Assembly: GCF_009649785.1 (NCBI RefSeq)
Contig: NZ_WJOK01000005.1
Coordinates: 62,001-126,000 of the forward strand
Length of the DNA stretch: 64,000 nucleotides
Source of the DNA: Agrobacterium tumefaciens
GTDB lineage: Bacteria; Pseudomonadota; Alphaproteobacteria; Rhizobiales; Rhizobiaceae
Direction of reading: 5' to 3'
Positions within the stretch are counted from its first letter, which is position 1; every line of letters starts with the position of its first letter. The translations under genes were made by a program, and so were the position numbers. The notes beneath the pieces were generated by a model, which ran no database searches, was not told the origin of the DNA, and saw only the letters and a list, made by a program, of their open reading frames with translations. Shown here piece after piece: positions 1 through 64,000 of the stretch.

Positions 1-75
1 CGCCATGGCCGCCGAGGCGGAAAAGGCGGCGGCTAAAATGACGATGAAGTGAAACAGGGCAGCTTTAAATCTCAT
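1..75 (-). CDS. 5' end of a secreted protein, possibly TesA-like arylesterase (partial)
   Basis: Only the first 25 codons are in the window; the gene runs off the left edge. Translation from the ATG at 75 gives a classic signal peptide: a short basic start (MRFKAALFHF), a hydrophobic core and an Ala-rich end around ASAAMA. An AGGAAAG ribosome site lies about 8 bases upstream of the ATG. The gene is divergent from a YbbA/YbbP-like ABC pair with about 90 bp between starts. In many proteobacteria that pair sits beside tesA, a periplasmic GDSL esterase/lysophospholipase, so that identity is inferred from context alone. The signal peptide is seen directly. Confidence 0.55.
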   Translation of the reverse strand, partial: MRFKAALFHFIVILAAAFSASAAMA

Positions 76-165
76 CACGGCTTTCCTAACTTGGTTTGCA
101 TTGTCTGAAATACCGTCCGCATCGACACCGCCAGACTGTTTTCATCATATATAGGAACGAGAATT

Positions 166-876
166 GTGACGAAAAGCATCATAGAGCTTAAGAAGGCCGA
201 CCTCACGCTCGGCAACGCCGCCGCCTCCGTTCACGTTCTCAAGAGCATCGATCTTGCCATTGGCGAAAGCGAGGCGGTGGGGATCGTCGGCCCTTCCGGT
301 TCGGGAAAATCGACCCTTCTGATGGTGCTTGCCGGTCTCGAAAGGCTGGATAGCGGCGAGATCTTCATAGCGGGCACGGAATTGCATAAGCTCGGCGAGG
401 ATGCTCTCGCGGATTTCCGCGGCAAGAATATCGGCATCGTTTTCCAGTCTTTCCACCTCATCGCCAATATGACGGCGCTGGAAAACGTAGCCGTTCCGCT
501 GGAACTGGCCAACGTGCCGAACCCCTTCGAGATCGCCAAACGGGAACTCGTAGCTGTCGGTCTCGGCGAACGCCTCAACCATTATCCCGGCCAGCTCTCC
601 GGTGGCGAACAGCAGCGTGTTGCGATCGCCCGCGCGCTTGCACCCTCCCCCGCCGTGTTGATCGCAGACGAACCGACCGGCAATCTGGATGCGGATACGG
701 GCCAGCAGATCGCCGATCTTCTTTTCTCAAAACAGGCCGAACGCGGCATGACGATGATCCTTGTCACCCATGATCCGTCACTGGCCGCCCGTTGCTCAAG
801 ACAGATCAAGGTGCGCTCCGGCGAGATAGAGGGTGACAGCGCCGCTGCCCATATGGCTAGGGCGGTATCGGCATGA
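166..876 (+). CDS. ABC transporter ATP-binding protein, YbbA/LolD type
   Basis: A 236-residue ATPase of the MacB/LolD/YbbA class. Walker A is [11 protein letters not shown] near residue 42, the Q-loop is in VFQSFHL, the signature is LSGGEQQRVAIARAL and Walker B is VLIADEPTGNLD, followed by a His switch in LVTHDP. The start is GTG, preceded by AGGAACGAG. The stop overlaps the start of the permease gene by four bases (ATGA), so the two are translationally coupled. This class does not move small solutes; its members act on envelope lipids or lipoproteins. With the adjacent FtsX-type permease and the divergent signal-peptide gene it resembles the conserved ybbA-ybbP-tesA group. The substrate is unknown. 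Confidence 0.9.
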   Translation: MTKSIIELKKADLTLGNAAASVHVLKSIDLAIGESEAVGIVGPSGSGKSTLLMVLAGLERLDSGEIFIAGTELHKLGEDALADFRGKNIGIVFQSFHLIANMTALENVAVPLELANVPNPFEIAKRELVAVGLGERLNHYPGQLSGGEQQRVAIARALAPSPAVLIADEPTGNLDADTGQQIADLLFSKQAERGMTMILVTHDPSLAARCSRQIKVRSGEIEGDSAAAHMARAVSA

Positions 877-3434
877 TCGGCTCCATTCTCCCGTCTGTTG
901 CCAACATCAAAAACGCATTGAGGCTCGCGCGGCGCGAAATTCGCGGCGGTTTGCGTGGCTTCTATATTTTCCTCGCCTGCATCGCGCTCGGAACCGGCGC
1001 CATTGCCGCTGTCAACTCCGTGTCACGCGCCGTCACCAGCGCGATTGCGACGGAAGGCCAATCGATACTGGCTGGCGATGTGCGCTTCGAGCTGCGCAAC
1101 AGGGAGGCAACCGCAGAGGAGCGGGCCTACCTCGATGGCCTCGGCAAAATCGCCGTTTCCACCGGGCTGCGCTCCATGGCGCGCCTTGCCGATGGTTCCG
1201 AACAGACGCTGACGGAAGTGAAGGCCGTAGACGGCGCCTATCCGCTTTACGGCGCCTTCGTAGCAGATCCAAACCGGCCTCTGAGCGAGCTTCTGGCTGC
1301 GAACGGCGATACCTATGGCGCCGTTGCCGCGCCGCTTCTCCTGGAGCGGCTGGGCATCAAGGTCGGCGACGACATCCTTCTCGGTAATGTGAAGCTGAAA
1401 CTGACCGGCACGGTTGTCGACGAGCCGGATGCCCTGTCCGACGGCTTCGGTTTTGCCCCAAGGCTGATGGTCAGCCGCGATGCGCTTTTCGCCTCAGGCC
1501 TCGTTCAGAACGGAAGTCTGGTCGAACACGCCTACAAGATCATGCTGAACGATCCTGCAGCGCGGGCCACGATGACCGATGCGGCCAACAAGACGTTTCC
1601 CGATGCCGGCTGGTCCATCCGCACGAGTGACCGGGCAGCGCCATCGCTTACCGAAAACGTCAACCGCTTCTCGCAATTCCTGACGCTGGTGGGCCTGACC
1701 GCCCTCATCGTTGGCGGCGTCGGCGTTGCGAACGCCGTTCGCGCCTTTCTTGATTCCAAGCGCACCACGATCGCCTCGCTGAAATGCCTCGGCGCGCCGG
1801 CTTCCGTGGTCACCATGACCTATCTCTTCCAGATCGTGTTCATTGCCGCCGTTGGCATCATCATAGGCCTCGCTGTGGGCGCCATCGCCCCGCTGATTGC
1901 CATGCGGTTTCTGGAGGGTGTGCTTCCGGTGCCGAAAGAGCTTGCCTTTTATCCGGCAGCACTTGGTCTTGCCGCCCTGTTCGGCATCTTGACGACACTT
2001 GCCTTCGCCATCGTGCCACTCGGCCAGGCGCGCGAAGTTCCCGCGACCGCCCTTTTTCGAGAGCAGGGGTTCGAGGAGGGCAGCTGGCCATCCTGGCCTT
2101 ATCTCGCAGTGACGGGCTTGTTGTTGGCTGCGCTGGCCATACTTGCCATCTTTTCGGCAGAAGAACGTTTCATCGCCTCGGTTTTCCTTGCCGCCATCGC
2201 CTTCGCGTTTGTGGTGCTGCGACTGGTGGCGTCGGGCGTCAAGGCCATCGCCAAACGCAGCCCGCGCGTTCATTCCGCCGCCCTTCGCCTGGCGATCGGC
2301 AATATTCACCGGCCGGGTGCGCTCACCCCCTCCGTCGTTCTCTCCCTCGGCCTCGGGCTGACGTTGCTGGTGACCCTGACGCTTATCGACGGCAATCTGC
2401 GCCGCGAACTGACCGACAGCCTGCCGGAACGAGCGCCGAATTTCTTCTTCGTGGATATTCAGGGCACCGAGTTGCAGGGTTTCCGCGATCTTCTCAGGCA
2501 AGAAGCGCCTCAGGGCACGCTGACCGAGGTGCCGATGCTGCGCGGCCGCATTCTGGCGCTCAATGGCGAGGACGTGACGAAGATAGACGTGCCGCCATCC
2601 GGTCGCTGGCTGCTGCGCGGTGATCGGGGCATAACCTATTCGCAGGATGCTCCCGAAAACGCCAAGCTGACCGAAGGAACATGGTGGGGACCGGATTATA
2701 GCGGCGAGCCGCTGGTCTCTTTTGCGGCGAAAGAGGCGCAGGAACTGGGCCTCAAGATCGGCGACACCGTTACCGTCAACGTGCTCGGCCGCAGCATCAC
2801 GGCAAAGATCGCCAATCTGCGCAATGTCGAATGGGAATCGCTGTCGATCAATTTCGTCATGGTGTTTTCACCCAATACCTTCCGTGGCGCACCACATACC
2901 TGGCTTGCCACACTCGCTGACCCCTCCGCATCCGCAAGCGAGGAGGGCCAGATATTGCGCGCCGTCACCAACGCCTACCCGACGATAACAAGCGTACGCG
3001 TGAAGGACGCGCTCGATGTGGTCAACCGGCTGGTCGGCCAGCTTGCCACCGCCATACGCGCAGCAGCGGCCGTTGCGCTCATAGCCTCCGTCCTCGTTCT
3101 CGCCGGCGCTCTTGCCGCCGGAAACCGTGCCCGCACCCATGATGCGGTGATCCTGAAAACACTGGGCGGTACACGCAGCCTGCTGATCCGCGCCTTCTCC
3201 TATGAATATATGATGCTCGGTCTCGCCACCGCCGTTTTTGCGCTTTTTGCCGGCGGCGTCTCCGCCTGGTTCGTCATTTCCCGCATCATGAAGCTGCCCT
3301 CCAGTTTCCTGCCGGATGTGGCGATCGGCACGGTCGTCGTCGCCCTCGTCATGACGGTAGGCATCGGCCTCATGGGTACATGGCGAATTCTCGGGCAGAA
3401 GGCCGCTCCGGTTTTGCGGCAGGCGGGTGAATAA
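873..3434 (+). CDS. ABC transporter permease, FtsX/YbbP type
   Basis: An 853-residue inner-membrane permease with two FtsX-like halves. There is an N-terminal membrane anchor near residues 25-50, a periplasmic domain, a membrane block around residues 265-400, further membrane segments near 410-470 and 485-505, a second periplasmic domain and a C-terminal three-helix block around residues 725-840. Length and layout match the YbbP family, which is about 800-850 residues. It starts inside the stop of the ATPase gene. Together they should form an exporter-like complex acting on envelope components. The substrate is not known for the family. A 218-bp gap with its own promoter separates it from the next gene, so the operon probably ends here. 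Confidence 0.9.
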   Translation: MIGSILPSVANIKNALRLARREIRGGLRGFYIFLACIALGTGAIAAVNSVSRAVTSAIATEGQSILAGDVRFELRNREATAEERAYLDGLGKIAVSTGLRSMARLADGSEQTLTEVKAVDGAYPLYGAFVADPNRPLSELLAANGDTYGAVAAPLLLERLGIKVGDDILLGNVKLKLTGTVVDEPDALSDGFGFAPRLMVSRDALFASGLVQNGSLVEHAYKIMLNDPAARATMTDAANKTFPDAGWSIRTSDRAAPSLTENVNRFSQFLTLVGLTALIVGGVGVANAVRAFLDSKRTTIASLKCLGAPASVVTMTYLFQIVFIAAVGIIIGLAVGAIAPLIAMRFLEGVLPVPKELAFYPAALGLAALFGILTTLAFAIVPLGQAREVPATALFREQGFEEGSWPSWPYLAVTGLLLAALAILAIFSAEERFIASVFLAAIAFAFVVLRLVASGVKAIAKRSPRVHSAALRLAIGNIHRPGALTPSVVLSLGLGLTLLVTLTLIDGNLRRELTDSLPERAPNFFFVDIQGTELQGFRDLLRQEAPQGTLTEVPMLRGRILALNGEDVTKIDVPPSGRWLLRGDRGITYSQDAPENAKLTEGTWWGPDYSGEPLVSFAAKEAQELGLKIGDTVTVNVLGRSITAKIANLRNVEWESLSINFVMVFSPNTFRGAPHTWLATLADPSASASEEGQILRAVTNAYPTITSVRVKDALDVVNRLVGQLATAIRAAAAVALIASVLVLAGALAAGNRARTHDAVILKTLGGTRSLLIRAFSYEYMMLGLATAVFALFAGGVSAWFVISRIMKLPSSFLPDVAIGTVVVALVMTVGIGLMGTWRILGQKAAPVLRQAGE

Positions 3435-3451
3435 TCTTCGGTTGTGCGCTG

Positions 3452-3480
3452 CTTAACTTTAACGATTAATTCTTTGTAAT
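3452..3480 (+). promoter_or_regulatory. Probable sigma70-type promoter for the Bax-inhibitor gene
   Basis: CTTAAC at 3452-3457 and TGTAAT at 3475-3480 are separated by exactly 17 bases. This fits the rhizobial pattern of CTTGAC with a 17-base spacer. Transcription would start near 3487, giving a leader of about 165 bases before the ATG at 3653. Confidence 0.5.
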
Positions 3481-3549
3481 GATCGCTGAAACGTGAGCGC
3501 TTTTCGCGCATATGGTGTCTTTTCGACTGCAAAAGGCCTTGTATCGGAC

Positions 3550-3645
3550 ACGTTCTGCCATCATATTCTTGGGCAGGCTTGCTGAAGCTCCGCAGCGGCG
3601 CCCGGGAGGTATCCCGACACCGTAGCAATTACGGAGCTCAAAAGA
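3550..3645 (+). promoter_or_regulatory. ybhL-type leader RNA
   Basis: The region just before a YbhL-family gene can fold into a compact structure. AGCTCCG (3586-3592) pairs with CGGAGCT (3632-3638), enclosing a hairpin CGGGA/TCCCG (3603-3607 and 3612-3616). An upstream hairpin CTGCC/GGCAG lies at 3555-3559 and 3572-3576. The outer stem ends just before the ribosome site AGAGGAAA. A ybhL leader motif upstream of this gene family in Rhizobiales was described in the study that found SAM-II riboswitches. The match here rests on gene context plus visible stems, not on a covariance search. Its ligand, if any, is unknown. Confidence 0.7.
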
Positions 3646-3652
3646 GGAAACA

Positions 3653-4390
3653 ATGGCTGACTTCAATAACTACCAGAACCGCATGGCCCAGACCCGTGCA
3701 CAGACTGGTGCGATGATCGATGAAGGTCTTCGTGCCTACATGCTCAAGGTTTACAACCTTATGGCACTGGCTCTGGTCATCACCGGTGTTGCGGCGTTCG
3801 CTACCTTCACGCTCGCGACCACCAATCCGGCTTTCGCCCAGTTGCTCTATGCATCGCCGTTGCGCTGGGTTGTGATGCTCGCACCGCTCGGACTGGTGTT
3901 CTTTCTTAGCTTCCGTATCCAGAACATGAGCGTTTCTGCCGCCCAGATGACCTTCTGGGTCTATGCGGCGCTGATGGGCGTGTCCCTGTCTTCGATCTTC
4001 CTGGTCTATACCGGCCAGAGCGTCGTACAGACGTTCTTCGTGACCGCTGCCTCGTTCGGCGCGCTCTCGCTTTACGGTTACACCACGAAGAAAGACCTTT
4101 CGGGCATGGGTTCGTTCCTGATCATGGGTCTGTTCGGCCTGATCATCGCGTCCATCGTCAACATCTTCCTCGCCTCTTCCGCGCTGCAGTTCGCGATCTC
4201 CGCGATTGGTGTGCTGATCTTCGCTGGCCTCACCGCCTATGACACGCAGAAGATCAAGGAAATGTATTTCGATGGCGACGAAGTTGCCGTGGCTGGCCGC
4301 AAGGCGATCATGGGTGCGCTGACGCTCTATCTCGACTTCATCAATCTGTTCATGTTCCTCCTGCAGTTCATGGGCAACCGTGACAAGTAA
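3653..4390 (+). CDS. Bax inhibitor-1 (YbhL/YccA) family membrane protein
   Basis: A 245-residue integral membrane protein with seven hydrophobic segments and a short hydrophilic N-terminus. Family signatures include the C-terminal TAYDTQKIKEMY stretch and the final LYLDFINLFMFLLQF segment. Members of the BI-1/TMBIM family are pH-sensitive calcium-leak channels or modulators of membrane protease activity. The role of this copy is not established. It is monocistronic, with its own promoter, a structured leader and a strong terminator. The start is set by AGAGGAAA seven bases before the ATG. Confidence 0.92.
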   Translation: MADFNNYQNRMAQTRAQTGAMIDEGLRAYMLKVYNLMALALVITGVAAFATFTLATTNPAFAQLLYASPLRWVVMLAPLGLVFFLSFRIQNMSVSAAQMTFWVYAALMGVSLSSIFLVYTGQSVVQTFFVTAASFGALSLYGYTTKKDLSGMGSFLIMGLFGLIIASIVNIFLASSALQFAISAIGVLIFAGLTAYDTQKIKEMYFDGDEVAVAGRKAIMGALTLYLDFINLFMFLLQFMGNRDK

Positions 4391-4417
4391 GGGCAGCAAC
4401 CCAACTGGCAAACATGC

Positions 4418-4446
4418 AAAAGGCGGCCATTCGGCCGCCTTTTTAT
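4418..4446 (+). terminator. Rho-independent terminator after the BI-1 gene
   Basis: A perfect 8-bp stem AGGCGGCC/GGCCGCCT (4421-4428 and 4433-4440) with loop ATTC is followed by a run of T. Preceding A residues make it partly bidirectional, so it may also serve the convergent DUF2794 gene. Confidence 0.9.
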
Positions 4447-4527
4447 TTACCGAAATTCGAGACTTGATCGCCTCTCCACCCGCGTGTCCGCACGAAGCTG
4501 CGGCAGGGTAGCTCGTCCCGTCTCATC

Positions 4528-4920
4528 TCACTCGATGAGCTTCAGGACCTTGTCGAAAACCTTGAGAACCTGCGGCAGCTCGTGGCCACGTTTGAGAATG
4601 CGGCCATCCGTATTCACCACGCAATAGGCCCCCTGTTTCGCCGCCAGCTTGGGGTTCTTCTCGATCCTGTAGAGCGGCATTTCACCCGAGCGTTTAAAGA
4701 CTGAAAATACCGCCTTTTCCTTCAAGTGGTCGATGGCATAGTCGCGCCACTCGCCCTCTCCCACCATGCGGCCATAGATGCGCAGGATCGCATCCAGCTC
4801 ACGCCGGTGGAATGTAATTGGCAGAGGGTCTTTATCTTTTTTGTACTCGCGGAGATCGACAACGGTGGAACTGTCGCGTGAAGCGGTCTGAACCTGCTGC
4901 ACATCCGGTTGATCGGTCAT
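4528..4920 (-). CDS. DUF2794 domain protein
   Basis: A small soluble protein of 130 residues. I chose the ATG at 4920 (MTDQPDVQQV) because GGAGGTATTGG precedes it. An upstream in-frame start at 4998 would add residues that look like translated leader. The sequence matches the alphaproteobacterial DUF2794 family, recognisable by VDLREYKK, FHRRELDAILRIYGRMV and the ending LPQVLKVFDKVLKLIE. No enzymatic motif is visible and the family has no established function. It is transcribed alone toward the BI-1 gene, with a long structured leader. Confidence 0.85.
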   Translation of the reverse strand: MTDQPDVQQVQTASRDSSTVVDLREYKKDKDPLPITFHRRELDAILRIYGRMVGEGEWRDYAIDHLKEKAVFSVFKRSGEMPLYRIEKNPKLAAKQGAYCVVNTDGRILKRGHELPQVLKVFDKVLKLIE

Positions 4921-5317
4921 CCAATACCTCCGATTCCACCCAAGTCGTCCGATTAATGTGAGCCGGAGAAGACAAAATTGCAAGTCTCGAACAGCCATTG
5001 AACATGAGATCGCAACTTTGGAGGCGGGTTTTACGGTCTTAGGACGGCAGCGAAACCCGGCGTCTGCGACGCAGAAAGACGCCCTCCGATGCCCATAAGG
5101 ACGTTGCCTTAGAAAAAAGCAGGGGTAAAAAAGGTAACCATTTAGGCAGCCATTTTAGCACGGCCTGCCGTATTTCGGTCAAACCATGGCCCGAATTGAA
5201 TGGAATAGTCCTATTGTCAATTGATGCCTAGGCACCAAGATGACCCGATCCGGTGCATTGACCCTTTACCCCCAGCCCCCAATGCCCGGATCGGATCTTC
5301 CATCGCCAGACAGGCGA
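4921..5317. other. 397-bp gap: promoter and leader of the DUF2794 gene
   Basis: No convincing coding frame is present. On the minus strand a TTGACC box (5177-5182) is followed after 17-18 bases by GCTAAA/CTAAAA (5153-5159). This predicts a start near 5145 and a leader of about 225 bases. The leader contains a GGCGTCT/AGACGCC hairpin (5059-5065 with 5077-5083). The part from 5220 to 5317, next to the 3' end of the DUF1223 gene, shows nothing recognisable. Confidence 0.45.
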
Positions 5318-6058
5318 TCAGGGTGTTTCATTCCCCAGTAAAATACTTGCGCCGACGATTGCCGCCGGATCGCCGCTGGCATTTGCCGTTTGCAACAGCA
5401 CGGCGCAGCCGCCCTTTTTCACCTTTGCCACCACGCTCGCCGGGAGCTTCACCGTCATCGGTGAACCATCCCACATTCCAACCGTTTGCACGTCATAGAC
5501 GCTGTGCCAGTAGGACATTTTCTTCCCCTGGTTTTCGCCTTTCTGCACATCCACCGTCTGTTCGCGCGTGAAATAGGCGACCACGACATCGGCCTTGCCG
5601 CTACCGGCGCCAATATCGATCTCCACCTCGTCACCGGCAAATTTGGACGCGACCGGCACGTTCAGCCCCTGGCCCTCCCGCTTGAAAGCATCCAGCCTGT
5701 CGTAAATCCCGCGGACATCCGCACCCTTGACGTGGTCGCGACCGTTCAGGATGGCCTGCGGCGTATAGACACCGTTGCGGCCGAGGGCGCGCATGTAGCC
5801 ATATTGCCGCTCTGTATTTTCCTTCGATGCCAGGGAATCTGTCCAGCCAAGATAATTCCAGTAGTCGACATGGTAGGAGAGGCCGACCACATCACCCTTC
5901 TGGATCATCTTGCGCAACGCTTCGTCCGCCGGCGGGCAGGACGCGCATCCCTGCGATGTAAACAACTCGACAACGCCCTTCACAGCTTCCTGCGCATGCG
6001 CGGATGTGACGAGGAACGTGCCGAGAAGACATATCGACAGGGGCAATTTCAGCGGCAT
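5318..6058 (-). CDS. Secreted DUF1223 (thioredoxin-like fold) protein
   Basis: A 246-residue protein with a cleavable signal peptide (hydrophobic core to about residue 20, ending in SAHAQ). The mature part opens with VVELFTSQGCASCPPADE, which holds the CxxC pair (Cys-Ala-Ser-Cys) expected of a thioredoxin-like redox site and typical of DUF1223. The middle carries YHVDYWNYLGWTDSLAS and TPQAILNGRDHVKG, both conserved in the family. It is likely periplasmic and redox active, but no substrate is known. It sits alone between the DUF2794 leader and the acnA terminator. Confidence 0.88.
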   Translation of the reverse strand: MPLKLPLSICLLGTFLVTSAHAQEAVKGVVELFTSQGCASCPPADEALRKMIQKGDVVGLSYHVDYWNYLGWTDSLASKENTERQYGYMRALGRNGVYTPQAILNGRDHVKGADVRGIYDRLDAFKREGQGLNVPVASKFAGDEVEIDIGAGSGKADVVVAYFTREQTVDVQKGENQGKKMSYWHSVYDVQTVGMWDGSPMTVKLPASVVAKVKKGGCAVLLQTANASGDPAAIVGASILLGNETP

Positions 6059-6197
6059 TACAAGAACCTTTGTCCGGAGCAGATATCCAGACGAATTGAT
6101 GCGATCAACCCAACCGGATTCAAACCGGAAAATAACGTCTATTCCACTTCAATAGAAAGTCACGAAGGGGTGAGTGGCAATCACAAAAAAAGAGATG

Positions 6198-6233
6198 ATG
6201 AAACGCAAAGACGCCGGGAAAAATCCCGGCGTC
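6198..6233 (-). terminator. Rho-independent terminator of acnA
   Basis: A perfect 10-bp stem (6210-6219 with 6224-6233) with loop AAAA lies just past the acnA stop. On the minus strand it is followed by TTTGCGTTTC. Confidence 0.85.
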
Positions 6234-6253
6234 CTTTGCTGGTCTGAGCTTTG

Positions 6254-8947
<2,694 letters not shown>

Positions 8948-9219
8948 GGATAAAAAACCCCGCTTACTCTGATAGCCAACACGTGCGTGCGGACACCTAT
9001 GCACTCATGCACATCAGGATGCGGGTACGACCATTTCCGCTGTCCGCACGTGAAAATTGCTCCTCGCAATCGTCAAGTCCGGCGCAAGATGATGTTCACG
9101 CCGGCCGCTGGCGTGGTTGACACCCATATAGATAATTTCTCAGAAACGTGCCAGACCATTCAGGAAATCAAATCGATTTTTTTATGCGAGACGATGAAAA
9201 TCTTATACGGAAACGCAGC
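8948..9219. promoter_or_regulatory. Divergent acnA/ccmA control region with inverted repeats
   Basis: This 272-bp gap separates two divergent genes. A perfect 10-bp inverted repeat CGTGCGGACA/TGTCCGCACG lies at 8986-8995 and 9041-9050. A smaller repeat ATTGC/GCAAT lies at 9056-9060 and 9066-9070. On the minus strand CTTGAC (9073-9078) is a possible -35 box for acnA, but the matching -10 is poor. No clear ccmA promoter was found. Confidence 0.4.
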
Positions 9220-9861
9220 ATGGATTTGACCGCGGAAAATCTTGGCGTGCGACGCGGCGAAGATTTCATATTCATGAACATTTCCTTCAAGTTAAGTGAC
9301 GGCGAAGCGCTGGTGCTGACCGGCCGCAACGGCTCGGGAAAATCCACGCTTCTGCGCACTGTAGCCGGCCTGCTGCGCCCCGAGCAGGGCTGGGTAAAGA
9401 TAGCCGGCAAAGGAATAGAAGCGGACATGCGTCCATCGGAGGCCTGCCATTATCTCGGCCATCGCAACGCAATGAAAACGGAACTGACGGTTTCGGAGAA
9501 TCTGCGGTTCTGGAAAGACTTTCTCGGTGACTTCACCGGCGGCGCCGGTGTCGATATCGATGAGGCGGCAGACATCGTCGGCCTTGCGGGCATCACCCAC
9601 CTGCCCTTCGGTTACCTGTCCGCAGGCCAGCAGCGACGTTTTGCCATGGCAAAACTTTTGATCGCGTGGCGGCCGGTGTGGATTCTCGACGAGCCGACAG
9701 CGGCGCTCGACAAAGCAGCGGACGGCATGTTTACGGATCTGGTCAAGAGCCACCTGAGGAGAGGCGGCATCGTCATGGCTGCGACCCATCAGCCGCTTGG
9801 GCTCGACAATGCGCGGGAATTGCAGATGACGGGCTTTGCAGGTGTGGAGGCTTGGGCGTGA
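9220..9861 (+). CDS. ccmA: Heme exporter ATP-binding protein CcmA
   Basis: A 213-residue ATPase powering the CcmABCD complex, which releases holo-CcmE in cytochrome c maturation. Walker A is [12 protein letters not shown], the signature is LSAGQQRRFAMAKLL (the CcmA-type LSAGQ rather than LSGGQ) and Walker B is VWILDEPTAALD. I chose the ATG at 9220 (MDLTAENLGV) to match family length; an upstream in-frame start at 9148 would add an unlikely 24-residue tail. It opens the ccmABCDG run, and ccmB follows after 43 bases. The ccmEFH genes are not in this window, as is usual in rhizobia where they sit at another locus. Confidence 0.95.
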   Translation: MDLTAENLGVRRGEDFIFMNISFKLSDGEALVLTGRNGSGKSTLLRTVAGLLRPEQGWVKIAGKGIEADMRPSEACHYLGHRNAMKTELTVSENLRFWKDFLGDFTGGAGVDIDEAADIVGLAGITHLPFGYLSAGQQRRFAMAKLLIAWRPVWILDEPTAALDKAADGMFTDLVKSHLRRGGIVMAATHQPLGLDNARELQMTGFAGVEAWA

Positions 9862-9904
9862 TGGGTGCGTGTGCGGGGTATGCCCGCCTACCGAGGCGCC
9901 TCCA

Positions 9905-10564
9905 ATGACCGCCCTCTTCCTCCGCGACCTGAAACTCTCCATCCGCGCCGGCGGTGGCGCGCTGATCGGCGTCTTGTTCTTCATGACCGTTGTCGCCGTC
10001 ATCCCCTTCGGTGTCGGGCCTGATCTCAATCTGCTTGCACGCATCGGCCCAGCCATTGTCTGGATCGGCGCGCTGCTCTCCACCCTCCTCGGCCTCGACA
10101 GGCTGTTTCAGGCAGAGCGGGATGACGGCTCGCTAGACCTCATACTCATGCAGGAAAACCCGCTTGTGCTGACCGTGCTCGTCAAATGCCTGGCACATTG
10201 GGTGGGAACGGGTCTGCCACTGGTCATCGCCTCGCCGCTCATCGGCCTGTTCATGAACATGGACGAAGTGGCGATCGGCGCGGTGATGCTCACACTCCTT
10301 GTCGGATCGCCCGCCATTACCTTCATCGGCGCGGTGGGTGCCGCTGTCGCCGTTGCCTTGCCGCGCGGCGGCCTTCTGGTCTCCATCCTTGTGCTGCCAT
10401 TGGCCATTCCGGTACTGATCTTCGGCGTCAGCGCGTCCTATGCGGCGGTGCAGGATCCGGCACCCTTTCTGCCGCCCTTCCTCATTCTCTGCGCGATCAC
10501 GTTATTTTCAGCCGTGACCGGTCCTTTCTTTGCCGCTTTGGCATTGCGCAATGTTATGGATTGA
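9905..10564 (+). CDS. ccmB: Heme exporter membrane protein CcmB
   Basis: A 219-residue polytopic membrane protein, the permease partner of CcmA. It has six hydrophobic segments and the family start MTALFLRDLKLSIRAGG. The conserved LDRLFQAERDDGSLDLI motif lies in the first cytoplasmic loop. The ATG at 9905 gives the normal CcmB length. It lies between ccmA and ccmC in the usual gene order. Confidence 0.95.
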   Translation: MTALFLRDLKLSIRAGGGALIGVLFFMTVVAVIPFGVGPDLNLLARIGPAIVWIGALLSTLLGLDRLFQAERDDGSLDLILMQENPLVLTVLVKCLAHWVGTGLPLVIASPLIGLFMNMDEVAIGAVMLTLLVGSPAITFIGAVGAAVAVALPRGGLLVSILVLPLAIPVLIFGVSASYAAVQDPAPFLPPFLILCAITLFSAVTGPFFAALALRNVMD

Positions 10565-10638
10565 TGAAACCGCAATTGCCGATCTACGATTGACGGCGAT
10601 CAATTGCGGGGCAGCCATTCTCGGGTTACACAAACGGC

Positions 10639-11400
10639 ATGAACCAGCAGACTTTCACCATCACCAAATTCAGTGATCTCGCCAATCCCACGCGGTTTCT
10701 GGCGCTCTCGGCACGCATTCTGCCCTGGCTTGCGGTCCTGACGGCACTGGTGCTGGCCGCCGGTCTCTATCTGTCTTTCACGACAGATGGCGACTACCAG
10801 CAGGGTTATACCGTGCGCATCATGTATGTGCATGTCCCCTCCGCCTGGCTTTCGATGATGTGTTATACGGTCATGGCGGTCTCAGCGATCGGCACGCTCG
10901 TCTGGCGTCATCCGGTTGCGGATGTCAGCCACAAGGCGGCCGCACCCATAGGCGCCGCCTTCACGCTGATTGCGCTTGTTACCGGCTCGCTCTGGGGTAA
11001 ACCCATGTGGGGAACCTGGTGGGTATGGGACGCGCGGCTGACGTCCGTCTTTGTGCTTTTTCTGATGTATCTTGGCCTGATAGCGCTCAACCGCGCCATG
11101 GACGACCCTTCCAGGGCCGCCCGTGTCAGCGCCGTGCTCATCCTCGTTGGTTTTGTGAATATTCCCATCATCAAGTTTTCAGTTGAATGGTGGAACACGC
11201 TTCACCAGCCGGCAAGCGTCATCCGCATGGGCGGCTCGGCAATCGATTCGGAGTTTCTCTGGCCGCTTCTGACCATGGCGATCGGCTTCACGCTACTGTT
11301 CTTCACGTTGCACATCGCCGCAATGCGTAACGAAATCTGGCGCCGGCGCGTGGCAGCCCAACGGCGGCTTGCCGCCCGCATGGCAAACCGGGAGGCATGA
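10639..11400 (+). CDS. ccmC: Heme handling protein CcmC
   Basis: A 253-residue membrane protein with six predicted helices. It carries the tryptophan-rich heme-binding motif in the form WGTWWVWDARLTS near residues 120-130. Conserved His residues lie in the flanking periplasmic loops (for example MYVHVPSAWLSM). CcmC binds heme and attaches it to the heme chaperone CcmE. The ATG follows 74 bases after ccmB, and ccmD begins four bases after the stop. Confidence 0.96.
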   Translation: MNQQTFTITKFSDLANPTRFLALSARILPWLAVLTALVLAAGLYLSFTTDGDYQQGYTVRIMYVHVPSAWLSMMCYTVMAVSAIGTLVWRHPVADVSHKAAAPIGAAFTLIALVTGSLWGKPMWGTWWVWDARLTSVFVLFLMYLGLIALNRAMDDPSRAARVSAVLILVGFVNIPIIKFSVEWWNTLHQPASVIRMGGSAIDSEFLWPLLTMAIGFTLLFFTLHIAAMRNEIWRRRVAAQRRLAARMANREA

Positions 11401-11404
11401 CAAC

Positions 11405-11578
11405 ATGACACACGCCTTTTATATCGGCATGTCCTATGCGGCGACCGGCCTTGTTGTCCTCTGTCTCATCGCCTGGGTCATCCTGGATGGTCAGGCGCGC
11501 AAACGGGAACTGAAAGAACTGGAAGCATCCGGCGTGCGCCGCAGGGCAAAAGCCGCTTCTGCGGGTGAAACCCGATGA
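11405..11578 (+). CDS. ccmD: Heme exporter protein CcmD
   Basis: A 57-residue protein starting MTHAFYIGMSYAATG, with one N-terminal membrane helix and a basic C-terminal tail (RKRELKELEASGVRRR). This is the standard CcmD plan. CcmD is a small subunit needed to release holo-CcmE from CcmABC. The start is four bases after ccmC, and its stop overlaps the ccmG start by four bases (ATGA). The closeness points to coupled translation. Confidence 0.9.
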   Translation: MTHAFYIGMSYAATGLVVLCLIAWVILDGQARKRELKELEASGVRRRAKAASAGETR

Positions 11579-12180
11579 CGCAGGCCAGCCAGGACCAGAA
11601 CACCAAAGCCAAAAGCACGGGGCGCACACGATATGCCCTGGCGCTTCTGCCGCTTCTGCTTTTCGGCGGTTTTGCCATTATCGCCGGCAAGATGCTCTAC
11701 GATCAGGACGTCAACGGGCTGGATATCAGCGCCATTCCATCGGCGCTCATCGGAACCAAGGCGCCCGCACTGTCGCTGCCGCCGCTGGAAGGCTCAAACC
11801 TGCCGGCCCTCAACGAGGCCGCCGTCAAGGGTAAGCTGACGCTGGTCAACGTCTTCGCCTCCTGGTGCATTCCGTGCCGTCAGGAGCATCCCATCCTTCA
11901 GGAATTGGCGAAAGACAAACGCATCACCGTCGTCGGCATCAACTATAAGGACAAACCGGACAACGCGCTTCGTTTTCTCGGCGAACTCGGCAATCCCTTT
12001 GCCGCGATAGGCGTCGACCCGAACGGCAAGGCCGCGATCGACTGGGGTGTCTATGGTATCCCTGAAAGCTATCTGGTCGGCGCCGACGGCACGATCCTCT
12101 ACAAAAAGGTCGGCCCCTTCGATGCCCGCAGCGTCGAGCGGGATTTATTGCCGGCGATCACCGCTGCGGCCGGAAAGTAG
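11575..12180 (+). CDS. ccmG: Thiol:disulfide interchange protein CcmG/DsbE
   Basis: A 201-residue membrane-anchored thioredoxin-like protein. An N-terminal helix (about residues 22-42) anchors a periplasmic domain with the redox motif WCIPC in FASWCIPCRQEHP. The cis-Pro region is YGIPESYLVG. CcmG reduces the haem-binding CxxCH of apocytochrome c. It starts within the ccmD stop and closes this ccm cluster. It converges on the diguanylate cyclase gene with only 18 bases between the stops and no clear terminator. Confidence 0.95.
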   Translation: MTQASQDQNTKAKSTGRTRYALALLPLLLFGGFAIIAGKMLYDQDVNGLDISAIPSALIGTKAPALSLPPLEGSNLPALNEAAVKGKLTLVNVFASWCIPCRQEHPILQELAKDKRITVVGINYKDKPDNALRFLGELGNPFAAIGVDPNGKAAIDWGVYGIPESYLVGADGTILYKKVGPFDARSVERDLLPAITAAAGK

Positions 12181-12198
12181 CCCGCGCGCCGAACGGTA

Positions 12199-13386
12199 TT
12201 ATACCTTGGAAATCACCCTTAGCGACGGCCCTTCGGCTGTCGCCTGCAAACCCATCCCTTCAAGCACGACCTGATTGCGGCCACCACGCTTTGCCGCATA
12301 CAGGCTGTCGTCAGCGCGTTTGATCGCATCGTGAATTGAATGATCTCCCCTCGCGACAGCTGAAACGCCGAAGCTCGCCGTGACCTTGGTGGCCACGCCA
12401 CGGCTACGCCAATCCAGCGACAGAAGGTTCAAACGCATGGCATTGGCAAGGTGACCGGCCGCGGCGGCGGTGTGGCCGGGCAGGAAAACCACGAATTCCT
12501 CGCCACCGAAACGCGCCACCAGAGCGTCGCTACGCGCGCTTTTCCTGAGAAGGTCTGAAAGGCCGATGAGAACGATATCACCGGCGGCGTGGCCATAGTC
12601 ATCGTTGATACGCTTAAAATGATCTATGTCGCACGCAATTACTGCGCCTATTGGTGTCCCGCTGCGAAAATCGGGAACGCGCCGGTCGAACCCACGGCGG
12701 TTCAGCACATCGGTCAGCGGATCGTGCTCAGCCGCTTGCAGGTGCCGGTCGACAGTCACGGAAATCTGGCTCGCGAGTACGGATAGCGCAAGGAGAAAGC
12801 CGAATATGCTCGCGGCAAGCTGCATGTAGAAAGCATAGTCGGATTCGAAGAATTCACTGAGTTCGATCATCGAACCGTTCGGCGTCATCACCAGCAACAT
12901 GCCGATGCGCACCAGCGTTTCGAGCACCACGAGTGACGCAATCGCCACCATCAGCCTGTCTGCAAGCGCCAGGGGTCGCTTCCGCACGATCCAGACCGGG
13001 ATGGCGAGCAGCAGGGCGCAGACAAGATCACCGATGACCAGCTCACGTTTCAGATCCGGTGTGACGAAGACATGGAACGAGACCAGCAAAACCGCCGCAG
13101 CCACGATCGACAGTCGCGTCGTCGTATAAAGCGGCCGTCCGAAATGGGTAAGCAGCGCATGGCCGTAGAGAAAAAAGGCAGAGAAAAACAACAGGTTCGA
13201 GACGATCGCCTGTACTTCGAAGGGCAAGCCGCCAAGCACCAGAGGTGCGGCAAAACCAAACGCCGCCGAAAGATATCCGAAACCCCAATATCGCGCCGAA
13301 GCGTGGCCGGTCCTCTGCAGGAACAGGAATACCACACCGAATGTCAGCATGATGAAGGGGAGAAGGTAGGCGAAATTATCTTGCAC
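12199..13386 (-). CDS. Membrane-bound diguanylate cyclase (GGDEF)
   Basis: A 395-residue protein with about six membrane helices in its first 200 residues, followed by a GGDEF domain. The active site is RFGGEEFVVFLPG, and the substrate motif is ACDIDHFKRINDDYGHAAGD. It should make cyclic di-GMP from two GTP. The product-inhibition RxxD motif is not intact: the four residues at that place read RSDA. The start is GTG at 13386 and the ribosome site is weak, so the start is uncertain. No EAL domain is present. The N-terminal membrane block probably senses a signal, but what it senses is not evident. Confidence 0.9.
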   Translation of the reverse strand: MQDNFAYLLPFIMLTFGVVFLFLQRTGHASARYWGFGYLSAAFGFAAPLVLGGLPFEVQAIVSNLLFFSAFFLYGHALLTHFGRPLYTTTRLSIVAAAVLLVSFHVFVTPDLKRELVIGDLVCALLLAIPVWIVRKRPLALADRLMVAIASLVVLETLVRIGMLLVMTPNGSMIELSEFFESDYAFYMQLAASIFGFLLALSVLASQISVTVDRHLQAAEHDPLTDVLNRRGFDRRVPDFRSGTPIGAVIACDIDHFKRINDDYGHAAGDIVLIGLSDLLRKSARSDALVARFGGEEFVVFLPGHTAAAAGHLANAMRLNLLSLDWRSRGVATKVTASFGVSAVARGDHSIHDAIKRADDSLYAAKRGGRNQVVLEGMGLQATAEGPSLRVISKV

Positions 13387-13507
13387 AGTGTTCTGCCGGA
13401 CGGAAAGACGAGCCTTTGAGCCCGGACACTACCGCAATGCCCTTAAGAAAACTTGCATATAACGCAGGGTTTTCGTGCCTTTCCGACGCACGTACGGGCA
13501 GATATCT

Positions 13508-14104
13508 TCACATTGGCGGGAGCGCGTTCTGCCATTGCTTGATCGCTTCGACGGGCCAGACAAGCATCACTACGTTCAGCGTCAGATTATCGCGGATCAG
13601 CCAGCCGGTGAAGATTTCAAAGAAGATGGCGATCACAACCGTCAGCCACACCGGCACGCGGGCGGCGAAGAGGAAACCCAGCGCCATGAAAACGGTGTCC
13701 ATAGCGGAGTTCAGGATGCTGTCGCCGGTATAACCCAGCGCCATGGTCGCCGTGCGGTAACGATCGATAATGAGCGGCGAGTTTTCGAGAATTTCCCACG
13801 CTGCCTCTATCAAAACCGCAAAAGAAAGCCGCATGGAAAGGGGTTTCTTGCGAAACAGCAGCCAGGCGAGCCCGTAAAACAGGAAGCCGTGGATAATGTG
13901 TGAGGGCGTGTACCAGTCGGCAAGATGCTGGGAATTGCCCGGCGTGTTCACACCGGGTTCGAACAGCTTCACATAACCGCATTCGCAAATGGGAATGCGG
14001 CCCATGGCATAGAGGATGACGATCTGCAGGAGAAGAAGTCCGGCGGCGACACCGAACCATTTGAACGAGCGCGGACGGGAAGCCGGCATCTCTGCAACTG
14101 TCAT
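13508..14104 (-). CDS. DUF2585 (UPF0314) membrane protein
   Basis: A 198-residue integral membrane protein. I chose the ATG at 14104 ([13 protein letters not shown]) because it overlaps the stop of the upstream gene by four bases (ATGA). Recognisable family stretches are [29 protein letters not shown] and [15 protein letters not shown], with four to five membrane helices. The family is alphaproteobacterial and uncharacterised. It is the last gene of the dapF-mtaB-ftsY-yciB operon. Confidence 0.85.
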
Positions 14105-14751
14105 TTTTCGTCCTTGTTCAGCGGTTCGAGCGAATGACGCATGACGAGCGGCATTTGCGCCATGGTGAAGATGATCGTGATCGGCATCGTGCCCCACACC
14201 TTGAACGCAACCCATGCGTCGGTTGAGAACATGCGCCAGACCACCTCGTTCAGCACGGCGAGAAAGAGGAAGAACACGCCCCAGCGCAGCGTCAGCTTGC
14301 GCCAGCCCTCATCGTTCAGCCTGAAGGCCGAATTGAAGACATAGCCAAGCAGCGACTGGCCGAAAAACAGGCCGCCCAGCAGAATGACGCCGAACAGCGC
14401 ATTGACGATGGTTGGCTTCATCTTGATGAAGGTATCGTTCTGCAGCCACAGCGTCAGCGCACCGAACACGAGAACCACGATGCCTGATATCAGCGGCATG
14501 ATCGGCAGCTTGCGTGTCAGCATCCATGAGACGGAAAGCGCAATTGCGGTTGCGATCATGAACAGGCCGGTGGCGATGAAGATCGGCCCGCCGAACTCCG
14601 TCAGTACCGGAAAAGTGGAGGCCAGCCATTCGCCGCGGGAATTGGCGAAAAAGAACACCATAAGCGGGCCAAGCTCGAGCACGAATTTCAGGAGCGGGCT
14701 GATTTCCGCCACCATCTTTTCGCTTTCCTTGGAATTGCTTTCAATATCCAT
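14101..14751 (-). CDS. yciB: Inner membrane septation protein A (YciB/IspZ family)
   Basis: A 216-residue membrane protein with five or six helices. Family landmarks are [17 protein letters not shown] near the N-terminus and the [20 protein letters not shown] loop. YciB proteins link cell envelope synthesis and division and affect septation in enteric bacteria and Shigella. I prefer the ATG at 14751 because GGGAG lies seven bases upstream, inside the end of ftsY. A TTG two codons earlier overlaps the ftsY stop and is the alternative. Either way translation is coupled to ftsY. Confidence 0.9.
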
Positions 14752-14753
14752 AC

Positions 14754-16184
14754 TCAAACTCCCGCAATGGCTTTGGCGAAATCTTCCGCCTCGAAGGGCT
14801 CCAGATCGTCCACGCCTTCACCCACACCAATGAAATACACCGGCAGCTTGTGTTTGGCGGCAATGGCCACGAGGATACCGCCCCGCGCCGTGCCATCCAA
14901 TTTTGTCATAATCAGGCCCGAAACACCCGCAACATTGCGGAATATCTCCACCTGGTTCAAGGCGTTCTGCCCGGTCGTGGCGTCCAGTGTCTGAAGCACG
15001 GTATGCGGCGCATCGGGATCGAGCTTGCCGAGCACGCGCACGATCTTTTCCAGCTCCGCCATCAGCTCCGTCTTGTTCTGCAAACGGCCGGCAGTATCAA
15101 TGATGAGCACATCGCTTTTTTGCGCACGCGCCTGCTCATAGGCGTCGTAAGCGAGACCCGAGGCATCCGCACCGAGCTTGGTGCCGATGAATTGCGAGCC
15201 GGTGCGATCCGCCCAGATCTTGAGCTGCTCGATTGCCGCCGCACGGAACGTATCGCCGGCCGCGAGCATGACCTTGAGGCCAGAGCCCGAGAGCTTGGAG
15301 GCGAGCTTGCCGATGGTCGTGGTTTTGCCGGTGCCGTTCACGCCGACGACGAGAATGACATGCGGCTTGTGTGAAAGATCGAGTTCCAGCGGCTTGGCGA
15401 CAGGTTTCAGGACCTTGGTGATCTCACCTGCCATGATGCGCGCCACGTCCTCGCCGCTGACATCCTTGCCGTAACGTTCCGAAGACAGGGCGCCGGTGAT
15501 GCGCATGGCGGTCTCGACACCCAGATCCGACTGGATGAGAAGGTCTTCCAGTTCGTCGAGCGTATCCTCATCCAGCTTGCGCTTGGTGAACAGCGCCGAA
15601 ATCTGGGTGGTAAGTTGCGAGGAGGTGCGCGCAAGCCCGGCCCGCAGGCGCTGGAACCAGCTGAGCTTCGGCTGCGGCGCTTCGGCGACAGGCTCTTCGC
15701 GCTCGCTTGCCGCCGCAAAACCTTTCGGCAAGATCGGCGAAACGGCAGAGGGCTCAACGGCACCGGCAGCCTCCGCCTCATCGAGCAGCGCATCCATCGC
15801 ATCTGCATCGAGCACGGCATCGGCAGCTTCGGGCAAAACCTCGGCCTGTTCTTCGGCGGCGGCTTCGGCCTGCAACAGCGACAGCGGAACAACGCCGATG
15901 TCTCCGGCCTGCTCGGCACCGGGCAGAAGTGGCGCGTCCTCTTCCTCCTGGTCATCGGAAAGGGCCGCATCGGCATCCGGAGCGGGCCCACCGGCCGTCT
16001 CGATCTCGAGTTCGGAAACAGGGTCTTTTTCGACAATGGGATGCGCTTCGGCTTCGCTCAGCGCCTCATCGAAAGAGACATTTTCTCTGGCGCGTTCAAG
16101 CGCGGAATCCTCTTGCGGCTTGCCGTCAGTCCCGGCCTTGTCCTTGCCGAAAGAAAAGACTTTTTTGATGAAGCCGAGGGCCAT
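14754..16184 (-). CDS. ftsY: Signal recognition particle receptor FtsY
   Basis: A 476-residue GTPase that docks the ribosome-SRP complex at the membrane. The first 165 residues are a long acidic Ala/Glu/Asp-rich A domain. The N and G domains follow with G1 [15 protein letters not shown], the [11 protein letters not shown] loop, G3 DTAGRLQNK and G4 [10 protein letters not shown]. The basic start [16 protein letters not shown] suits membrane contact. Its partner gene ffh lies about 4 kb away on the other strand. The gene sits in the dapF-mtaB-ftsY-yciB-DUF2585 operon, 30 bases after mtaB. Confidence 0.97.
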
Positions 16185-16214
16185 GGTCGTTCCCGTGTCT
16201 TTTCCTGTGCCGCT

Positions 16215-17489
16215 TCAGGCCGCGTCCGCTGCGAGAAGCTTCATGTTCAGATGTTTGCCGTTGTGGCCGGTAATCTCAACCTGCGCAAGAGTGCGCGTGA
16301 GAAGATCGGGCGCCGCCACCAGCGTGAAATTGTCGGTATGCGCAAAACCGGTGTTTTCAACGAGGATCGTTTGCGTCGAACCAACCATATTTTGCAGATG
16401 CACGAGCCTGAGTGCCTCGCCACGTTCGCGAAGCCTCGCCGCCCGCTCCTTCACCAGCGCACGGTCGAGCTGCGGCATACGCGCCGCCGGCGTGCCGGAA
16501 CGCGGGCTGTAGGGAAATACGTGCAGGCTGGAAATGCCGCATTCTTCCGCAAGCGTCGCGGCGTTTTCGAACATCTCTTCGTTCTCGGTCGGAAAACCTG
16601 CGATCATATCAGCACCGAATGCGATATCCGGCCGGAGCGACCGCACCTCGTGACAGAAACGGATGGCATCGGCCCGCAAATGACGGCGTTTCATGCGTTT
16701 CAGGATCATGTCGTCGCCATGCTGGAGGGACAGGTGAAGATGCGGCATGAAACGCGCCTCACCGGCAATCAGATCCATCAGATGGTGGTCGGCCTCGATG
16801 CTGTCGATCGAGGATAGCCGAAGTCTCAAGATTTCCGGCACCTGCTTCAGCAATGTTTTGGCAAGAAGCCCTAGCGAAGGTTCGCCCGGCAGGTCGGCAC
16901 CGTAGCTGGTAGCATCCACCCCGGTCAGGACGATTTCGCAATAGCCGCTTTCCACCAGCCTGCGCGCCTGCTCGACCACAGCGCCCATCGGCACGGAGCG
17001 GGAATTGCCCCGCCCATAGGGAATGATGCAGAAGGTACAGCGATGGTCGCAGCCGTTCTGCACCTGAATGAAGGCACGGACATGCCCGTCAATGTGCTTG
17101 ACCATCTGCGGCGCCGTCGCCTTGATGCTCATGATGTCGTTGACGCGCAGCTTTTCTTCCGCCGAAACGCCGAAATCCGGCAGTGCGCGATAGGAGGCGC
17201 TTTTCAGCTTTTCCTCATTGCCCAGCACCGCATCCACTTCGGGCATCTCGGCAAAGATCTGTTTTTCAGTCTGGGCAGCACAGCCGGTCACGATGATGCG
17301 CGCATGCGGATTGTCGCGCCTTGCCCGACGGATGGCCTGGCGCGCCTGGCGCACCGCCTCGCCCGTCACCGCGCAGGTATTGACCAAGACGGCATTGTTG
17401 AGCCCGGCCTTTTCGGCCTCCCCCCGCATCACTTCCGATTCATAGGTATTGAGACGGCAGCCGAAGGTTATGACCTCGACGCCGCTCAT
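16215..17489 (-). CDS. mtaB: tRNA N6-threonylcarbamoyladenosine methylthiotransferase MtaB
   Basis: A 424-residue radical-SAM enzyme that adds a methylthio group to t6A37 in ANN-decoding tRNAs. The N-terminal methylthiotransferase domain supplies cluster cysteines in [23 protein letters not shown] and VTGCAAQ. The radical-SAM motif is [15 protein letters not shown]. The C-terminal segment is TRAM-like. The ATG overlaps the dapF stop by four bases. The spacing of the first Cys and the R after it (GCRLN) favours MtaB over MiaB or RimO. Confidence 0.93.
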
Positions 17490-18388
17490 ATGGCCCCCTG
17501 CTCAGCCACGGCATCGCGCGACCAGGTGCCGTTGATGGGATCGACCATGCCGGACCATTCCCATTCGGCCGGCCCCGTCATGATGACGTGGTTGTCCTCG
17601 CGCCATTCAATTGTCAGCGGCACACGCACGGGGCTGGAGGCGACATCGATGGTGACTTTCCTGCCCGTGCGGCCGGTGCGCGCAGCGGAAACGGCAGCGG
17701 CACATGCGGCAGAACCGCAGGCGAGCGTCAGCCCGGCGCCGCGCTCCCAGGTGCGGGTGCGAAGCGCACTGTCGGAAATAACCTGCGCCAGGGTGATATT
17801 GGCCTTTTCAGGGAACATCGGGTGGTTTTCCAGAAGCGGGCCGAAGCGCTCCAGATCGAACTCCATCGGATCGCGATCCACCCAGAAAATGGCGTGCGGG
17901 TTTCCCATGGACATGACGGCGGGCGAATGCAGGATTGGCGCGTCGATCGGCCCGATCTGCAACTCGATGCGGCTCGTATCGTGGAACTCTTCAGAAAGCG
18001 GAATGTCGCTCCAGCGAAAACGCGGCAGGCCCATATCAACGGAAATCATGCCGTCTTCATGCTCAACGGCGTTCAGGATGCCCGCCACCGTCTGGAAGGT
18101 GAAGGTGGTCTTGCCGGTTTCAGAGGACAGCGCCTGCACCACGCAGCGCGTGCCGTTGCCGCAGGCCTGCGCCTTCGTGCCGTCGCAATTAAGGATATCG
18201 ATGAATGCATCGGTGCCGCCGACACGCGGATCGTGGATCGCCATGATCTGATCGAACTGCGTGGCGGGATCGGCATTGAGCGCGATGGCCGCCGAAGGCG
18301 TCACCATATCCCTGCGGCCGCGCATGTCGACAACGAGGATCTTGTTGCCAAGCCCGTTCATCTTCGCAAATTCGACCGTATCCGCCAT
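17486..18388 (-). CDS. dapF: Diaminopimelate epimerase
   Basis: A 300-residue enzyme converting LL- to meso-diaminopimelate for lysine and peptidoglycan. The two active cysteines are visible: Cys76 in QACGNGTRC and the second in LACGSAACA. The substrate motif [13 protein letters not shown] is at the N-terminus. I chose the ATG at 18388 ([10 protein letters not shown]); an upstream in-frame start at 18496 would add an untypical 36-residue tail. It is the promoter-proximal gene of the minus-strand operon that continues into mtaB and ftsY. Confidence 0.96.
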
Positions 18389-18509
18389 CGTACTGAACCT
18401 GAAAACCACCTGAAACCGGAATAAAGACGGGCTTTGCCCGCACTTTCGCTCTATATGGCGGAAAGGACGGCAAATTACCAGACTGTTGCGGCGCAAACCG
18501 CTGAGCCGC

Positions 18510-18635
18510 TCAGGCGGAAGGTACGTCGAAGACTTCGCCGGGCCGCATGGGCTGGAAGCGGCTCTCGTCTATCCCCTGCTCAGCAAGCGCTGCCTTCAGC
18601 GCGACAAGAGGAGCTTCGACCGCTTCATCGGTTAG
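18510..18635 (-). pseudogene. Orphaned C-terminal tail of the MBL-fold gene, past its stop
   Basis: Directly after the TAA that ends the MBL-fold gene (18636-18638), the same frame stays open for 41 codons and then ends with TGA at 18510-18512. The predicted tail starts LTDEAVEAPLVALKAAL and ends [15 protein letters not shown]. It has protein-like composition, matching helix-forming stretches, and the GC-rich third positions of its neighbours. The simplest reading is a CAA (Gln) to TAA change. The tail has no plausible start of its own. Confidence 0.65.
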
Positions 18636-19580
18636 TTACACAGTGCCCCAATGGTGGCCGCAGACATGTGCCGCACCGCAGATCTTCATGCCTTCCACGG
18701 CTTCCGCAGGGTTCTGGTGCTGGCCCTTCATGAACCAGCGCGGCTCATAGGCGCCGAAAGGCAGGTTGGCGAGACGGAACTCACCGTGTTTCTTGCGCGC
18801 GGCGTGATAATTGAGGCCGTCGTGGAAGCCGGTATCGCCGATATGATAAATCTTGCCATAAGGCGTTTCGATGACGAAGGCAGCCCACAGCGCCATGCGC
18901 CGGTCGTTCAGCCCACGCGCCGACCAATGGTGGCACGGCTCGAAATGAATTTTGACCGAACCAATCTCAAGGACATCGCCCCAGTCCCCCACCTTGATGC
19001 GCGCTGCCTCGACGCCGGTGCGGATGATGGCGTCATTGCCAAGCGGCGTGATGAAAAGCGGCTTGTGCGCGACATGCAGGCGCTTCAGCGTTTCCATATC
19101 CAGATGGTCGTAGTGATTATGCGTCACCAGCACCAGATCGATAGGCGGCAAATCCTCAAAACGGATGCCCGGCGGGTTGACGCGTTTGGGACCGGCGAAG
19201 CTGAACGGGCTGGTACGCTGCGACCACACCGGATCGATGAGAATATTCAGCCCTGCCGTCTGGATAAGAAAGGAGGCGTGACCGACGAAGGTGACGCGAA
19301 TGTCCTTGCCGTCGATGCGGGGTTCCGGCTTTGCGAACGGAAACGGGCTGGGATAGTTTTCCGGCCACGTGGCGCGCTCGCCGTTGAAGCGCCATTTCAG
19401 GAGGCCCATGAAATTGCCGGGCGGCGAGCCGCCGGGATTGAAGAAACGCACCCCGTCGAAATGATCGGAGACCGGCCCACTATAATAGGCGCTGGCGTTA
19501 GAGCGGCGCGCAAACAGGCCGCCGCCCGCAAGAGCAAGCAGACCAAGTGCGGAAAAACGAAAGAAGTTTCGACGTTTCAT
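18636..19580 (-). CDS. MBL-fold metallo-hydrolase, RomA/UlaG-like, probably truncated
   Basis: A 314-residue metallo-beta-lactamase-fold protein. It starts MKRRNFFRFSALGL, a twin-arginine-like export signal or anchor. The zinc motif THNHYDHLD is intact near the middle, and further ligands lie in FEPCHHWSARG and HIGDTGFHDG. These features resemble the UlaG/RomA and NAPE-PLD-like group of hydrolases. The frame ends at TAA right after CGHHWGTV but continues as good coding sequence for 41 more codons, so the C-terminus appears lost by a nonsense mutation. Activity may persist, because all visible metal ligands precede the stop. It is divergent from ffh. An in-frame start at 19658 is less likely. 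Confidence 0.85.
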   Translation of the reverse strand: MKRRNFFRFSALGLLALAGGGLFARRSNASAYYSGPVSDHFDGVRFFNPGGSPPGNFMGLLKWRFNGERATWPENYPSPFPFAKPEPRIDGKDIRVTFVGHASFLIQTAGLNILIDPVWSQRTSPFSFAGPKRVNPPGIRFEDLPPIDLVLVTHNHYDHLDMETLKRLHVAHKPLFITPLGNDAIIRTGVEAARIKVGDWGDVLEIGSVKIHFEPCHHWSARGLNDRRMALWAAFVIETPYGKIYHIGDTGFHDGLNYHAARKKHGEFRLANLPFGAYEPRWFMKGQHQNPAEAVEGMKICGAAHVCGHHWGTV

Positions 19581-19690
19581 GGGAAAGGTATAAGAAGCCA
19601 GGCGACGCCGTTCAAGCACCGCCATCGCAGCTTTCGTCTGATCACGTAAAGATGACAAGGCATGCTTTGCCGCATGAAAACCGGCACTGT

Positions 19691-19836
19691 CTTGACTTTC
19701 ACGGCACTTTCCTGTTTATCGCGGCCAATCAGCTGGCAGTTTCATGACTCCAAGCCGCCGACCGGGACCCGCAAAGGTATAAAGAGATCCCGGAGGTCAA
19801 CACCCGACAGCGCGATGCGCCCTCGGGTGCTTTTTG
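19691..19836 (+). ncRNA. Possible structured leader or small RNA before ffh
   Basis: CTTGAC at 19691-19696 is followed after 17 bases by GTTTAT (19714-19719), a fair rhizobial promoter predicting a start near 19726. Downstream, CCGGGA/TCCCGG (19762-19767 with 19788-19793) and CACCCGA/TCGGGTG (19801-19807 with 19823-19829) can pair. The second stem is followed by CTTTTT, as in a terminator. The result would be an RNA of about 110 bases ending 70 bases before ffh. I recall an RNA family named for ffh in rhizobia but cannot verify a match. It may be a free small RNA or an attenuated leader. Confidence 0.5.
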
Positions 19837-19907
19837 GCTTTGCGTCTTGTTTTTGGCAGCGAAAGCACCGACGTTTCGGAGATCCCGGAACGAAGAAGGA
19901 AGAAACG

Positions 19908-21479
19908 ATGTTTGAAAACCTCCAGGACCGCCTTGGTTCCATTCTGAATGGACTGACCGGCCGTGGCGCGCTGACGGAAGCCGATGTTGCCGCCGCCCTG
20001 CGTGAGGTTCGCCGTGCGCTTCTGGAAGCGGACGTTGCGCTGGAAGTCGTGCGTTCCTTCACCGACAGGGTGCGTGAAAAGGCTGTCGGCGCAGCCGTTC
20101 TGAAATCCATCAAGCCCGGCCAGATGGTCGTCAAGATCGTGCATGACGAACTTGTCGAGATGCTCGGCACCGAAGGCGTCTCAATCGACCTGCATGCGGC
20201 CGCCCCCGTCGTCATCATGATGGTGGGTCTGCAGGGTTCGGGCAAGACCACGACCACAGGCAAGATCGCCAAGCGCCTGACCGACCGCGACAAGAAGAAG
20301 GTGCTGATGGCATCTCTCGACACGCGTCGTCCGGCCGCACAGGAACAGCTTCGCCAGCTGGGCGTGCAGACCGGTGTCGATACGCTGCCGGTCATCGCCG
20401 GCCAGTCGCCGACAGATATCGCCGCACGCGCCGTGCAGGCCGCCAAGCTCGGCGGCCATGACGTCGTCATTCTCGACACCGCCGGCCGCACCCATATCGA
20501 CGAACCCTTGATGCTGGAAATGGCCGACATCAAGAAGAAGTCCAACCCGCATGAAATCCTGCTGGTCGCGGATTCGCTGACCGGTCAGGACGCCGTCAAT
20601 CTGGCGCGCAATTTCGATGAGCGCGTCGGCATCACCGGTCTCGTGCTCACCCGTATGGATGGCGACGGGCGCGGTGGTGCGGCCCTCTCCATGCGCGCCG
20701 TCACCGGCAAGCCGATCAAGCTGATCGGTATCGGCGAGCGCATGAACGAACTCGACGAGTTCCATCCGCGCCGTATCGCCGACCGTATTCTCGGCATGGG
20801 CGACATCGTTTCGCTGGTCGAGAAGGCTGCCGAAAACATCGATGCGGAAAAAGCCCGTGCCATGGCCGAGAAGATGGCCAAGGGCAAGTTCGACCTCAAC
20901 GATCTCTCCGACCAGCTTGCCCAGATGAAGAAGATGGGTGGCATGGGCGGTATCATGGGGCTGATGCCCGGCATGGCCGGCATGAAGGACAAGATGGCTT
21001 CCGCAGGCCTCAACGACAAGATGTTCGACCGCCAGATCGCCATCATCTCGTCGATGACCAAGGCCGAACGCGCCAATCCCGATATCCTCAAACACAGCCG
21101 CAAAAAGCGCATCGCCGCCGGTTCCGGAACCGATGCCGCCGAAATCAACAAGCTCTTGAAGATGCACCGTGGCATGGCCGACATGATGAAAGCCATGGGC
21201 GGCAAGGGCAAGGGCGGCATCATGAAGCAGATGATGGGCGGCCTTGCGGGCAAGATGGGGCTTGGTGGCATGATGGGCGGCGGCATGCCTGATCTGTCGA
21301 ACATCGACCCGAAGCAGCTCGAAGCACTTCAAAAACAGGCTGAAGCTGCCGGTCTTGGCAAGCCGGGCGCAATGCCCGGTCTCGGTGGTCTGCCCGGCGG
21401 GCTACCCGGTCTGGGCGGGACAAAGCTGCCGGGTCTTGGCGGCATGCCGGGCCTGCCCGGCTTCCCGAAAAAGAAGTGA
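19908..21479 (+). CDS. ffh: Signal recognition particle protein Ffh
   Basis: A 523-residue GTPase that binds 4.5S RNA and signal peptides and delivers ribosomes to FtsY. G1 is GLQGSGKTTTTGKIA, G3 DTAGRTHIDE and G4 TRMDGDGRGGAAL. The C-terminal M domain is methionine rich, with LKHSRKKRIAAGSG as the RNA-binding part. After the M domain comes a long tail of repeated LPGLGG-type units ending PGFPKKK, which lengthens it beyond the roughly 450 residues of E. coli Ffh. The ATG at 19908 (MFENLQDRLG) follows GGAAGAAACG; upstream in-frame codons are leader sequence. Confidence 0.97.
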   Translation: MFENLQDRLGSILNGLTGRGALTEADVAAALREVRRALLEADVALEVVRSFTDRVREKAVGAAVLKSIKPGQMVVKIVHDELVEMLGTEGVSIDLHAAAPVVIMMVGLQGSGKTTTTGKIAKRLTDRDKKKVLMASLDTRRPAAQEQLRQLGVQTGVDTLPVIAGQSPTDIAARAVQAAKLGGHDVVILDTAGRTHIDEPLMLEMADIKKKSNPHEILLVADSLTGQDAVNLARNFDERVGITGLVLTRMDGDGRGGAALSMRAVTGKPIKLIGIGERMNELDEFHPRRIADRILGMGDIVSLVEKAAENIDAEKARAMAEKMAKGKFDLNDLSDQLAQMKKMGGMGGIMGLMPGMAGMKDKMASAGLNDKMFDRQIAIISSMTKAERANPDILKHSRKKRIAAGSGTDAAEINKLLKMHRGMADMMKAMGGKGKGGIMKQMMGGLAGKMGLGGMMGGGMPDLSNIDPKQLEALQKQAEAAGLGKPGAMPGLGGLPGGLPGLGGTKLPGLGGMPGLPGFPKKK

Positions 21480-21490
21480 GGGCGACGCCA

Positions 21491-21808
21491 GTGAACAACG
21501 CAGAAGTGAAAGCCCAGCTTTCCGAATACCGCCAGTCGATCGACAATATCGATGCCGCACTGGTTCACATTCTTGCCGAACGTTTCCGCTGTACCAAGGC
21601 GGTGGGCGTGCTGAAGGCAAAATACAATTTGCCGCCGGCGGACCCGGCGCGCGAGGAATACCAGATCGAACGCCTTCGCCGTCTGGCAAAGGATGCAAAT
21701 CTGGATCCGGATTTCGCCGAGAAGTTTCTAAACTTCGTCATCAAGGAAGTCATCCGGCATCATGAAGCAATAGCCGCCGAACATGGCGGTAATGAAAAGA
21801 CCGCCTAA
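21491..21808 (+). CDS. Chorismate mutase (AroQ type)
   Basis: A 105-residue all-helical protein of the AroQ class, converting chorismate to prephenate for Phe and Tyr. It has the helix-1 motif LSEYRQSIDNIDAALVHIL and the catalytic region ERFRCTKAVGVLKAKY. The start is GTG; I favour 21491 because GAGGG precedes it, but a GTG at 21476 overlaps the ffh stop and is possible. The protein stands alone rather than fused to prephenate dehydratase. It is co-oriented with ffh and followed 33 bases later by rpsP. Confidence 0.92.
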   Translation: MNNAEVKAQLSEYRQSIDNIDAALVHILAERFRCTKAVGVLKAKYNLPPADPAREEYQIERLRRLAKDANLDPDFAEKFLNFVIKEVIRHHEAIAAEHGGNEKTA

Positions 21809-21841
21809 CCGGCGGGCAAGCTATCTCAAGGAGTAAATAAC

Positions 21842-22219
21842 ATGGCACTTAAAATTCGTCTCGCACGCGGTGGTTCCAAGAAGCGCCCGTACTACCAGAT
21901 CGTCGTTGCTGACGCCCGTTCGCCCCGCGACGGCCGTTTCCTCGAGAAGGTCGGTTCCTGGAACCCGATGCTCGCCAAGGACAACCCGCAGCGCATCGAG
22001 CTGAAGGCTGACCTCATCAAGGAATGGATCGCCAAGGGCGCACAGCCGACCGACCGCGTTCTGCGCTTCCTCGCAGAGGCAGGCCTTGCCGATCGCGCCG
22101 CTCGCAGCAACCCGGAAAAGGCACTGCCGGGCAAGCGCGCTCTGGAACGCGTTGCAGAAAAGAAGCAGAAGGCTGAAGACGCCGCTGCTGCCGCAGCAGA
22201 AGCTTCTGCTGCAGAATAA
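21842..22219 (+). CDS. rpsP: 30S ribosomal protein S16
   Basis: A 125-residue ribosomal protein beginning [18 protein letters not shown], the S16 signature. After the core of about 85 residues it has an Ala/Glu/Lys-rich tail typical of alphaproteobacterial S16. AGGAGTAAATAAC sets the ATG. The gene ends with a strong terminator, which separates it from rimM. Confidence 0.98.
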
Positions 22220-22240
22220 TCTGCAATAGAATTTTAGAGA

Positions 22241-22276
22241 ACGGGTGGCGTGGTTTTCCATGCCGCCCGTTTTTTG
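22241..22276 (+). terminator. Rho-independent terminator after rpsP
   Basis: The arms ACGGGTGGCGTGG (22241-22253) and CCATGCCGCCCGT (22258-22270) pair around loop TTTT with a mismatch, and a T-run follows. Confidence 0.88.
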
Positions 22277-22298
22277 TTTATTTTGGTATCAACAAACT

Positions 22299-22383
22299 TT
22301 AGAGCGTCAGGAACTATGCTCTAACGCGTTGGATCTGCGCATCGTGCACTGTGAAAATCGATTCCGATTTTCACGCTGATGCT
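22299..22383. repeat. Double-hairpin intergenic element between rpsP and rimM
   Basis: Two perfect inverted repeats lie in a row. TTAGAGC/GCTCTAA is at 22299-22305 and 22318-22324. GTGAAAATCG/CGATTTTCAC is at 22351-22360 and 22365-22374. Arrangement and AT-rich inner palindrome resemble dispersed palindromic elements of rhizobial intergenic regions. No second copy was noticed in this window, so the repeat status is inferred. Confidence 0.5.
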
Positions 22384-22423
22384 GTAAACCAGACGCAACC
22401 AACACCAGAAGACGGACGGCCCG

Positions 22424-22990
22424 ATGGCAAAGCTGGAAAACCCGATACTCATGGCAAAGATCGGCGGCGCACAGGGATTGCGCGGCGAAGTCCGCGTCAG
22501 CACCTATACGGACGAACCGATGGCGCTCGGCGATTACGGTAATCTGGTGAGCGCCGATGGCCGCGTCTTCGAAATTCTGGAAGTCCGCGAGGGCAAGAAT
22601 GTGGTTGTCGTCCGCTTCAGGGGTATCAACGACCGCAATGCGGCGGAAAGCCTGAACGGGCTCGAACTGTTCATCGAACGCGACAATCTGCCGGACGATG
22701 AGCTGGACGACGACGAATTTTATTATGCCGACCTCGAAGGGCTGGAAGCCGTCGATGCCGAAGGCAAAAGCTATGGCGCCGTCAGCGCCGTTTACGATTT
22801 CGGCGCAGGCGACCTCCTGGAGCTGAAAGGTGCGGGCCGCCGTCCCGCCCTCATCCCCTTTTCGGAAGCAGCCGTGCTTGAAATCGATCTGGAGGCGAGA
22901 CGCATTCTCATCGATCCCATGGCTGCTGGCCTGATCGACAATCCGGACGACAAAGACGAAACCGGCGCATCGCCTTTCGGCAAGAAATAA
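22424..22990 (+). CDS. rimM: Ribosome maturation factor RimM
   Basis: A 188-residue 16S rRNA processing factor that binds S19 and helps assemble the 30S head. The N-terminal barrel has [20 protein letters not shown] and the C-terminal PRC-barrel has [16 protein letters not shown] and LIPFSEAAV. It starts MAKLENPIL at 22424 and is followed four bases after its stop by trmD. Confidence 0.95.
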
Positions 22991-22994
22991 GGCC

Positions 22995-23684
22995 ATGACG
23001 TTCAAGGCTACCGTTCTGACGCTCTACCCGGAAATGTTTCCCGGGCATCTCGGATATTCGCTGGCGGGCAAGGCGCTGGAGCGCGAGCAATGGTCGCTTG
23101 AGGCCGTGCAGATCCGTGAATTCGCCACCGACAGGCACAGAAGCGTGGACGACACCCCGGCAGGCGGCGGCGCCGGCATGGTGCTGAAACCCGACATTCT
23201 GGCCGCAGCCATCGACAATGTTTCAGATGGAGATACGCGACCGCGTCTGCTGATGAGCCCGCGCGGCAGGCCACTGTCGCAGGACCGAGTGCGCGAACTG
23301 GCGGCAGGCGACGGCGCGATTATCGTGTGCGGACGCTTCGAAGGCGTCGACCAGCGGGTCATAGATGCGCGCGGGTTGGAGGAAGTGTCGATCGGCGATT
23401 ACATTCTCTCCGGCGGCGAGCCGGCCGCGCTGACGCTTCTGGACGCCATTGTCCGCATTCTGCCGGGCGTCATGGGCAACGATCTCTCAGGCGTGCATGA
23501 AAGCTTCGAGGGTGGGCTTCTGGAGCATCCGCACTACACCCGTCCGCAGGTCTGGGAAGGCCGCGACATCCCAGCCGTTCTCACCTCGGGCAATCACGCC
23601 GTCATCGACAAATGGCGGCACGAGCAGGCGCTGGCGTTGACGAAGGAAAGACGGCCCGACCTGCTGGAAAAGGCCAAGGTTTAA
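22995..23684 (+). CDS. trmD: tRNA (guanine-N1)-methyltransferase TrmD
   Basis: A 229-residue SPOUT enzyme making m1G37 in tRNAs. Family marks are [20 protein letters not shown] at the start, [13 protein letters not shown], the knot loop [15 protein letters not shown] and YTRPQVWEG. It is translationally close to rimM (four-base gap). Its stop overlaps the stop of the convergent TauE-type gene within TTTAAA, so no separate terminator exists between them. Confidence 0.97.
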
Positions 23685-24427
23685 ACCGAGACGAAATAAT
23701 AGGCCGTCAGCACCAGCCCGACTGCAATGACCAGCCAGCGGATGATCCACTGCGGCACCCGCCTTGCCGTGTGCACTCCCACATATCCGCCAAGCGCGGC
23801 CGCCGGGAACATGATGAGGGCGGCCCACCAGGAAACGACGCCGCCGCTGACGAAGATCGTAATGGCGATGATCGCGATCACCACCGAGAGCAGGTTCTTC
23901 AGGGCATTCAGATGATGATAGCTGCCACCCGAGGTCATTCCGAGGATGGCCAGCATCATGATGCCCATGCCCGCCCCGAAAAAACCACCATAGATGGAGG
24001 CGAGCCACTGAAAGAAGAGGCTCGGCACATTACCGGGTGAACGCTCGGCACTGGCCTTCGGTCGCAGCCACGGGCCAGCGGCAAAAACAACGGTTGCGGC
24101 CAGAAGCAACCATGGCACAAGCTGGCGGAAGGAGGGGTTGTCGAGCGACAGGAGCAAAAGCGACCCCGCCAGCCCGCCGACGATGGAGACGGCCGACAGG
24201 AGGATCGCCTCGCGCCAGTGGGCGCGGATTTCAGGCCCGTAGGCGATCACGGAGGTGATGTAACCGGGAAACTGCACGATCGCCGACGTGGCATTGGCGA
24301 CAATCGGCGGCAGGCCTGCAAGCGTCATCGCCCCGAAGGTCAAAAAGGTGCCGCCACCGGCGATCGCATTGACCACGCCAGATAGAAAGCCGGTCGCAAA
24401 CAGCATCATGATAATAAGTACGGACAT
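23681..24427 (-). CDS. TauE/SafE (TSUP) family membrane permease
   Basis: A 248-residue membrane protein with about eight hydrophobic segments. The family signature [22 protein letters not shown] is at the N-terminus. A second half-repeat opens near [22 protein letters not shown] proteins export or import sulfonates, sulfite or other small organic anions; the substrate here is unknown. I chose the ATG at 24427 because GGGAGGGGCC precedes it. It lies in reverse between trmD and rplS, genes that are usually adjacent. Confidence 0.9.
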
Positions 24428-24694
24428 GGCCCCTCCCAAGGTTTCCATGCCATAACCGGGGAAACGCACCTTCGCAACAGCCCGTACGTCGCCCACAATT
24501 GATAAAATATTGTCATGAAGGGATGACAAATGCCGCTGCCTCGTGTATGTGCCCGCGTGGAATTGGGGTTTTCCCCTTTAACCGCAAGCAAAGAATGGCG
24601 AACCCGCTCCTGCCGCACGGCATGGTCTGAAGGCATTGACCGACAGACGAAACGTTGAGCGCTCTGGCTGTTTCAGAAGAAATCAGAGGTTAAC

Positions 24695-25234
24695 ATGACC
24701 AATATCATTCAGCAGCTGGAAGCCGAACAGGCTGCCAAGATCGAAGCGAAGCGCACCCTGCCTGAGTTTTCTCCGGGCGACACGCTGCGCGTCAACGTGC
24801 GCGTTACCGAAGGTAACCGTACCCGCGTTCAGGCTTACGAAGGCGTTTGCATCGCCCGTTCAGGCGGCGGCCTTTCCGAGAGCTTCACCGTTCGCAAGAT
24901 CTCCTACGGCGAAGGCGTCGAGCGCGTATTCCCGATCTACTCCCCGCTGGTCGAAGGCGTTGAAATCGTTCGCCGCGGTAAGGTTCGCCGCGCGAAGCTC
25001 TACTACCTGCGCGATCGTCGCGGCAAGGCTGCCCGTATCGTTGAAAACACCGGTACGCGCGCCCGCAAGCTGAACGAATCCGAGCGCCAGGCAGTCGCCG
25101 AAGAAAAGGCACGTCTGGAAGCTGAAAAGGTAGCAGCAGCACAGGCTCTCGCCGCCGAAAAGGCAGCAGCCGAAGCAGCAGAAGCCAAGGCAGCGGAAGA
25201 AGCAGCAAAGGCTGCGGAAACTGCAGCGGAATAA
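24695..25234 (+). CDS. rplS: 50S ribosomal protein L19
   Basis: A 179-residue ribosomal protein. The core ([12 protein letters not shown] through [13 protein letters not shown]) is the usual 115-120 residues. An Ala/Glu/Lys-rich helical tail of about 50 residues follows, as in other Rhizobiales. TCAGAGG lies before the ATG. The 267-bp gap upstream, shared with the divergent TSUP gene, must hold its promoter, but no clear box pair was found. Confidence 0.97.
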
Positions 25235-25261
25235 GATTTCCATTTTGATGGATTTACGGAG

Positions 25262-25290
25262 AAGGCGGTCTTTGGACCGCCTTTTTTGTT
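25262..25290 (+). terminator. Rho-independent terminator after rplS
   Basis: AAGGCGGTC (25262-25270) pairs with GACCGCCTT (25275-25283) around loop TTTG, followed by a T-run. Confidence 0.9.
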
Positions 25291-25483
25291 GCATCGTTGC
25301 GCCATAACACTCTGGTGGGCGACATAGCGTCACGTCCAGCCTTCGACCCCATCTCCGTATCGACAGATCAAGATCAAAGTCGTATTGCCACTTATCTCTT
25401 TGCCTAATTTATTTAGAACATTCTCTAATAGCATTGCCTAGTTTCACTTATTGTGCAATTTTCGCGCAGTTTTAGGTGTTGAT

Positions 25484-27220
25484 ATGTTTTTTTTTAATTC
25501 TTTTTTAACAAAAAATAAGCGCGCTTTCTTCGCTGTCGGCCTTGCCAGCGCACTCATGAATATTCTCAACCTTTCCGGCTCACTTTTCATGCTGGAGGTT
25601 TATGACCGGATTCTGCCGAGCAAGAGTATTCCTTCTCTTGTCGCTCTCGTTGTTCTGCTGGTTATTCTCTATGCCTTTCTCGTGGGGTTCGATGCTCTGC
25701 GCGGCCGGATATTGGCTCGCATCTCGGACAATATGGACGACGAGCTCAATCAGAAGCTCTTCAGGGCATCAATCAGCGCACCACTTGCCGCCTATGGCAA
25801 GGTAGACGGGCTGCAGATCGTCGGCGATCTCGATCAGATACGTCAATTCTTGTCCGGGCCGGGACCAGCAGCTTTCTTTGATATTCCCTGGCTGCCCATC
25901 TATCTGCTGATCTGTTTTGCCTTGCATCCCTGGATCGGTTTTGCCGTGCTTGGCGGCGCCCTGGTCCTTGTCGTGTTGACGCTCATAACCAACTGGCTGA
26001 CCGAAAGGGCGACCAAACAGGCCTACACCGTGCGCGGACAGAGAAATGCACTCGTCGGCAGCAGCCAGCGCAACATCGAGTCCATAAGAACCATGGGCAT
26101 GATGAATGCGGTGACGTCGATGTGGGACGATCTGCACTCCAATTACCGCGCCGTCACACTCTCGACGTCGGACACGGCGGGCATGCTCGCCGCAATTTCC
26201 CGAACATTCCGCCTTTTGTTACAGTCGGGTGTGATGGCAATCGGCGCCCTGCTGGTTATCGAGGGGCATGCGTCAGCGGGTAGCATCATCGCAGGCTCCA
26301 TCCTCTCGGCCAAAGCGCTGGGCCCTGTCGAACACGCAATTGCAAACTGGCGCAGCTTCATGACTGCGCGACAGGGCTGGAAACGCATCAACGAGTTTCT
26401 CGAACTCGTACCGGAACCCGCACAGCCGCTTTCCCTGCCGCCACCGAAATATACCGTTGCCATCGATCGCGTGACCGGCGGTCCGCCCAATGGTGCGCGA
26501 GATACCGTGGCCGATATTTCCTTCACGTTGAACGCGGGCGATGGCCTTGGCATCATTGGGCCGAGCGCTTCCGGTAAATCCACGCTGGCACGTTTGATAA
26601 CCGGTATCTGGCCCTATGAGCGCGGCTCCGTGCGCTTCGATGGCGCCGGACTGAACCAGTGGGATTTCGAGGTTCTCGGTAAATCCATCGGTTACATGCC
26701 CCAGCAGGTGGAGCTGATGCCAGGCACGGTCGCGCAAAATATCGCGCGCTTCGACCGTGACGCAACGGCGGAAGCCATCGTTTCGGCAGCCAAGGCCGCT
26801 CAGGTTCATGATCTCATCCTGAACCTGCCCCACGGTTACGACACCTATATCGGCGACCGAGGAGAGGCATTGTCAGGCGGGCAAAAACAGCGCATCGGCC
26901 TGGCGCGGGCGCTTTTCGGGGATCCCTTCTTTGTCATCCTCGATGAGCCGAACTCCAATCTGGACAGCGAAGGCGAGGCAGCCTTGCGCAACGCCATTGG
27001 CGACATAAGGGCGCGAGGCGGCATCGTGGTCGTCATTGCCCATCGTCCGAGCGCCATCGAAAGCGTCAATCTTGTGATGGTGATGAGCAATGGCCGCATG
27101 CTTCGCTTCGGCACCAAGGAAGAGGTGCTTGCGCAAATCCTGCGTCAAAATATTCGCCAGGTGCCGGAAACAGAAGAAGAAGTACGTAAGCTGGAAAGCC
27201 GGGTGGGTGAAAATGGTTGA
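25484..27220 (+). CDS. Type I secretion system permease/ATPase (PrtD/PrsD type)
   Basis: A 578-residue ABC exporter for type I protein secretion. The membrane domain (residues 1-300) opens with NILNLSGSLFMLEVYDRIL, a hallmark of the PrtD class. The ATPase has Walker A GPSASGKSTLARLI, signature LSGGQKQRIGLARAL, Walker B FFVILDEPNSNLD and the His switch VVIAHRPS. No C39 peptidase or CLD domain precedes the membrane part. I chose the ATG at 25484, after AGGTGTTGAT; a GTG at 25451 is in frame. The T-rich first codons (a run of nine T) differ from the usual GC-rich genes here. The next gene overlaps its end by eight bases. Confidence 0.92.
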   Translation: MFFFNSFLTKNKRAFFAVGLASALMNILNLSGSLFMLEVYDRILPSKSIPSLVALVVLLVILYAFLVGFDALRGRILARISDNMDDELNQKLFRASISAPLAAYGKVDGLQIVGDLDQIRQFLSGPGPAAFFDIPWLPIYLLICFALHPWIGFAVLGGALVLVVLTLITNWLTERATKQAYTVRGQRNALVGSSQRNIESIRTMGMMNAVTSMWDDLHSNYRAVTLSTSDTAGMLAAISRTFRLLLQSGVMAIGALLVIEGHASAGSIIAGSILSAKALGPVEHAIANWRSFMTARQGWKRINEFLELVPEPAQPLSLPPPKYTVAIDRVTGGPPNGARDTVADISFTLNAGDGLGIIGPSASGKSTLARLITGIWPYERGSVRFDGAGLNQWDFEVLGKSIGYMPQQVELMPGTVAQNIARFDRDATAEAIVSAAKAAQVHDLILNLPHGYDTYIGDRGEALSGGQKQRIGLARALFGDPFFVILDEPNSNLDSEGEAALRNAIGDIRARGGIVVVIAHRPSAIESVNLVMVMSNGRMLRFGTKEEVLAQILRQNIRQVPETEEEVRKLESRVGENG

Positions 27221-28526
27221 GGGAGAAAAAACCGGCGTGACGAAAACATCTATCGTCAAACACTCAACCGCCGTAGTCGTTCTTGCTGCCGGCCTTCTTT
27301 TCGGCCTGGGTGGCTGGGCGGCTCTCGCGAAGCTTTCGGGGGCGGTCGTCGCCACGGGCCGGGTCGTTGTCGAAGGCAACTCCAAGAAAATTCAGCACCT
27401 TTCCGGCGGTATTGTCAGCCAGATCAATGTTGCGGAAGGTGACACGGTGGAGGCCGGTCAGGTTTTGCTGCGGCTGAGTGGCACGATCGTTCAGGCAAAC
27501 CTGTCCATTGTCGAAAATACGCTCGCGCAGCTTTATGCACGCCGCGCGCGTCTGCGTGCCGAAATCTCCGACGCCACCTCTTTCACAACGCCGGAAGATC
27601 TGGCCGTCTTGACCAATTCGAAAGCTGCCAAAACATTCATCGACAGTGAGCAGAACCTTTTCAACAGCCGTCGCAGTGCACTGATCGGCATGAAGAAGCA
27701 ATTGGTAACGCGCAAGGATCAGCTAGCCGATGAAGCGCGGGGCATGGACGTGCAGATTGAGGCGACCAACAATGAACTTGCTATCGTAAGGGAAGACGTC
27801 TCAAAGACACGGGAGCTATATGCCAAGGGGCTGGTAACGCTTCAGCGCCTCAACCTTCTCAAGCGGCAGCTTTCCAATCTCGAAGGTCAGCAGGGCCAGT
27901 ATATGGCCGCGCGTGCGCAGACGGTAGGCAAGCTGAGCGAAATGGACTTGCAGTCGCTTCAGCTTGACGAGGACCGCAAGTCCGAGGTCACAAAAGATCT
28001 GACGTCAATCGAAGCCACCGTTGCGGAATACGAGGAACGGCTTGCGGCAACACGCGACCAGCTCGACCGCCTCGATATTCGCTCGCCGATTGCGGGGCGT
28101 ATCTACCAGCTGTCGGTACACAACATAAACGGCGTCATCCAGCCGGGCGAAGTGCTTATGCTGGTGGTGCCGGCAAAGGAAGATCTTGCAATCGACGCCA
28201 ATGTTCTTCCAAACGACATAGACCAAATCTATGTCGGGCAGCCAGTGACCATTCGGTTCACGGCTTTCAATCAGAGCACGACGCCGGATGTAAGCGCTGA
28301 AGTCGCAGTCGTCGCCCCGGACTTGCAGACAGATTCCCGAAGCGGGGCGTCATTTTACGCACTGCGCATCAAGCCGAGCAAAACTGGAATGGACCATATA
28401 CCAGGTGGACGGTTGTATCCGGGCATGCCGGCCGAAGTCTTCATACAGACAAGCGAAAGAAGCGTTCTTTCCTATTTTGTCAAACCGTTCCAGGACAGGC
28501 TTAGAAAGACGTTCCTGCAGGAATAA
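27213..28526 (+). CDS. HlyD-family type I secretion membrane fusion protein
   Basis: A 437-residue periplasmic adaptor. One membrane helix lies near residues 15-40. A biotinyl-lipoyl half motif (GGIVSQINVAEGDTVEAGQ) follows, then a long coiled coil (about residues 90-280). The second half motif and beta-barrel (DIRSPIAGRIYQLS, PAKEDLAIDANVLPNDID) complete it. It bridges the ABC exporter to an outer membrane TolC-like channel, which is not encoded here. Its ATG lies inside the end of the ATPase gene, so the two are coupled. The start at 27213 (MVEGEKTGVT) is preferred to an upstream frame inside the ATPase. Confidence 0.92.
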   Translation: MVEGEKTGVTKTSIVKHSTAVVVLAAGLLFGLGGWAALAKLSGAVVATGRVVVEGNSKKIQHLSGGIVSQINVAEGDTVEAGQVLLRLSGTIVQANLSIVENTLAQLYARRARLRAEISDATSFTTPEDLAVLTNSKAAKTFIDSEQNLFNSRRSALIGMKKQLVTRKDQLADEARGMDVQIEATNNELAIVREDVSKTRELYAKGLVTLQRLNLLKRQLSNLEGQQGQYMAARAQTVGKLSEMDLQSLQLDEDRKSEVTKDLTSIEATVAEYEERLAATRDQLDRLDIRSPIAGRIYQLSVHNINGVIQPGEVLMLVVPAKEDLAIDANVLPNDIDQIYVGQPVTIRFTAFNQSTTPDVSAEVAVVAPDLQTDSRSGASFYALRIKPSKTGMDHIPGGRLYPGMPAEVFIQTSERSVLSYFVKPFQDRLRKTFLQE

Positions 28527-28706
28527 AAGACTTACATTACATGTTTTCTTAGAAACGATTCGCAAATACACCAAGAGCGAGAATTTTTCCAAAAAAAACA
28601 ATTTCTCATATTGTCTTGCCATTTATAATGTACTAATTATCACCCGCAATATTTATTAAATTTAATTTCGATACATCGAATTCTCAAAAATTTATAGGAG
28701 AGTAAA
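28527..28706 (+). promoter_or_regulatory. AT-rich leader region of the RTX-like gene
   Basis: These 180 bases are strikingly AT-rich compared with the flanking genes. They contain a 14-base near-perfect palindrome, TTCGAT/ATCGAA around AC, at 28667-28680. TATAAT-like sequence occurs near 28624 but with no good -35 partner. A clear ribosome site (TAGGAGAGTAAA) precedes the ATG at 28707. The cargo gene may be transcribed separately from its transporter. Confidence 0.45.
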
Positions 28707-29669
28707 ATGGCGTTAAAAGTAACTTTCGGTAATGGCGGCGCGGCATCGGTTTCGTCGCTCACCAGCCTGATCGATCAGGAAGCATATAAGCTCCTCACGG
28801 AATCCACAGCACAGGTCAAAAACGGCTCTACGCTCGATTCAGGCGCTGTCAGCGTTGGCGCTGTGGCGGTTGCCGGTACCGGTGCTGGTGGCACTGTCGA
28901 TGTCGGCTACGACCCCAACGCAAACGGCTTCACATTTGACGTATCCTCGGCATGGAATTCGGTGAAGAACGCTCTCGCCCAGTCTGACACCTCTGAAAAC
29001 CTTAAGTTCAAGGATTTCGTACAGGTAGACGTTCACCTCGGCGGCACCGGTTCGTCCACCGTTGAAGTTCTCAATGCCAAGCGCGGTAACATCACGACCG
29101 GCGCAGGCAACGACACGGTTACCGTATCTGTCGTTTCGAACGAAAAGACCTGGGTCAACAATTTCAACATCGACACCGGCGCAGGCAACGACACGATCAC
29201 CGTCAAGGCCGGCGCTGCCTTCAATGACACGTCGGCTGCGGGCACGGGCGGTCTTGCCGCCAATACCGGCGCTGTGAATGGTGGTGCTGGTATCACCGAC
29301 GGCAGCTACACCTCCGTCAAGATCGATGCCGGTGCGGGTAACGACTCTATCGACCTGAGCGGTGTAAAGCTCGCTTCGTCGCTGGTCACCGGTGGCAAGG
29401 GCATCGACCACATCATCGCAAGCGGTGGCGCCGATACCTTCGTCTTCAATCTGGGTGACATGGCGAAGAGCTTTGCCACAGATACCATCGAAGGCTTCAA
29501 CGCCTCCATGGACAAGCTCAAGCTGGTCGGTACAGTGATCGATAACTGGGCGGTTTCGACCTATGATAACGATACCGTCCTTAGCTACAACGTTACTGGC
29601 GAGCACAAGGGTGAGAAGATCATTCTCTCCGGCGTTCACCTGACCGGCAGCGATTGGTTTACGGCGTAA
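28707..29669 (+). CDS. RTX-like calcium-binding protein, putative T1SS cargo
   Basis: A 320-residue acidic, Gly/Thr/Asp-rich protein with no signal peptide. Calcium-binding nonapeptide half-repeats of the form GAGNDxxxV occur at TGAGNDTVTV, TGAGNDTITV and AGAGNDSIDL. Degenerate copies GGKGIDHII and GGADTFVF follow. They are spaced tens of residues apart rather than in tandem. The C-terminal segment (DTIEGFNASMDKLKL to GSDWFTA) resembles RTX secretion ends. Its place beside the exporter and adaptor makes it the likely cargo. No catalytic domain is recognisable, so its role outside the cell (adhesion, matrix, surface coat) is unknown. Confidence 0.8.
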   Translation: MALKVTFGNGGAASVSSLTSLIDQEAYKLLTESTAQVKNGSTLDSGAVSVGAVAVAGTGAGGTVDVGYDPNANGFTFDVSSAWNSVKNALAQSDTSENLKFKDFVQVDVHLGGTGSSTVEVLNAKRGNITTGAGNDTVTVSVVSNEKTWVNNFNIDTGAGNDTITVKAGAAFNDTSAAGTGGLAANTGAVNGGAGITDGSYTSVKIDAGAGNDSIDLSGVKLASSLVTGGKGIDHIIASGGADTFVFNLGDMAKSFATDTIEGFNASMDKLKLVGTVIDNWAVSTYDNDTVLSYNVTGEHKGEKIILSGVHLTGSDWFTA

Positions 29670-29709
29670 TTTCTCTCGAAGAGAATTTCATCGGTTACCG
29701 TTTAAATGG

Positions 29710-29745
29710 ATCATGGCCCGGACATATCCGGGCCATGATTTTTTA
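29710..29745 (+). terminator. Rho-independent terminator after the RTX-like gene
   Basis: A perfect 13-bp stem (29710-29722 with 29727-29739) with loop CATA is followed by a T-run to 29744. Confidence 0.92.
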
Positions 29746-29792
29746 CATATGCGGCGGTTCGGAAATTATGCCGGCTGCCGCAATCTTGCAGA

Positions 29793-31070
29793 TCAGGCGG
29801 CCTCGGCCTGATTGCCCATTTTTCGCGCCGCGATGATGACGAGCACACCTGCCAGCGCCAGGCAGAAGGCAAGGAAGAACATCGGCGCAATGGTGCTGCC
29901 GGTCTGGTCCTTGATCCAGGGCACCACGTTCTGCGCCACGAAACCACCGAGATTGCCGACGGAATTGATGGCGGCGATGCCGGCAGCAGCACCGGCTCCC
30001 TTGAGGAAGCGGCCGGGCAGGCTCCAGAACACCGGCTGGCCGGCAAAAATGCCCGCAGCGGCGATGCAAAGGAAGGCGAACTGCAATACCGGATCGCTGA
30101 GCAGCGCCGACATCAGCAGGCAAAACGCGCCGACGAAGGCAGGGCCGACGATATAAGGCGTTTTGTTTTTTGCCTTGTCAGCCGCCAGGGGCACGACGAA
30201 GAGAGCGACGGCCACGATCACCCAGGGGATGATATTGATGAAGCCGTTGGCGGTGTTGGAAACGCCGAAGCTCTTTACGATCGTCGGCAGCCAGTAGCTG
30301 AGACCATAGGCCGCCAGCGGAAAGCCGACATAGCAGAGCGCCATGAACAGCACGCGCGGATTGATCAGCGCCTTGAAGCCGTCCTCCGCATGCTCTTCCA
30401 TGCCCTTGTTTTCTTCGGCCAGGCGGTTCTTCAACCAGTCCTTCTCGGCCTGCGTCAGGAACTTCGCCTTTTCCGGCGTATCGTCCAGATAGAAGAAGGT
30501 AACGATACCGGCGATCACGGCGGGAATACCCGTCGCCAGGAACACCCATTCCCAGCCAGCATAACCGAGGAAACCATCGAGATCGAGCAGCATGCCGCCA
30601 AGCGGTGCGCCGATGGCATTGGCAAGCGCACTGAAGATCATGAACAGGCCGATCATGCGGCCGCGATAATCGCGCGGGAACCACAGCGTCATCAGGAACA
30701 GCACGCCCGGGAAGAAACCGGCCTCGCAAAGCCCGAGCAGGAAGCGCAGGATGTAGAACATCGTCGCATTCTGCGTGTAGGCAAGCGCGATGGTGACGGC
30801 ACCCCAGGACACCAGAATGCGGGCGAACCATTTGCTGGCGCCGAAACGGTTGAGGAAAAGGTTGCTCGGAACCTCAAAGAGGAAATAGCCGATGAAGAAC
30901 AGCGAAGCGCCAAGTCCGTAGGCATATTCGCTGAGGCTCAGCGCATCGACCATCTGCAGCTTGGCATAGCTGACATTCTGCCGGTCGATATAGGCGATGA
31001 GATAGAGAAGGCCAAGAAACGGCATCAGCCGCCAGGTGATCTTCGAGATTAGGGATTTTTCCGATACCAT
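29793..31070 (-). CDS. MFS transporter, anion:cation symporter (ACS) family
   Basis: A 425-residue, 12-helix major facilitator. The N-terminal YLIAYIDRQNVSYAKLQMV and the loop-2/3 region FNRFGASKWFARILVSWG match the ACS branch, which imports organic acids such as tartrate, phthalate or hexuronates. The substrate is not predictable here. I chose the ATG at 31070 (MVSEKSLISK) because GGGAGGGAAAAGCAC precedes it. The gene stands alone, with a 429-bp control region shared with leuC. It has no adjacent catabolic genes. Confidence 0.9.
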   Translation of the reverse strand: MVSEKSLISKITWRLMPFLGLLYLIAYIDRQNVSYAKLQMVDALSLSEYAYGLGASLFFIGYFLFEVPSNLFLNRFGASKWFARILVSWGAVTIALAYTQNATMFYILRFLLGLCEAGFFPGVLFLMTLWFPRDYRGRMIGLFMIFSALANAIGAPLGGMLLDLDGFLGYAGWEWVFLATGIPAVIAGIVTFFYLDDTPEKAKFLTQAEKDWLKNRLAEENKGMEEHAEDGFKALINPRVLFMALCYVGFPLAAYGLSYWLPTIVKSFGVSNTANGFINIIPWVIVAVALFVVPLAADKAKNKTPYIVGPAFVGAFCLLMSALLSDPVLQFAFLCIAAAGIFAGQPVFWSLPGRFLKGAGAAAGIAAINSVGNLGGFVAQNVVPWIKDQTGSTIAPMFFLAFCLALAGVLVIIAARKMGNQAEAA

Positions 31071-31499
31071 GTGCTTTTCCCTCCCTTCGATTGCTCGTCG
31101 AAATGCAAATGATAAGGGGACCCATCTATATGTGCGCCGCAAGATACGCAAGTTGCATTGCATCATAACCAATGCCGAAAAGGCTGCGAAACCGGCATTT
31201 TAAATGCCCTGAGTGCATGATGCGGCGCACATCAAAGCCGCCGGGTCACCGTTTTACGGTCTGCGCGCATTCATATTGCCGCGAAACCGGCAATCTGCTA
31301 TGAAGACCGCCATGGGATCTAAATTCGGATGTCTCGCGCAGAATGTTTATGTGCTGCAGGACCACAAGCGTCTGCCGGCACGGTTTTTTGCGCGCATTTC
31401 CGGGGCGCTCAACAGCCGACTTAGGCTCGCCTGACAGCACCCGCTGTCCACCGCCTTACTGAACCCTGATTTTACCTTTCCATGACAAGGCATAGAGCC
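31071..31499. promoter_or_regulatory. 429-bp MFS/leuC divergent region with repeated motifs
   Basis: A perfect 12-bp inverted repeat, ATGTGCGCCGCA (31130-31141) and TGCGGCGCACAT (31221-31232), lies just upstream of the MFS gene. Each half is itself a rough palindrome, as expected of paired operators. Two further stems share a GCGAAACCGGCA core: AATGCCG/CGGCATT (31172-31178 with 31193-31199), and TTGCCG/CGGCAA near 31276-31293. A small hairpin GACAGC/GCTGTC (31433-31438 with 31443-31448) lies 50 bases before leuC. No clear promoter boxes or leader peptide for leuC were recognised. Confidence 0.45.
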
Positions 31500-32909
31500 A
31501 TGAGCGCACCCCGCACCTTATACGACAAGATCTGGGACGACCACGTCGTCAATCGTGACCCGGACGGAACCTGTCTTCTCTATATCGACCGTCACCTGGT
31601 CCATGAGGTGACGAGCCCGCAGGCCTTTGAAGGCCTGCGCATCGCCGGCCGTCCGGTTCATTCGCCCACCCGCACGCTTGCCGTCGTCGATCATAACGTG
31701 CCAACCACAGCCGACCGGCTGGAAGGCATCAAGAACGAGGAAAGCCGTATCCAGGTGGAAGCGCTTGCGCAGAATGCCAAGGATTTCGGTGTCGAATATT
31801 ATTCCGAGCGCGACAAGCGTCAGGGCATCGTCCACATCGTTGGCCCGGAACAGGGCTTCACCCTGCCGGGCATGACGATTGTTTGCGGCGACAGCCACAC
31901 CTCCACCCATGGTGCTTTCGGCGCGCTGGCGCACGGCATCGGCACGTCGGAAGTGGAGCATGTGCTGGCGACCCAGACGCTGATCCAGAAAAAGGCCAAG
32001 AACATGCTGGTGCGTGTCGATGGCAAGGTTCCGGAAGGCGTCACCGCCAAGGACATCATCCTCGCCATTATCGGTGAGATCGGCACAGCGGGCGGCACCG
32101 GCCATGTGATTGAATATGCCGGTGAGGCGATCCGCTCGCTCTCCATGGAAGGCCGCATGACGGTTTGCAACATGACCATCGAGGGCGGCGCCCGTGCAGG
32201 TCTGATCGCGCCTGATGAGACCACCTTCGACTACATCAAGGACAAGCCGCGCGCGCCAAAGGGCGAGACGTTGGAACAGGCCATCGCCTACTGGAAAACG
32301 CTGAAATCCGATGAAGGCGCCCATTACGACAAGATCGTGGTGCTGGACGCCGCCAATCTGCCGCCGATCGTCTCCTGGGGCTCATCGCCTGAGGACGTGA
32401 CGTCCGTCGAGGGCATCGTTCCCAATCCGGATGATATCGAGGAAGAAAACAAGCGTACTTCCAAGTGGCGTGCGCTGGATTATATGGGCTTGAAACCCGG
32501 CACGCGCATCACCGATATCGCCATCGACCGCGTTTTCATCGGCTCCTGCACCAATGGCCGTATCGAGGATTTGCGCGCAGCGGCAAAGATCGTCGACGGC
32601 CGCAAGGTCGCGCCCACCGTCTCGGCCATGATCGTGCCCGGCTCCGGTCTCGTGAAGGAGCAGGCGGAAAAGGAAGGTCTGGACAAGATTTTCCTCGAAG
32701 CCGGTTTCGAATGGCGCGAACCGGGCTGCTCCATGTGCCTTGCCATGAATGACGACCGCCTCAAGCCTGGCGAACGTTGCGCCTCCACCTCGAACCGCAA
32801 CTTCGAGGGCCGCCAGGGCTATAAGAGCCGCACCCACCTCGTCTCCCCCGCCATGGCAGCGGCGGCGGCCATCGCCGGTCATTTCGTCGATGTGCGCGAG
32901 TGGCGGTAA
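31500..32909 (+). CDS. leuC: 3-isopropylmalate dehydratase large subunit
   Basis: A 469-residue aconitase-family enzyme of leucine synthesis. With LeuD it isomerises 2- to 3-isopropylmalate. Cluster ligands appear in [14 protein letters not shown] and in CSMCLAMN. The start [17 protein letters not shown] is typical of the family, and the ATG at 31500 gives the expected length. leuD and leuB are not adjacent, as in many rhizobia. Confidence 0.97.
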
Positions 32910-32930
32910 TTATCGATAACGTCTGAAACG

Positions 32931-32961
32931 AAAAACCCCGGATCACAATCCGGGGTTTTTT
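32931..32961 (+). terminator. Rho-independent terminator after leuC
   Basis: Arms AAAAACCCCGGAT (32931-32943) and ATCCGGGGTTTTT (32948-32960) pair around CACA, ending in a T-run. The A-rich side makes it bidirectional, so it can also end the convergent M48 gene. Confidence 0.92.
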
Positions 32962-32970
32962 GTTAGCATC

Positions 32971-34497
32971 TCATTCCGCAATGATCTTCACCCGCTGGCC
33001 GGGCTGAAGCGTGGCGGTGGCGCTCATCGCATTCATCATGCGGAACATGTCGAGCTTGCGGTCGGTCCCCATCATACGTGCGGCAATCGTTGCCACGGTT
33101 TCACCGGGCTTGACCGTCACCACGCGCACGCGCAGAGGTTTTAACGATGCGATCTCCTGCGGCGTCATCTTGCGGAAACTCGTTCGCAACACGTTGGCGA
33201 TGGAATCGAGCTGCGTGTTCCCCTTCGGCACGGCCGTCAGGAAGCGGAATATCTGCTGACCGACACGGATGACGGTAACGTCAAAGTCCCATTTGTCCGC
33301 CGTCGCACGGGCTGTCGCAGCCTCCAGACCGTTGATCTGCGTTTCCTTCACGGTTTCCGGCATTAGGCCGGCAACCCAGCCGCTGGTCAAGTAATTGGCA
33401 AGAGTGGTCTGTTTCGGATCGGCCACGCCGTCGAAACGGATCGCCACATCGCCCGGACCCGTCGCAAGAACGGCCTCGACCTTGTTGTCGATGACAAAAC
33501 CTTCCGGCACATCGAAACGGATACCGAGCGTTCCGTGCAGGAAGGTCTGGCCTCGGACATAACCCTCCTGCGGGCTGTCGCCGTAAAGCAGGCCATCTAT
33601 GCCATCCAGAAACCAGTCGCGACCACGATCCCCGACCTGACCGTCCTGACCGAAGGCGCGGGCATGCCGGCGTGCAAGCTCGATGCGCTGCGGCGTGTTG
33701 GGGTGGCTGGAAAGAAAGTCGAGGCTCTGGTCATTTTCGGGATCAGCCGAGGAGAAACGCGCATAGGCTGCCATGGAATCCAGAAACCGCGGCGATGCGA
33801 AGGGGTCGTAGCCGGCCTCACCCAACATGCGCACACCAATCACGTCTGCCTGCAATTCCTGCTGGCGCGAAAAAGCCGCAAGCCGCAGCTTGCCGCGCGC
33901 AAGCGCCTGCTTGCCGGCGAGATCGCTCGACAGAACCTCGGCGACCACACGGCTTGCAATCACCTCCGCCTCTTCCCGGCGCTGGCGCTCGATGCCGTGG
34001 TTTGCGGTAACGTGGCCCATCTCATGCGAAAGCACGGCGGCCACTTCCGATGCATCGTTGGCGAGTGCCAGAAGCCCGCGCGTCACGTAAAGATACCCCC
34101 CCGGCAGCGCAAAAGCGTTGATAGCAGGCGAGTTGAGGATGGTGATGCGATAGGATTGCTGCGGATTTTCCGAAACAGCCGTCAGCGCGCCGGCAATACG
34201 GGCGACAAGCCGCTCCGTCTTGGCATCACGATATTCGCCACCATAACTCGCCACAATACGCGGATGTTCGCGCGCGCCCATCTGCGCACGGGGATCATTC
34301 TTCTGCACCTCTTCCACGGTCTGCGGATTGTCCGAAGGCCGCAAGGTGGACTGGTAGGCCGGGCTGAAGAGAGACTGACACGATGACAGGAATACGGCAG
34401 ACGCCGTCAGCACGGAACACACGGCAGCCATCCTGCCCGAACGGCGAAGGCCTGAACGGGAGAAAAGCCTCCACTGCGCAGTCATGCTATTTCTCAT
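32971..34497 (-). CDS. M48 family metallopeptidase lipoprotein with LysM-like C-terminus
   Basis: A 508-residue predicted periplasmic zinc protease. The N-terminus has a lipoprotein signal with lipobox-like LSSC near residue 40. The M48 active site is VLSHEMGHVTANHG (HExxH). A further conserved stretch is QQELQADVIGVRMLGEAGYDP, supplying the third ligand. The C-terminal 50 residues (VTVKPGETVATIAARMMG) look like a LysM peptidoglycan-binding repeat. It resembles BepA/YggG-type envelope quality-control proteases. I used the ATG at 34497 with AGAGGCAGG upstream; the ATG at 34485 is possible. Confidence 0.9.
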   Translation of the reverse strand: MRNSMTAQWRLFSRSGLRRSGRMAAVCSVLTASAVFLSSCQSLFSPAYQSTLRPSDNPQTVEEVQKNDPRAQMGAREHPRIVASYGGEYRDAKTERLVARIAGALTAVSENPQQSYRITILNSPAINAFALPGGYLYVTRGLLALANDASEVAAVLSHEMGHVTANHGIERQRREEAEVIASRVVAEVLSSDLAGKQALARGKLRLAAFSRQQELQADVIGVRMLGEAGYDPFASPRFLDSMAAYARFSSADPENDQSLDFLSSHPNTPQRIELARRHARAFGQDGQVGDRGRDWFLDGIDGLLYGDSPQEGYVRGQTFLHGTLGIRFDVPEGFVIDNKVEAVLATGPGDVAIRFDGVADPKQTTLANYLTSGWVAGLMPETVKETQINGLEAATARATADKWDFDVTVIRVGQQIFRFLTAVPKGNTQLDSIANVLRTSFRKMTPQEIASLKPLRVRVVTVKPGETVATIAARMMGTDRKLDMFRMMNAMSATATLQPGQRVKIIAE

Positions 34498-34738
34498 TCT
34501 CTATGCCTGCCTCTAACGTTCCTGATCATCCGTTAATTGCAGACCAGAATAACAGATTCGCCCCAACGAGCCATGAATGTCGAAACGGTAAAAACGATCC
34601 ATCAAGTCCGGAATATTCCTGAAGAACGCAATAATTCTCGTCTTTTCTCGGGCAACGACTTGAAACTGGCAAGTGCAAATTAAGGCCATTGAAGTTATCT
34701 AAAGCGATTGCCAGCGGCACGCGTCGAAAATAAGGCGA

Positions 34739-35455
34739 TCAGCCGTTCAGAAAACTGTCGACCGCCTTCACATTTTGTGTGGCGAAGAAATCTGTGGTCG
34801 AGCCCGCATAGACAACGCGGCCACGATCAAGAAAAACCACCCGCTGCGCCAGCTTTTTTATGTCGTCTGGATGGTGCGTAACAATAATCGCCGTATTTTT
34901 TGTTTCGGCATGCAAGTCGAGAAGCAGGGAGGTCATGCCCGCCCGCAGCCCCGGATCTAGGGCCGCGAAAGGCTCGTCCAGCAGCATGACCGGTTTTTTC
35001 CGGACCAGCGCACGCGCCAGCGCCGCCCTTTGCCTTTCCCCGCCGGAAAGCGTGCCCGGCAAACGTTTGTCAAAACCCGCAAGACCAACGCGTGTGAGCG
35101 CCACGTCGATCCTCTGCCTGTCTTCCTCCCCCAGCTTCAGCCCGGGGCTGATGCCGAGCGCGACATTGGTGAAGATATCGAGATGGGCGAAAAGATTATT
35201 ATCCTGGAAGATCAAGGAGACCGGTCGCTCGGAAGGATCGAGCGCCTTCATGTCCCGCCCGCCGATCAGGACGCGCCCGGAATCGGGCAATTCAAAACCG
35301 GCGATGAGATTGAGGAGCGTCGACTTGCCAGAACCGGAGGCACCGACAACGGCGGTCATCTGGCCTTGCGGGAATGCACAATCGAGATCGAAATCCTGCG
35401 TTCCGAGCCGCAGCCTGACCTTGTCCAGCCCCACGGCAAATTCGTCACCCGTCAT
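34739..35455 (-). CDS. thiQ: Thiamine ABC transporter ATP-binding protein ThiQ
   Basis: A 238-residue ATPase energising thiamine import. Walker A is [16 protein letters not shown], the signature [15 protein letters not shown] and Walker [14 protein letters not shown]. It overlaps the thiP stop by four bases (ATGA). The assignment to thiamine rests on its place after thiB and thiP behind a TPP riboswitch. Confidence 0.93.
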
Positions 35456-37077
35456 ATGCTCGCCCTTGCTGATTGGGATTGCCGTGAAACGCCGCCCGCG
35501 GCAAGCAGCAGGCAGACGACGCCAAGGATGAACGCGTATCCGGCGGCATCATTGGTGCGGTAGCTGCCCATATTGCTATAGACCAGCCATGGCAACGTGA
35601 CGAAATTTTCCGACCCGAACAGCGCAACCGCCCCGAGATCACCGAGCGACAGGGCCATGGCAAAGGAAAACGCCATCAGCAGTGGCCGCCGCAATACCGG
35701 CAGATCGGCGAACCGCAGCCGCGTCAATCCCTGAAGCCCAAGGCTGGCGGAGAGCCGGGACGTGCGTAAAAAATGGCTGGTGAAGGCTGGCTCCAGCACC
35801 CGCATGGCAAGCGGCAACGCCATCAGCATGTTGATGAGCGCCACGAGAACGGGAGCATAAAAACTGACATCTCCAAAGGGCCGCAGCAACAGGAACCACC
35901 CGCTTCCCAGCACGACGGGCGGCACCAGCAGCACCAGCGATGACCCCGCCCCGAGCGTGGCGGACAAAAGGCGCAAGGGTTGAGCCGCGCGCCGTTTGGA
36001 ACCCACGGCCTGTCGCGCACCGATGATCGCAAAGCAGCAGAGCACGACGAGAGTTGCGGAGAGCGCAGCGATTGCAAGGCTGGTCGCCGCCGCACGCAGG
36101 AAGATCGGCGCGGACAAAAGACGCGGCAGATCGGCCCCCAAACCCGAGACGGTTATGGCAACAAGCGGCAGGCCGACCAGCAGAACCGCAAAAATGATTG
36201 CCGCTCCGTCCCACAGGCGCGCGCCAACACGCTTGCCGTCGAAACGGCGAACAGGGCGGCCAAGCGAGGCAATTTCCGCCTCGGGCAATGGCAAAAAGGC
36301 AAGAAGGCCGAGCAGAACTGCTGTGATTGCAATCTGCAAAACCGAAAGCGCGATTGCCCGTTGCGGATCGAAATCAAACCGCAGCGCCTGATAGATTGCG
36401 ACCTCAAGTGTCGTTGCCGCCGGTCCACCGCCCAGCAGAAGCACTAGCGTGAAGCTGGTGGCGCACAGCATGAAGACAAGCCCGGCAATACCGGGAACAA
36501 GCCGCGAGACGGCCGGCCACTCGATGAAGCGGAAAACCGAAACCGGCCCCATGCCAAGACTTGCCGCCATCCGCCAATATTCGCCCGGAATCCGCTCCAG
36601 CCCGGCCAGCATCAGCCGCACCGCAAGCGGCAGATTGAAAAACACATGGGCGACGAGAATGCCGGAGAGGCCGTAAATACTGAAGGGCTGCTCCGCACCG
36701 GCAAAAACAAGGGCAGTATTCAAAACACCCTGCCTGCCCCAGATCGTGATGATGCCGAAGGCGCCGACGATGACCGGCAGCCCCATCGGCACAGCCATCA
36801 ACCTGATAATCCAAATCCGCCCCGGAAAATCCTGTCTGCGGGAGAGCGCAAGCGCCACCGGCAGGCCGAGAACAATGGAAAGAACAGTGGACAACGTTGC
36901 CTGATAGAGCGTGAAGCGCAGGATGCGCAGCGTGTAGGCATCCACGATTCCGGCGGCGGATGTGCCGGCATCGAAAGACAGGAGTGCTGAGACAGCAAGC
37001 GCCATGAACAGGAAAACGGCGGCAAACGCCGCCGTTCCGCCAATGATCGACCATCTGTAGTCGCGACGCAGCATCAT
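35452..37077 (-). CDS. thiP: Thiamine ABC transporter permease ThiP
   Basis: A 541-residue permease made of two fused binding-protein-dependent transport domains, with about twelve helices. The EAA-like loops are near [18 protein letters not shown] in the first half and [19 protein letters not shown] in the second. Fused double permeases of this size are typical of ThiP. It begins 19 bases after thiB and overlaps thiQ. Confidence 0.93.
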
Positions 37078-37096
37078 GCGCGGGCGTGCCTCTTGC

Positions 37097-38110
37097 TCAG
37101 TTCATGCTCATGGCCGCAAGCCATTCATCGATCCAGGCCTTGCGGTTCTTCGCCACCTCTTCCGGGTCCATCAGGAAGGTCTTCTGCGGTACGACGAGTT
37201 TGGAAAATGCCTCGGGCAGGGGCGTGGACGTTGCCGCGACCGGCATCATCCAGTTGTTTTCCGGAATGGCATCCTGAAATCCTGATGTGAGCGTGAAAGC
37301 GAGGAACTGCTTCGCCAGTTCCTTGTGCGGCGCGTTTTTGAGAAGGCCGGAAACCTCGATCTGAATGTAGTGCCCCTCGGAAAAACCCGCGGCCTGATAG
37401 CGATCCGTCTTTTCCGAGACCATGTGATAGGCAGGCGACGTGGTGTAGGAGAGCACCATCGGCACCTCACCCTTGGTGAAAAGGCCATAGGATTCCGACC
37501 AGCCCGGCGTGACGGTGAGAATGCGCTTCCGGAGCTTCGCCCAGGCTTCCGGTGCCTTGTCGCCGTAAACGGACTTCACCCAGAGCAGCAGGCCAAGCCC
37601 CGGCGTGGAGGTGCGCGGGTCCTGAATGGCGATTTTCTGTGAAGGATCGCCGTCCACCAGATCCTTCAGGCTCGTCGGCGGATTTTTTATCGTCTGCGTG
37701 TCATAGACAACGGCGAAATGACCGTAGTCGTAAGGGACGAAAACGTCGTCCTTGTAACCGCCCGGCACCTTGGCCGCCGATGCATCGATACCGCTGATAT
37801 CGAAGAGGCCGGTCTGTTTCGCTTCCGCGACCAGATTGGTGTCGAGACCAACAACGACATCCGCCTTCGACGCCGCCCCTTCAAGCTTCAGGCGGTTGAG
37901 CAGCGCCACGCCATCCGCCACACCGACGAAATTGACCGTGCAATTGCACACTTTCTCGAAGGCCTCTTTCACCTTGGGGCCGGGACCCCATTCGGAAACG
38001 AAGCTTTCATAGGTGTAGACAGTCAGTTCCTGTCTGTCCTGAGCAGTGGCAAGACCGGGCAGAAACAACGAAACGGCAACGAGGGAATTCAGGAAAAGAC
38101 GACGGCGCAC
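37097..38110 (-). CDS. thiB: Thiamine-binding periplasmic protein ThiB
   Basis: A 337-residue periplasmic binding protein with a signal peptide ([16 protein letters not shown], cleavage after TAQ). ThiB features include [19 protein letters not shown] and [18 protein letters not shown]. It delivers thiamine, and probably its phosphates, to ThiPQ. The start codon is GTG, preceded by GAGGAG. It is the first gene of thiBPQ and lies about 50 bases after a TPP riboswitch, which should turn the operon off when thiamine diphosphate is plentiful. Confidence 0.95.
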
Positions 38111-38159
38111 GGGTATCTCCTCAAAAAACGAAAAGGGAAATAGCCGCTTGCCTTAAGCC

Positions 38160-38255
38160 GTCTAATCCCTCCGCCGGTATGAACCGGATCAGGTTCTTCG
38201 GGTTGGCAAGCCTCTCAGCCTTTTGCACGCAAGCACAAAAGACACCCCGTTAGAT
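38160..38255 (-). promoter_or_regulatory. TPP (THI-box) riboswitch controlling thiBPQ
   Basis: Read on the minus strand the element has the canonical pieces in order: ACGGGGTG, GGCTGAGAGG, AACCTGATCCGG, a TACCGG turn and GGAGGGA. The outer helix is TCTAA with TTAGA at its two ends. The 50 bases between it and the GTG of thiB contain the ribosome site GAGGAG and a short T-rich run. Control is probably at translation start, because no strong terminator hairpin is seen. Confidence 0.95.
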
Positions 38256-38304
38256 CAAGATGATGATGTAGTCCCGCTGTCTCTGATTGGCAAGATGGCT
38301 GCCG

Positions 38305-38697
38305 TCAGGCCTGCTGCACCATGTGCACCAGTTCCCAGACATGGCCGTCGGGATCCTGAAAACTACCGGCATACATGAAACCGTGATCCTGAACCGGTTT
38401 CCAGGTGTTGCCACCGGAGGCAAGCGCCGTTTCGATCATCCGGTCGATTTCCTCACGGCTTCCCGCTGTGAGACAGGTCAGGACCTCGGTGCTGCGTGTG
38501 GCGTCGGCGATATCGCCATTGATGAAATCGCGAAAACGCTCCTCCTGAAGAAGCATCACGAAGATGTTCTCCTCAACGATCATGCAGAGCGTGCGGTCAT
38601 CCGAATATTCCGGATTGAAGGTGAAACCGAGAGCCGTGAAGAAGCTTCTCGATGTCTCGATATTCTTGACCGGCAGATTGACGAAGATCATGCGCAT
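38305..38697 (-). CDS. VOC (glyoxalase/bleomycin resistance) family protein
   Basis: A 130-residue single-domain vicinal oxygen chelate protein. It starts MRMIFVNLPVKNIETS and ends with the usual GSFQDPDGHVWELVHM, which carries a metal-binding Glu. Such proteins form dimers and include dioxygenases, lactoylglutathione lyase relatives and antibiotic-binding proteins; the reaction here is unknown. The ATG at 38697 follows GGAGGAGTTCAG. It is transcribed alone between the ABC-F gene and the TPP riboswitch. Confidence 0.88.
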   Translation of the reverse strand: MRMIFVNLPVKNIETSRSFFTALGFTFNPEYSDDRTLCMIVEENIFVMLLQEERFRDFINGDIADATRSTEVLTCLTAGSREEIDRMIETALASGGNTWKPVQDHGFMYAGSFQDPDGHVWELVHMVQQA

Positions 38698-38788
38698 TTT
38701 CTGAACTCCTCCGAACCCGCACAGGAAACGGCAATTCCGCCTCCCTGTCAAAGGTGGATGAGACCTCAGTCAAGAAATCGCGACCAAG

Positions 38789-40615
38789 TCACCCTTCAAT
38801 TTCCTCGCGCAGCATCTCCAGCTCCAGCCATTCCTCTTCCATGGCTTCGAGCTTTTCGCGCAGCTTTGTCATTTCCTGCGCCAGCGTATTGAAGGTAGCC
38901 GGGTCCTTGGTGAACAGATTGGGGTCGGCCATGCGCTGCTCACGCTTGGCGATTTCGCCCTGCGCCTTCTCCATCTCCTTTGGAAGGTTTTCGAGCGCAA
39001 ATTTTTGCTTGAAAGAAAGCTTGCCCTTGGCCTTTGAAGGGTCCTGCGACGCGGAGGCGGAAGGGGTGGTCTTTGCCTTTTCCTGCTTCTCCGCCTTGCG
39101 CTTTTCTTCTGCGGCACCCTTGCGTTGCGCCATCATGTCCGAATAGCCGCCGGCATATTCGATCCAGCGTCCATCCGGCTGGTCCGGATTGGCGGGCGCG
39201 ATTGTGGAGGTGACGGTACGGTCGAGGAAATCGCGGTCGTGGCTGACGAGAATGACCGTGCCGGAAAAGCCCGCAACGATTTCCTGCAACAGATCGAGCG
39301 TTTCGATATCGAGATCGTTGGTCGGCTCGTCAAGGATCAGCAGGTTGGTAGGCCGCGCCAGAATGCGCGCAAGAATAAGACGGGCGCGCTCACCACCGGA
39401 GAGGTTGCGGATGGGCGTGCGGGCCTGTTCCGGCTGGAACAGGAAGTCCTTCATGTAACCCGTCACATGTTTCAACTCGCCATTGACCAGCAAATTGTCG
39501 CCGCGACCGTCGGTGAGGTAATGAGCGAGCGTATCGTTTGGATTGAGATCCTCGCGCTTCTGGTCAAGCGTCGCGATTTCCAGATTGGTGCCGAGCTTTA
39601 CCGTGCCGCTATCGGGCTGAAGCTGGCCGGTCAGCATCTTCAAAAGCGTTGTCTTGCCGGCACCGTTCGGCCCGACGAGACCGATGCAATCACCGCGATG
39701 CACCCGTAGCGAAAACGGCGCGATGATCACGCGCTCGCCGTAAGACTTGGTGATTGCGTCTGCCTCGATGACCAGTTTGCCGGATTCCCGCACCTCCGCA
39801 GCCGTCGCCTGCACGCTGCCCTGCGGTCCCTTGTGGCCGCGATAGTCCGCACGCATTGCCTGAAGCTCGCCCACGCGGCGCATGTTGCGCTTGCGTCTCG
39901 CGGTCACGCCGTAACGCATCCAGTGTTCTTCACGCTCGATGGCCTTGCCGAGCTTGTGCTGCTCCAGCTCTTCCTCTTCCAGCACCTTGTCGCGCCATTC
40001 CTCGAAATGCGCAAAACCGCGATTGAGACGACGGGACTGGCCGCGATCCAGCCACACGGTCGAGGTCGAAACCTTCTCCAGAAAACGCCTGTCGTGCGAG
40101 ATCAGCACCAGCGCGCTACGCGTCTGCTGCAACTCGCCTTCAAGCCATTCGATGGTGGGCAGGTCCAGATGGTTGGTCGGCTCGTCCAGCATCAGAATAT
40201 CGGGTTCAGGCGCCATGACGCGGGCAAGGGCCGCGCGCCGCGCTTCGCCGCCGGACAGGCTATCCGGATGTTCCTGTCCCGTCAGGCCCAGATGCTCGAG
40301 AATATAGGTAACGCGATAGGGATCGTCGCCAGGTCCCAGCCCCGCCTCGGCATAGGCCTGCACGGTGTCGTAACCGGCAAAATCCGGCGCCTGTTCCAGA
40401 TAACGGATGGTGGCGGAGGGGTGACGGAAAACCTCGCCAGACTGCGCCTCGACCAGACCAGCGGCGATCTTCATCAGGGTCGACTTGCCCGAACCGTTGC
40501 GTCCGACAAGGCAGATGCGGTCGCCCGGCTCCACCTGAAGATTGGCGCCGTCGAGCAGCGGGGTCACGCCGAAGGTCAGCTTGATGTCATCGAGTTTCAA
40601 AATTGGGGGTGCCAA
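38789..40615 (-). CDS. ABC-F family ATPase (Uup-like)
   Basis: A 608-residue soluble protein with two ABC ATPase domains in tandem and no membrane part. The Walker A sites are GRNGSGKSTLMK and GPNGAGKTTLLK; the signatures are LSGGEARRAALARVM and LSGGERARLILARIL. After the second domain comes a charged coiled coil (about residues 510-608), as in Uup. ABC-F proteins act on the ribosome or on DNA-associated processes rather than in transport. The start is TTG at 40615 with GGAG upstream, four bases after the thiamine pyrophosphokinase stop, so the two are likely co-transcribed. Confidence 0.9.
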   Translation of the reverse strand: MAPPILKLDDIKLTFGVTPLLDGANLQVEPGDRICLVGRNGSGKSTLMKIAAGLVEAQSGEVFRHPSATIRYLEQAPDFAGYDTVQAYAEAGLGPGDDPYRVTYILEHLGLTGQEHPDSLSGGEARRAALARVMAPEPDILMLDEPTNHLDLPTIEWLEGELQQTRSALVLISHDRRFLEKVSTSTVWLDRGQSRRLNRGFAHFEEWRDKVLEEEELEQHKLGKAIEREEHWMRYGVTARRKRNMRRVGELQAMRADYRGHKGPQGSVQATAAEVRESGKLVIEADAITKSYGERVIIAPFSLRVHRGDCIGLVGPNGAGKTTLLKMLTGQLQPDSGTVKLGTNLEIATLDQKREDLNPNDTLAHYLTDGRGDNLLVNGELKHVTGYMKDFLFQPEQARTPIRNLSGGERARLILARILARPTNLLILDEPTNDLDIETLDLLQEIVAGFSGTVILVSHDRDFLDRTVTSTIAPANPDQPDGRWIEYAGGYSDMMAQRKGAAEEKRKAEKQEKAKTTPSASASQDPSKAKGKLSFKQKFALENLPKEMEKAQGEIAKREQRMADPNLFTKDPATFNTLAQEMTKLREKLEAMEEEWLELEMLREEIEG

Positions 40616-40619
40616 GGCG

Positions 40620-41273
40620 TCAGGCTCCGGTCAGATCATAAGGGCGGGCGAGCACGATGGCTTTTCCGCTTTTCAGCGAGAAATGCACAGGGCCGCCATT
40701 CGCGACATTGGAAATAGTGCGGGAAGAGCCGAAAGCAAGCGGGAAATCCTTGAGAGGATAACGCACATTGCCGATATCGAGCCCCACAAGGTCGGTAAAC
40801 CCGGCAACGGAAAACAGCGCACCGGGTGGCAGATCAAGGTCGAACGACCCTGCCAGCAGCGGGCGGGCCTCCTCTTCGCCGGAGGTCAGCGTAACGTTGA
40901 GACCACGCTCAGTAAGCGCCACCGCGTAAAGAAGGTGCTGAAGTGCGTGGTCGCTTCTCGCTCCACCAAGCGCACCGGCAAGCACCAGAGAACGCGCGCC
41001 GCGGGCAAGTGCCTCCGACACCGCAATTTCGCCATCGGTCACAGCCTTTGCAGCGGGATAGGGCTGTCGCACCACATCGGGCCAGGCGTCCAGCAGGTCC
41101 TTGTCGGTGGAATCGAAATCCCCCACCCAGAGCTCGGGTGTGAGCCCGAGCGGTGCGGCATGGCGCATGCCGCCATCGGCCGCAATCACACGGCTACCCT
41201 CAACCGCCGCTTTGAGGCGGTCGGTAACGGTGACATCGCCGCCAAGCAGAATGGTGAAGCGTTCTCTATCCAT
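40620..41273 (-). CDS. thiN: Thiamine pyrophosphokinase
   Basis: A 217-residue enzyme transferring pyrophosphate from ATP to thiamine to make the active cofactor. The catalytic-domain signature is ADGGMRHAAPLGLTPELWVGD, continuing FDSTD. A second motif, LVLAGALGGARSDHALQHLL, contains the conserved GGxxDH-type site. It is useful together with ThiBPQ import about 3 kb downstream, and it heads the pair with the ABC-F gene. The gene name is by function; the equivalent is also called TPK. Confidence 0.93.
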   Translation of the reverse strand: MDRERFTILLGGDVTVTDRLKAAVEGSRVIAADGGMRHAAPLGLTPELWVGDFDSTDKDLLDAWPDVVRQPYPAAKAVTDGEIAVSEALARGARSLVLAGALGGARSDHALQHLLYAVALTERGLNVTLTSGEEEARPLLAGSFDLDLPPGALFSVAGFTDLVGLDIGNVRYPLKDFPLAFGSSRTISNVANGGPVHFSLKSGKAIVLARPYDLTGA

Positions 41274-41336
41274 GCCCTGCCTTATCGCACCTCAGGCAAA
41301 AATGGAAAGGCAGAAACCCGATGAAATAAGCCGATA

Positions 41337-41365
41337 TTGATTTTCGTCGGCTTCGGGATTATGAA
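41337..41365 (+). promoter_or_regulatory. Probable metA promoter
   Basis: TTGATT (41337-41342) and TATGAA (41360-41365) are 17 bases apart. The predicted start near 41371 falls just before the SAM-II riboswitch, which supports the call. Confidence 0.55.
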
Positions 41366-41373
41366 ACGCCTCA

Positions 41374-41426
41374 GTGGTGATTTGCCGACCGGCTTGCAGC
41401 CACTTTAAAGAAGTCGCTAAAGGGTC
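41374..41426 (+). promoter_or_regulatory. SAM-II riboswitch upstream of metA
   Basis: GTGGT (41374-41378) pairs with GCCAC (41399-41403) as P1. In the loop, GACC (41387-41390) can pair with GGTC (41423-41426) to form the pseudoknot that defines SAM-II. The intervening TTTAAAGAAGTCGCTAAAGG matches the conserved A-rich stretch of the family. SAM-II was first described upstream of metA in alphaproteobacteria, including Agrobacterium. SAM binding should lower metA expression. Confidence 0.93.
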
Positions 41427-41449
41427 GAGGAAAAGGGTAATTTCCTGGG

Positions 41450-41480
41450 ACCGGCTGCGATTTCGCTGCCGGTTTTTTTG
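41450..41480 (+). terminator. Rho-independent terminator between SAM-II and metA
   Basis: ACCGGC (41450-41455) pairs with GCCGGT (41468-41473). An inner GCG/CGC stem and loop ATTT sit inside it, and seven T follow. It sits in the metA leader, not after a gene, so it is a candidate switchable attenuator. Confidence 0.8.
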
Positions 41481-41522
41481 TTTTCGCAACGTTCTTTACG
41501 TCATCCGAAAAGAGAGTTCGAC

Positions 41523-42449
41523 ATGCCGATCAAGATTCCCGATACGCTTCCCGCCTTCGACACCCTCGTTCATGAGGGCGTGCGGGTCATGACAGAAACG
41601 GCGGCCATCCGGCAGGATATCCGCCCGCTCCAGATCGGGCTTCTCAATCTCATGCCGAACAAGATCAAGACGGAAGTGCAGATGGCGCGCCTCGTCGGCG
41701 CATCGCCGCTGCAGGTGGAGTTTTCGCTGATCCGCATTGGCGGCCATCGTGCCAAGAATACGCCGGAAGAGCACCTTCTGTCCTTCTATGAGACATGGGA
41801 GGAAGTGCGCCACCGCAAGTTCGACGGTTTCATCATCACAGGCGCGCCCATCGAGATGCTTGATTATGAAGACGTGACCTACTGGAACGAGATGCAAAAG
41901 ATTTTCGACTGGACGCAAACCAACGTCCATTCGACGCTGAACGTCTGCTGGGGCGCGATGGCCGCCATCTATCATTTCCATGGTGTGCCGAAATACGAAC
42001 TGAAGGAAAAGGCTTTCGGTGTCTATCGTCACCGCAATCTCTGCCCCTCGTCGATATATCTCAACGGTTTTTCCGACGACTTTCAGGTTCCGGTCTCACG
42101 CTGGACGGAAGTGCGCCGCGCCGACATCGAAAAACACCCGGAACTCGAAATCCTGATGGAGTCAGAGGAAATGGGCGTATGTCTGGTGCATGAAAAAGAG
42201 GGCAACCGCCTCTATATGTTCAACCACGTCGAATATGATTCAACCTCGCTTTCGGATGAATATTTCCGCGATGTGAACTCGGGCGTCCCAATCAAGCTGC
42301 CGCATGATTATTTTCCGCACAATGATCCGGAGCTTGCCCCGCTCAACCGCTGGCGCAGCCATGCCCATCTGTTTTTCGGCAACTGGATCAACGAGATATA
42401 TCAGACGACGCCTTATGACCTCGAAGCAATCGGCAAACTAGCGGCGTAA
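41523..42449 (+). CDS. metA: Homoserine O-acyltransferase MetA, probably acetyl-specific
   Basis: A 308-residue enzyme that activates homoserine for methionine synthesis. The catalytic Cys142 is in [15 protein letters not shown]. The residue that sets acyl-CoA choice in this family is at 111; here it is Glu ([15 protein letters not shown]), as in acetyl-CoA-using members, while succinyl-CoA users have Gly. I chose the ATG at 41523 ([10 protein letters not shown]), which gives these exact residue numbers. It is controlled by the SAM-II riboswitch upstream. An aldose epimerase gene follows, with no evident metabolic link. Confidence 0.95.
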
Positions 42450-42523
42450 ATTGCGGGATTGCGAATTGCCGGAAAATGACGCAACGTCCGCCGGCAATTC
42501 AAAGATATCGGGAGAATGACGCA

Positions 42524-43543
42524 ATGAGCGACGCGGCGGCACGGGAGAATTTTGGTTTCACGGCAACCGGCGAAAAGGTTGAGCGCGTCACCATCTCGAA
42601 GGGCGGGCTGACGGCCAAGGTTATCACCTGGGGCGCCGTCATTCAGGACCTGCGCCTCGATGGGCACCAGCCGCCGCTCGTTCTCGGCTTCGATACATTC
42701 GAGGACTACAAATATTCATCCTATTTCGGCGCCACACCCGGTCGCAATGCCAACCGTATCGGTGACGGAAAATTCTCGATCGACGGGCACGAATACCAGC
42801 TGGAACTGAACGAAAAAGGCGTCAGCCACCTGCATGGCGGCAGCGACGGGATGGGCAAACGTAACTGGATGCTGATGGAACACGGCGAAAGCCATGCGGT
42901 TCTGCAGATCATCGATCCCGACGGCCGCGCCGGTTATCCCGGCAATTGCACGGTGACCGCGACCTATACGATCCGCGACGGCGGCGTGCTTTCGGTGGTC
43001 TATGAAACGGTGACCGACCAACCGACCATCGCCAATATCTGCCAGCATTCCTATTTCAACCTCGACGGTGCTGATACCGCACTTGGACATGAGATCAGCA
43101 TCGCCGCTGACTTTTATCTGCCAACCAACGACAAACAGATCCCGACAGGCGAAATCCGCTCCGTCGAAGGCACCGTCTTCGACCTGCGCCACCCGACGCC
43201 GATGCGGCGAACGGAGGATGGCGAGCAGGTGCTCTACGACCATAATTTCTGCCTTTCGCCCGAGCGTCGCGCCAAGCGCAAGGTTGCCCGCGCCTATTCG
43301 CCCGCCTCCGACATTACCCTTGAGGTTCACACCACCGAACCCGGCGTGCAATTTTATTCAGCCTTCAAGCTGAATGTTCCCGTTCCAGGCCTCGATGGCC
43401 GCCATTATGGCCCCTTTGCCGGTTTCTGTCTGGAAACGCAGATATGGCCGGATGCCGTCAATCATCCCGATTTCCCCTACGCGATCCTGCGTCCCGGCGA
43501 GACCCTGCGTCAGGAAACCGACTATATTTTCAAGAAGGGTTGA
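42524..43543 (+). CDS. Aldose 1-epimerase (galactose mutarotase type)
   Basis: A 339-residue enzyme interconverting alpha and beta anomers of aldoses. Family marks include NRIGDGKFSIDGHEYQL, the general acid His in SHLHGGSDGMGKRNW, QHSYFNLDG with the second His, and a C-terminal GFCLETQIWPDAVNHPDF containing the catalytic Glu. The ATG at 42524 follows GGGAGAATGA. It converges on mtgA with a 15-base gap. Confidence 0.93.
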   Translation: MSDAAARENFGFTATGEKVERVTISKGGLTAKVITWGAVIQDLRLDGHQPPLVLGFDTFEDYKYSSYFGATPGRNANRIGDGKFSIDGHEYQLELNEKGVSHLHGGSDGMGKRNWMLMEHGESHAVLQIIDPDGRAGYPGNCTVTATYTIRDGGVLSVVYETVTDQPTIANICQHSYFNLDGADTALGHEISIAADFYLPTNDKQIPTGEIRSVEGTVFDLRHPTPMRRTEDGEQVLYDHNFCLSPERRAKRKVARAYSPASDITLEVHTTEPGVQFYSAFKLNVPVPGLDGRHYGPFAGFCLETQIWPDAVNHPDFPYAILRPGETLRQETDYIFKKG

Positions 43544-43558
43544 GACGGCGGGCTGGGC

Positions 43559-44305
43559 TCAGTCCAGCACGCATCCCACATAACCGCCCGATGCTCGGGC
43601 ACGCCGTTCGATAAGGCCGGCAAGCCGTTGCAAACCACGCCCCGGCTTGCTGGCAACGCGATCGATGGGATTGGGTAGGGAAACGGCAAGCAGTGCCGCT
43701 TGGCGGGAGCTTAGCTTTGCCGCCGGTACCTTGAAATGGTGCTGTGCTGCGGCCTCGATGCCGTAAATGCCGGGTCCCCATTCCGCAACGTTGAGATAAA
43801 TCTCCATCATCCGTTTTTTGGACCAGACGAAATCGGCAGCAATCGCCAGCGGCAACTCCAGCCCCTTGCGCAAGAACGAGCGACCGTTCCAGAGGAACAG
43901 GTTCTTGGCCGTCTGCATGGGAATGGTGCTGGCGCCACGGGTGGACGCGCCTTCGAGCGCGTTGTTGACCACGGACTGCATCTGGTTCCAGTCAACGCCG
44001 CCGTGGAAACAGAATTGTCCGTCCTCGGACATCATCACGGATTGCACAAGGCGCGGCGAAATATCCTCGAGCGGCACCCAGCGCCGGTCATAACCCTGAA
44101 GTGTCACCAGATCGGCAAGCATCAGCGTCGAGACCGGCCGCATGAAAGGCAGGGCATAAACCGGGATCAGCAGATAGGGCAGGATCAGCAAAGCCAGCAA
44201 GGTCATGATGATACGCTTTGCCAACGTGCGAAAATCCACCTTCGGACTGCTCCGGTCTTCCGCCAGCACGGCGTAATCTGCGTCGCTTTCAGGCGTACTG
44301 CTCAA
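43559..44305 (-). CDS. mtgA: Monofunctional peptidoglycan glycosyltransferase MtgA
   Basis: A 248-residue GT51 enzyme that polymerises lipid II glycan strands without a transpeptidase domain. One N-terminal membrane helix ([17 protein letters not shown]) anchors it. The catalytic Glu is in [19 protein letters not shown] and the second conserved block is [16 protein letters not shown]. The frame begins with TTG at 44305 with no strong ribosome site, so the start is uncertain. It is divergent from the prenyl synthase gene. Confidence 0.93.
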
Positions 44306-44440
44306 TATTCGTCAAAGCCCCGCACCAATCGAAGCCTTTCATATTCCATTGCCGCCTTCAAGGCGAGTCCGGTCAAACAGTTGACCTCAGGAATCACGAA
44401 AAGGTTGCCTGACCCCGCGCGCCATGCCAAAGAGCGCGGC

Positions 44441-45355
44441 ATGGACGCTCAGATGACGAATTTCGAAACGAAGCTGCGCGATAACGCGGCACAGACCGAA
44501 TCCCTGCTTGGTCGCCTGCTTTCCGCAGAGGCGCGTGCGGATGAGATTACGCGCCCGCAAAACCTGCTCGACGCCATGCGTCATGGTGTACTGAACGGCG
44601 GCAAACGCCTGCGGCCCTTCCTGGTCATAGAAAGCACGGCCTTGCTCGGCGGAAATGCCGAAGCAGCCCATCATGTCGGTGCCGCGCTGGAATGCCTGCA
44701 TTGTTACTCGCTGGTGCACGACGATCTGCCAGCGATGGATGACGACGACCTGCGCCGCGGCCAGCCGACAGTGCACCGCAAATTCGACGAGGCGACCGCC
44801 ATTCTCGCAGGCGACAGCCTGCTGACACTCGCTTTCGACATTATCGCATCGGACGAAAATCCTCTCCAGGCAGACCGCAAGGCGGCTCTCGTGCTCTCGC
44901 TCGCCCGCGCCGCAGGCATCGGCGGCATGGCGGGCGGTCAGGCGCTCGATCTGGCTGCGGAAAAGAACGCACCTGATGAGACCGGCATTATTACATTGCA
45001 GGCTATGAAAACCGGTGCGCTGCTGCGCTTCGCCTGCGAGGCAGGCGCGATCATCGCCGGCAGCGATGTTTCCGAAAGGCAAAGACTGCGCCTCTTCGGT
45101 GAAAAGATCGGCCTTGCCTTCCAGCTTGCCGACGATCTCCTGGATCTGACCGCCGATGCCGCCACCATGGGCAAGGCAACCGGCAAGGACGCCGCACGCG
45201 GCAAGGGAACGCTGGTGGCACTACGCGGTGAAGACTGGGCGCGCCTCAAGCTTCAGGAACAGGTGGCAGAAGCCTCCGAACTTCTGGCCCCCTACGGCGA
45301 AAAGGCCGCGATACTCATCGCGGCCGCCAGATTCATCGCCGAACGGAAAAGCTGA
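44441..45355 (+). CDS. Short-chain (E)-prenyl diphosphate synthase (FPP/GPP type)
   Basis: A 304-residue enzyme building geranyl or farnesyl diphosphate from IPP and DMAPP. The first Asp-rich motif is LVHDDLPAMDDDDLRRG (DDxxxxD with the two-residue insert of bacterial FPP synthases). The second is LADDLLDLTAD. GGKRLRP binds the diphosphate. The ATG at 44441 is used; the next, at 44453, is possible. Chain length is inferred, not proven; the insert in the first motif fits IspA-like products. ispG of the same pathway lies nearby but on the other strand. Confidence 0.92.
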   Translation: MDAQMTNFETKLRDNAAQTESLLGRLLSAEARADEITRPQNLLDAMRHGVLNGGKRLRPFLVIESTALLGGNAEAAHHVGAALECLHCYSLVHDDLPAMDDDDLRRGQPTVHRKFDEATAILAGDSLLTLAFDIIASDENPLQADRKAALVLSLARAAGIGGMAGGQALDLAAEKNAPDETGIITLQAMKTGALLRFACEAGAIIAGSDVSERQRLRLFGEKIGLAFQLADDLLDLTADAATMGKATGKDAARGKGTLVALRGEDWARLKLQEQVAEASELLAPYGEKAAILIAAARFIAERKS

Positions 45356-45380
45356 GCCGGTTTCCCGGCTCACCGTTTTT
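45353..45380 (+). terminator. Probable terminator after the prenyl synthase gene
   Basis: GAGCCGG (45354-45360) pairs with CCGGCTC (45365-45371) around TTTC, then ACCGTTTTT. The stem overlaps the synthase stop codon. Confidence 0.65.
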
Positions 45381-45387
45381 CAGCCAA

Positions 45388-46050
45388 TCAGCCCTTGAGC
45401 GGCGAAATCAGCACTTCGACGCGACGGTTCTGGGCGCGGCCATCCGGCGTTGCGTTCGAAGCGATCGGCTGCGAGGGGCCGAAGCCGAGAGTCGAAATAC
45501 GGCGCTGGTCGACGCCGCGTGCGCCGAGATAGTTTGCAACAGACGCCGCACGACGCTCGGAAAGCGCCTGGTTGTGCTGCTGGCTGCCGGTGGAGTCGGT
45601 ATGGCCGTTGATGTCGATGAGCGTGCGGTTGAACTTGTTCAGCACGATAGCGACGGAATCGAGTGTCTGATAGAAGGGCGGGATGACCTGATCCTGATCC
45701 GTCGCGAAGGTGATGTTCGACGGCATGTTGAGAACGATGCTGTCGCCACGGCGGCTAACGGAAACGCCAGTGCCCTGAAGCTGGGCGCGAAGCTCGGATT
45801 CCTGACCATCCATGTAATTGCCGATTGCGCCACCGGCGAGTGCACCGATGCCGGCGCCGATGAGGGCTGCGTTGCGGCGACCGACCGGCGAACCGCCGAC
45901 AGCCAGACCACCGAGAGCACCGACGACAGCGCCGATACCAGCGCCGCCCGCCGTGTTCGACATCTTCTGCTCACCCGTATAGGGATCGGTGGTGGTGCAC
46001 GCGGAAAGATAGGTCCCGCAAAGGGCAACGATCGCGATTTTTTTGATCAT
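45388..46050 (-). CDS. OmpA-family outer membrane lipoprotein (YiaD-like)
   Basis: A 220-residue lipoprotein. The signal ends with a lipobox, LSAC, at about residue 18. A glycine-zipper stretch (GGAGIGAVVGALGGLAVGG) follows, then an OmpA C-terminal peptidoglycan-binding domain with NGHTDSTGSQQHNQALSERR. It tethers the outer membrane to the cell wall, possibly helping envelope integrity. It lies between two isoprenoid genes but is unrelated to them. It is transcribed in the same direction as ispG. Confidence 0.92.
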   Translation of the reverse strand: MIKKIAIVALCGTYLSACTTTDPYTGEQKMSNTAGGAGIGAVVGALGGLAVGGSPVGRRNAALIGAGIGALAGGAIGNYMDGQESELRAQLQGTGVSVSRRGDSIVLNMPSNITFATDQDQVIPPFYQTLDSVAIVLNKFNRTLIDINGHTDSTGSQQHNQALSERRAASVANYLGARGVDQRRISTLGFGPSQPIASNATPDGRAQNRRVEVLISPLKG

Positions 46051-46116
46051 GTGTTTTGATGCTCCGAAGGGTTCAGGCGGTATGACAGTGGAATTTCGGC
46101 ATTTTCACGGTAGTTT

Positions 46117-47367
<1,251 letters not shown>

Positions 47368-47487
47368 GGCGGTCTCTGGAGCTTGCGGCAAGGTCTGGCA
47401 ATTGAGGTGAAACAAGGGGGCCTGCTTGTCAACACCCAACGCATAAGAGCTTCTACTTTACCGCAATCATGGCAAAATTCGAGACGC

Positions 47488-48678
47488 CTATTCCTTGCCC
47501 GCACCATCCGCATGCCGGGCGAGCCGCGAAAGCAGCAAAACCACCACATGCAACAACGGCAGAGCGAGAAATACGCTGGCCAGGCCGGTATGTTCGGCAA
47601 TGAAGCCGATGGCCGAGGGTGCTACCAGAATCCCGGAATAACCCATGGTGGTGACGACCGACAGGCCGATGCCGGGTGCCAATCCCGGCATGTTCCCCGC
47701 CGCCGAAAAGGCGATCGGCACCATGTTGGAAATACCGATGCCGGCAATAGCGAAGCCGATGATCACAAACGTGGAATTTCCCGCAAGACCCGCAATCAGA
47801 AGGCCCGCAATCGACATGACCGAGCAGAACCGCAGGGTATTGACCGCGCCGAACCGGTCGCGCACCAGATCGCCGGCAAAACGCATGGCCGCCATGGTCA
47901 TGGAAAAGGCCGCGAATGCGAAACCGGACTGGGACACGGAAGCGCCGAGTTCATTGCGCAGATAAAGGGCACCCCAATCGAGGATCGCGCCTTCCGGAAT
48001 CATCGAAAACAGCGCCATCAGACCGATAATCCACGGCAAGGGCGTCAGCGGCAAGCCACCTTTCGGACGCTCCTCCTCGGCATGCGGGCGATCCGCAAGA
48101 ACGCGCGGCCACGCGACGACGAGCAAAACAAGGGCGATGACCGTCAACGCGATCGCATGCCCCTGCACGCCAATGGTCGTGATGAGATAACCGCCAAGAC
48201 CGGCACCGATCAGGCCGCCCAGGCTCCAGAAAGCATGGCACGACGACATGATGGCGCGGCGCATGTCACGCTCGACCGCCACCGCATTGGCGTTCATGGC
48301 GACATCCATCGCCCCTGTCAGCCCGCCGAACAGGAAAACCGCAATCACACCTGCCCAGATCGTGTCTGCCCAGGAGATGAAAAGCAGTGTCGGCAAGAAA
48401 ATAGCCGCACTCGCAAGGCTGACCGTTCGCGATCCGAAACGGGCGATCTGGGAACCGGCGATCGGCATGAAAACCAGCGAGCCGACGCCGAAAACCAGAA
48501 TGATCAGGCCAAGCGCACTTTCACTGAGGGATAAGCGCGCCGCAAATTCCGGTATTTTGGGCGCCCACGATCCCATCATGAAACCGTTCATCAAAAACAG
48601 CAGGGATACACCGAGCCTGTGCCGCGTCAGATAGGACGAGCGCTTGACCGTCGGCGAAAATGTCGTGGGGCCGTTCAT
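47488..48678 (-). CDS. MFS transporter (YbjJ-like)
   Basis: A 396-residue major facilitator with twelve hydrophobic segments. The start LGVSLLFLMNGFMMGSWAPK and the loop GSQIARFGSRTVSLASA resemble YbjJ-type permeases near the fucose/glucose branch. The substrate is unknown. It begins 12 bases after the DeoR-type regulator gene, so the two are an operon and the regulator probably senses a sugar or sugar phosphate linked to the transport. Confidence 0.88.
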   Translation of the reverse strand: MNGPTTFSPTVKRSSYLTRHRLGVSLLFLMNGFMMGSWAPKIPEFAARLSLSESALGLIILVFGVGSLVFMPIAGSQIARFGSRTVSLASAAIFLPTLLFISWADTIWAGVIAVFLFGGLTGAMDVAMNANAVAVERDMRRAIMSSCHAFWSLGGLIGAGLGGYLITTIGVQGHAIALTVIALVLLVVAWPRVLADRPHAEEERPKGGLPLTPLPWIIGLMALFSMIPEGAILDWGALYLRNELGASVSQSGFAFAAFSMTMAAMRFAGDLVRDRFGAVNTLRFCSVMSIAGLLIAGLAGNSTFVIIGFAIAGIGISNMVPIAFSAAGNMPGLAPGIGLSVVTTMGYSGILVAPSAIGFIAEHTGLASVFLALPLLHVVVLLLSRLARHADGAGKE

Positions 48679-48690
48679 CGGTAATATCCT

Positions 48691-49491
48691 TCAGACTTGA
48701 CCGTGAGAGAGTTGGACGGCGTCATCGTCGCCGAAATGAACTTGTACGCCTTTTGCCGACAGCGCCTCGACCAATGTGCGGTCGGCGTCATGTTCGAGCA
48801 CCAGGGAAAGAGGCGGAGAAAAGTCGTGCACGTGAAACGCCGCCTTGAGGCCCAGCTTTTCCGTGGTGATGGCGGCAACAATCCGCTGGCTGGCGCTGCA
48901 GGCAAGCCGCTTGAACACGGCATCCTCGAAAATATCCGCCGACAGGCCGGTCTCAGCCGCAACACCGCAAACGCCAAGAATACACAGTTCGGGCCGCATC
49001 AGCTCGAGTTGCCGCAACGCCAAGGCGTCGATGGCCGCACCGACGGCCGGATCGACCTTGCCGCCGATCATGATCAAATCGATATCGGCCCGCCCCGTGA
49101 GTTCAGCGGCAATAGCAGGCGTATTCGTTACCACCGTCAATTTGAGACCGGCGGGGATAGCTCTTGCAATGGCCAGATTGGTGGAGCCGGCATCGATAAA
49201 GACGACCATGCCCGGCTCAAAAAGCGGAATTGCTGCCCGCGCCAACGAAGCCTTGCGATCGGCATCCTCGGCGATCCGTGTCTTCAGCGGCACCGTCTTG
49301 CTATCGGAAAGCAACGCCCCGCCATAGACGCGCAGACACTCCCCGCGCGCCGCCATATCCCGCAGATCCCGGCGGACCGTGTCTTCCGAAACGCCGAAAT
49401 TCTGGGCCAGATCCTGTGCAAGCACGCGGCCGCTTTGCCGCAACTGTGCAAGGATGAGCGCCTGCCGCTCGCTGACAAAATGATCGCTCAT
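48691..49491 (-). CDS. DeoR-family transcriptional regulator
   Basis: A 266-residue repressor. The N-terminal winged helix has RQALILAQLRQSGRVLAQDL and VSEDTVRRDLRDMAARGE. The C-terminal sugar-phosphate sensing domain has DAGSTNLAIARAI and IMIGGKVDPAVGA, typical of DeoR proteins. These usually respond to phosphorylated sugars. It is the first gene of a two-gene operon with an MFS permease. Its upstream region has repeated GAACA units that may be an autoregulatory site. Confidence 0.92.
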   Translation of the reverse strand: MSDHFVSERQALILAQLRQSGRVLAQDLAQNFGVSEDTVRRDLRDMAARGECLRVYGGALLSDSKTVPLKTRIAEDADRKASLARAAIPLFEPGMVVFIDAGSTNLAIARAIPAGLKLTVVTNTPAIAAELTGRADIDLIMIGGKVDPAVGAAIDALALRQLELMRPELCILGVCGVAAETGLSADIFEDAVFKRLACSASQRIVAAITTEKLGLKAAFHVHDFSPPLSLVLEHDADRTLVEALSAKGVQVHFGDDDAVQLSHGQV

Positions 49492-49499
49492 CGGGACTC

Positions 49500-49545
49500 A
49501 TGCATAAACAGGAACAAACGTGCACGAACATGCATATTTGAGTTT
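49500..49545 (-). promoter_or_regulatory. Possible operator upstream of the DeoR-type gene
   Basis: Just upstream of the ATG at 49491 are two ATGCAT palindromes flanking a pair of GAACA units (plus strand, GAACAAACGTGCACGAACA). The arrangement suits a DeoR-type site, but no consensus can be assigned. Confidence 0.3.
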
Positions 49546-49565
49546 TAGTGAAGGTGCAACAGCAA

Positions 49566-49592
49566 AACGCCCGCCGGGAGGGCGGGCGTTTA
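49566..49592 (-). terminator. Terminator hairpin after pyc
   Basis: AACGCCCGCC (49566-49575) and GGCGGGCGTT (49581-49590) form a perfect 10-bp stem. On the minus strand it is followed by TTGCTG, a weak T-run. Confidence 0.75.
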
Positions 49593-49635
49593 TAACGAAA
49601 GACAAAATATCGCGGCTAGCGATGCCGTGTGGGCA

Positions 49636-52600
49636 TCATTCCGCGTAGGCGATCAGCAGATCCTTTGCGTCGATCTGGTCACCCGGGCGCACGAGAACCT
49701 CGGCGACCTTGCCATCGCGTTCGGCGTGAAGCGCGGTTTCCATCTTCATGGCCTCGATGGAGAGCAGCACGTCGCCGGCCTTGACCTCCTGACCCTGATT
49801 GATGAAGACGCGGCTGATGACACCCGGCATCGGCGCACCAATATGTGTGCCATTGCCGAGTTCCGCTTTGCGGCGCACCGCAGAGCCGGATGCGCCATGA
49901 GCGCGATCCGGCACCTTGATGCGGCGCGGCTGGCCGTTGATCTCGAAGAACACCGTCACCATGCCCTTATCGTCAGTGCCGGAAGAGGCTTGATTGACGA
50001 TGACCAGCGTTTTGCCGCGCTCGATATCGGCAAACAGCTCTTCACCGTCCTCCATGCCATAGAAATACGCATGGGTGGGAAGCACGGATACCGGACCGTA
50101 GGTCTCGGATGTCAGCGCGAAATCGGTAAACACCTTCGGATACATCAGATAGGATGCGAATTCGAAGTCGTTCACGGAACGCTCGAGTTTGGTCTCGATC
50201 GCCTTTCTCTCCGCATCGAGATCGGCATCCGGCAGCAAAGAGCCTGGACGAACCGTATAGGGCGCGTCACCCTTCAGCGCCTTTTTCTGCAGGGCTTCCG
50301 GCCAGCCGCCTGGCGACTGTCCAAGATCGCCCTTCAGCATCGAAACCACCGAGTCCGGGAAGGACACTTCGCGATCAGGATTTTCCACGTCGGCGACCGT
50401 CAGATCCTGGCTCACCATCATCAGCGCCATATCGCCGACAACCTTGGAGGACGGCGTGACCTTGACGATATCGCCGAACATCCGGTTGGCGTCGGCATAG
50501 GCCTGCGCGACCTCGTGCCAGCGGCTCTCAAGACCGAGCGAGCGCGCCTGCTCCTTGAGATTGGTGAATTGCCCACCGGGCATTTCATGCAGATAGACTT
50601 CCGAGGCAGGGCCCTTCAGATCGCTTTCGAAAGCCGCATACTGGTTGCGCGCCGACTCCCAGTAGAACGAGATGCGGCGGATCCATTCGGTATCGAGACC
50701 CGTATCGCGTTCCGATCCGGCCAGCGCTTCCACGATGGAACCGAGGCAGGGCTGGGACGTGTTGCCCGAAAGCGCATCCATGGCGGCATCCACCGCATCC
50801 ACGCCCGCATCGACGGCGGCAAGGACGGTCGCAGCCGCAATGCCGGATGTGTCATGCGTGTGGAAATGGATAGGCAGGCTGGTCGCCTCCCTCAGCGCCT
50901 TGAACAGCACCTTGGCAGCGGCAGGCTTCAGAAGTCCCGCCATATCCTTGACGGCGATGATGTGCGCGCCTGCACGCTCCAGCTCGGCGGCGAGGTTGGT
51001 ATAATATTTCAGGTCGTATTTTGGACGCGCGGAATTGAGGATATCGCCCGTGTAGCAGATGGCCGCTTCGCAGAGCTTGTTCTCCTCGGCGATCGCATCC
51101 ATCGATACGCGCATATTCTCCACCCAGTTCAGGCAGTCGAACACGCGGAACAGGTCGATACCGCCCTTCGCAGCCTGACGGACGAAATATTTCACGACAT
51201 TGTCTGGATAGTTCTTGTACCCGACGCCGTTCGCACCGCGCAGCAGCATTTGCAGCAGCAGGTTCGGCGCACCCTCGCGGATCAGCGCCAGGCGCTCCCA
51301 CGGGTCTTCCGTCAGGAAGCGCATGGAAACGTCGAAAGTGGCGCCGCCCCAGCACTCCAGAGACAGAAGCTGCGGCAAGGCCTTGGCATAGACGCTTGCG
51401 ACGCCGGCAATGTCATGGGTACGCATGCGCGTGGCCAGCAGCGACTGATGGCCGTCGCGCATCGTCGTGTCCGTTACCAGCACCCGCTTTTCGTTGCGCA
51501 TCCAGTCGGCAAAGCCCTTCGGCCCCAGCCGGTCGAGCAATTGCTTGGTGCCATCAGGCGTCGGCGCATCGATGTAGGGAACCACCGGCTGTGCCGCATT
51601 TGCCGGTGGCTTAACGCGGCCCTTGGTTTCCGGATGCCCGTTCACCGTCACATCGGCAAGATAGGTGAGCAGTTTCGTAGCGCGGTCCTGACGCTTGACC
51701 TGTGCAAACAGCTCCGGCGTCGAATCGATGAAGCGGGTCGTATAGGTGTTGTTGCGGAAACTCGCATGGCCAATGATGGCCTCGAGGAAGGTCAGGTTGG
51801 TCGCAACACCGCGAATTCGGAATTCGCGCAGCGCGCGGTCCATGCGGCTGATCGCTTCATCCGGCTGCGGCGCCCAGGCCGTTACCTTCACCAAAAGCGG
51901 ATCGTAATAACGGGTAATGATCGCCCCCGAATAGGACGTCCCGCCATCCAGACGAATGCCGAAGCCGGACGCCGAGCGGTACGCCGTTATACGGCCGTAG
52001 TCGGGAATGAAATTGTGCTCCGGGTCTTCCGTGGTGATACGGCACTGCAGCGCATGGCCGTTGAGGCGGATATCCTCCTGTTTCGGCACACCCGATTCCG
52101 GCGTGCCGATGGCGGCCCCTTCCAGAATATGGATTTGCGCCTTGACGATATCGATGCCGGTCACGACTTCGGTGACGGTATGCTCCACCTGAATGCGCGG
52201 ATTGACCTCGATGAAGTAGAATTTGCCGGTATCGACATCCATCAGATATTCGACCGTGCCGGCGCCGATATAATTGGTCGCAGCCGCGATCTTCAAGGAA
52301 TAGGCGGCCAGTTCCTGACGCTGCGCTTCGCTGAGATAGGGTGCCGGCGCGCGCTCAACCACTTTTTGATTGCGGCGCTGGATCGAACAATCGCGCTCGA
52401 ACAGATGCACGACATTGCCATGGGTATCACCGAGAACCTGGCTCTCGACGTGGCGGGCGCGCTCGAGCAGCTTTTCGAGATAGACCTCGTCCTTGCCGAA
52501 AGCGGCCTTCGCCTCGCGCTTGGCCTCGGTGACCTCGCGTGCCAGATCCTCCTTTTTGCGGATGGCGCGCATGCCGCGACCGCCGCCGCCCCAGGAGGCC

Positions 52601-53097
52601 TTCAACATCACGGGATAACCGATCTCTTCGGCCAGCCGCTCCACCTCGGCCATGTCATCCGGCAGCGGCTTGGTTGCAGGAACAACGGGAACATTGACCG
52701 AGATCGCCAGATTGCGGGCGGCAACCTTGTTGCCGAGCTGGCGCATCGTATCTGCCGTGGGTCCGATGAAGGTGATGCCAGCCTTGTTACAGGCCTCAAC
52801 GAATTCGGGGCTTTCGGACAAAAGGCCGTAACCGGGATGGATCGCGTCCGCGCCGGAAAGTCTGGCCACGCGGATGACCTCCTCAATCGAGAGGTAGCTC
52901 TCGATTGGTCCCATATCCTTGGCGAGATGCGGCCCCCTGCCGACCTGATAACTTTCATCCGCCTTGAAGCGGTGCAAAGACAGCTTGTCCTCTTCCGCCC
53001 AAATGGCGACGGTTTTTATCCCCAGCTCGTTCGCTGCCCGGAAAACTCGGATCGCAATTTCGGATCGGTTGGCAACAAGTATTTTCGATATTTTCAA
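49636..53097 (-). CDS. pyc: Pyruvate carboxylase
   Basis: A 1153-residue biotin enzyme making oxaloacetate from pyruvate, bicarbonate and ATP to refill the TCA cycle. Biotin carboxylase is at residues 1-450 (KASWGGGGRGMRAIR, EVNPRIQVEHTVTE). The carboxyltransferase is at about 540-840 (TDTTMRDGHQSLLATRMR; FRVFDCLNWVENM). The carboxyl-carrier end has the biotinylated Lys in SIEAMKMETALH. It closely follows the Rhizobium etli enzyme, including length. I chose TTG at 53097 (MKISKILVANRSE) because GGGGAGACCGTC precedes it; a TTG at 53118 is in frame but adds seven odd residues. Confidence 0.97.
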   Translation of the reverse strand: MKISKILVANRSEIAIRVFRAANELGIKTVAIWAEEDKLSLHRFKADESYQVGRGPHLAKDMGPIESYLSIEEVIRVARLSGADAIHPGYGLLSESPEFVEACNKAGITFIGPTADTMRQLGNKVAARNLAISVNVPVVPATKPLPDDMAEVERLAEEIGYPVMLKASWGGGGRGMRAIRKKEDLAREVTEAKREAKAAFGKDEVYLEKLLERARHVESQVLGDTHGNVVHLFERDCSIQRRNQKVVERAPAPYLSEAQRQELAAYSLKIAAATNYIGAGTVEYLMDVDTGKFYFIEVNPRIQVEHTVTEVVTGIDIVKAQIHILEGAAIGTPESGVPKQEDIRLNGHALQCRITTEDPEHNFIPDYGRITAYRSASGFGIRLDGGTSYSGAIITRYYDPLLVKVTAWAPQPDEAISRMDRALREFRIRGVATNLTFLEAIIGHASFRNNTYTTRFIDSTPELFAQVKRQDRATKLLTYLADVTVNGHPETKGRVKPPANAAQPVVPYIDAPTPDGTKQLLDRLGPKGFADWMRNEKRVLVTDTTMRDGHQSLLATRMRTHDIAGVASVYAKALPQLLSLECWGGATFDVSMRFLTEDPWERLALIREGAPNLLLQMLLRGANGVGYKNYPDNVVKYFVRQAAKGGIDLFRVFDCLNWVENMRVSMDAIAEENKLCEAAICYTGDILNSARPKYDLKYYTNLAAELERAGAHIIAVKDMAGLLKPAAAKVLFKALREATSLPIHFHTHDTSGIAAATVLAAVDAGVDAVDAAMDALSGNTSQPCLGSIVEALAGSERDTGLDTEWIRRISFYWESARNQYAAFESDLKGPASEVYLHEMPGGQFTNLKEQARSLGLESRWHEVAQAYADANRMFGDIVKVTPSSKVVGDMALMMVSQDLTVADVENPDREVSFPDSVVSMLKGDLGQSPGGWPEALQKKALKGDAPYTVRPGSLLPDADLDAERKAIETKLERSVNDFEFASYLMYPKVFTDFALTSETYGPVSVLPTHAYFYGMEDGEELFADIERGKTLVIVNQASSGTDDKGMVTVFFEINGQPRRIKVPDRAHGASGSAVRRKAELGNGTHIGAPMPGVISRVFINQGQEVKAGDVLLSIEAMKMETALHAERDGKVAEVLVRPGDQIDAKDLLIAYAE

Positions 53098-53203
53098 GAC
53101 GGTCTCCCCACACGCCAAAACAGAATTTCTGCTGCACTGCGGAATTAAGCAGCAAAACCCGGTCTTGAAAAGGGCAATTCGGGAGAGAAGCGTACTGTCG
53201 TAA

Positions 53204-53989
53204 CTAGCTCAGCAGGCCGTTGCGAAAGGCGAGTGCTACAGTATGCTGCCTGTTCTTGGCGCTGAACCGACGCTGGATTCCATTGATATACCAGTCGACC
53301 GTGTGATTGGAGATCGATAGCTGGCGTCCAATTTCGGTTGAGGTCATGCCATCAGCCATCAGCGTCAGAACTTCCATTTCCCGCCTTGTAAGTTCAAGAG
53401 CGGAAACATTCGGCGCGTTGTTGAGGTTATGGACCTGGCCTGAAAGATCGAGCAGACGCCAGAACACCGCGCGCGTGGCCGCATCCAGCAGCTCAACGTG
53501 CAACGAAGGCAATTGCCGGTCCTCGCCGCCAAGGAACACCGCGCCGATGAATCCCGCGCGCCCGTGCACCGGAAAGGCATACCCACCCTGCAGACCGTAA
53601 CGGCCGGCATCGTGAAAAAACACATTCGCCCTTTTTCGATGCATCGCGCGGGGCAGGCCCTCAAGCGCCTCTTTCCACTGAAACGGCTTGTGCACCATGC
53701 CGATCACCTTACGGACGGGATCGACGAGATTATATTTCTTGGCGCGGTAGACCTCGATCCACCCTTCCGGGAGATGTTGTGCGAGAATCTGGCCGGTGGA
53801 AGCAAGCTCCCCGGTCATCCGCCGGCTGACGAGGAAATATTCGAAACCATATTCGCGAATAAGTGTTACAAATTCGGAGCGAACACGATCAGCGTTTCCC
53901 GCCTGGTAGCACGCAGAGATGAAGTGAAGAATATCATGCATAAAGACACATGCCCGGAGCTTGGCTGGAAGGGATGACATGAAGGACAT
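53204..53989 (-). CDS. LuxR-family regulator with acyl-homoserine-lactone domain (LuxR solo)
   Basis: A 261-residue quorum-sensing type regulator. The ligand domain keeps the TraR-spaced residues Trp-x3-Tyr (GWIEVY), Asp-Pro (LVDPV) nine residues later, and Trp (FQW) fourteen after that. The HTH is LTRREMEVLTLMADGMTS...EIGRQLSISNHTVDWYINGI. No luxI-type synthase is in the window, so it is a solo receptor. The start is uncertain: ATG at 53989, 53977 or 53941 (MHDILHFISA, best fit to family length). It is divergent from chvA across a 289-bp region carrying twin palindromes. Confidence 0.9.
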   Translation of the reverse strand: MSFMSSLPAKLRACVFMHDILHFISACYQAGNADRVRSEFVTLIREYGFEYFLVSRRMTGELASTGQILAQHLPEGWIEVYRAKKYNLVDPVRKVIGMVHKPFQWKEALEGLPRAMHRKRANVFFHDAGRYGLQGGYAFPVHGRAGFIGAVFLGGEDRQLPSLHVELLDAATRAVFWRLLDLSGQVHNLNNAPNVSALELTRREMEVLTLMADGMTSTEIGRQLSISNHTVDWYINGIQRRFSAKNRQHTVALAFRNGLLS

Positions 53990-54278
53990 GGTCCCGCGAG
54001 GACGTCATGTTACTCGGGCGCCGGTCGGTTCAGACTGAACATATCGTCGTTAGCAATCCCTGAAACGAACATGCAAAATCTTGTGACGGCGTCCCCTAGA
54101 AACATCGGGTTCAGTTTTTTTTCGGTTCGCACGCGTGCTCGGTTTGTTAAGCCGCCATTCAGACTGAAAGAGCGATAATTACACAAATTTCGCCGTCTCA
54201 TGCAACCTTGCTAAAACAGCATTGTATTGAGACCGAACAATCAACCGCTCGAAACCGACGCTGGACTGGATTGAAAAT
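53990..54278. promoter_or_regulatory. LuxR solo/chvA divergent control region with twin palindromes
   Basis: Two copies of an 11-base palindrome TTCAGACTGAA lie here, at 54029-54039 (arms extended to GTTCAG/CTGAAC) and 54158-54168. A third, half copy, GTTCAG, lies near 54111-54116. They are likely operators, perhaps for the LuxR protein, but its box is unknown. A GGACTGGA sequence lies before the TTG of chvA. Confidence 0.5.
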
Positions 54279-56042
54279 TTGACTTTGTTTCAGGTTTACA
54301 CACGCGCCCTGCGCTATCTGACCGTACATAAATGGCGGGTGTTGATCGTTGTCATCGCCAACATCATTCTTGCAGCGATCACCATTGCCGAACCCGTGCT
54401 GTTTGGACGGATCATCGACGCCATCTCCTCCGGCTCCGATGTCACGTCCATCCTCATCCTGTGGGCGGGTTTCGGCGTCTTCAACACCGTGGCTTATGTC
54501 GCTGTCGCCCGCGAGGCCGACCGGCTGGCCCATGGTCGCCGCGCGACCCTGCTGACGGAAGCCTTCGGCCGGATCATCTCCATGCCGCTCTCCTGGCACC
54601 ATCTGCGAGGCACCTCGAACGCGCTGCATACGCTTCTGCGCGCCAGCGAGACGCTGTTCGGCCTTTGGCTCGAATTCATGCGCACGCATCTGGCGACTTT
54701 CGTCGCGCTCGTACTGCTTATTCCGACAGCCATTGCCATGGACCTGCGCCTCAGCTTCGTCCTGATCGGTCTTGGCATCGTCTACTGGTTCATTGGCAAG
54801 TGGGTGATGGGCCGCACCAAGGATGGCCAGGCTTCGGTCGAGGAGCATTATCACAGCGTTTTTGCCCATGTCAGCGATTCCATCAGCAACGTGTCCGTCC
54901 TGCACAGCTACAACCGCATCGAGGCTGAAACGAAGGCGCTGAAATCCTTCACCGAAAAACTGCTGAGCGCCCAATATCCGGTGCTCGACTGGTGGGCCTT
55001 CGCAAGTGCCTTGAACCGCACTGCCTCCACCGTTTCGATGATGATCATCCTCGTCATCGGCACCGTGCTGGTGAAGAACGGCGAATTGCGCGTCGGTGAC
55101 GTGATTGCCTTCATCGGTTTCGCCAATCTTCTCATCGGCCGTCTCGATCAGATGCGTCAGTTCGTGACCCAGATTTTCGAGGCGCGCGCAAAGCTCGAGG
55201 ATTTCTTCGTGCTGGAGGATTCCGTCAAGGAACGGGAAGAACCGGGCGACGCCCGCGAATTGTCCAATGTCTCCGGCACCGTGGAGTTCCGCAACGTCAA
55301 TTTCGGTTTCGCCAACACCAAGCAGGGCGTCCACGACATCTCGTTTACGGCCAAGGCCGGCCAGACGATTGCCATCGTCGGACCGACGGGCGCGGGCAAG
55401 ACCACGCTCATCAATCTTCTGCAGCGTGTCTATGATCCGGATTCAGGCCAGATTCTGATCGATGGAACCGACATCTCGACGGTGACGAAGAACTCGCTCA
55501 GAAACTCCATCGCCACGGTGTTCCAGGATGCCGGCCTTCTGAACCGCTCCATCCGCGAAAACATCCGCCTTGGTCGCGAATCTGCTACCGACGCGGAGGT
55601 CGTGGAAGCAGCAGCAGCTGCTGCTGCGACGGATTTCATCGACAGCCGTATCACCGGCTACCTGACCCAGGTGGGTGAACGCGGCAACCGCCTGTCCGGT
55701 GGCGAGCGCCAGCGTATCGCCATTGCGCGTGCTATCCTGAAGAACGCTCCCATCCTGGTCCTTGACGAGGCAACCAGCGCGCTGGACGTGGAAACGGAAG
55801 CTCGGGTTAAGGCCGCCGTGGACGCGCTGAGAATGAACCGCACGACCTTCATCATCGCCCACCGCCTTTCCACGGTGCGCGATGCCGATCAGGTGCTGTT
55901 CCTCGATCAGGGCCGTATCATTGAAAAGGGCACGTTCGACGAGCTCAGCCAGCGTGGCGGACGCTTCACCTCGCTGCTGCGCACCAGCGGCCTGCTGACA
56001 GAGGACGAGGGCCAGCCCCGGCCTAAAGCCATCGCCTCCTGA
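54279..56042 (+). CDS. chvA: Cyclic beta-1,2-glucan export ABC transporter ChvA/NdvA
   Basis: A 587-residue half-size ABC exporter that moves cyclic beta-1,2-glucan from cytosol to periplasm. The membrane domain with six helices occupies residues 1-310. Walker A is GPTGAGKTTLINLL near residue 370, the signature [16 protein letters not shown] and Walker B ILVLDEATSALD near 495. The whole sequence follows Agrobacterium ChvA/Rhizobium NdvA. The start is TTG (MTLFQVYTRAL). In Agrobacterium, loss of this gene blocks plant attachment and virulence. chvB, which makes the glucan, is the convergent neighbour. Confidence 0.98.
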   Translation: MTLFQVYTRALRYLTVHKWRVLIVVIANIILAAITIAEPVLFGRIIDAISSGSDVTSILILWAGFGVFNTVAYVAVAREADRLAHGRRATLLTEAFGRIISMPLSWHHLRGTSNALHTLLRASETLFGLWLEFMRTHLATFVALVLLIPTAIAMDLRLSFVLIGLGIVYWFIGKWVMGRTKDGQASVEEHYHSVFAHVSDSISNVSVLHSYNRIEAETKALKSFTEKLLSAQYPVLDWWAFASALNRTASTVSMMIILVIGTVLVKNGELRVGDVIAFIGFANLLIGRLDQMRQFVTQIFEARAKLEDFFVLEDSVKEREEPGDARELSNVSGTVEFRNVNFGFANTKQGVHDISFTAKAGQTIAIVGPTGAGKTTLINLLQRVYDPDSGQILIDGTDISTVTKNSLRNSIATVFQDAGLLNRSIRENIRLGRESATDAEVVEAAAAAAATDFIDSRITGYLTQVGERGNRLSGGERQRIAIARAILKNAPILVLDEATSALDVETEARVKAAVDALRMNRTTFIIAHRLSTVRDADQVLFLDQGRIIEKGTFDELSQRGGRFTSLLRTSGLLTEDEGQPRPKAIAS

Positions 56043-56065
56043 CACTCTGGCTTACGGAATATAAT

Positions 56066-56097
56066 AAGGGCGGGCACCGTGGTGTCCGCCCTTTTTC
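56066..56097 (+). terminator. Rho-independent terminator after chvA
   Basis: AAGGGCGG (56066-56073) pairs with CCGCCCTT (56086-56093), with an inner CACC/GGTG stem, followed by a T-run. Confidence 0.88.
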
Positions 56098-56391
56098 TTT
56101 GTCCTTTCTCCAAAGTCTGCGAAGCAGCAGACATGTGCCTTGATAATGCAGGAAAGGGCCAAGCCTTAGCCTTAGCCATCAGCATTCAGCGATCCAACAG
56201 CGCAGAAACATGGCTCTGTAAAACTGCTCTGCCTGCGTGCCACGTCGAGAGGAGCACGGCTTACATTCTCGTTGGCGCTTGCAAGACCTTCGCGAGGCTG
56301 TGTCATTTCTCTCATGAGATGATGCTGGAGATACCCGCCAGGACAAAGCTGTTACCGCGCCTCCGTGCAGACAAACAATACCAGGGCAGCC
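56098..56391. other. Gap between chvA and chvB terminators, no gene seen
   Basis: About 290 bases between two convergent terminators. Open frames exist on both strands but none has a ribosome site, family resemblance or codon pattern like its neighbours. A short tandem AGCCTTAGCCTTAGCC occurs near 56161-56176. Confidence 0.5.
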
Positions 56392-56430
56392 ACAATAAAA
56401 ATTAAGGCCCCTGCGTCACCGCAGGAGCCT
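56392..56430 (-). terminator. Rho-independent terminator of chvB
   Basis: On the minus strand AGGCTCCTGCG (56430-56420) pairs with CGCAGGGGCCT (56415-56405, one mismatch) around GTGA, and TTAATTTTTATT follows. Confidence 0.85.
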
Positions 56431-56461
56431 GATTTTAAAAGCAAACGTAGAGCCGGTCGTA

Positions 56462-59400
56462 TCAGTCGAACGGGATCACCCGATCGTCAGCCGACAGGGG
56501 CTTGCCGTCAACGGACACGGAGACCTCCGCCGTGCCGGCCTTACGGCTGACGACGATGTCCTTTGCTTTACCGTCCAGCGTGATCTTCACCGAGAAGCCG
56601 CTCCAGTCTTCGGGCAGCGACGGCGCGATGTGAAGCTTGCCTTCGGTTCGGGTGATACCGAGAATGCCCTCGATCGCGGCGCGATAGAGCCAGCCGGCGG
56701 AACCCGTGTACCAGCTCCAGCCGCCGCGACCCGCATAAGCGCCCTCACCATAGACATCGGCGGTCACCACATAGGGTTCGACCCGATAGGTTTCGGACGA
56801 TGCCGCGTCGAGCGCATGGTTGACGGGGTTGAGCAGCTTGAAGCAGTTCCACGCCTCCTGCGCACGCCCCTGCTTGGCAAGGGCAAGCACTACCCAGGTC
56901 GCCGCGTGGGTATATTGTCCGCCGTTTTCGCGCACACCCGGCGGATATCCCTTGATATAACCCGGGTCATGCGGCGCCCGCGAGAATGGCGGGGTGAACA
57001 GACGGATGATACCGGCCTTTTCATCGACCAGATGCTCAATGACGGCGTCCATCGCCTGCCGTGACCGGCCTTCCTCACCCTCGCCGGAAAGAACGCTCCA
57101 GCTCTGGCCAAGTGAATCGATCTGGCATTCCTCGCTGGTGGCGGAACCGAGCGGCGTGCCGTCATCGAAATAACCGCGACGGTAATAGCTGCCGTCCCAA
57201 CCCGCAGTTTCGAGAGCATTGCGAAGCTTTTCGCGATGCGCCGACCACCTGCCGACACGGTCTGTATCACCGCGCTTTTCGGCGATCGCGATGAAGTCGC
57301 GAAGCGCTCCGGCCAGGAACCAGCCAAGCCAGACACTGGTGCCCTTGCCGCCGATGCCGACACGGTTCATGCCGTCGTTCCAGTCACCGCCGATAATCAG
57401 CGGCAGACCGTTTTCGCCGGTGCGATGGATCGCGAGATCAAGCGCCAGAGCCGCGTGTTCGTAGAGGCTAGCGGATTTGTCGCTCGTCTCCGGCTGGAAG
57501 AAGGCATCGTGCTGCCCCGGCATCAATGCCGGTCCCTTGATGAAGGGGATGCTTTCATCAAGGATGGCCGCATCGCCCGTAGCCGAGACATACTGGTTGA
57601 TCGCATAAGCGAGCCAGACCACGTCATCAGAGATCGTCGTGCGGACACCTGCACCGGTCAAAGGCAGCCACCAATGCTGGACGTCGCCTTCAGCAAACTG
57701 GCGGCCTGCCGCACGCAGGATCTGCTTGCGAGCGAGATCCGGCTGGTAGAGCAGGAATGCCAGCGTGTCCTGAAGCTGGTCACGGAAGCCGAAGGCGCCG
57801 CTCGACTGATAGAAGGCCGTGCGCGCCAGGATGCGGCACGCCAGCGCCTGATAGGGCAACCAGCTATTGACCATGTGGTTGAAGCCGGCATCGGGCGTGG
57901 TAACCTGCAACTGGCCGGTAAAGCCAGTCCAGAACGCCTTGCTGCCCTCCAGCACCGACTGGAAATCCGCCGCACGGACTTGTTCGACCAGCGTTGCCGC
58001 CTCCTCCGCATTGTCGGCATCGCCGAGAATGAAGGTCATATGCCGTTCTTCACCGGGCTTCAGGTGGATTTCCTGCATCAAGGCGGCGCAGGGATCGCCG
58101 TCCACCTCGGTGCTGCCACTGAGTGCCGCACCGGACACAATGCCCTGCGGAGCCTGTGCAGAACCGAAGCGGCCGATGAATTCACGGCGGCTGGTGGTGA
58201 AGCCGCTTGCCTCGCTGTCGAGCGTCAGGAAGGCAGTGCGGGTGCTATAGTCGATGCTGTAAGGGTTGGAAGCAAAAATCGCATTGCTGCCGGCATCGTG
58301 CCTGCTCAGGATGAACGGCGCAGATTTCTGGCCATTATTGCCCAGCACCCATTCCACATAAGCATAGACCTTCAGGCGGCGGCTTTTCGAACCCTTGTTG
58401 CGTACGATGAGCTGCGAGAACTTGACCGGCTTTTCACGGTCTACCGTCTGCGTCACCTCAACTTCAAGCTTATCCGTCTTGCCGGTCATTACGGAGTAAC
58501 CGAGACCGTGACGGGTTTCGAACAGGGCTTCCGGATCACGCGAAAGGGCAGCACAGGGCGTATAGAGCTTTCCTGTTTCCACATCGGCAACATAGAAGGC
58601 CTCGCCCGGCCGGTTGATGACCGGATCGTTGCTCCAGGGTGTCAGCTGATAGTCACGGGAATTGCGGCTCCAGGTGAAACCAGCGCCTTCCGCCGACACA
58701 TGGAAGCCGAAACTTTCGTTCGAGATGACGTTGATCCAAGGATGCGGCGTGGATTGCCCACCATGCAGGCGCACGACATATTCCTCTCCGCTTTTGGCGA
58801 AACCACCAAAACCGTTCCAGAAATCGAGATCGCCCGCATCCTCGACAGCCTCAGCGACGGGGAACGCAGGCACCGGCAGGCGAGCCTGCGCGGCCTCAGT
58901 CGCGCCGTCAGGACCGCGATGCGCCGCAAAAAGCGACACGGCGCGGTTGATCTGGTCGACAATCTTGCCATTCCTCACATGCAGCACGACACGGGAGGCC
59001 GCCAGAAGCGCGCTCCAGGTCTCTTCGTCCATCAAGTCGCGGCGAACGGAGAACACATGCGGCCTACCACCATCGGCGGGATTGATTCGACGCTGTGCCT
59101 CGGAAATATGATCCAGCGCATGCTGCATATCCTGTGCATACGACGCGGCCCGTTCGTTGACGATGACGAGATCGAAGATCACGCCGCGCGAACGCAGATA
59201 TTCGTGGGCGCTGAGCGCCTCACGGGCAATATCCATGTCCATATCGTCGTTGATACGCAGGCTGAAGATCGGAAAATCGCCCGAAATGGCAAGCGGCCAG
59301 AGCGCCCGCTGCGAAGCGAGGCCCGTTTTCAGCGTTTCCGAATCCGCGCGCAGATGCATGTCCGGATAGGTCAGATAACGGCCGAGATGCTGGAAAGCGG

Positions 59401-62400
59401 CGGCCTGCTGCGAAGTGACACCCACATGGCGCATCTGCACCTGCGTGCGCGTCCATGCATGCACGAGTTCATGGGCAAATGCGTCCGGATGGCGATAACG
59501 GTCGATCGCCTTGTCGACTTCCTCGCGGCTCGGCGCGGCAATCGTCCAGAAAATCACGCTCACCTTCTTGCCGGCCGGTACGCGCACAGTGCGGCGCAAC
59601 GACAGGATTGGATCGAGCGTGAAGCCATCGGTGTTGGAAAGCGTGGCACCGGTATCGAATGCAGCCGCTTCACCGAGCGATCTGCCGCGGCCGATGAACT
59701 TGGCACGGTCCGTCTCAAACTCCGTCGGGCGCGATGGGCCGGCGTTATCGGCAGCAAGATGCGCGATGATCGTTCCGGGCTCATTCGGGCTGCGGCGGTT
59801 ACGCCAGGCGCGGATGACATCGCCGCGCCGGCCGATCTCCGTCTGCACGAACATGCGCGAGAACAGCGGATGGGCGTTGTCGTCGTCTTCCGACGCAATG
59901 ACCGGCTCCATATAGGAGGTCACTTCAATGTAACGATCCTCGGAACCGACATTGAGCAGCGTGACGCGGCGGCCATCGGCATCGTGCTCGGTGGCGACGA
60001 TGCATTCAACGACGCTCTGCAGATCGCCGACATTCTTGTGGAATTCGGCCTTGTCGTCGGTGAAGATCGTCTTTGTCTTTTCGCCTTCGATGACACGCGG
60101 CTCAGCCGTCGCACTCCACCATTGTCCATTGGTGGTATCGCGCAGGAAGATGAAGGTTCCCCAACGATCTTCGGTCGGGTCGGCCTTCCAGCGGGAAATC
60201 GCCTGACCGTTCCATTTCGAATATCCAGCACCCGTTGAGGTGAGCATCGTCGAATAATGGCCGTTCGACAGGAACACCACTTCGCGGTCGCGCACGGCCG
60301 GGTCGGCGATGGAGCGCACTTCCGCACGCAGCAGGTCTGCCTGTTCCTTGCCGGGGGTTTCCGGCTCGTATTTGGCGCTCATGACAGGCACTTCGCGCGG
60401 TGCCTTTTCCTGCAACAGGAGTTCGGCCGCCTCGATTACCGGGTCGGAATGGAAGAGTTCGCGCAACACACCGTCAAAGGCGACGTTGGCGACAGCCGCG
60501 ATCGACATGCCGTGGTGGTGGGCATAATAGTTGTAGACCACCGCGCAGACCTTGCCGTCAGGCACACGTGTCGGCGTGAAATCCACGGCATCATGGAAGC
60601 CGTACTGTCCAAGCGCGCCAAGCTTGCGCAGCTTGTCGAGGTTTTCCAGCGCACCGTCAGGATCGTACTGGCTTGCGAGGATCGACGCATAGGGTGCGAT
60701 GACAGCATTCTGGCCGAGACCGCGCTTGAGGCCAAGCGTCGGCACACCGAAATTGGTGTACTGGTAGTTCATGTTGTGATCGCGGGCGTTGAACGCCGCT
60801 TCGGAAATGCCCCATGGCGTGCCGAGACGGCGGCCGTGGTTCATCTGTTCCTTGACGATCAGATTGTTGGTCTGGTTGAGAATGCCACCCTGACGCTCCT
60901 GCATGACGAGCGGAGGCATCAGATATTCGAACATCGAACCCGACCAGGAGACCAACGCGCCCTGCGCACCGATCGGCACGACCTGGCGGCCGAGACGGTA
61001 CCAGTGCTCGGTCGGCAGATCGCCCTTGGCGATGGCAAACAGGCTGGTCAGGCGGCATTCGGACGCCAGAAGGTCGTAGCAGGCCTCGTCCAGTTCCTTG
61101 CTTTCGACGCGGTAGCCGATCGACAGAAGACGGCGATCCTTGCGATAAAGGAACGTGAAATCCATCGAGAAAGCGAGGTTGCGGCTGCGGTCACGCAGCG
61201 ATGCAAGACGCTGGCGTAGCGGCTCCATATTGGTGAGGTCGATGGCGCTGTCTGAAATATGCGCCTCGCAGCAATCCACGAGCAATTGTGCCCAGCGTGT
61301 CACTTCCGCGCTCTGCGCAGACTTCACTTCGTGATCGACATTGGTAGCGAGCTTCTGGATGTCGCGCGCGAGTACCGCAAGATTGATGACGCGGATCGAT
61401 GCGAATTCATGCTCGCGCTTGACCGAGGCAAGAGCGTTCGAAAAACCGATGATGCGTTCTTCAAGGCGGCGATGCAGCGGACGCAGGTTCTTGCGGTCGT
61501 CAGGCAGCGCTTTCAGCGTTTCGCGCAGAATACCGGCGAGATCGCCGATACCGTCGAGATTACCCTGAAGATGCGCGGAAGGCGCTTCTGCCCACTGGCG
61601 GCAGGCAGACGAAACCGCAATCAGGTGACCGGCGAGATTACCGCTGTCCACCGCCGAAACGTAACGGGGACCAAGCGTCTGCAGCGTGTCCGTATGGTAC
61701 CAGTTGTAGAGATGGCCGCGATGTTTCTCCATCTTCTCTACGGTCTGGATCGTGTTCTCGATCCGCTCCAGCGTATCGGCAAAGCTGATCCAGCCAAACT
61801 GGCGCGCCGAAATGATGGAAAGCAGGTAAACGCCAATATTGGTAGGCGATGTACGCGAGGCAACAATCGGCTCCGGCGTTTCCTGGAAGTTGTCCGGCGG
61901 CAGGTGGTTTTCCTGCGGCGTCACGAAGGCTTCGTAATAACGCCACGTGCGACGCGCGATCTTGCGAAGCTCGAAAGAGACGTGTTCCGAAACGAACAGC
62001 CGGTCTTCGGTTTCCGCCGACTGGCTGACATACCAGGCAACGGCGGGAGACAGAACCCAGAGCAATGTGAAGGGAATGCCGATCAGGAAGGCGTTGTCAC
62101 CGGGCAGCGCCGCAAACAACAGGCCGAGCATGGCCACAACAGGCGCATGCCACATCTGGCGGAAATAATAGGTGATGCCGCCCTGGGCGCTAGACTGCAT
62201 GCTGGCGGCGGTGCGCCATTCCAGCATCAGCTTGTGGCTGACGAGCAGACGGTAGAGCGAACGGACAATTGCATCCGTCATCATGCAGGCAGAATCGGCA
62301 ATGAAGACGATACGCAGCGCAACCTGCGCATTGGTGGCGCGGATTTCCGACCAGATGGTGTGGAAATGCGCCTGAGGCACGATATCAGTGGAGCGCGGCA

Positions 62401-64000
62401 CGAGGCCGGAAAGCAGCGAGAGCGTCGGAGCGACGAACAGCGAGAAGATCAGCAGGATCTGCCAGATCAGCGCACCGAGCGGGTCCATGAAATACCAGCC
62501 GAGGATCGAGGCGAAGAACCATGCAATCGGCGTCAGCGAACGGCGAAGGTTATCGACCATCTTCCACCGGCCGATCGCGGTAACACCACGGGCGCGGTCG
62601 AGAATATAGGGAAGCAGCTGCCAGTCGCCACGCGCCCAGCGATGCTGGCGCGAGACTTCCACCTCGTAGCGGGTCGGGAAATCCTCGACCAGTTCCACAT
62701 CGGTCACCAGCGCGCAGCGCGCAAAGGATCCTTCGAGCAAATCGTGGCTGAGGATGGAGTTTTCCTCGATCCGGCCCTTAAGCGCCGCCTCGAAGGCATC
62801 CACGTCGTAAAGACCCTTGCCGGTGAAGGTGCCTTCGGAGGTCAGGTCCTGATAAACGTCGGAAACGGTGAAGACGTAAGGGTCGATACCGCGATTGATC
62901 GAGAAGACACGCTGGAAGACGGAGGCATCCTTGCCCGTCGTCAGCGAAGGCGTAACGCGCGGCTGCAACAGGCCATAACCTTCAACCACACGTCCCGAGA
63001 CCGGATCGATGACGGGGCGGTTGATCGGGTGATGCATCTTGCCGACGAGCTTGGTCACCGCATCGCGCATCAGGCGCGTATCGGCATCAAGCGTCATGAC
63101 GTATTTGACATCGGCCGGCACAATATTGGCGCCACCGAGGAATGTCGTGTCCTTGTCGCCGCGCAGCAGCATGTTCAGTTCATGCAGCTTGCCACGCTTG
63201 CGCTCCCAGCCCATCCAGCAGCCTTCGGACGGGTTGTAGATGCGGCGGCGGTGCAGCAGGTAGAAACGCGTCTTGCCATCGAAGGCATAACGGCTGTTCA
63301 GCGCCGCCAGTTCGCGCTTGGCATATTCGAGAATCTCGAGATCGTCGCCGGACTGCTCATATTGGGCATCGCGCCAGTCGCTGACCAGCGCGAAATAAAT
63401 CTCGCCATGCGGATTGGCGAGATAATGCACCTCGATATTGCGCATCATCTCGTCGACGCTGTCGCGGCTGGTCAACATGCAGGGCACGGCAACAAGCGTG
63501 CGGGCGTCCTGTGGAATACCGTTCTTGAACTCGTATCCGACCAACCGGAACGGCTTCACGAAGAAAGTGACGAGCGTGTTGAACAAACCGGTCGCGCCTT
63601 CCGAAGCAGGCAATGCAAACATCAAGAGGAATGCGGTCACCACATACCAGGGCATGCCCGCTTCGGCCAGGAACCAGCCGACGGCAAGCATGACGAGCGC
63701 GGTGATGAGAAACACTGGCGCCGCAATTGCGAGCCAGTTGAACTTGCGCATAGACCGGACGATATGCTGCGAGACCAGCGGCCTGTAAGCGAGCACCTTT
63801 TCAAGCTCGAACCGGCGCTCGCCGACGAGTACGGAGCCGACATTGACGCGATGGTTTTCAGACACCTCGGCAGGCTCGCCGGATCTCGCCATTTCCACGG
63901 CGGCACGCGCGACCTCTACCTCTGTCTTGGGGGAGCGACGCGCCAGAAGCTCGATCGTGTTGCGATAGGTGTTGCGCGAACCGAAATCGAGAATCTCGTA
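56462..64000 (-). CDS. chvB: Cyclic beta-1,2-glucan synthase ChvB/NdvB (partial at 5' end)
   Basis: The giant synthase is open from the right edge to its stop, 2512 residues visible. Full ChvB/NdvB proteins are about 2830, so roughly 320 N-terminal residues lie outside. Membrane helices flank a glycosyltransferase (GT84) domain with the DADTRL aspartates near visible residue 300 and RQHRWARGDWQL near 450. A long middle region follows. The C-terminal GH94 phosphorylase-like part has GGDWNDGMNRVG near residue 2200 and controls glucan chain length. It primes, elongates and cyclises the glucan that ChvA exports. A GTG at 63898 is internal, not the true start. Confidence 0.97.
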   Translation of the reverse strand, partial: YEILDFGSRNTYRNTIELLARRSPKTEVEVARAAVEMARSGEPAEVSENHRVNVGSVLVGERRFELEKVLAYRPLVSQHIVRSMRKFNWLAIAAPVFLITALVMLAVGWFLAEAGMPWYVVTAFLLMFALPASEGATGLFNTLVTFFVKPFRLVGYEFKNGIPQDARTLVAVPCMLTSRDSVDEMMRNIEVHYLANPHGEIYFALVSDWRDAQYEQSGDDLEILEYAKRELAALNSRYAFDGKTRFYLLHRRRIYNPSEGCWMGWERKRGKLHELNMLLRGDKDTTFLGGANIVPADVKYVMTLDADTRLMRDAVTKLVGKMHHPINRPVIDPVSGRVVEGYGLLQPRVTPSLTTGKDASVFQRVFSINRGIDPYVFTVSDVYQDLTSEGTFTGKGLYDVDAFEAALKGRIEENSILSHDLLEGSFARCALVTDVELVEDFPTRYEVEVSRQHRWARGDWQLLPYILDRARGVTAIGRWKMVDNLRRSLTPIAWFFASILGWYFMDPLGALIWQILLIFSLFVAPTLSLLSGLVPRSTDIVPQAHFHTIWSEIRATNAQVALRIVFIADSACMMTDAIVRSLYRLLVSHKLMLEWRTAASMQSSAQGGITYYFRQMWHAPVVAMLGLLFAALPGDNAFLIGIPFTLLWVLSPAVAWYVSQSAETEDRLFVSEHVSFELRKIARRTWRYYEAFVTPQENHLPPDNFQETPEPIVASRTSPTNIGVYLLSIISARQFGWISFADTLERIENTIQTVEKMEKHRGHLYNWYHTDTLQTLGPRYVSAVDSGNLAGHLIAVSSACRQWAEAPSAHLQGNLDGIGDLAGILRETLKALPDDRKNLRPLHRRLEERIIGFSNALASVKREHEFASIRVINLAVLARDIQKLATNVDHEVKSAQSAEVTRWAQLLVDCCEAHISDSAIDLTNMEPLRQRLASLRDRSRNLAFSMDFTFLYRKDRRLLSIGYRVESKELDEACYDLLASECRLTSLFAIAKGDLPTEHWYRLGRQVVPIGAQGALVSWSGSMFEYLMPPLVMQERQGGILNQTNNLIVKEQMNHGRRLGTPWGISEAAFNARDHNMNYQYTNFGVPTLGLKRGLGQNAVIAPYASILASQYDPDGALENLDKLRKLGALGQYGFHDAVDFTPTRVPDGKVCAVVYNYYAHHHGMSIAAVANVAFDGVLRELFHSDPVIEAAELLLQEKAPREVPVMSAKYEPETPGKEQADLLRAEVRSIADPAVRDREVVFLSNGHYSTMLTSTGAGYSKWNGQAISRWKADPTEDRWGTFIFLRDTTNGQWWSATAEPRVIEGEKTKTIFTDDKAEFHKNVGDLQSVVECIVATEHDADGRRVTLLNVGSEDRYIEVTSYMEPVIASEDDDNAHPLFSRMFVQTEIGRRGDVIRAWRNRRSPNEPGTIIAHLAADNAGPSRPTEFETDRAKFIGRGRSLGEAAAFDTGATLSNTDGFTLDPILSLRRTVRVPAGKKVSVIFWTIAAPSREEVDKAIDRYRHPDAFAHELVHAWTRTQVQMRHVGVTSQQAAAFQHLGRYLTYPDMHLRADSETLKTGLASQRALWPLAISGDFPIFSLRINDDMDMDIAREALSAHEYLRSRGVIFDLVIVNERAASYAQDMQHALDHISEAQRRINPADGGRPHVFSVRRDLMDEETWSALLAASRVVLHVRNGKIVDQINRAVSLFAAHRGPDGATEAAQARLPVPAFPVAEAVEDAGDLDFWNGFGGFAKSGEEYVVRLHGGQSTPHPWINVISNESFGFHVSAEGAGFTWSRNSRDYQLTPWSNDPVINRPGEAFYVADVETGKLYTPCAALSRDPEALFETRHGLGYSVMTGKTDKLEVEVTQTVDREKPVKFSQLIVRNKGSKSRRLKVYAYVEWVLGNNGQKSAPFILSRHDAGSNAIFASNPYSIDYSTRTAFLTLDSEASGFTTSRREFIGRFGSAQAPQGIVSGAALSGSTEVDGDPCAALMQEIHLKPGEERHMTFILGDADNAEEAATLVEQVRAADFQSVLEGSKAFWTGFTGQLQVTTPDAGFNHMVNSWLPYQALACRILARTAFYQSSGAFGFRDQLQDTLAFLLYQPDLARKQILRAAGRQFAEGDVQHWWLPLTGAGVRTTISDDVVWLAYAINQYVSATGDAAILDESIPFIKGPALMPGQHDAFFQPETSDKSASLYEHAALALDLAIHRTGENGLPLIIGGDWNDGMNRVGIGGKGTSVWLGWFLAGALRDFIAIAEKRGDTDRVGRWSAHREKLRNALETAGWDGSYYRRGYFDDGTPLGSATSEECQIDSLGQSWSVLSGEGEEGRSRQAMDAVIEHLVDEKAGIIRLFTPPFSRAPHDPGYIKGYPPGVRENGGQYTHAATWVVLALAKQGRAQEAWNCFKLLNPVNHALDAASSETYRVEPYVVTADVYGEGAYAGRGGWSWYTGSAGWLYRAAIEGILGITRTEGKLHIAPSLPEDWSGFSVKITLDGKAKDIVVSRKAGTAEVSVSVDGKPLSADDRVIPFD

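Follow-up and report, generated by a model that had tools for sequence, protein, structure and literature searches.

Predicted antiterminator strands in the SAM-II riboswitch leader of metA in Agrobacterium tumefaciens point to control by transcription attenuation

The window is a stretch of 64,000 nucleotides from Agrobacterium tumefaciens, and all positions below are counted on its forward strand. The gene metA, which encodes homoserine O-succinyltransferase, is located on the + strand at 41523-42449 (PF04204, 1.5e-130). Its start codon was taken from an alignment with 80 relatives. These metA loci from named genomes are the best 80 of 588 relatives, and the closest named protein among them is that of Agrobacterium genomosp. 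13, at 98% identity. The divergent neighbour at 40620-41273 on the - strand encodes a thiamin pyrophosphokinase (PF04263, PF04265), and the metA leader lies between both genes. An aldose 1-epimerase gene is found 3' of metA at 42476-43543. A candidate promoter on the + strand at 41337-41365 (TTGATT 41337-41342, a 17-nt spacer and TATGAA 41360-41365) is a weak guess made by eye, and a consensus scan listed none at this site.

The leader contains a SAM-II (SAM_alpha) aptamer at 41364-41440 on the + strand, which matches Rfam RF00521 at 73.7 bits (gathering score 36) and sits 5' of the methionine gene metA. Matches to RF00521 (E <= 0.001) occur in 373 of 394 genomes of the source family. The P1 stem-loop at 41373-41403 (+ strand; 41373-41378 paired with 41398-41403) follows from the Rfam consensus structure on the match and from folds of truncated transcripts. 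The P1 loop holds the 5' strand of P2, GACC at 41387-41390 (+ strand), referred to here as L. The 3' strand of P2, GGUC at 41423-41426 (+ strand), is referred to as S and can be assigned two partners, namely L in the SAM-bound form and 41449-41452 in the antiterminator described below. The SAM-II class was reported in A. tumefaciens metA by Corbino et al. 2005, who proposed a terminator and OFF logic (PMC1273637). According to the text of that paper, the metA RNA binds SAM and not SAH, P2 was established by compensatory mutation, and the RNA that was probed left out the terminator stem (PMC1273637). The element in the window is the same one in these respects, with the same gene, SAM binding, P2, proposed terminator and OFF logic (PMC1273637; RF00521).

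An intrinsic terminator stem-loop is located between the aptamer and the metA start codon, where an attenuator would have it. The stem-loop spans 41449-41474 on the + strand (-17.4 kcal/mol), with a 5' arm (T5) at 41449-41459 and a 3' arm (T3) at 41464-41474, and a U-tract is evident in the sequence at 41473-41479 on the same strand. The hairpin taken as 41448-41480 folds at -17.4 kcal/mol with a z score of -4.83, and none of 200 shuffles was equally stable. A simple terminator scan of the window missed this metA terminator. Linkage of SAM-II to terminators is common, and the mechanism was regarded as not yet established when Barrick and Breaker surveyed the class in 2007 (PMC2258182).

The analysis combines sequence, folds, conservation and co-variation of pairs, all computed. 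Leaders were drawn from the 80 metA loci above, from metA leaders of 39 source-genus genomes plus nine more stretches, and from SAM-II matches at one genome per genus for 80 genera of the source family, besides additional loci. The 285 aptamers, found in 284 of 285 records, represent 258 distinct leaders (146 metA, 102 metZ and 10 other). Automatic placement found a terminator in 224 of the 258; several of the 34 leaders without a placement show one by eye. Two leaders with N were dropped, which leaves an analysed set of 222 (116 metA, 98 metZ and 8 other). Swap tests compare native pairs with partners exchanged between leaders, carry no correction for kinship, and used 55 distinct element sets for metA, 76 for metZ and 136 in all. 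The aptamer strand before S (..AAGUCGCUAAA) is called J.

The preliminary description, which was made from the sequence alone, had joined GACC (41387-41390) and GGTC (41423-41426) in a pseudoknot. This pairing is borne out, since L and S co-vary with z scores of -6.7 in metA and -7.2 in metZ (0/2000 each); the element thus has both P1 and a co-varying P2 pseudoknot, as expected of SAM-II. The terminator arms T5 and T3 likewise co-vary, with z scores of -5.4 in metA and -9.1 in metZ. Two leaders of the source genus, L150 and L151 (G419, G295), have a P2 that was flipped by a double change, with GGTC in the loop and GACC as S.

The same description had drawn attention to ACCGGC in the P1 loop (41388-41393), which recurs in T5 (41450-41455) and is complementary to GCCGGT in T3 (41468-41473). 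The words and their coordinates are correct, but the length of the repeat was understated; the true repeat is the 8-nt word GACCGGCT at 41387-41394, whose first four letters are L, and at 41449-41456. When the terminator 5' side was mononucleotide-shuffled 20,000 times, a shared word of at least 8 nt arose 120 times; such a word was also found for 541 of 63,847 other 24-mers on the + strand of the window, which puts its chance at about 0.6-0.9% per single case. A shared word of at least 7 nt arose in 464 of 5,000 dinucleotide shuffles. The genome background for terminator stems was taken as pattern counts. The terminator-like stem ACCGGC...GCCGGTTTT has 15 occurrences in the organism's own genome with both strands counted; therefore, the stem word is not unique to the metA site. 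The genome also has a second SAM-II leader, L001 (G000:C2:319844-319922, - strand), and the next gene is metZ by pattern. In this metZ leader CCGGTC is common to L and T5 and GACCGG is common to S and T3, so the resemblance recurs in the paralogue in other letters. The repeat of GACCGGCT may be explained by S, since this strand, GGTC, needs complementarity to both copies of GACC.

A stepwise fold that followed transcription produced, unsought, a helix between J and the top of the terminator. J is the aptamer 3' strand GAAGUCGC at 41410-41417 (+ strand), and its predicted partner is GCGAUUUC at 41457-41464, which comprises the upper terminator 5' arm and the loop (the apex). J would form the outer strand of an antiterminator hairpin at 41410-41464 on the + strand (-22.2 kcal/mol, z score -3.87, 0/200 shuffles). 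The second outer helix is formed by S (GGUC) and GACC at the base of the terminator (41449-41452), and the fold also has an inner hairpin at 41428-41446 (+ strand), in which AGGAAA 41428-41433 pairs with UUUCCU 41441-41446. Since J:apex and S:T5 occupy the terminator's own 5' arm, they exclude the terminator. The leader thus has, by computation, an antiterminator that uses aptamer strands and is incompatible with termination, as an attenuator requires.

Folded from 41404 on, the antiterminator has an energy of -23.4 kcal/mol, against -22.0 kcal/mol for the terminator plus the inner hairpin. In the ligand-free fold the J helix is fully formed (P 1.00) at 41464-41470, and S:T5 reaches P 0.54 alongside other registers. 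The terminator reaches P 0.66 at 41474 and 0.87 at 41480. When J and S were blocked as a stand-in for SAM, the terminator had P 1.00 from 41470 onward. Because the terminator wins at full length even in the absence of SAM (P 0.87), the proposed switch would have to be kinetic. The modelled energy balance is as expected for a kinetic switch, which folds of this kind suggest and cannot prove.

A simpler model, in which S:T5 alone is the whole antiterminator, was rejected. S plus the inner hairpin is worth -11.5 kcal/mol, and the bare S:T5 swap gives no co-variation in metA (z score 0.3); therefore, the longer hairpin with J replaces the model based on S:T5 only. In metZ the S:T5 swap has a z score of -5.2.

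Prediction gives both outer helices for 113 of 116 metA leaders, 86 of 98 metZ leaders and all 8 of the others. The two halves of the long hairpin co-vary, with z scores of -11.4 in metA (93 distinct) and -13.2 in metZ (98), and 0/200 each. The stretch from S to T5 was also assembled as chimeras, with left and right halves from different leaders (75 metA and 80 metZ distinct leaders, short linkers excluded, cut at a fixed point and compared with a control stretch). These chimeras are weaker than the native hairpins, with z scores of -10.3 in metA and -11.6 in metZ (0/300 each), and the thinned sets still give -4.5 (11 dissimilar metA linkers) and -5.1 (metZ). Downstream control stretches gave z scores of -1.0, -1.4 and -0.7. 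The hairpin between S and T5 is retained as the sequence shifts, from GAGGAAA..UUUCC in Agrobacterium and Sinorhizobium leaders to GGCCGCGUGCGGACC in many Rhizobium and GAGAAGA..UCUUC in Neorhizobium. Shuffled linkers say little about the switch: the native linker is more stable in 106 of 116 metA and 66 of 98 metZ leaders, and S:T5 pairing is hardly altered (3.59 against 3.34 expected pairs in metA).

The J helix was compared in the same way, with 74 metA, 86 metZ and 8 other distinct sets. J prefers its native apex over the apices of other leaders, with z scores of -7.9 in metA and -8.8 in metZ (0/2000 each), and this signal is absent in the 8 other leaders. With native rather than shuffled apices, the pairing energies are -9.68 vs -5.96 kcal/mol in metA and -7.28 vs -5.31 kcal/mol in metZ. 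A MAFFT alignment held 71 of 72 metA leaders, with L043 excluded for an insertion in the linker. The six J:apex pairs are standard pairs in 93.4% of the cells of this alignment, compared with 22-44% when one side is slid. The covariation score of these pairs was matched by 1 of 500 shuffles; only 2 cells are changed on both sides, and 105 of 500 shuffles reach that count. In the apex, GCG hardly varies (70 or 71 of 71 leaders per column), in contrast to its partner in the terminator (TCGC, TTGC, TCGT). We read this as what a 5' side with two partners would produce.

The metZ leaders show some variation on this scheme. Those with AGUAGC or AGUGGC as J have a weak match to the apex, and S pairs with the whole of T5 instead. 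The two bases preceding the terminator core also track the type of S. Where S runs into CGG, 39 of 41 metZ leaders are without a G adjoining the terminator core. Where S does not run into CGG, GG adjoins the core in 96 of 116 metA leaders and 21 of 57 metZ leaders.

A few leaders have unusual structures. Eight metA leaders of the Rhizobium type (L057, L069, L071, L087, L089, L096, L102 and L106) have lost the terminator 3' arm and kept the aptamer and the GGCCGCGTGCGGACC..AGC part of the hairpin, a point against the attenuation model described below. L270 (G007:C12:67780-68330) carries, 5' of metA, a direct tandem of two SAM-II aptamers and their terminator-like units; one of these units holds N, and an assembly artefact is possible. 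The aptamer of L180 (G071:C1:2907252-2907720) has no terminator or methionine gene recognised in the next 330 nt.

Outside of the source family, a SAM-II match was found in 53 of 115 genomes from other alphaproteobacterial families. From these, 29 loci were fetched, and 25 have a placed terminator. S pairs with the terminator 5' arm (P > 0.5) in 24 of these 25 leaders, and J and the arm show no co-variation in them (z score -0.4). The S switch therefore seems to be common in the class, and the J helix seems to have been added in the source family. J:apex as a general rule for SAM-II leaders beyond the source family is not supported, on the same z score.

Taken together, the folds and the comparison make it likely that the SAM-II riboswitch controls metA by transcription attenuation, with the J/S antiterminator set against the terminator. 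In the absence of SAM, J (41410-41417) and S (41423-41426) would fold with 41457-41464 and 41449-41452. The antiterminator would form while the terminator 3' arm (41464-41474) is still unfinished, and the polymerase could read through into metA. In the presence of SAM, S would pair with L (41387-41390) in the pseudoknot and J would be held in the ligand-bound aptamer. This would leave T5 free, the terminator would form, and transcription would end some 43 nt short of the metA start codon. S would thus have two alternative partners, L and the terminator 5' arm, which would account for the repeat. We infer that SAM sequesters J and S early enough, and that termination in the cell changes with SAM.

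The alternative that survives best, which we consider unlikely, is control of translation. It holds that the terminator is independent of SAM and that SAM hides a Shine-Dalgarno sequence, GAGG, which serves a start codon 74 nt downstream. This is the reading given for metA of S. meliloti, whose metA and metZ SAM-II leaders belong to the same leader family and whose metZ was predicted in the same work to switch a terminator (PMC9373788). According to the text of that paper, the S. meliloti metA terminator was validated and is strong in both media, and a SAM-driven antiterminator was not predictable for its 2022 authors (PMC9373788). Changing GAGG to GATT abolished the reporter, which was explained by a Shine-Dalgarno sequence acting 74 nt away; a reporter with AUG2 only gave no fluorescence, and ribosome association increased in the SAM-pocket mutant (PMC9373788). 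The window likewise carries GAGG at 41427-41430. However, no ATG lies between this GAGG and the terminator, so the window lacks the combination of GAGG and AUG1 that the distant-translation model calls for, and its metA has a purine-rich GAGAG of its own 10-14 nt before the ATG. Of the 146 distinct metA leaders, 55 have GAGG among the first 12 nt that follow the aptamer core, and 65 of 68 scored leaders without GAGG are still predicted to have both helices. The mutation in the SAM pocket also raised mRNA, and the authors could not distinguish effects on the promoter from effects on termination (PMC9373788).

From the genus that holds the S. meliloti-like leader (that of G045), 32 leaders were examined. 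An in-frame AUG1 lies near GAGG in 1 of the 32, and both helices of the hairpin are predicted in 32 of 32. Within this group, L315 and L316 (G257, G435) were compared with L285-L314; L316 carries a different in-frame ATG, at the apex of the terminator. L315 fits the description of S. meliloti, with GAGG, an in-frame AUG1 and 74 nt to AUG2. Although distant translation control is inferred for metA in PMC9373788, the J/S hairpin is predicted in L315 as well, at -18.4 kcal/mol, and only -13.1 kcal/mol remain after the GATT change. In full-length folds the native and GATT forms both end in the terminator (P 1.00); therefore, the effect of GATT could act only during transcription. Since GAGG lies inside the antiterminator hairpin, the 2022 results for S. 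meliloti may partly reflect antitermination. We offer tentatively, as somewhat short of an even chance, that the 'Shine-Dalgarno at 74 nt' is largely an antiterminator, in which case the GAGG mutation would raise termination instead of destroying a ribosome site, and the pocket mutation would have raised mRNA by releasing the antiterminator. The silent AUG2-only reporter and the raised ribosome association count against this rereading (PMC9373788).

The preliminary description had proposed other strands, and its version is more doubtful still. It held that without SAM the loop ACCGGC pairs with GCCGGT in the terminator 3' arm and blocks the terminator, and that SAM locks the loop away. The complementarity is real, and in the unconstrained ensemble L:T3 coexists with S:T5 with P1 broken, at P 0.68 at 41474 and 0.36 at 41480. 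However, L:T3 crosses P1 and requires an open P1 or a pseudoknot. Its probability falls to zero once P1 is imposed, by a folding method that cannot score pseudoknots. With the full 5' part and no constraint, the terminator has P 0.61 at 41480, and with P1 imposed it has 0.92. The word ACCGGC itself is poorly conserved: 22 of 39 source-genus genomes share it, as do 15 of the 116 distinct metA leaders, and by the yardstick that the preliminary description set for itself this speaks against its pairing. The terminator of L150 and L151 still reads GACCGG, although their loop has changed to GGTC. T5 is closer to the loop than T3 and is left unoccupied in that model.

The swap tests also argue against the loop and the 3' arm as partners. 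L and T3 co-vary in metZ (z score -4.7, 0/2000), but in metA they pair no better than permuted sets (z score -0.4, 743/2000). Because L resembles T5, one signal can ride on the other, and one strand was therefore held fixed. With S fixed, L:T3 has no signal in metZ (z score -0.6) or in all leaders (z score -0.4, 817/2000). With L fixed, S:T5 keeps its signal in metZ (z score -3.1, 4/2000) and in all leaders (z score -3.5, 0/2000); metA alone gives a z score of 0.1. The idea of attenuation therefore stands in part: folds and comparison support the pseudoknot and the terminator as alternatives that compete through shared complementary strands, with OFF logic, but the strands proposed for that competition were probably the wrong ones. 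The pairing of L with T3 may add to the antiterminated state, and the comparison does not require it.

It is very improbable that the hairpin between P2 and the terminator merely insulates or protects the RNA, with the conserved GCGA apex being just the upper terminator stem. In favour of this reading, the fold accommodates the inner hairpin together with the terminator, GCG is paired in the terminator too, and S. meliloti has abundant short riboswitch RNAs (PMC9373788). Against it, the J:apex and S:T5 helices use the terminator 5' arm and so exclude the terminator, J prefers its native apex over those of other leaders, and the 5' side of the apex is nearly invariant while its terminator partner is variable.

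The attenuation proposed for metA resembles several known systems. The riboswitch, the terminator and the OFF logic were known before, and only the pairing is new. The consulted text of PMC1273637 gives no antiterminator, and J:apex and S:T5 are added by the present analysis. In the portions of text consulted, a J:apex antiterminator for metA is not described in PMC1273637, PMC9373788, PMC2258182 or PMC4239095, nor, figures and supplements aside, in PMC10907184, PMC5756330, PMC3723493 or PMC6152003. A supplementary figure for S. meliloti metZ may hold something alike for metZ. The SAM-II leader of Gluconobacter oxydans belongs to another family and another gene than the metA studied here; read coverage of its 5' UTR is 20-fold above that of the gene, and this RNA-seq result fits termination (PMC5756330). 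A cited prediction for that leader has terminator and antiterminator conformations, whose strands are not given in the passages concerned (PMC5756330). In SAM-I (S-box) and other OFF riboswitches of the terminator/antiterminator type, an aptamer strand held by the ligand likewise forms an antiterminator otherwise (PMC2258182). The SAM-I aptamer is unrelated, and here switching is assigned to the 3' strand of P2 and the strand preceding it, with a partner that includes the terminator loop.

The SAM-II class was first described in metA of A. tumefaciens, and its mechanism has since been called unproven (PMC2258182). An antiterminator defined at the level of strands, with comparative support across the family, makes the mechanism testable by a few paired mutations. 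It also offers a simpler reading of the surprising published result on a distant Shine-Dalgarno sequence. If that distant Shine-Dalgarno sequence is indeed largely an antiterminator, the SAM-II leaders of metA would be transcription attenuators across the family, and the case for a novel mode of translation initiation would be deprived of one of its main supports.
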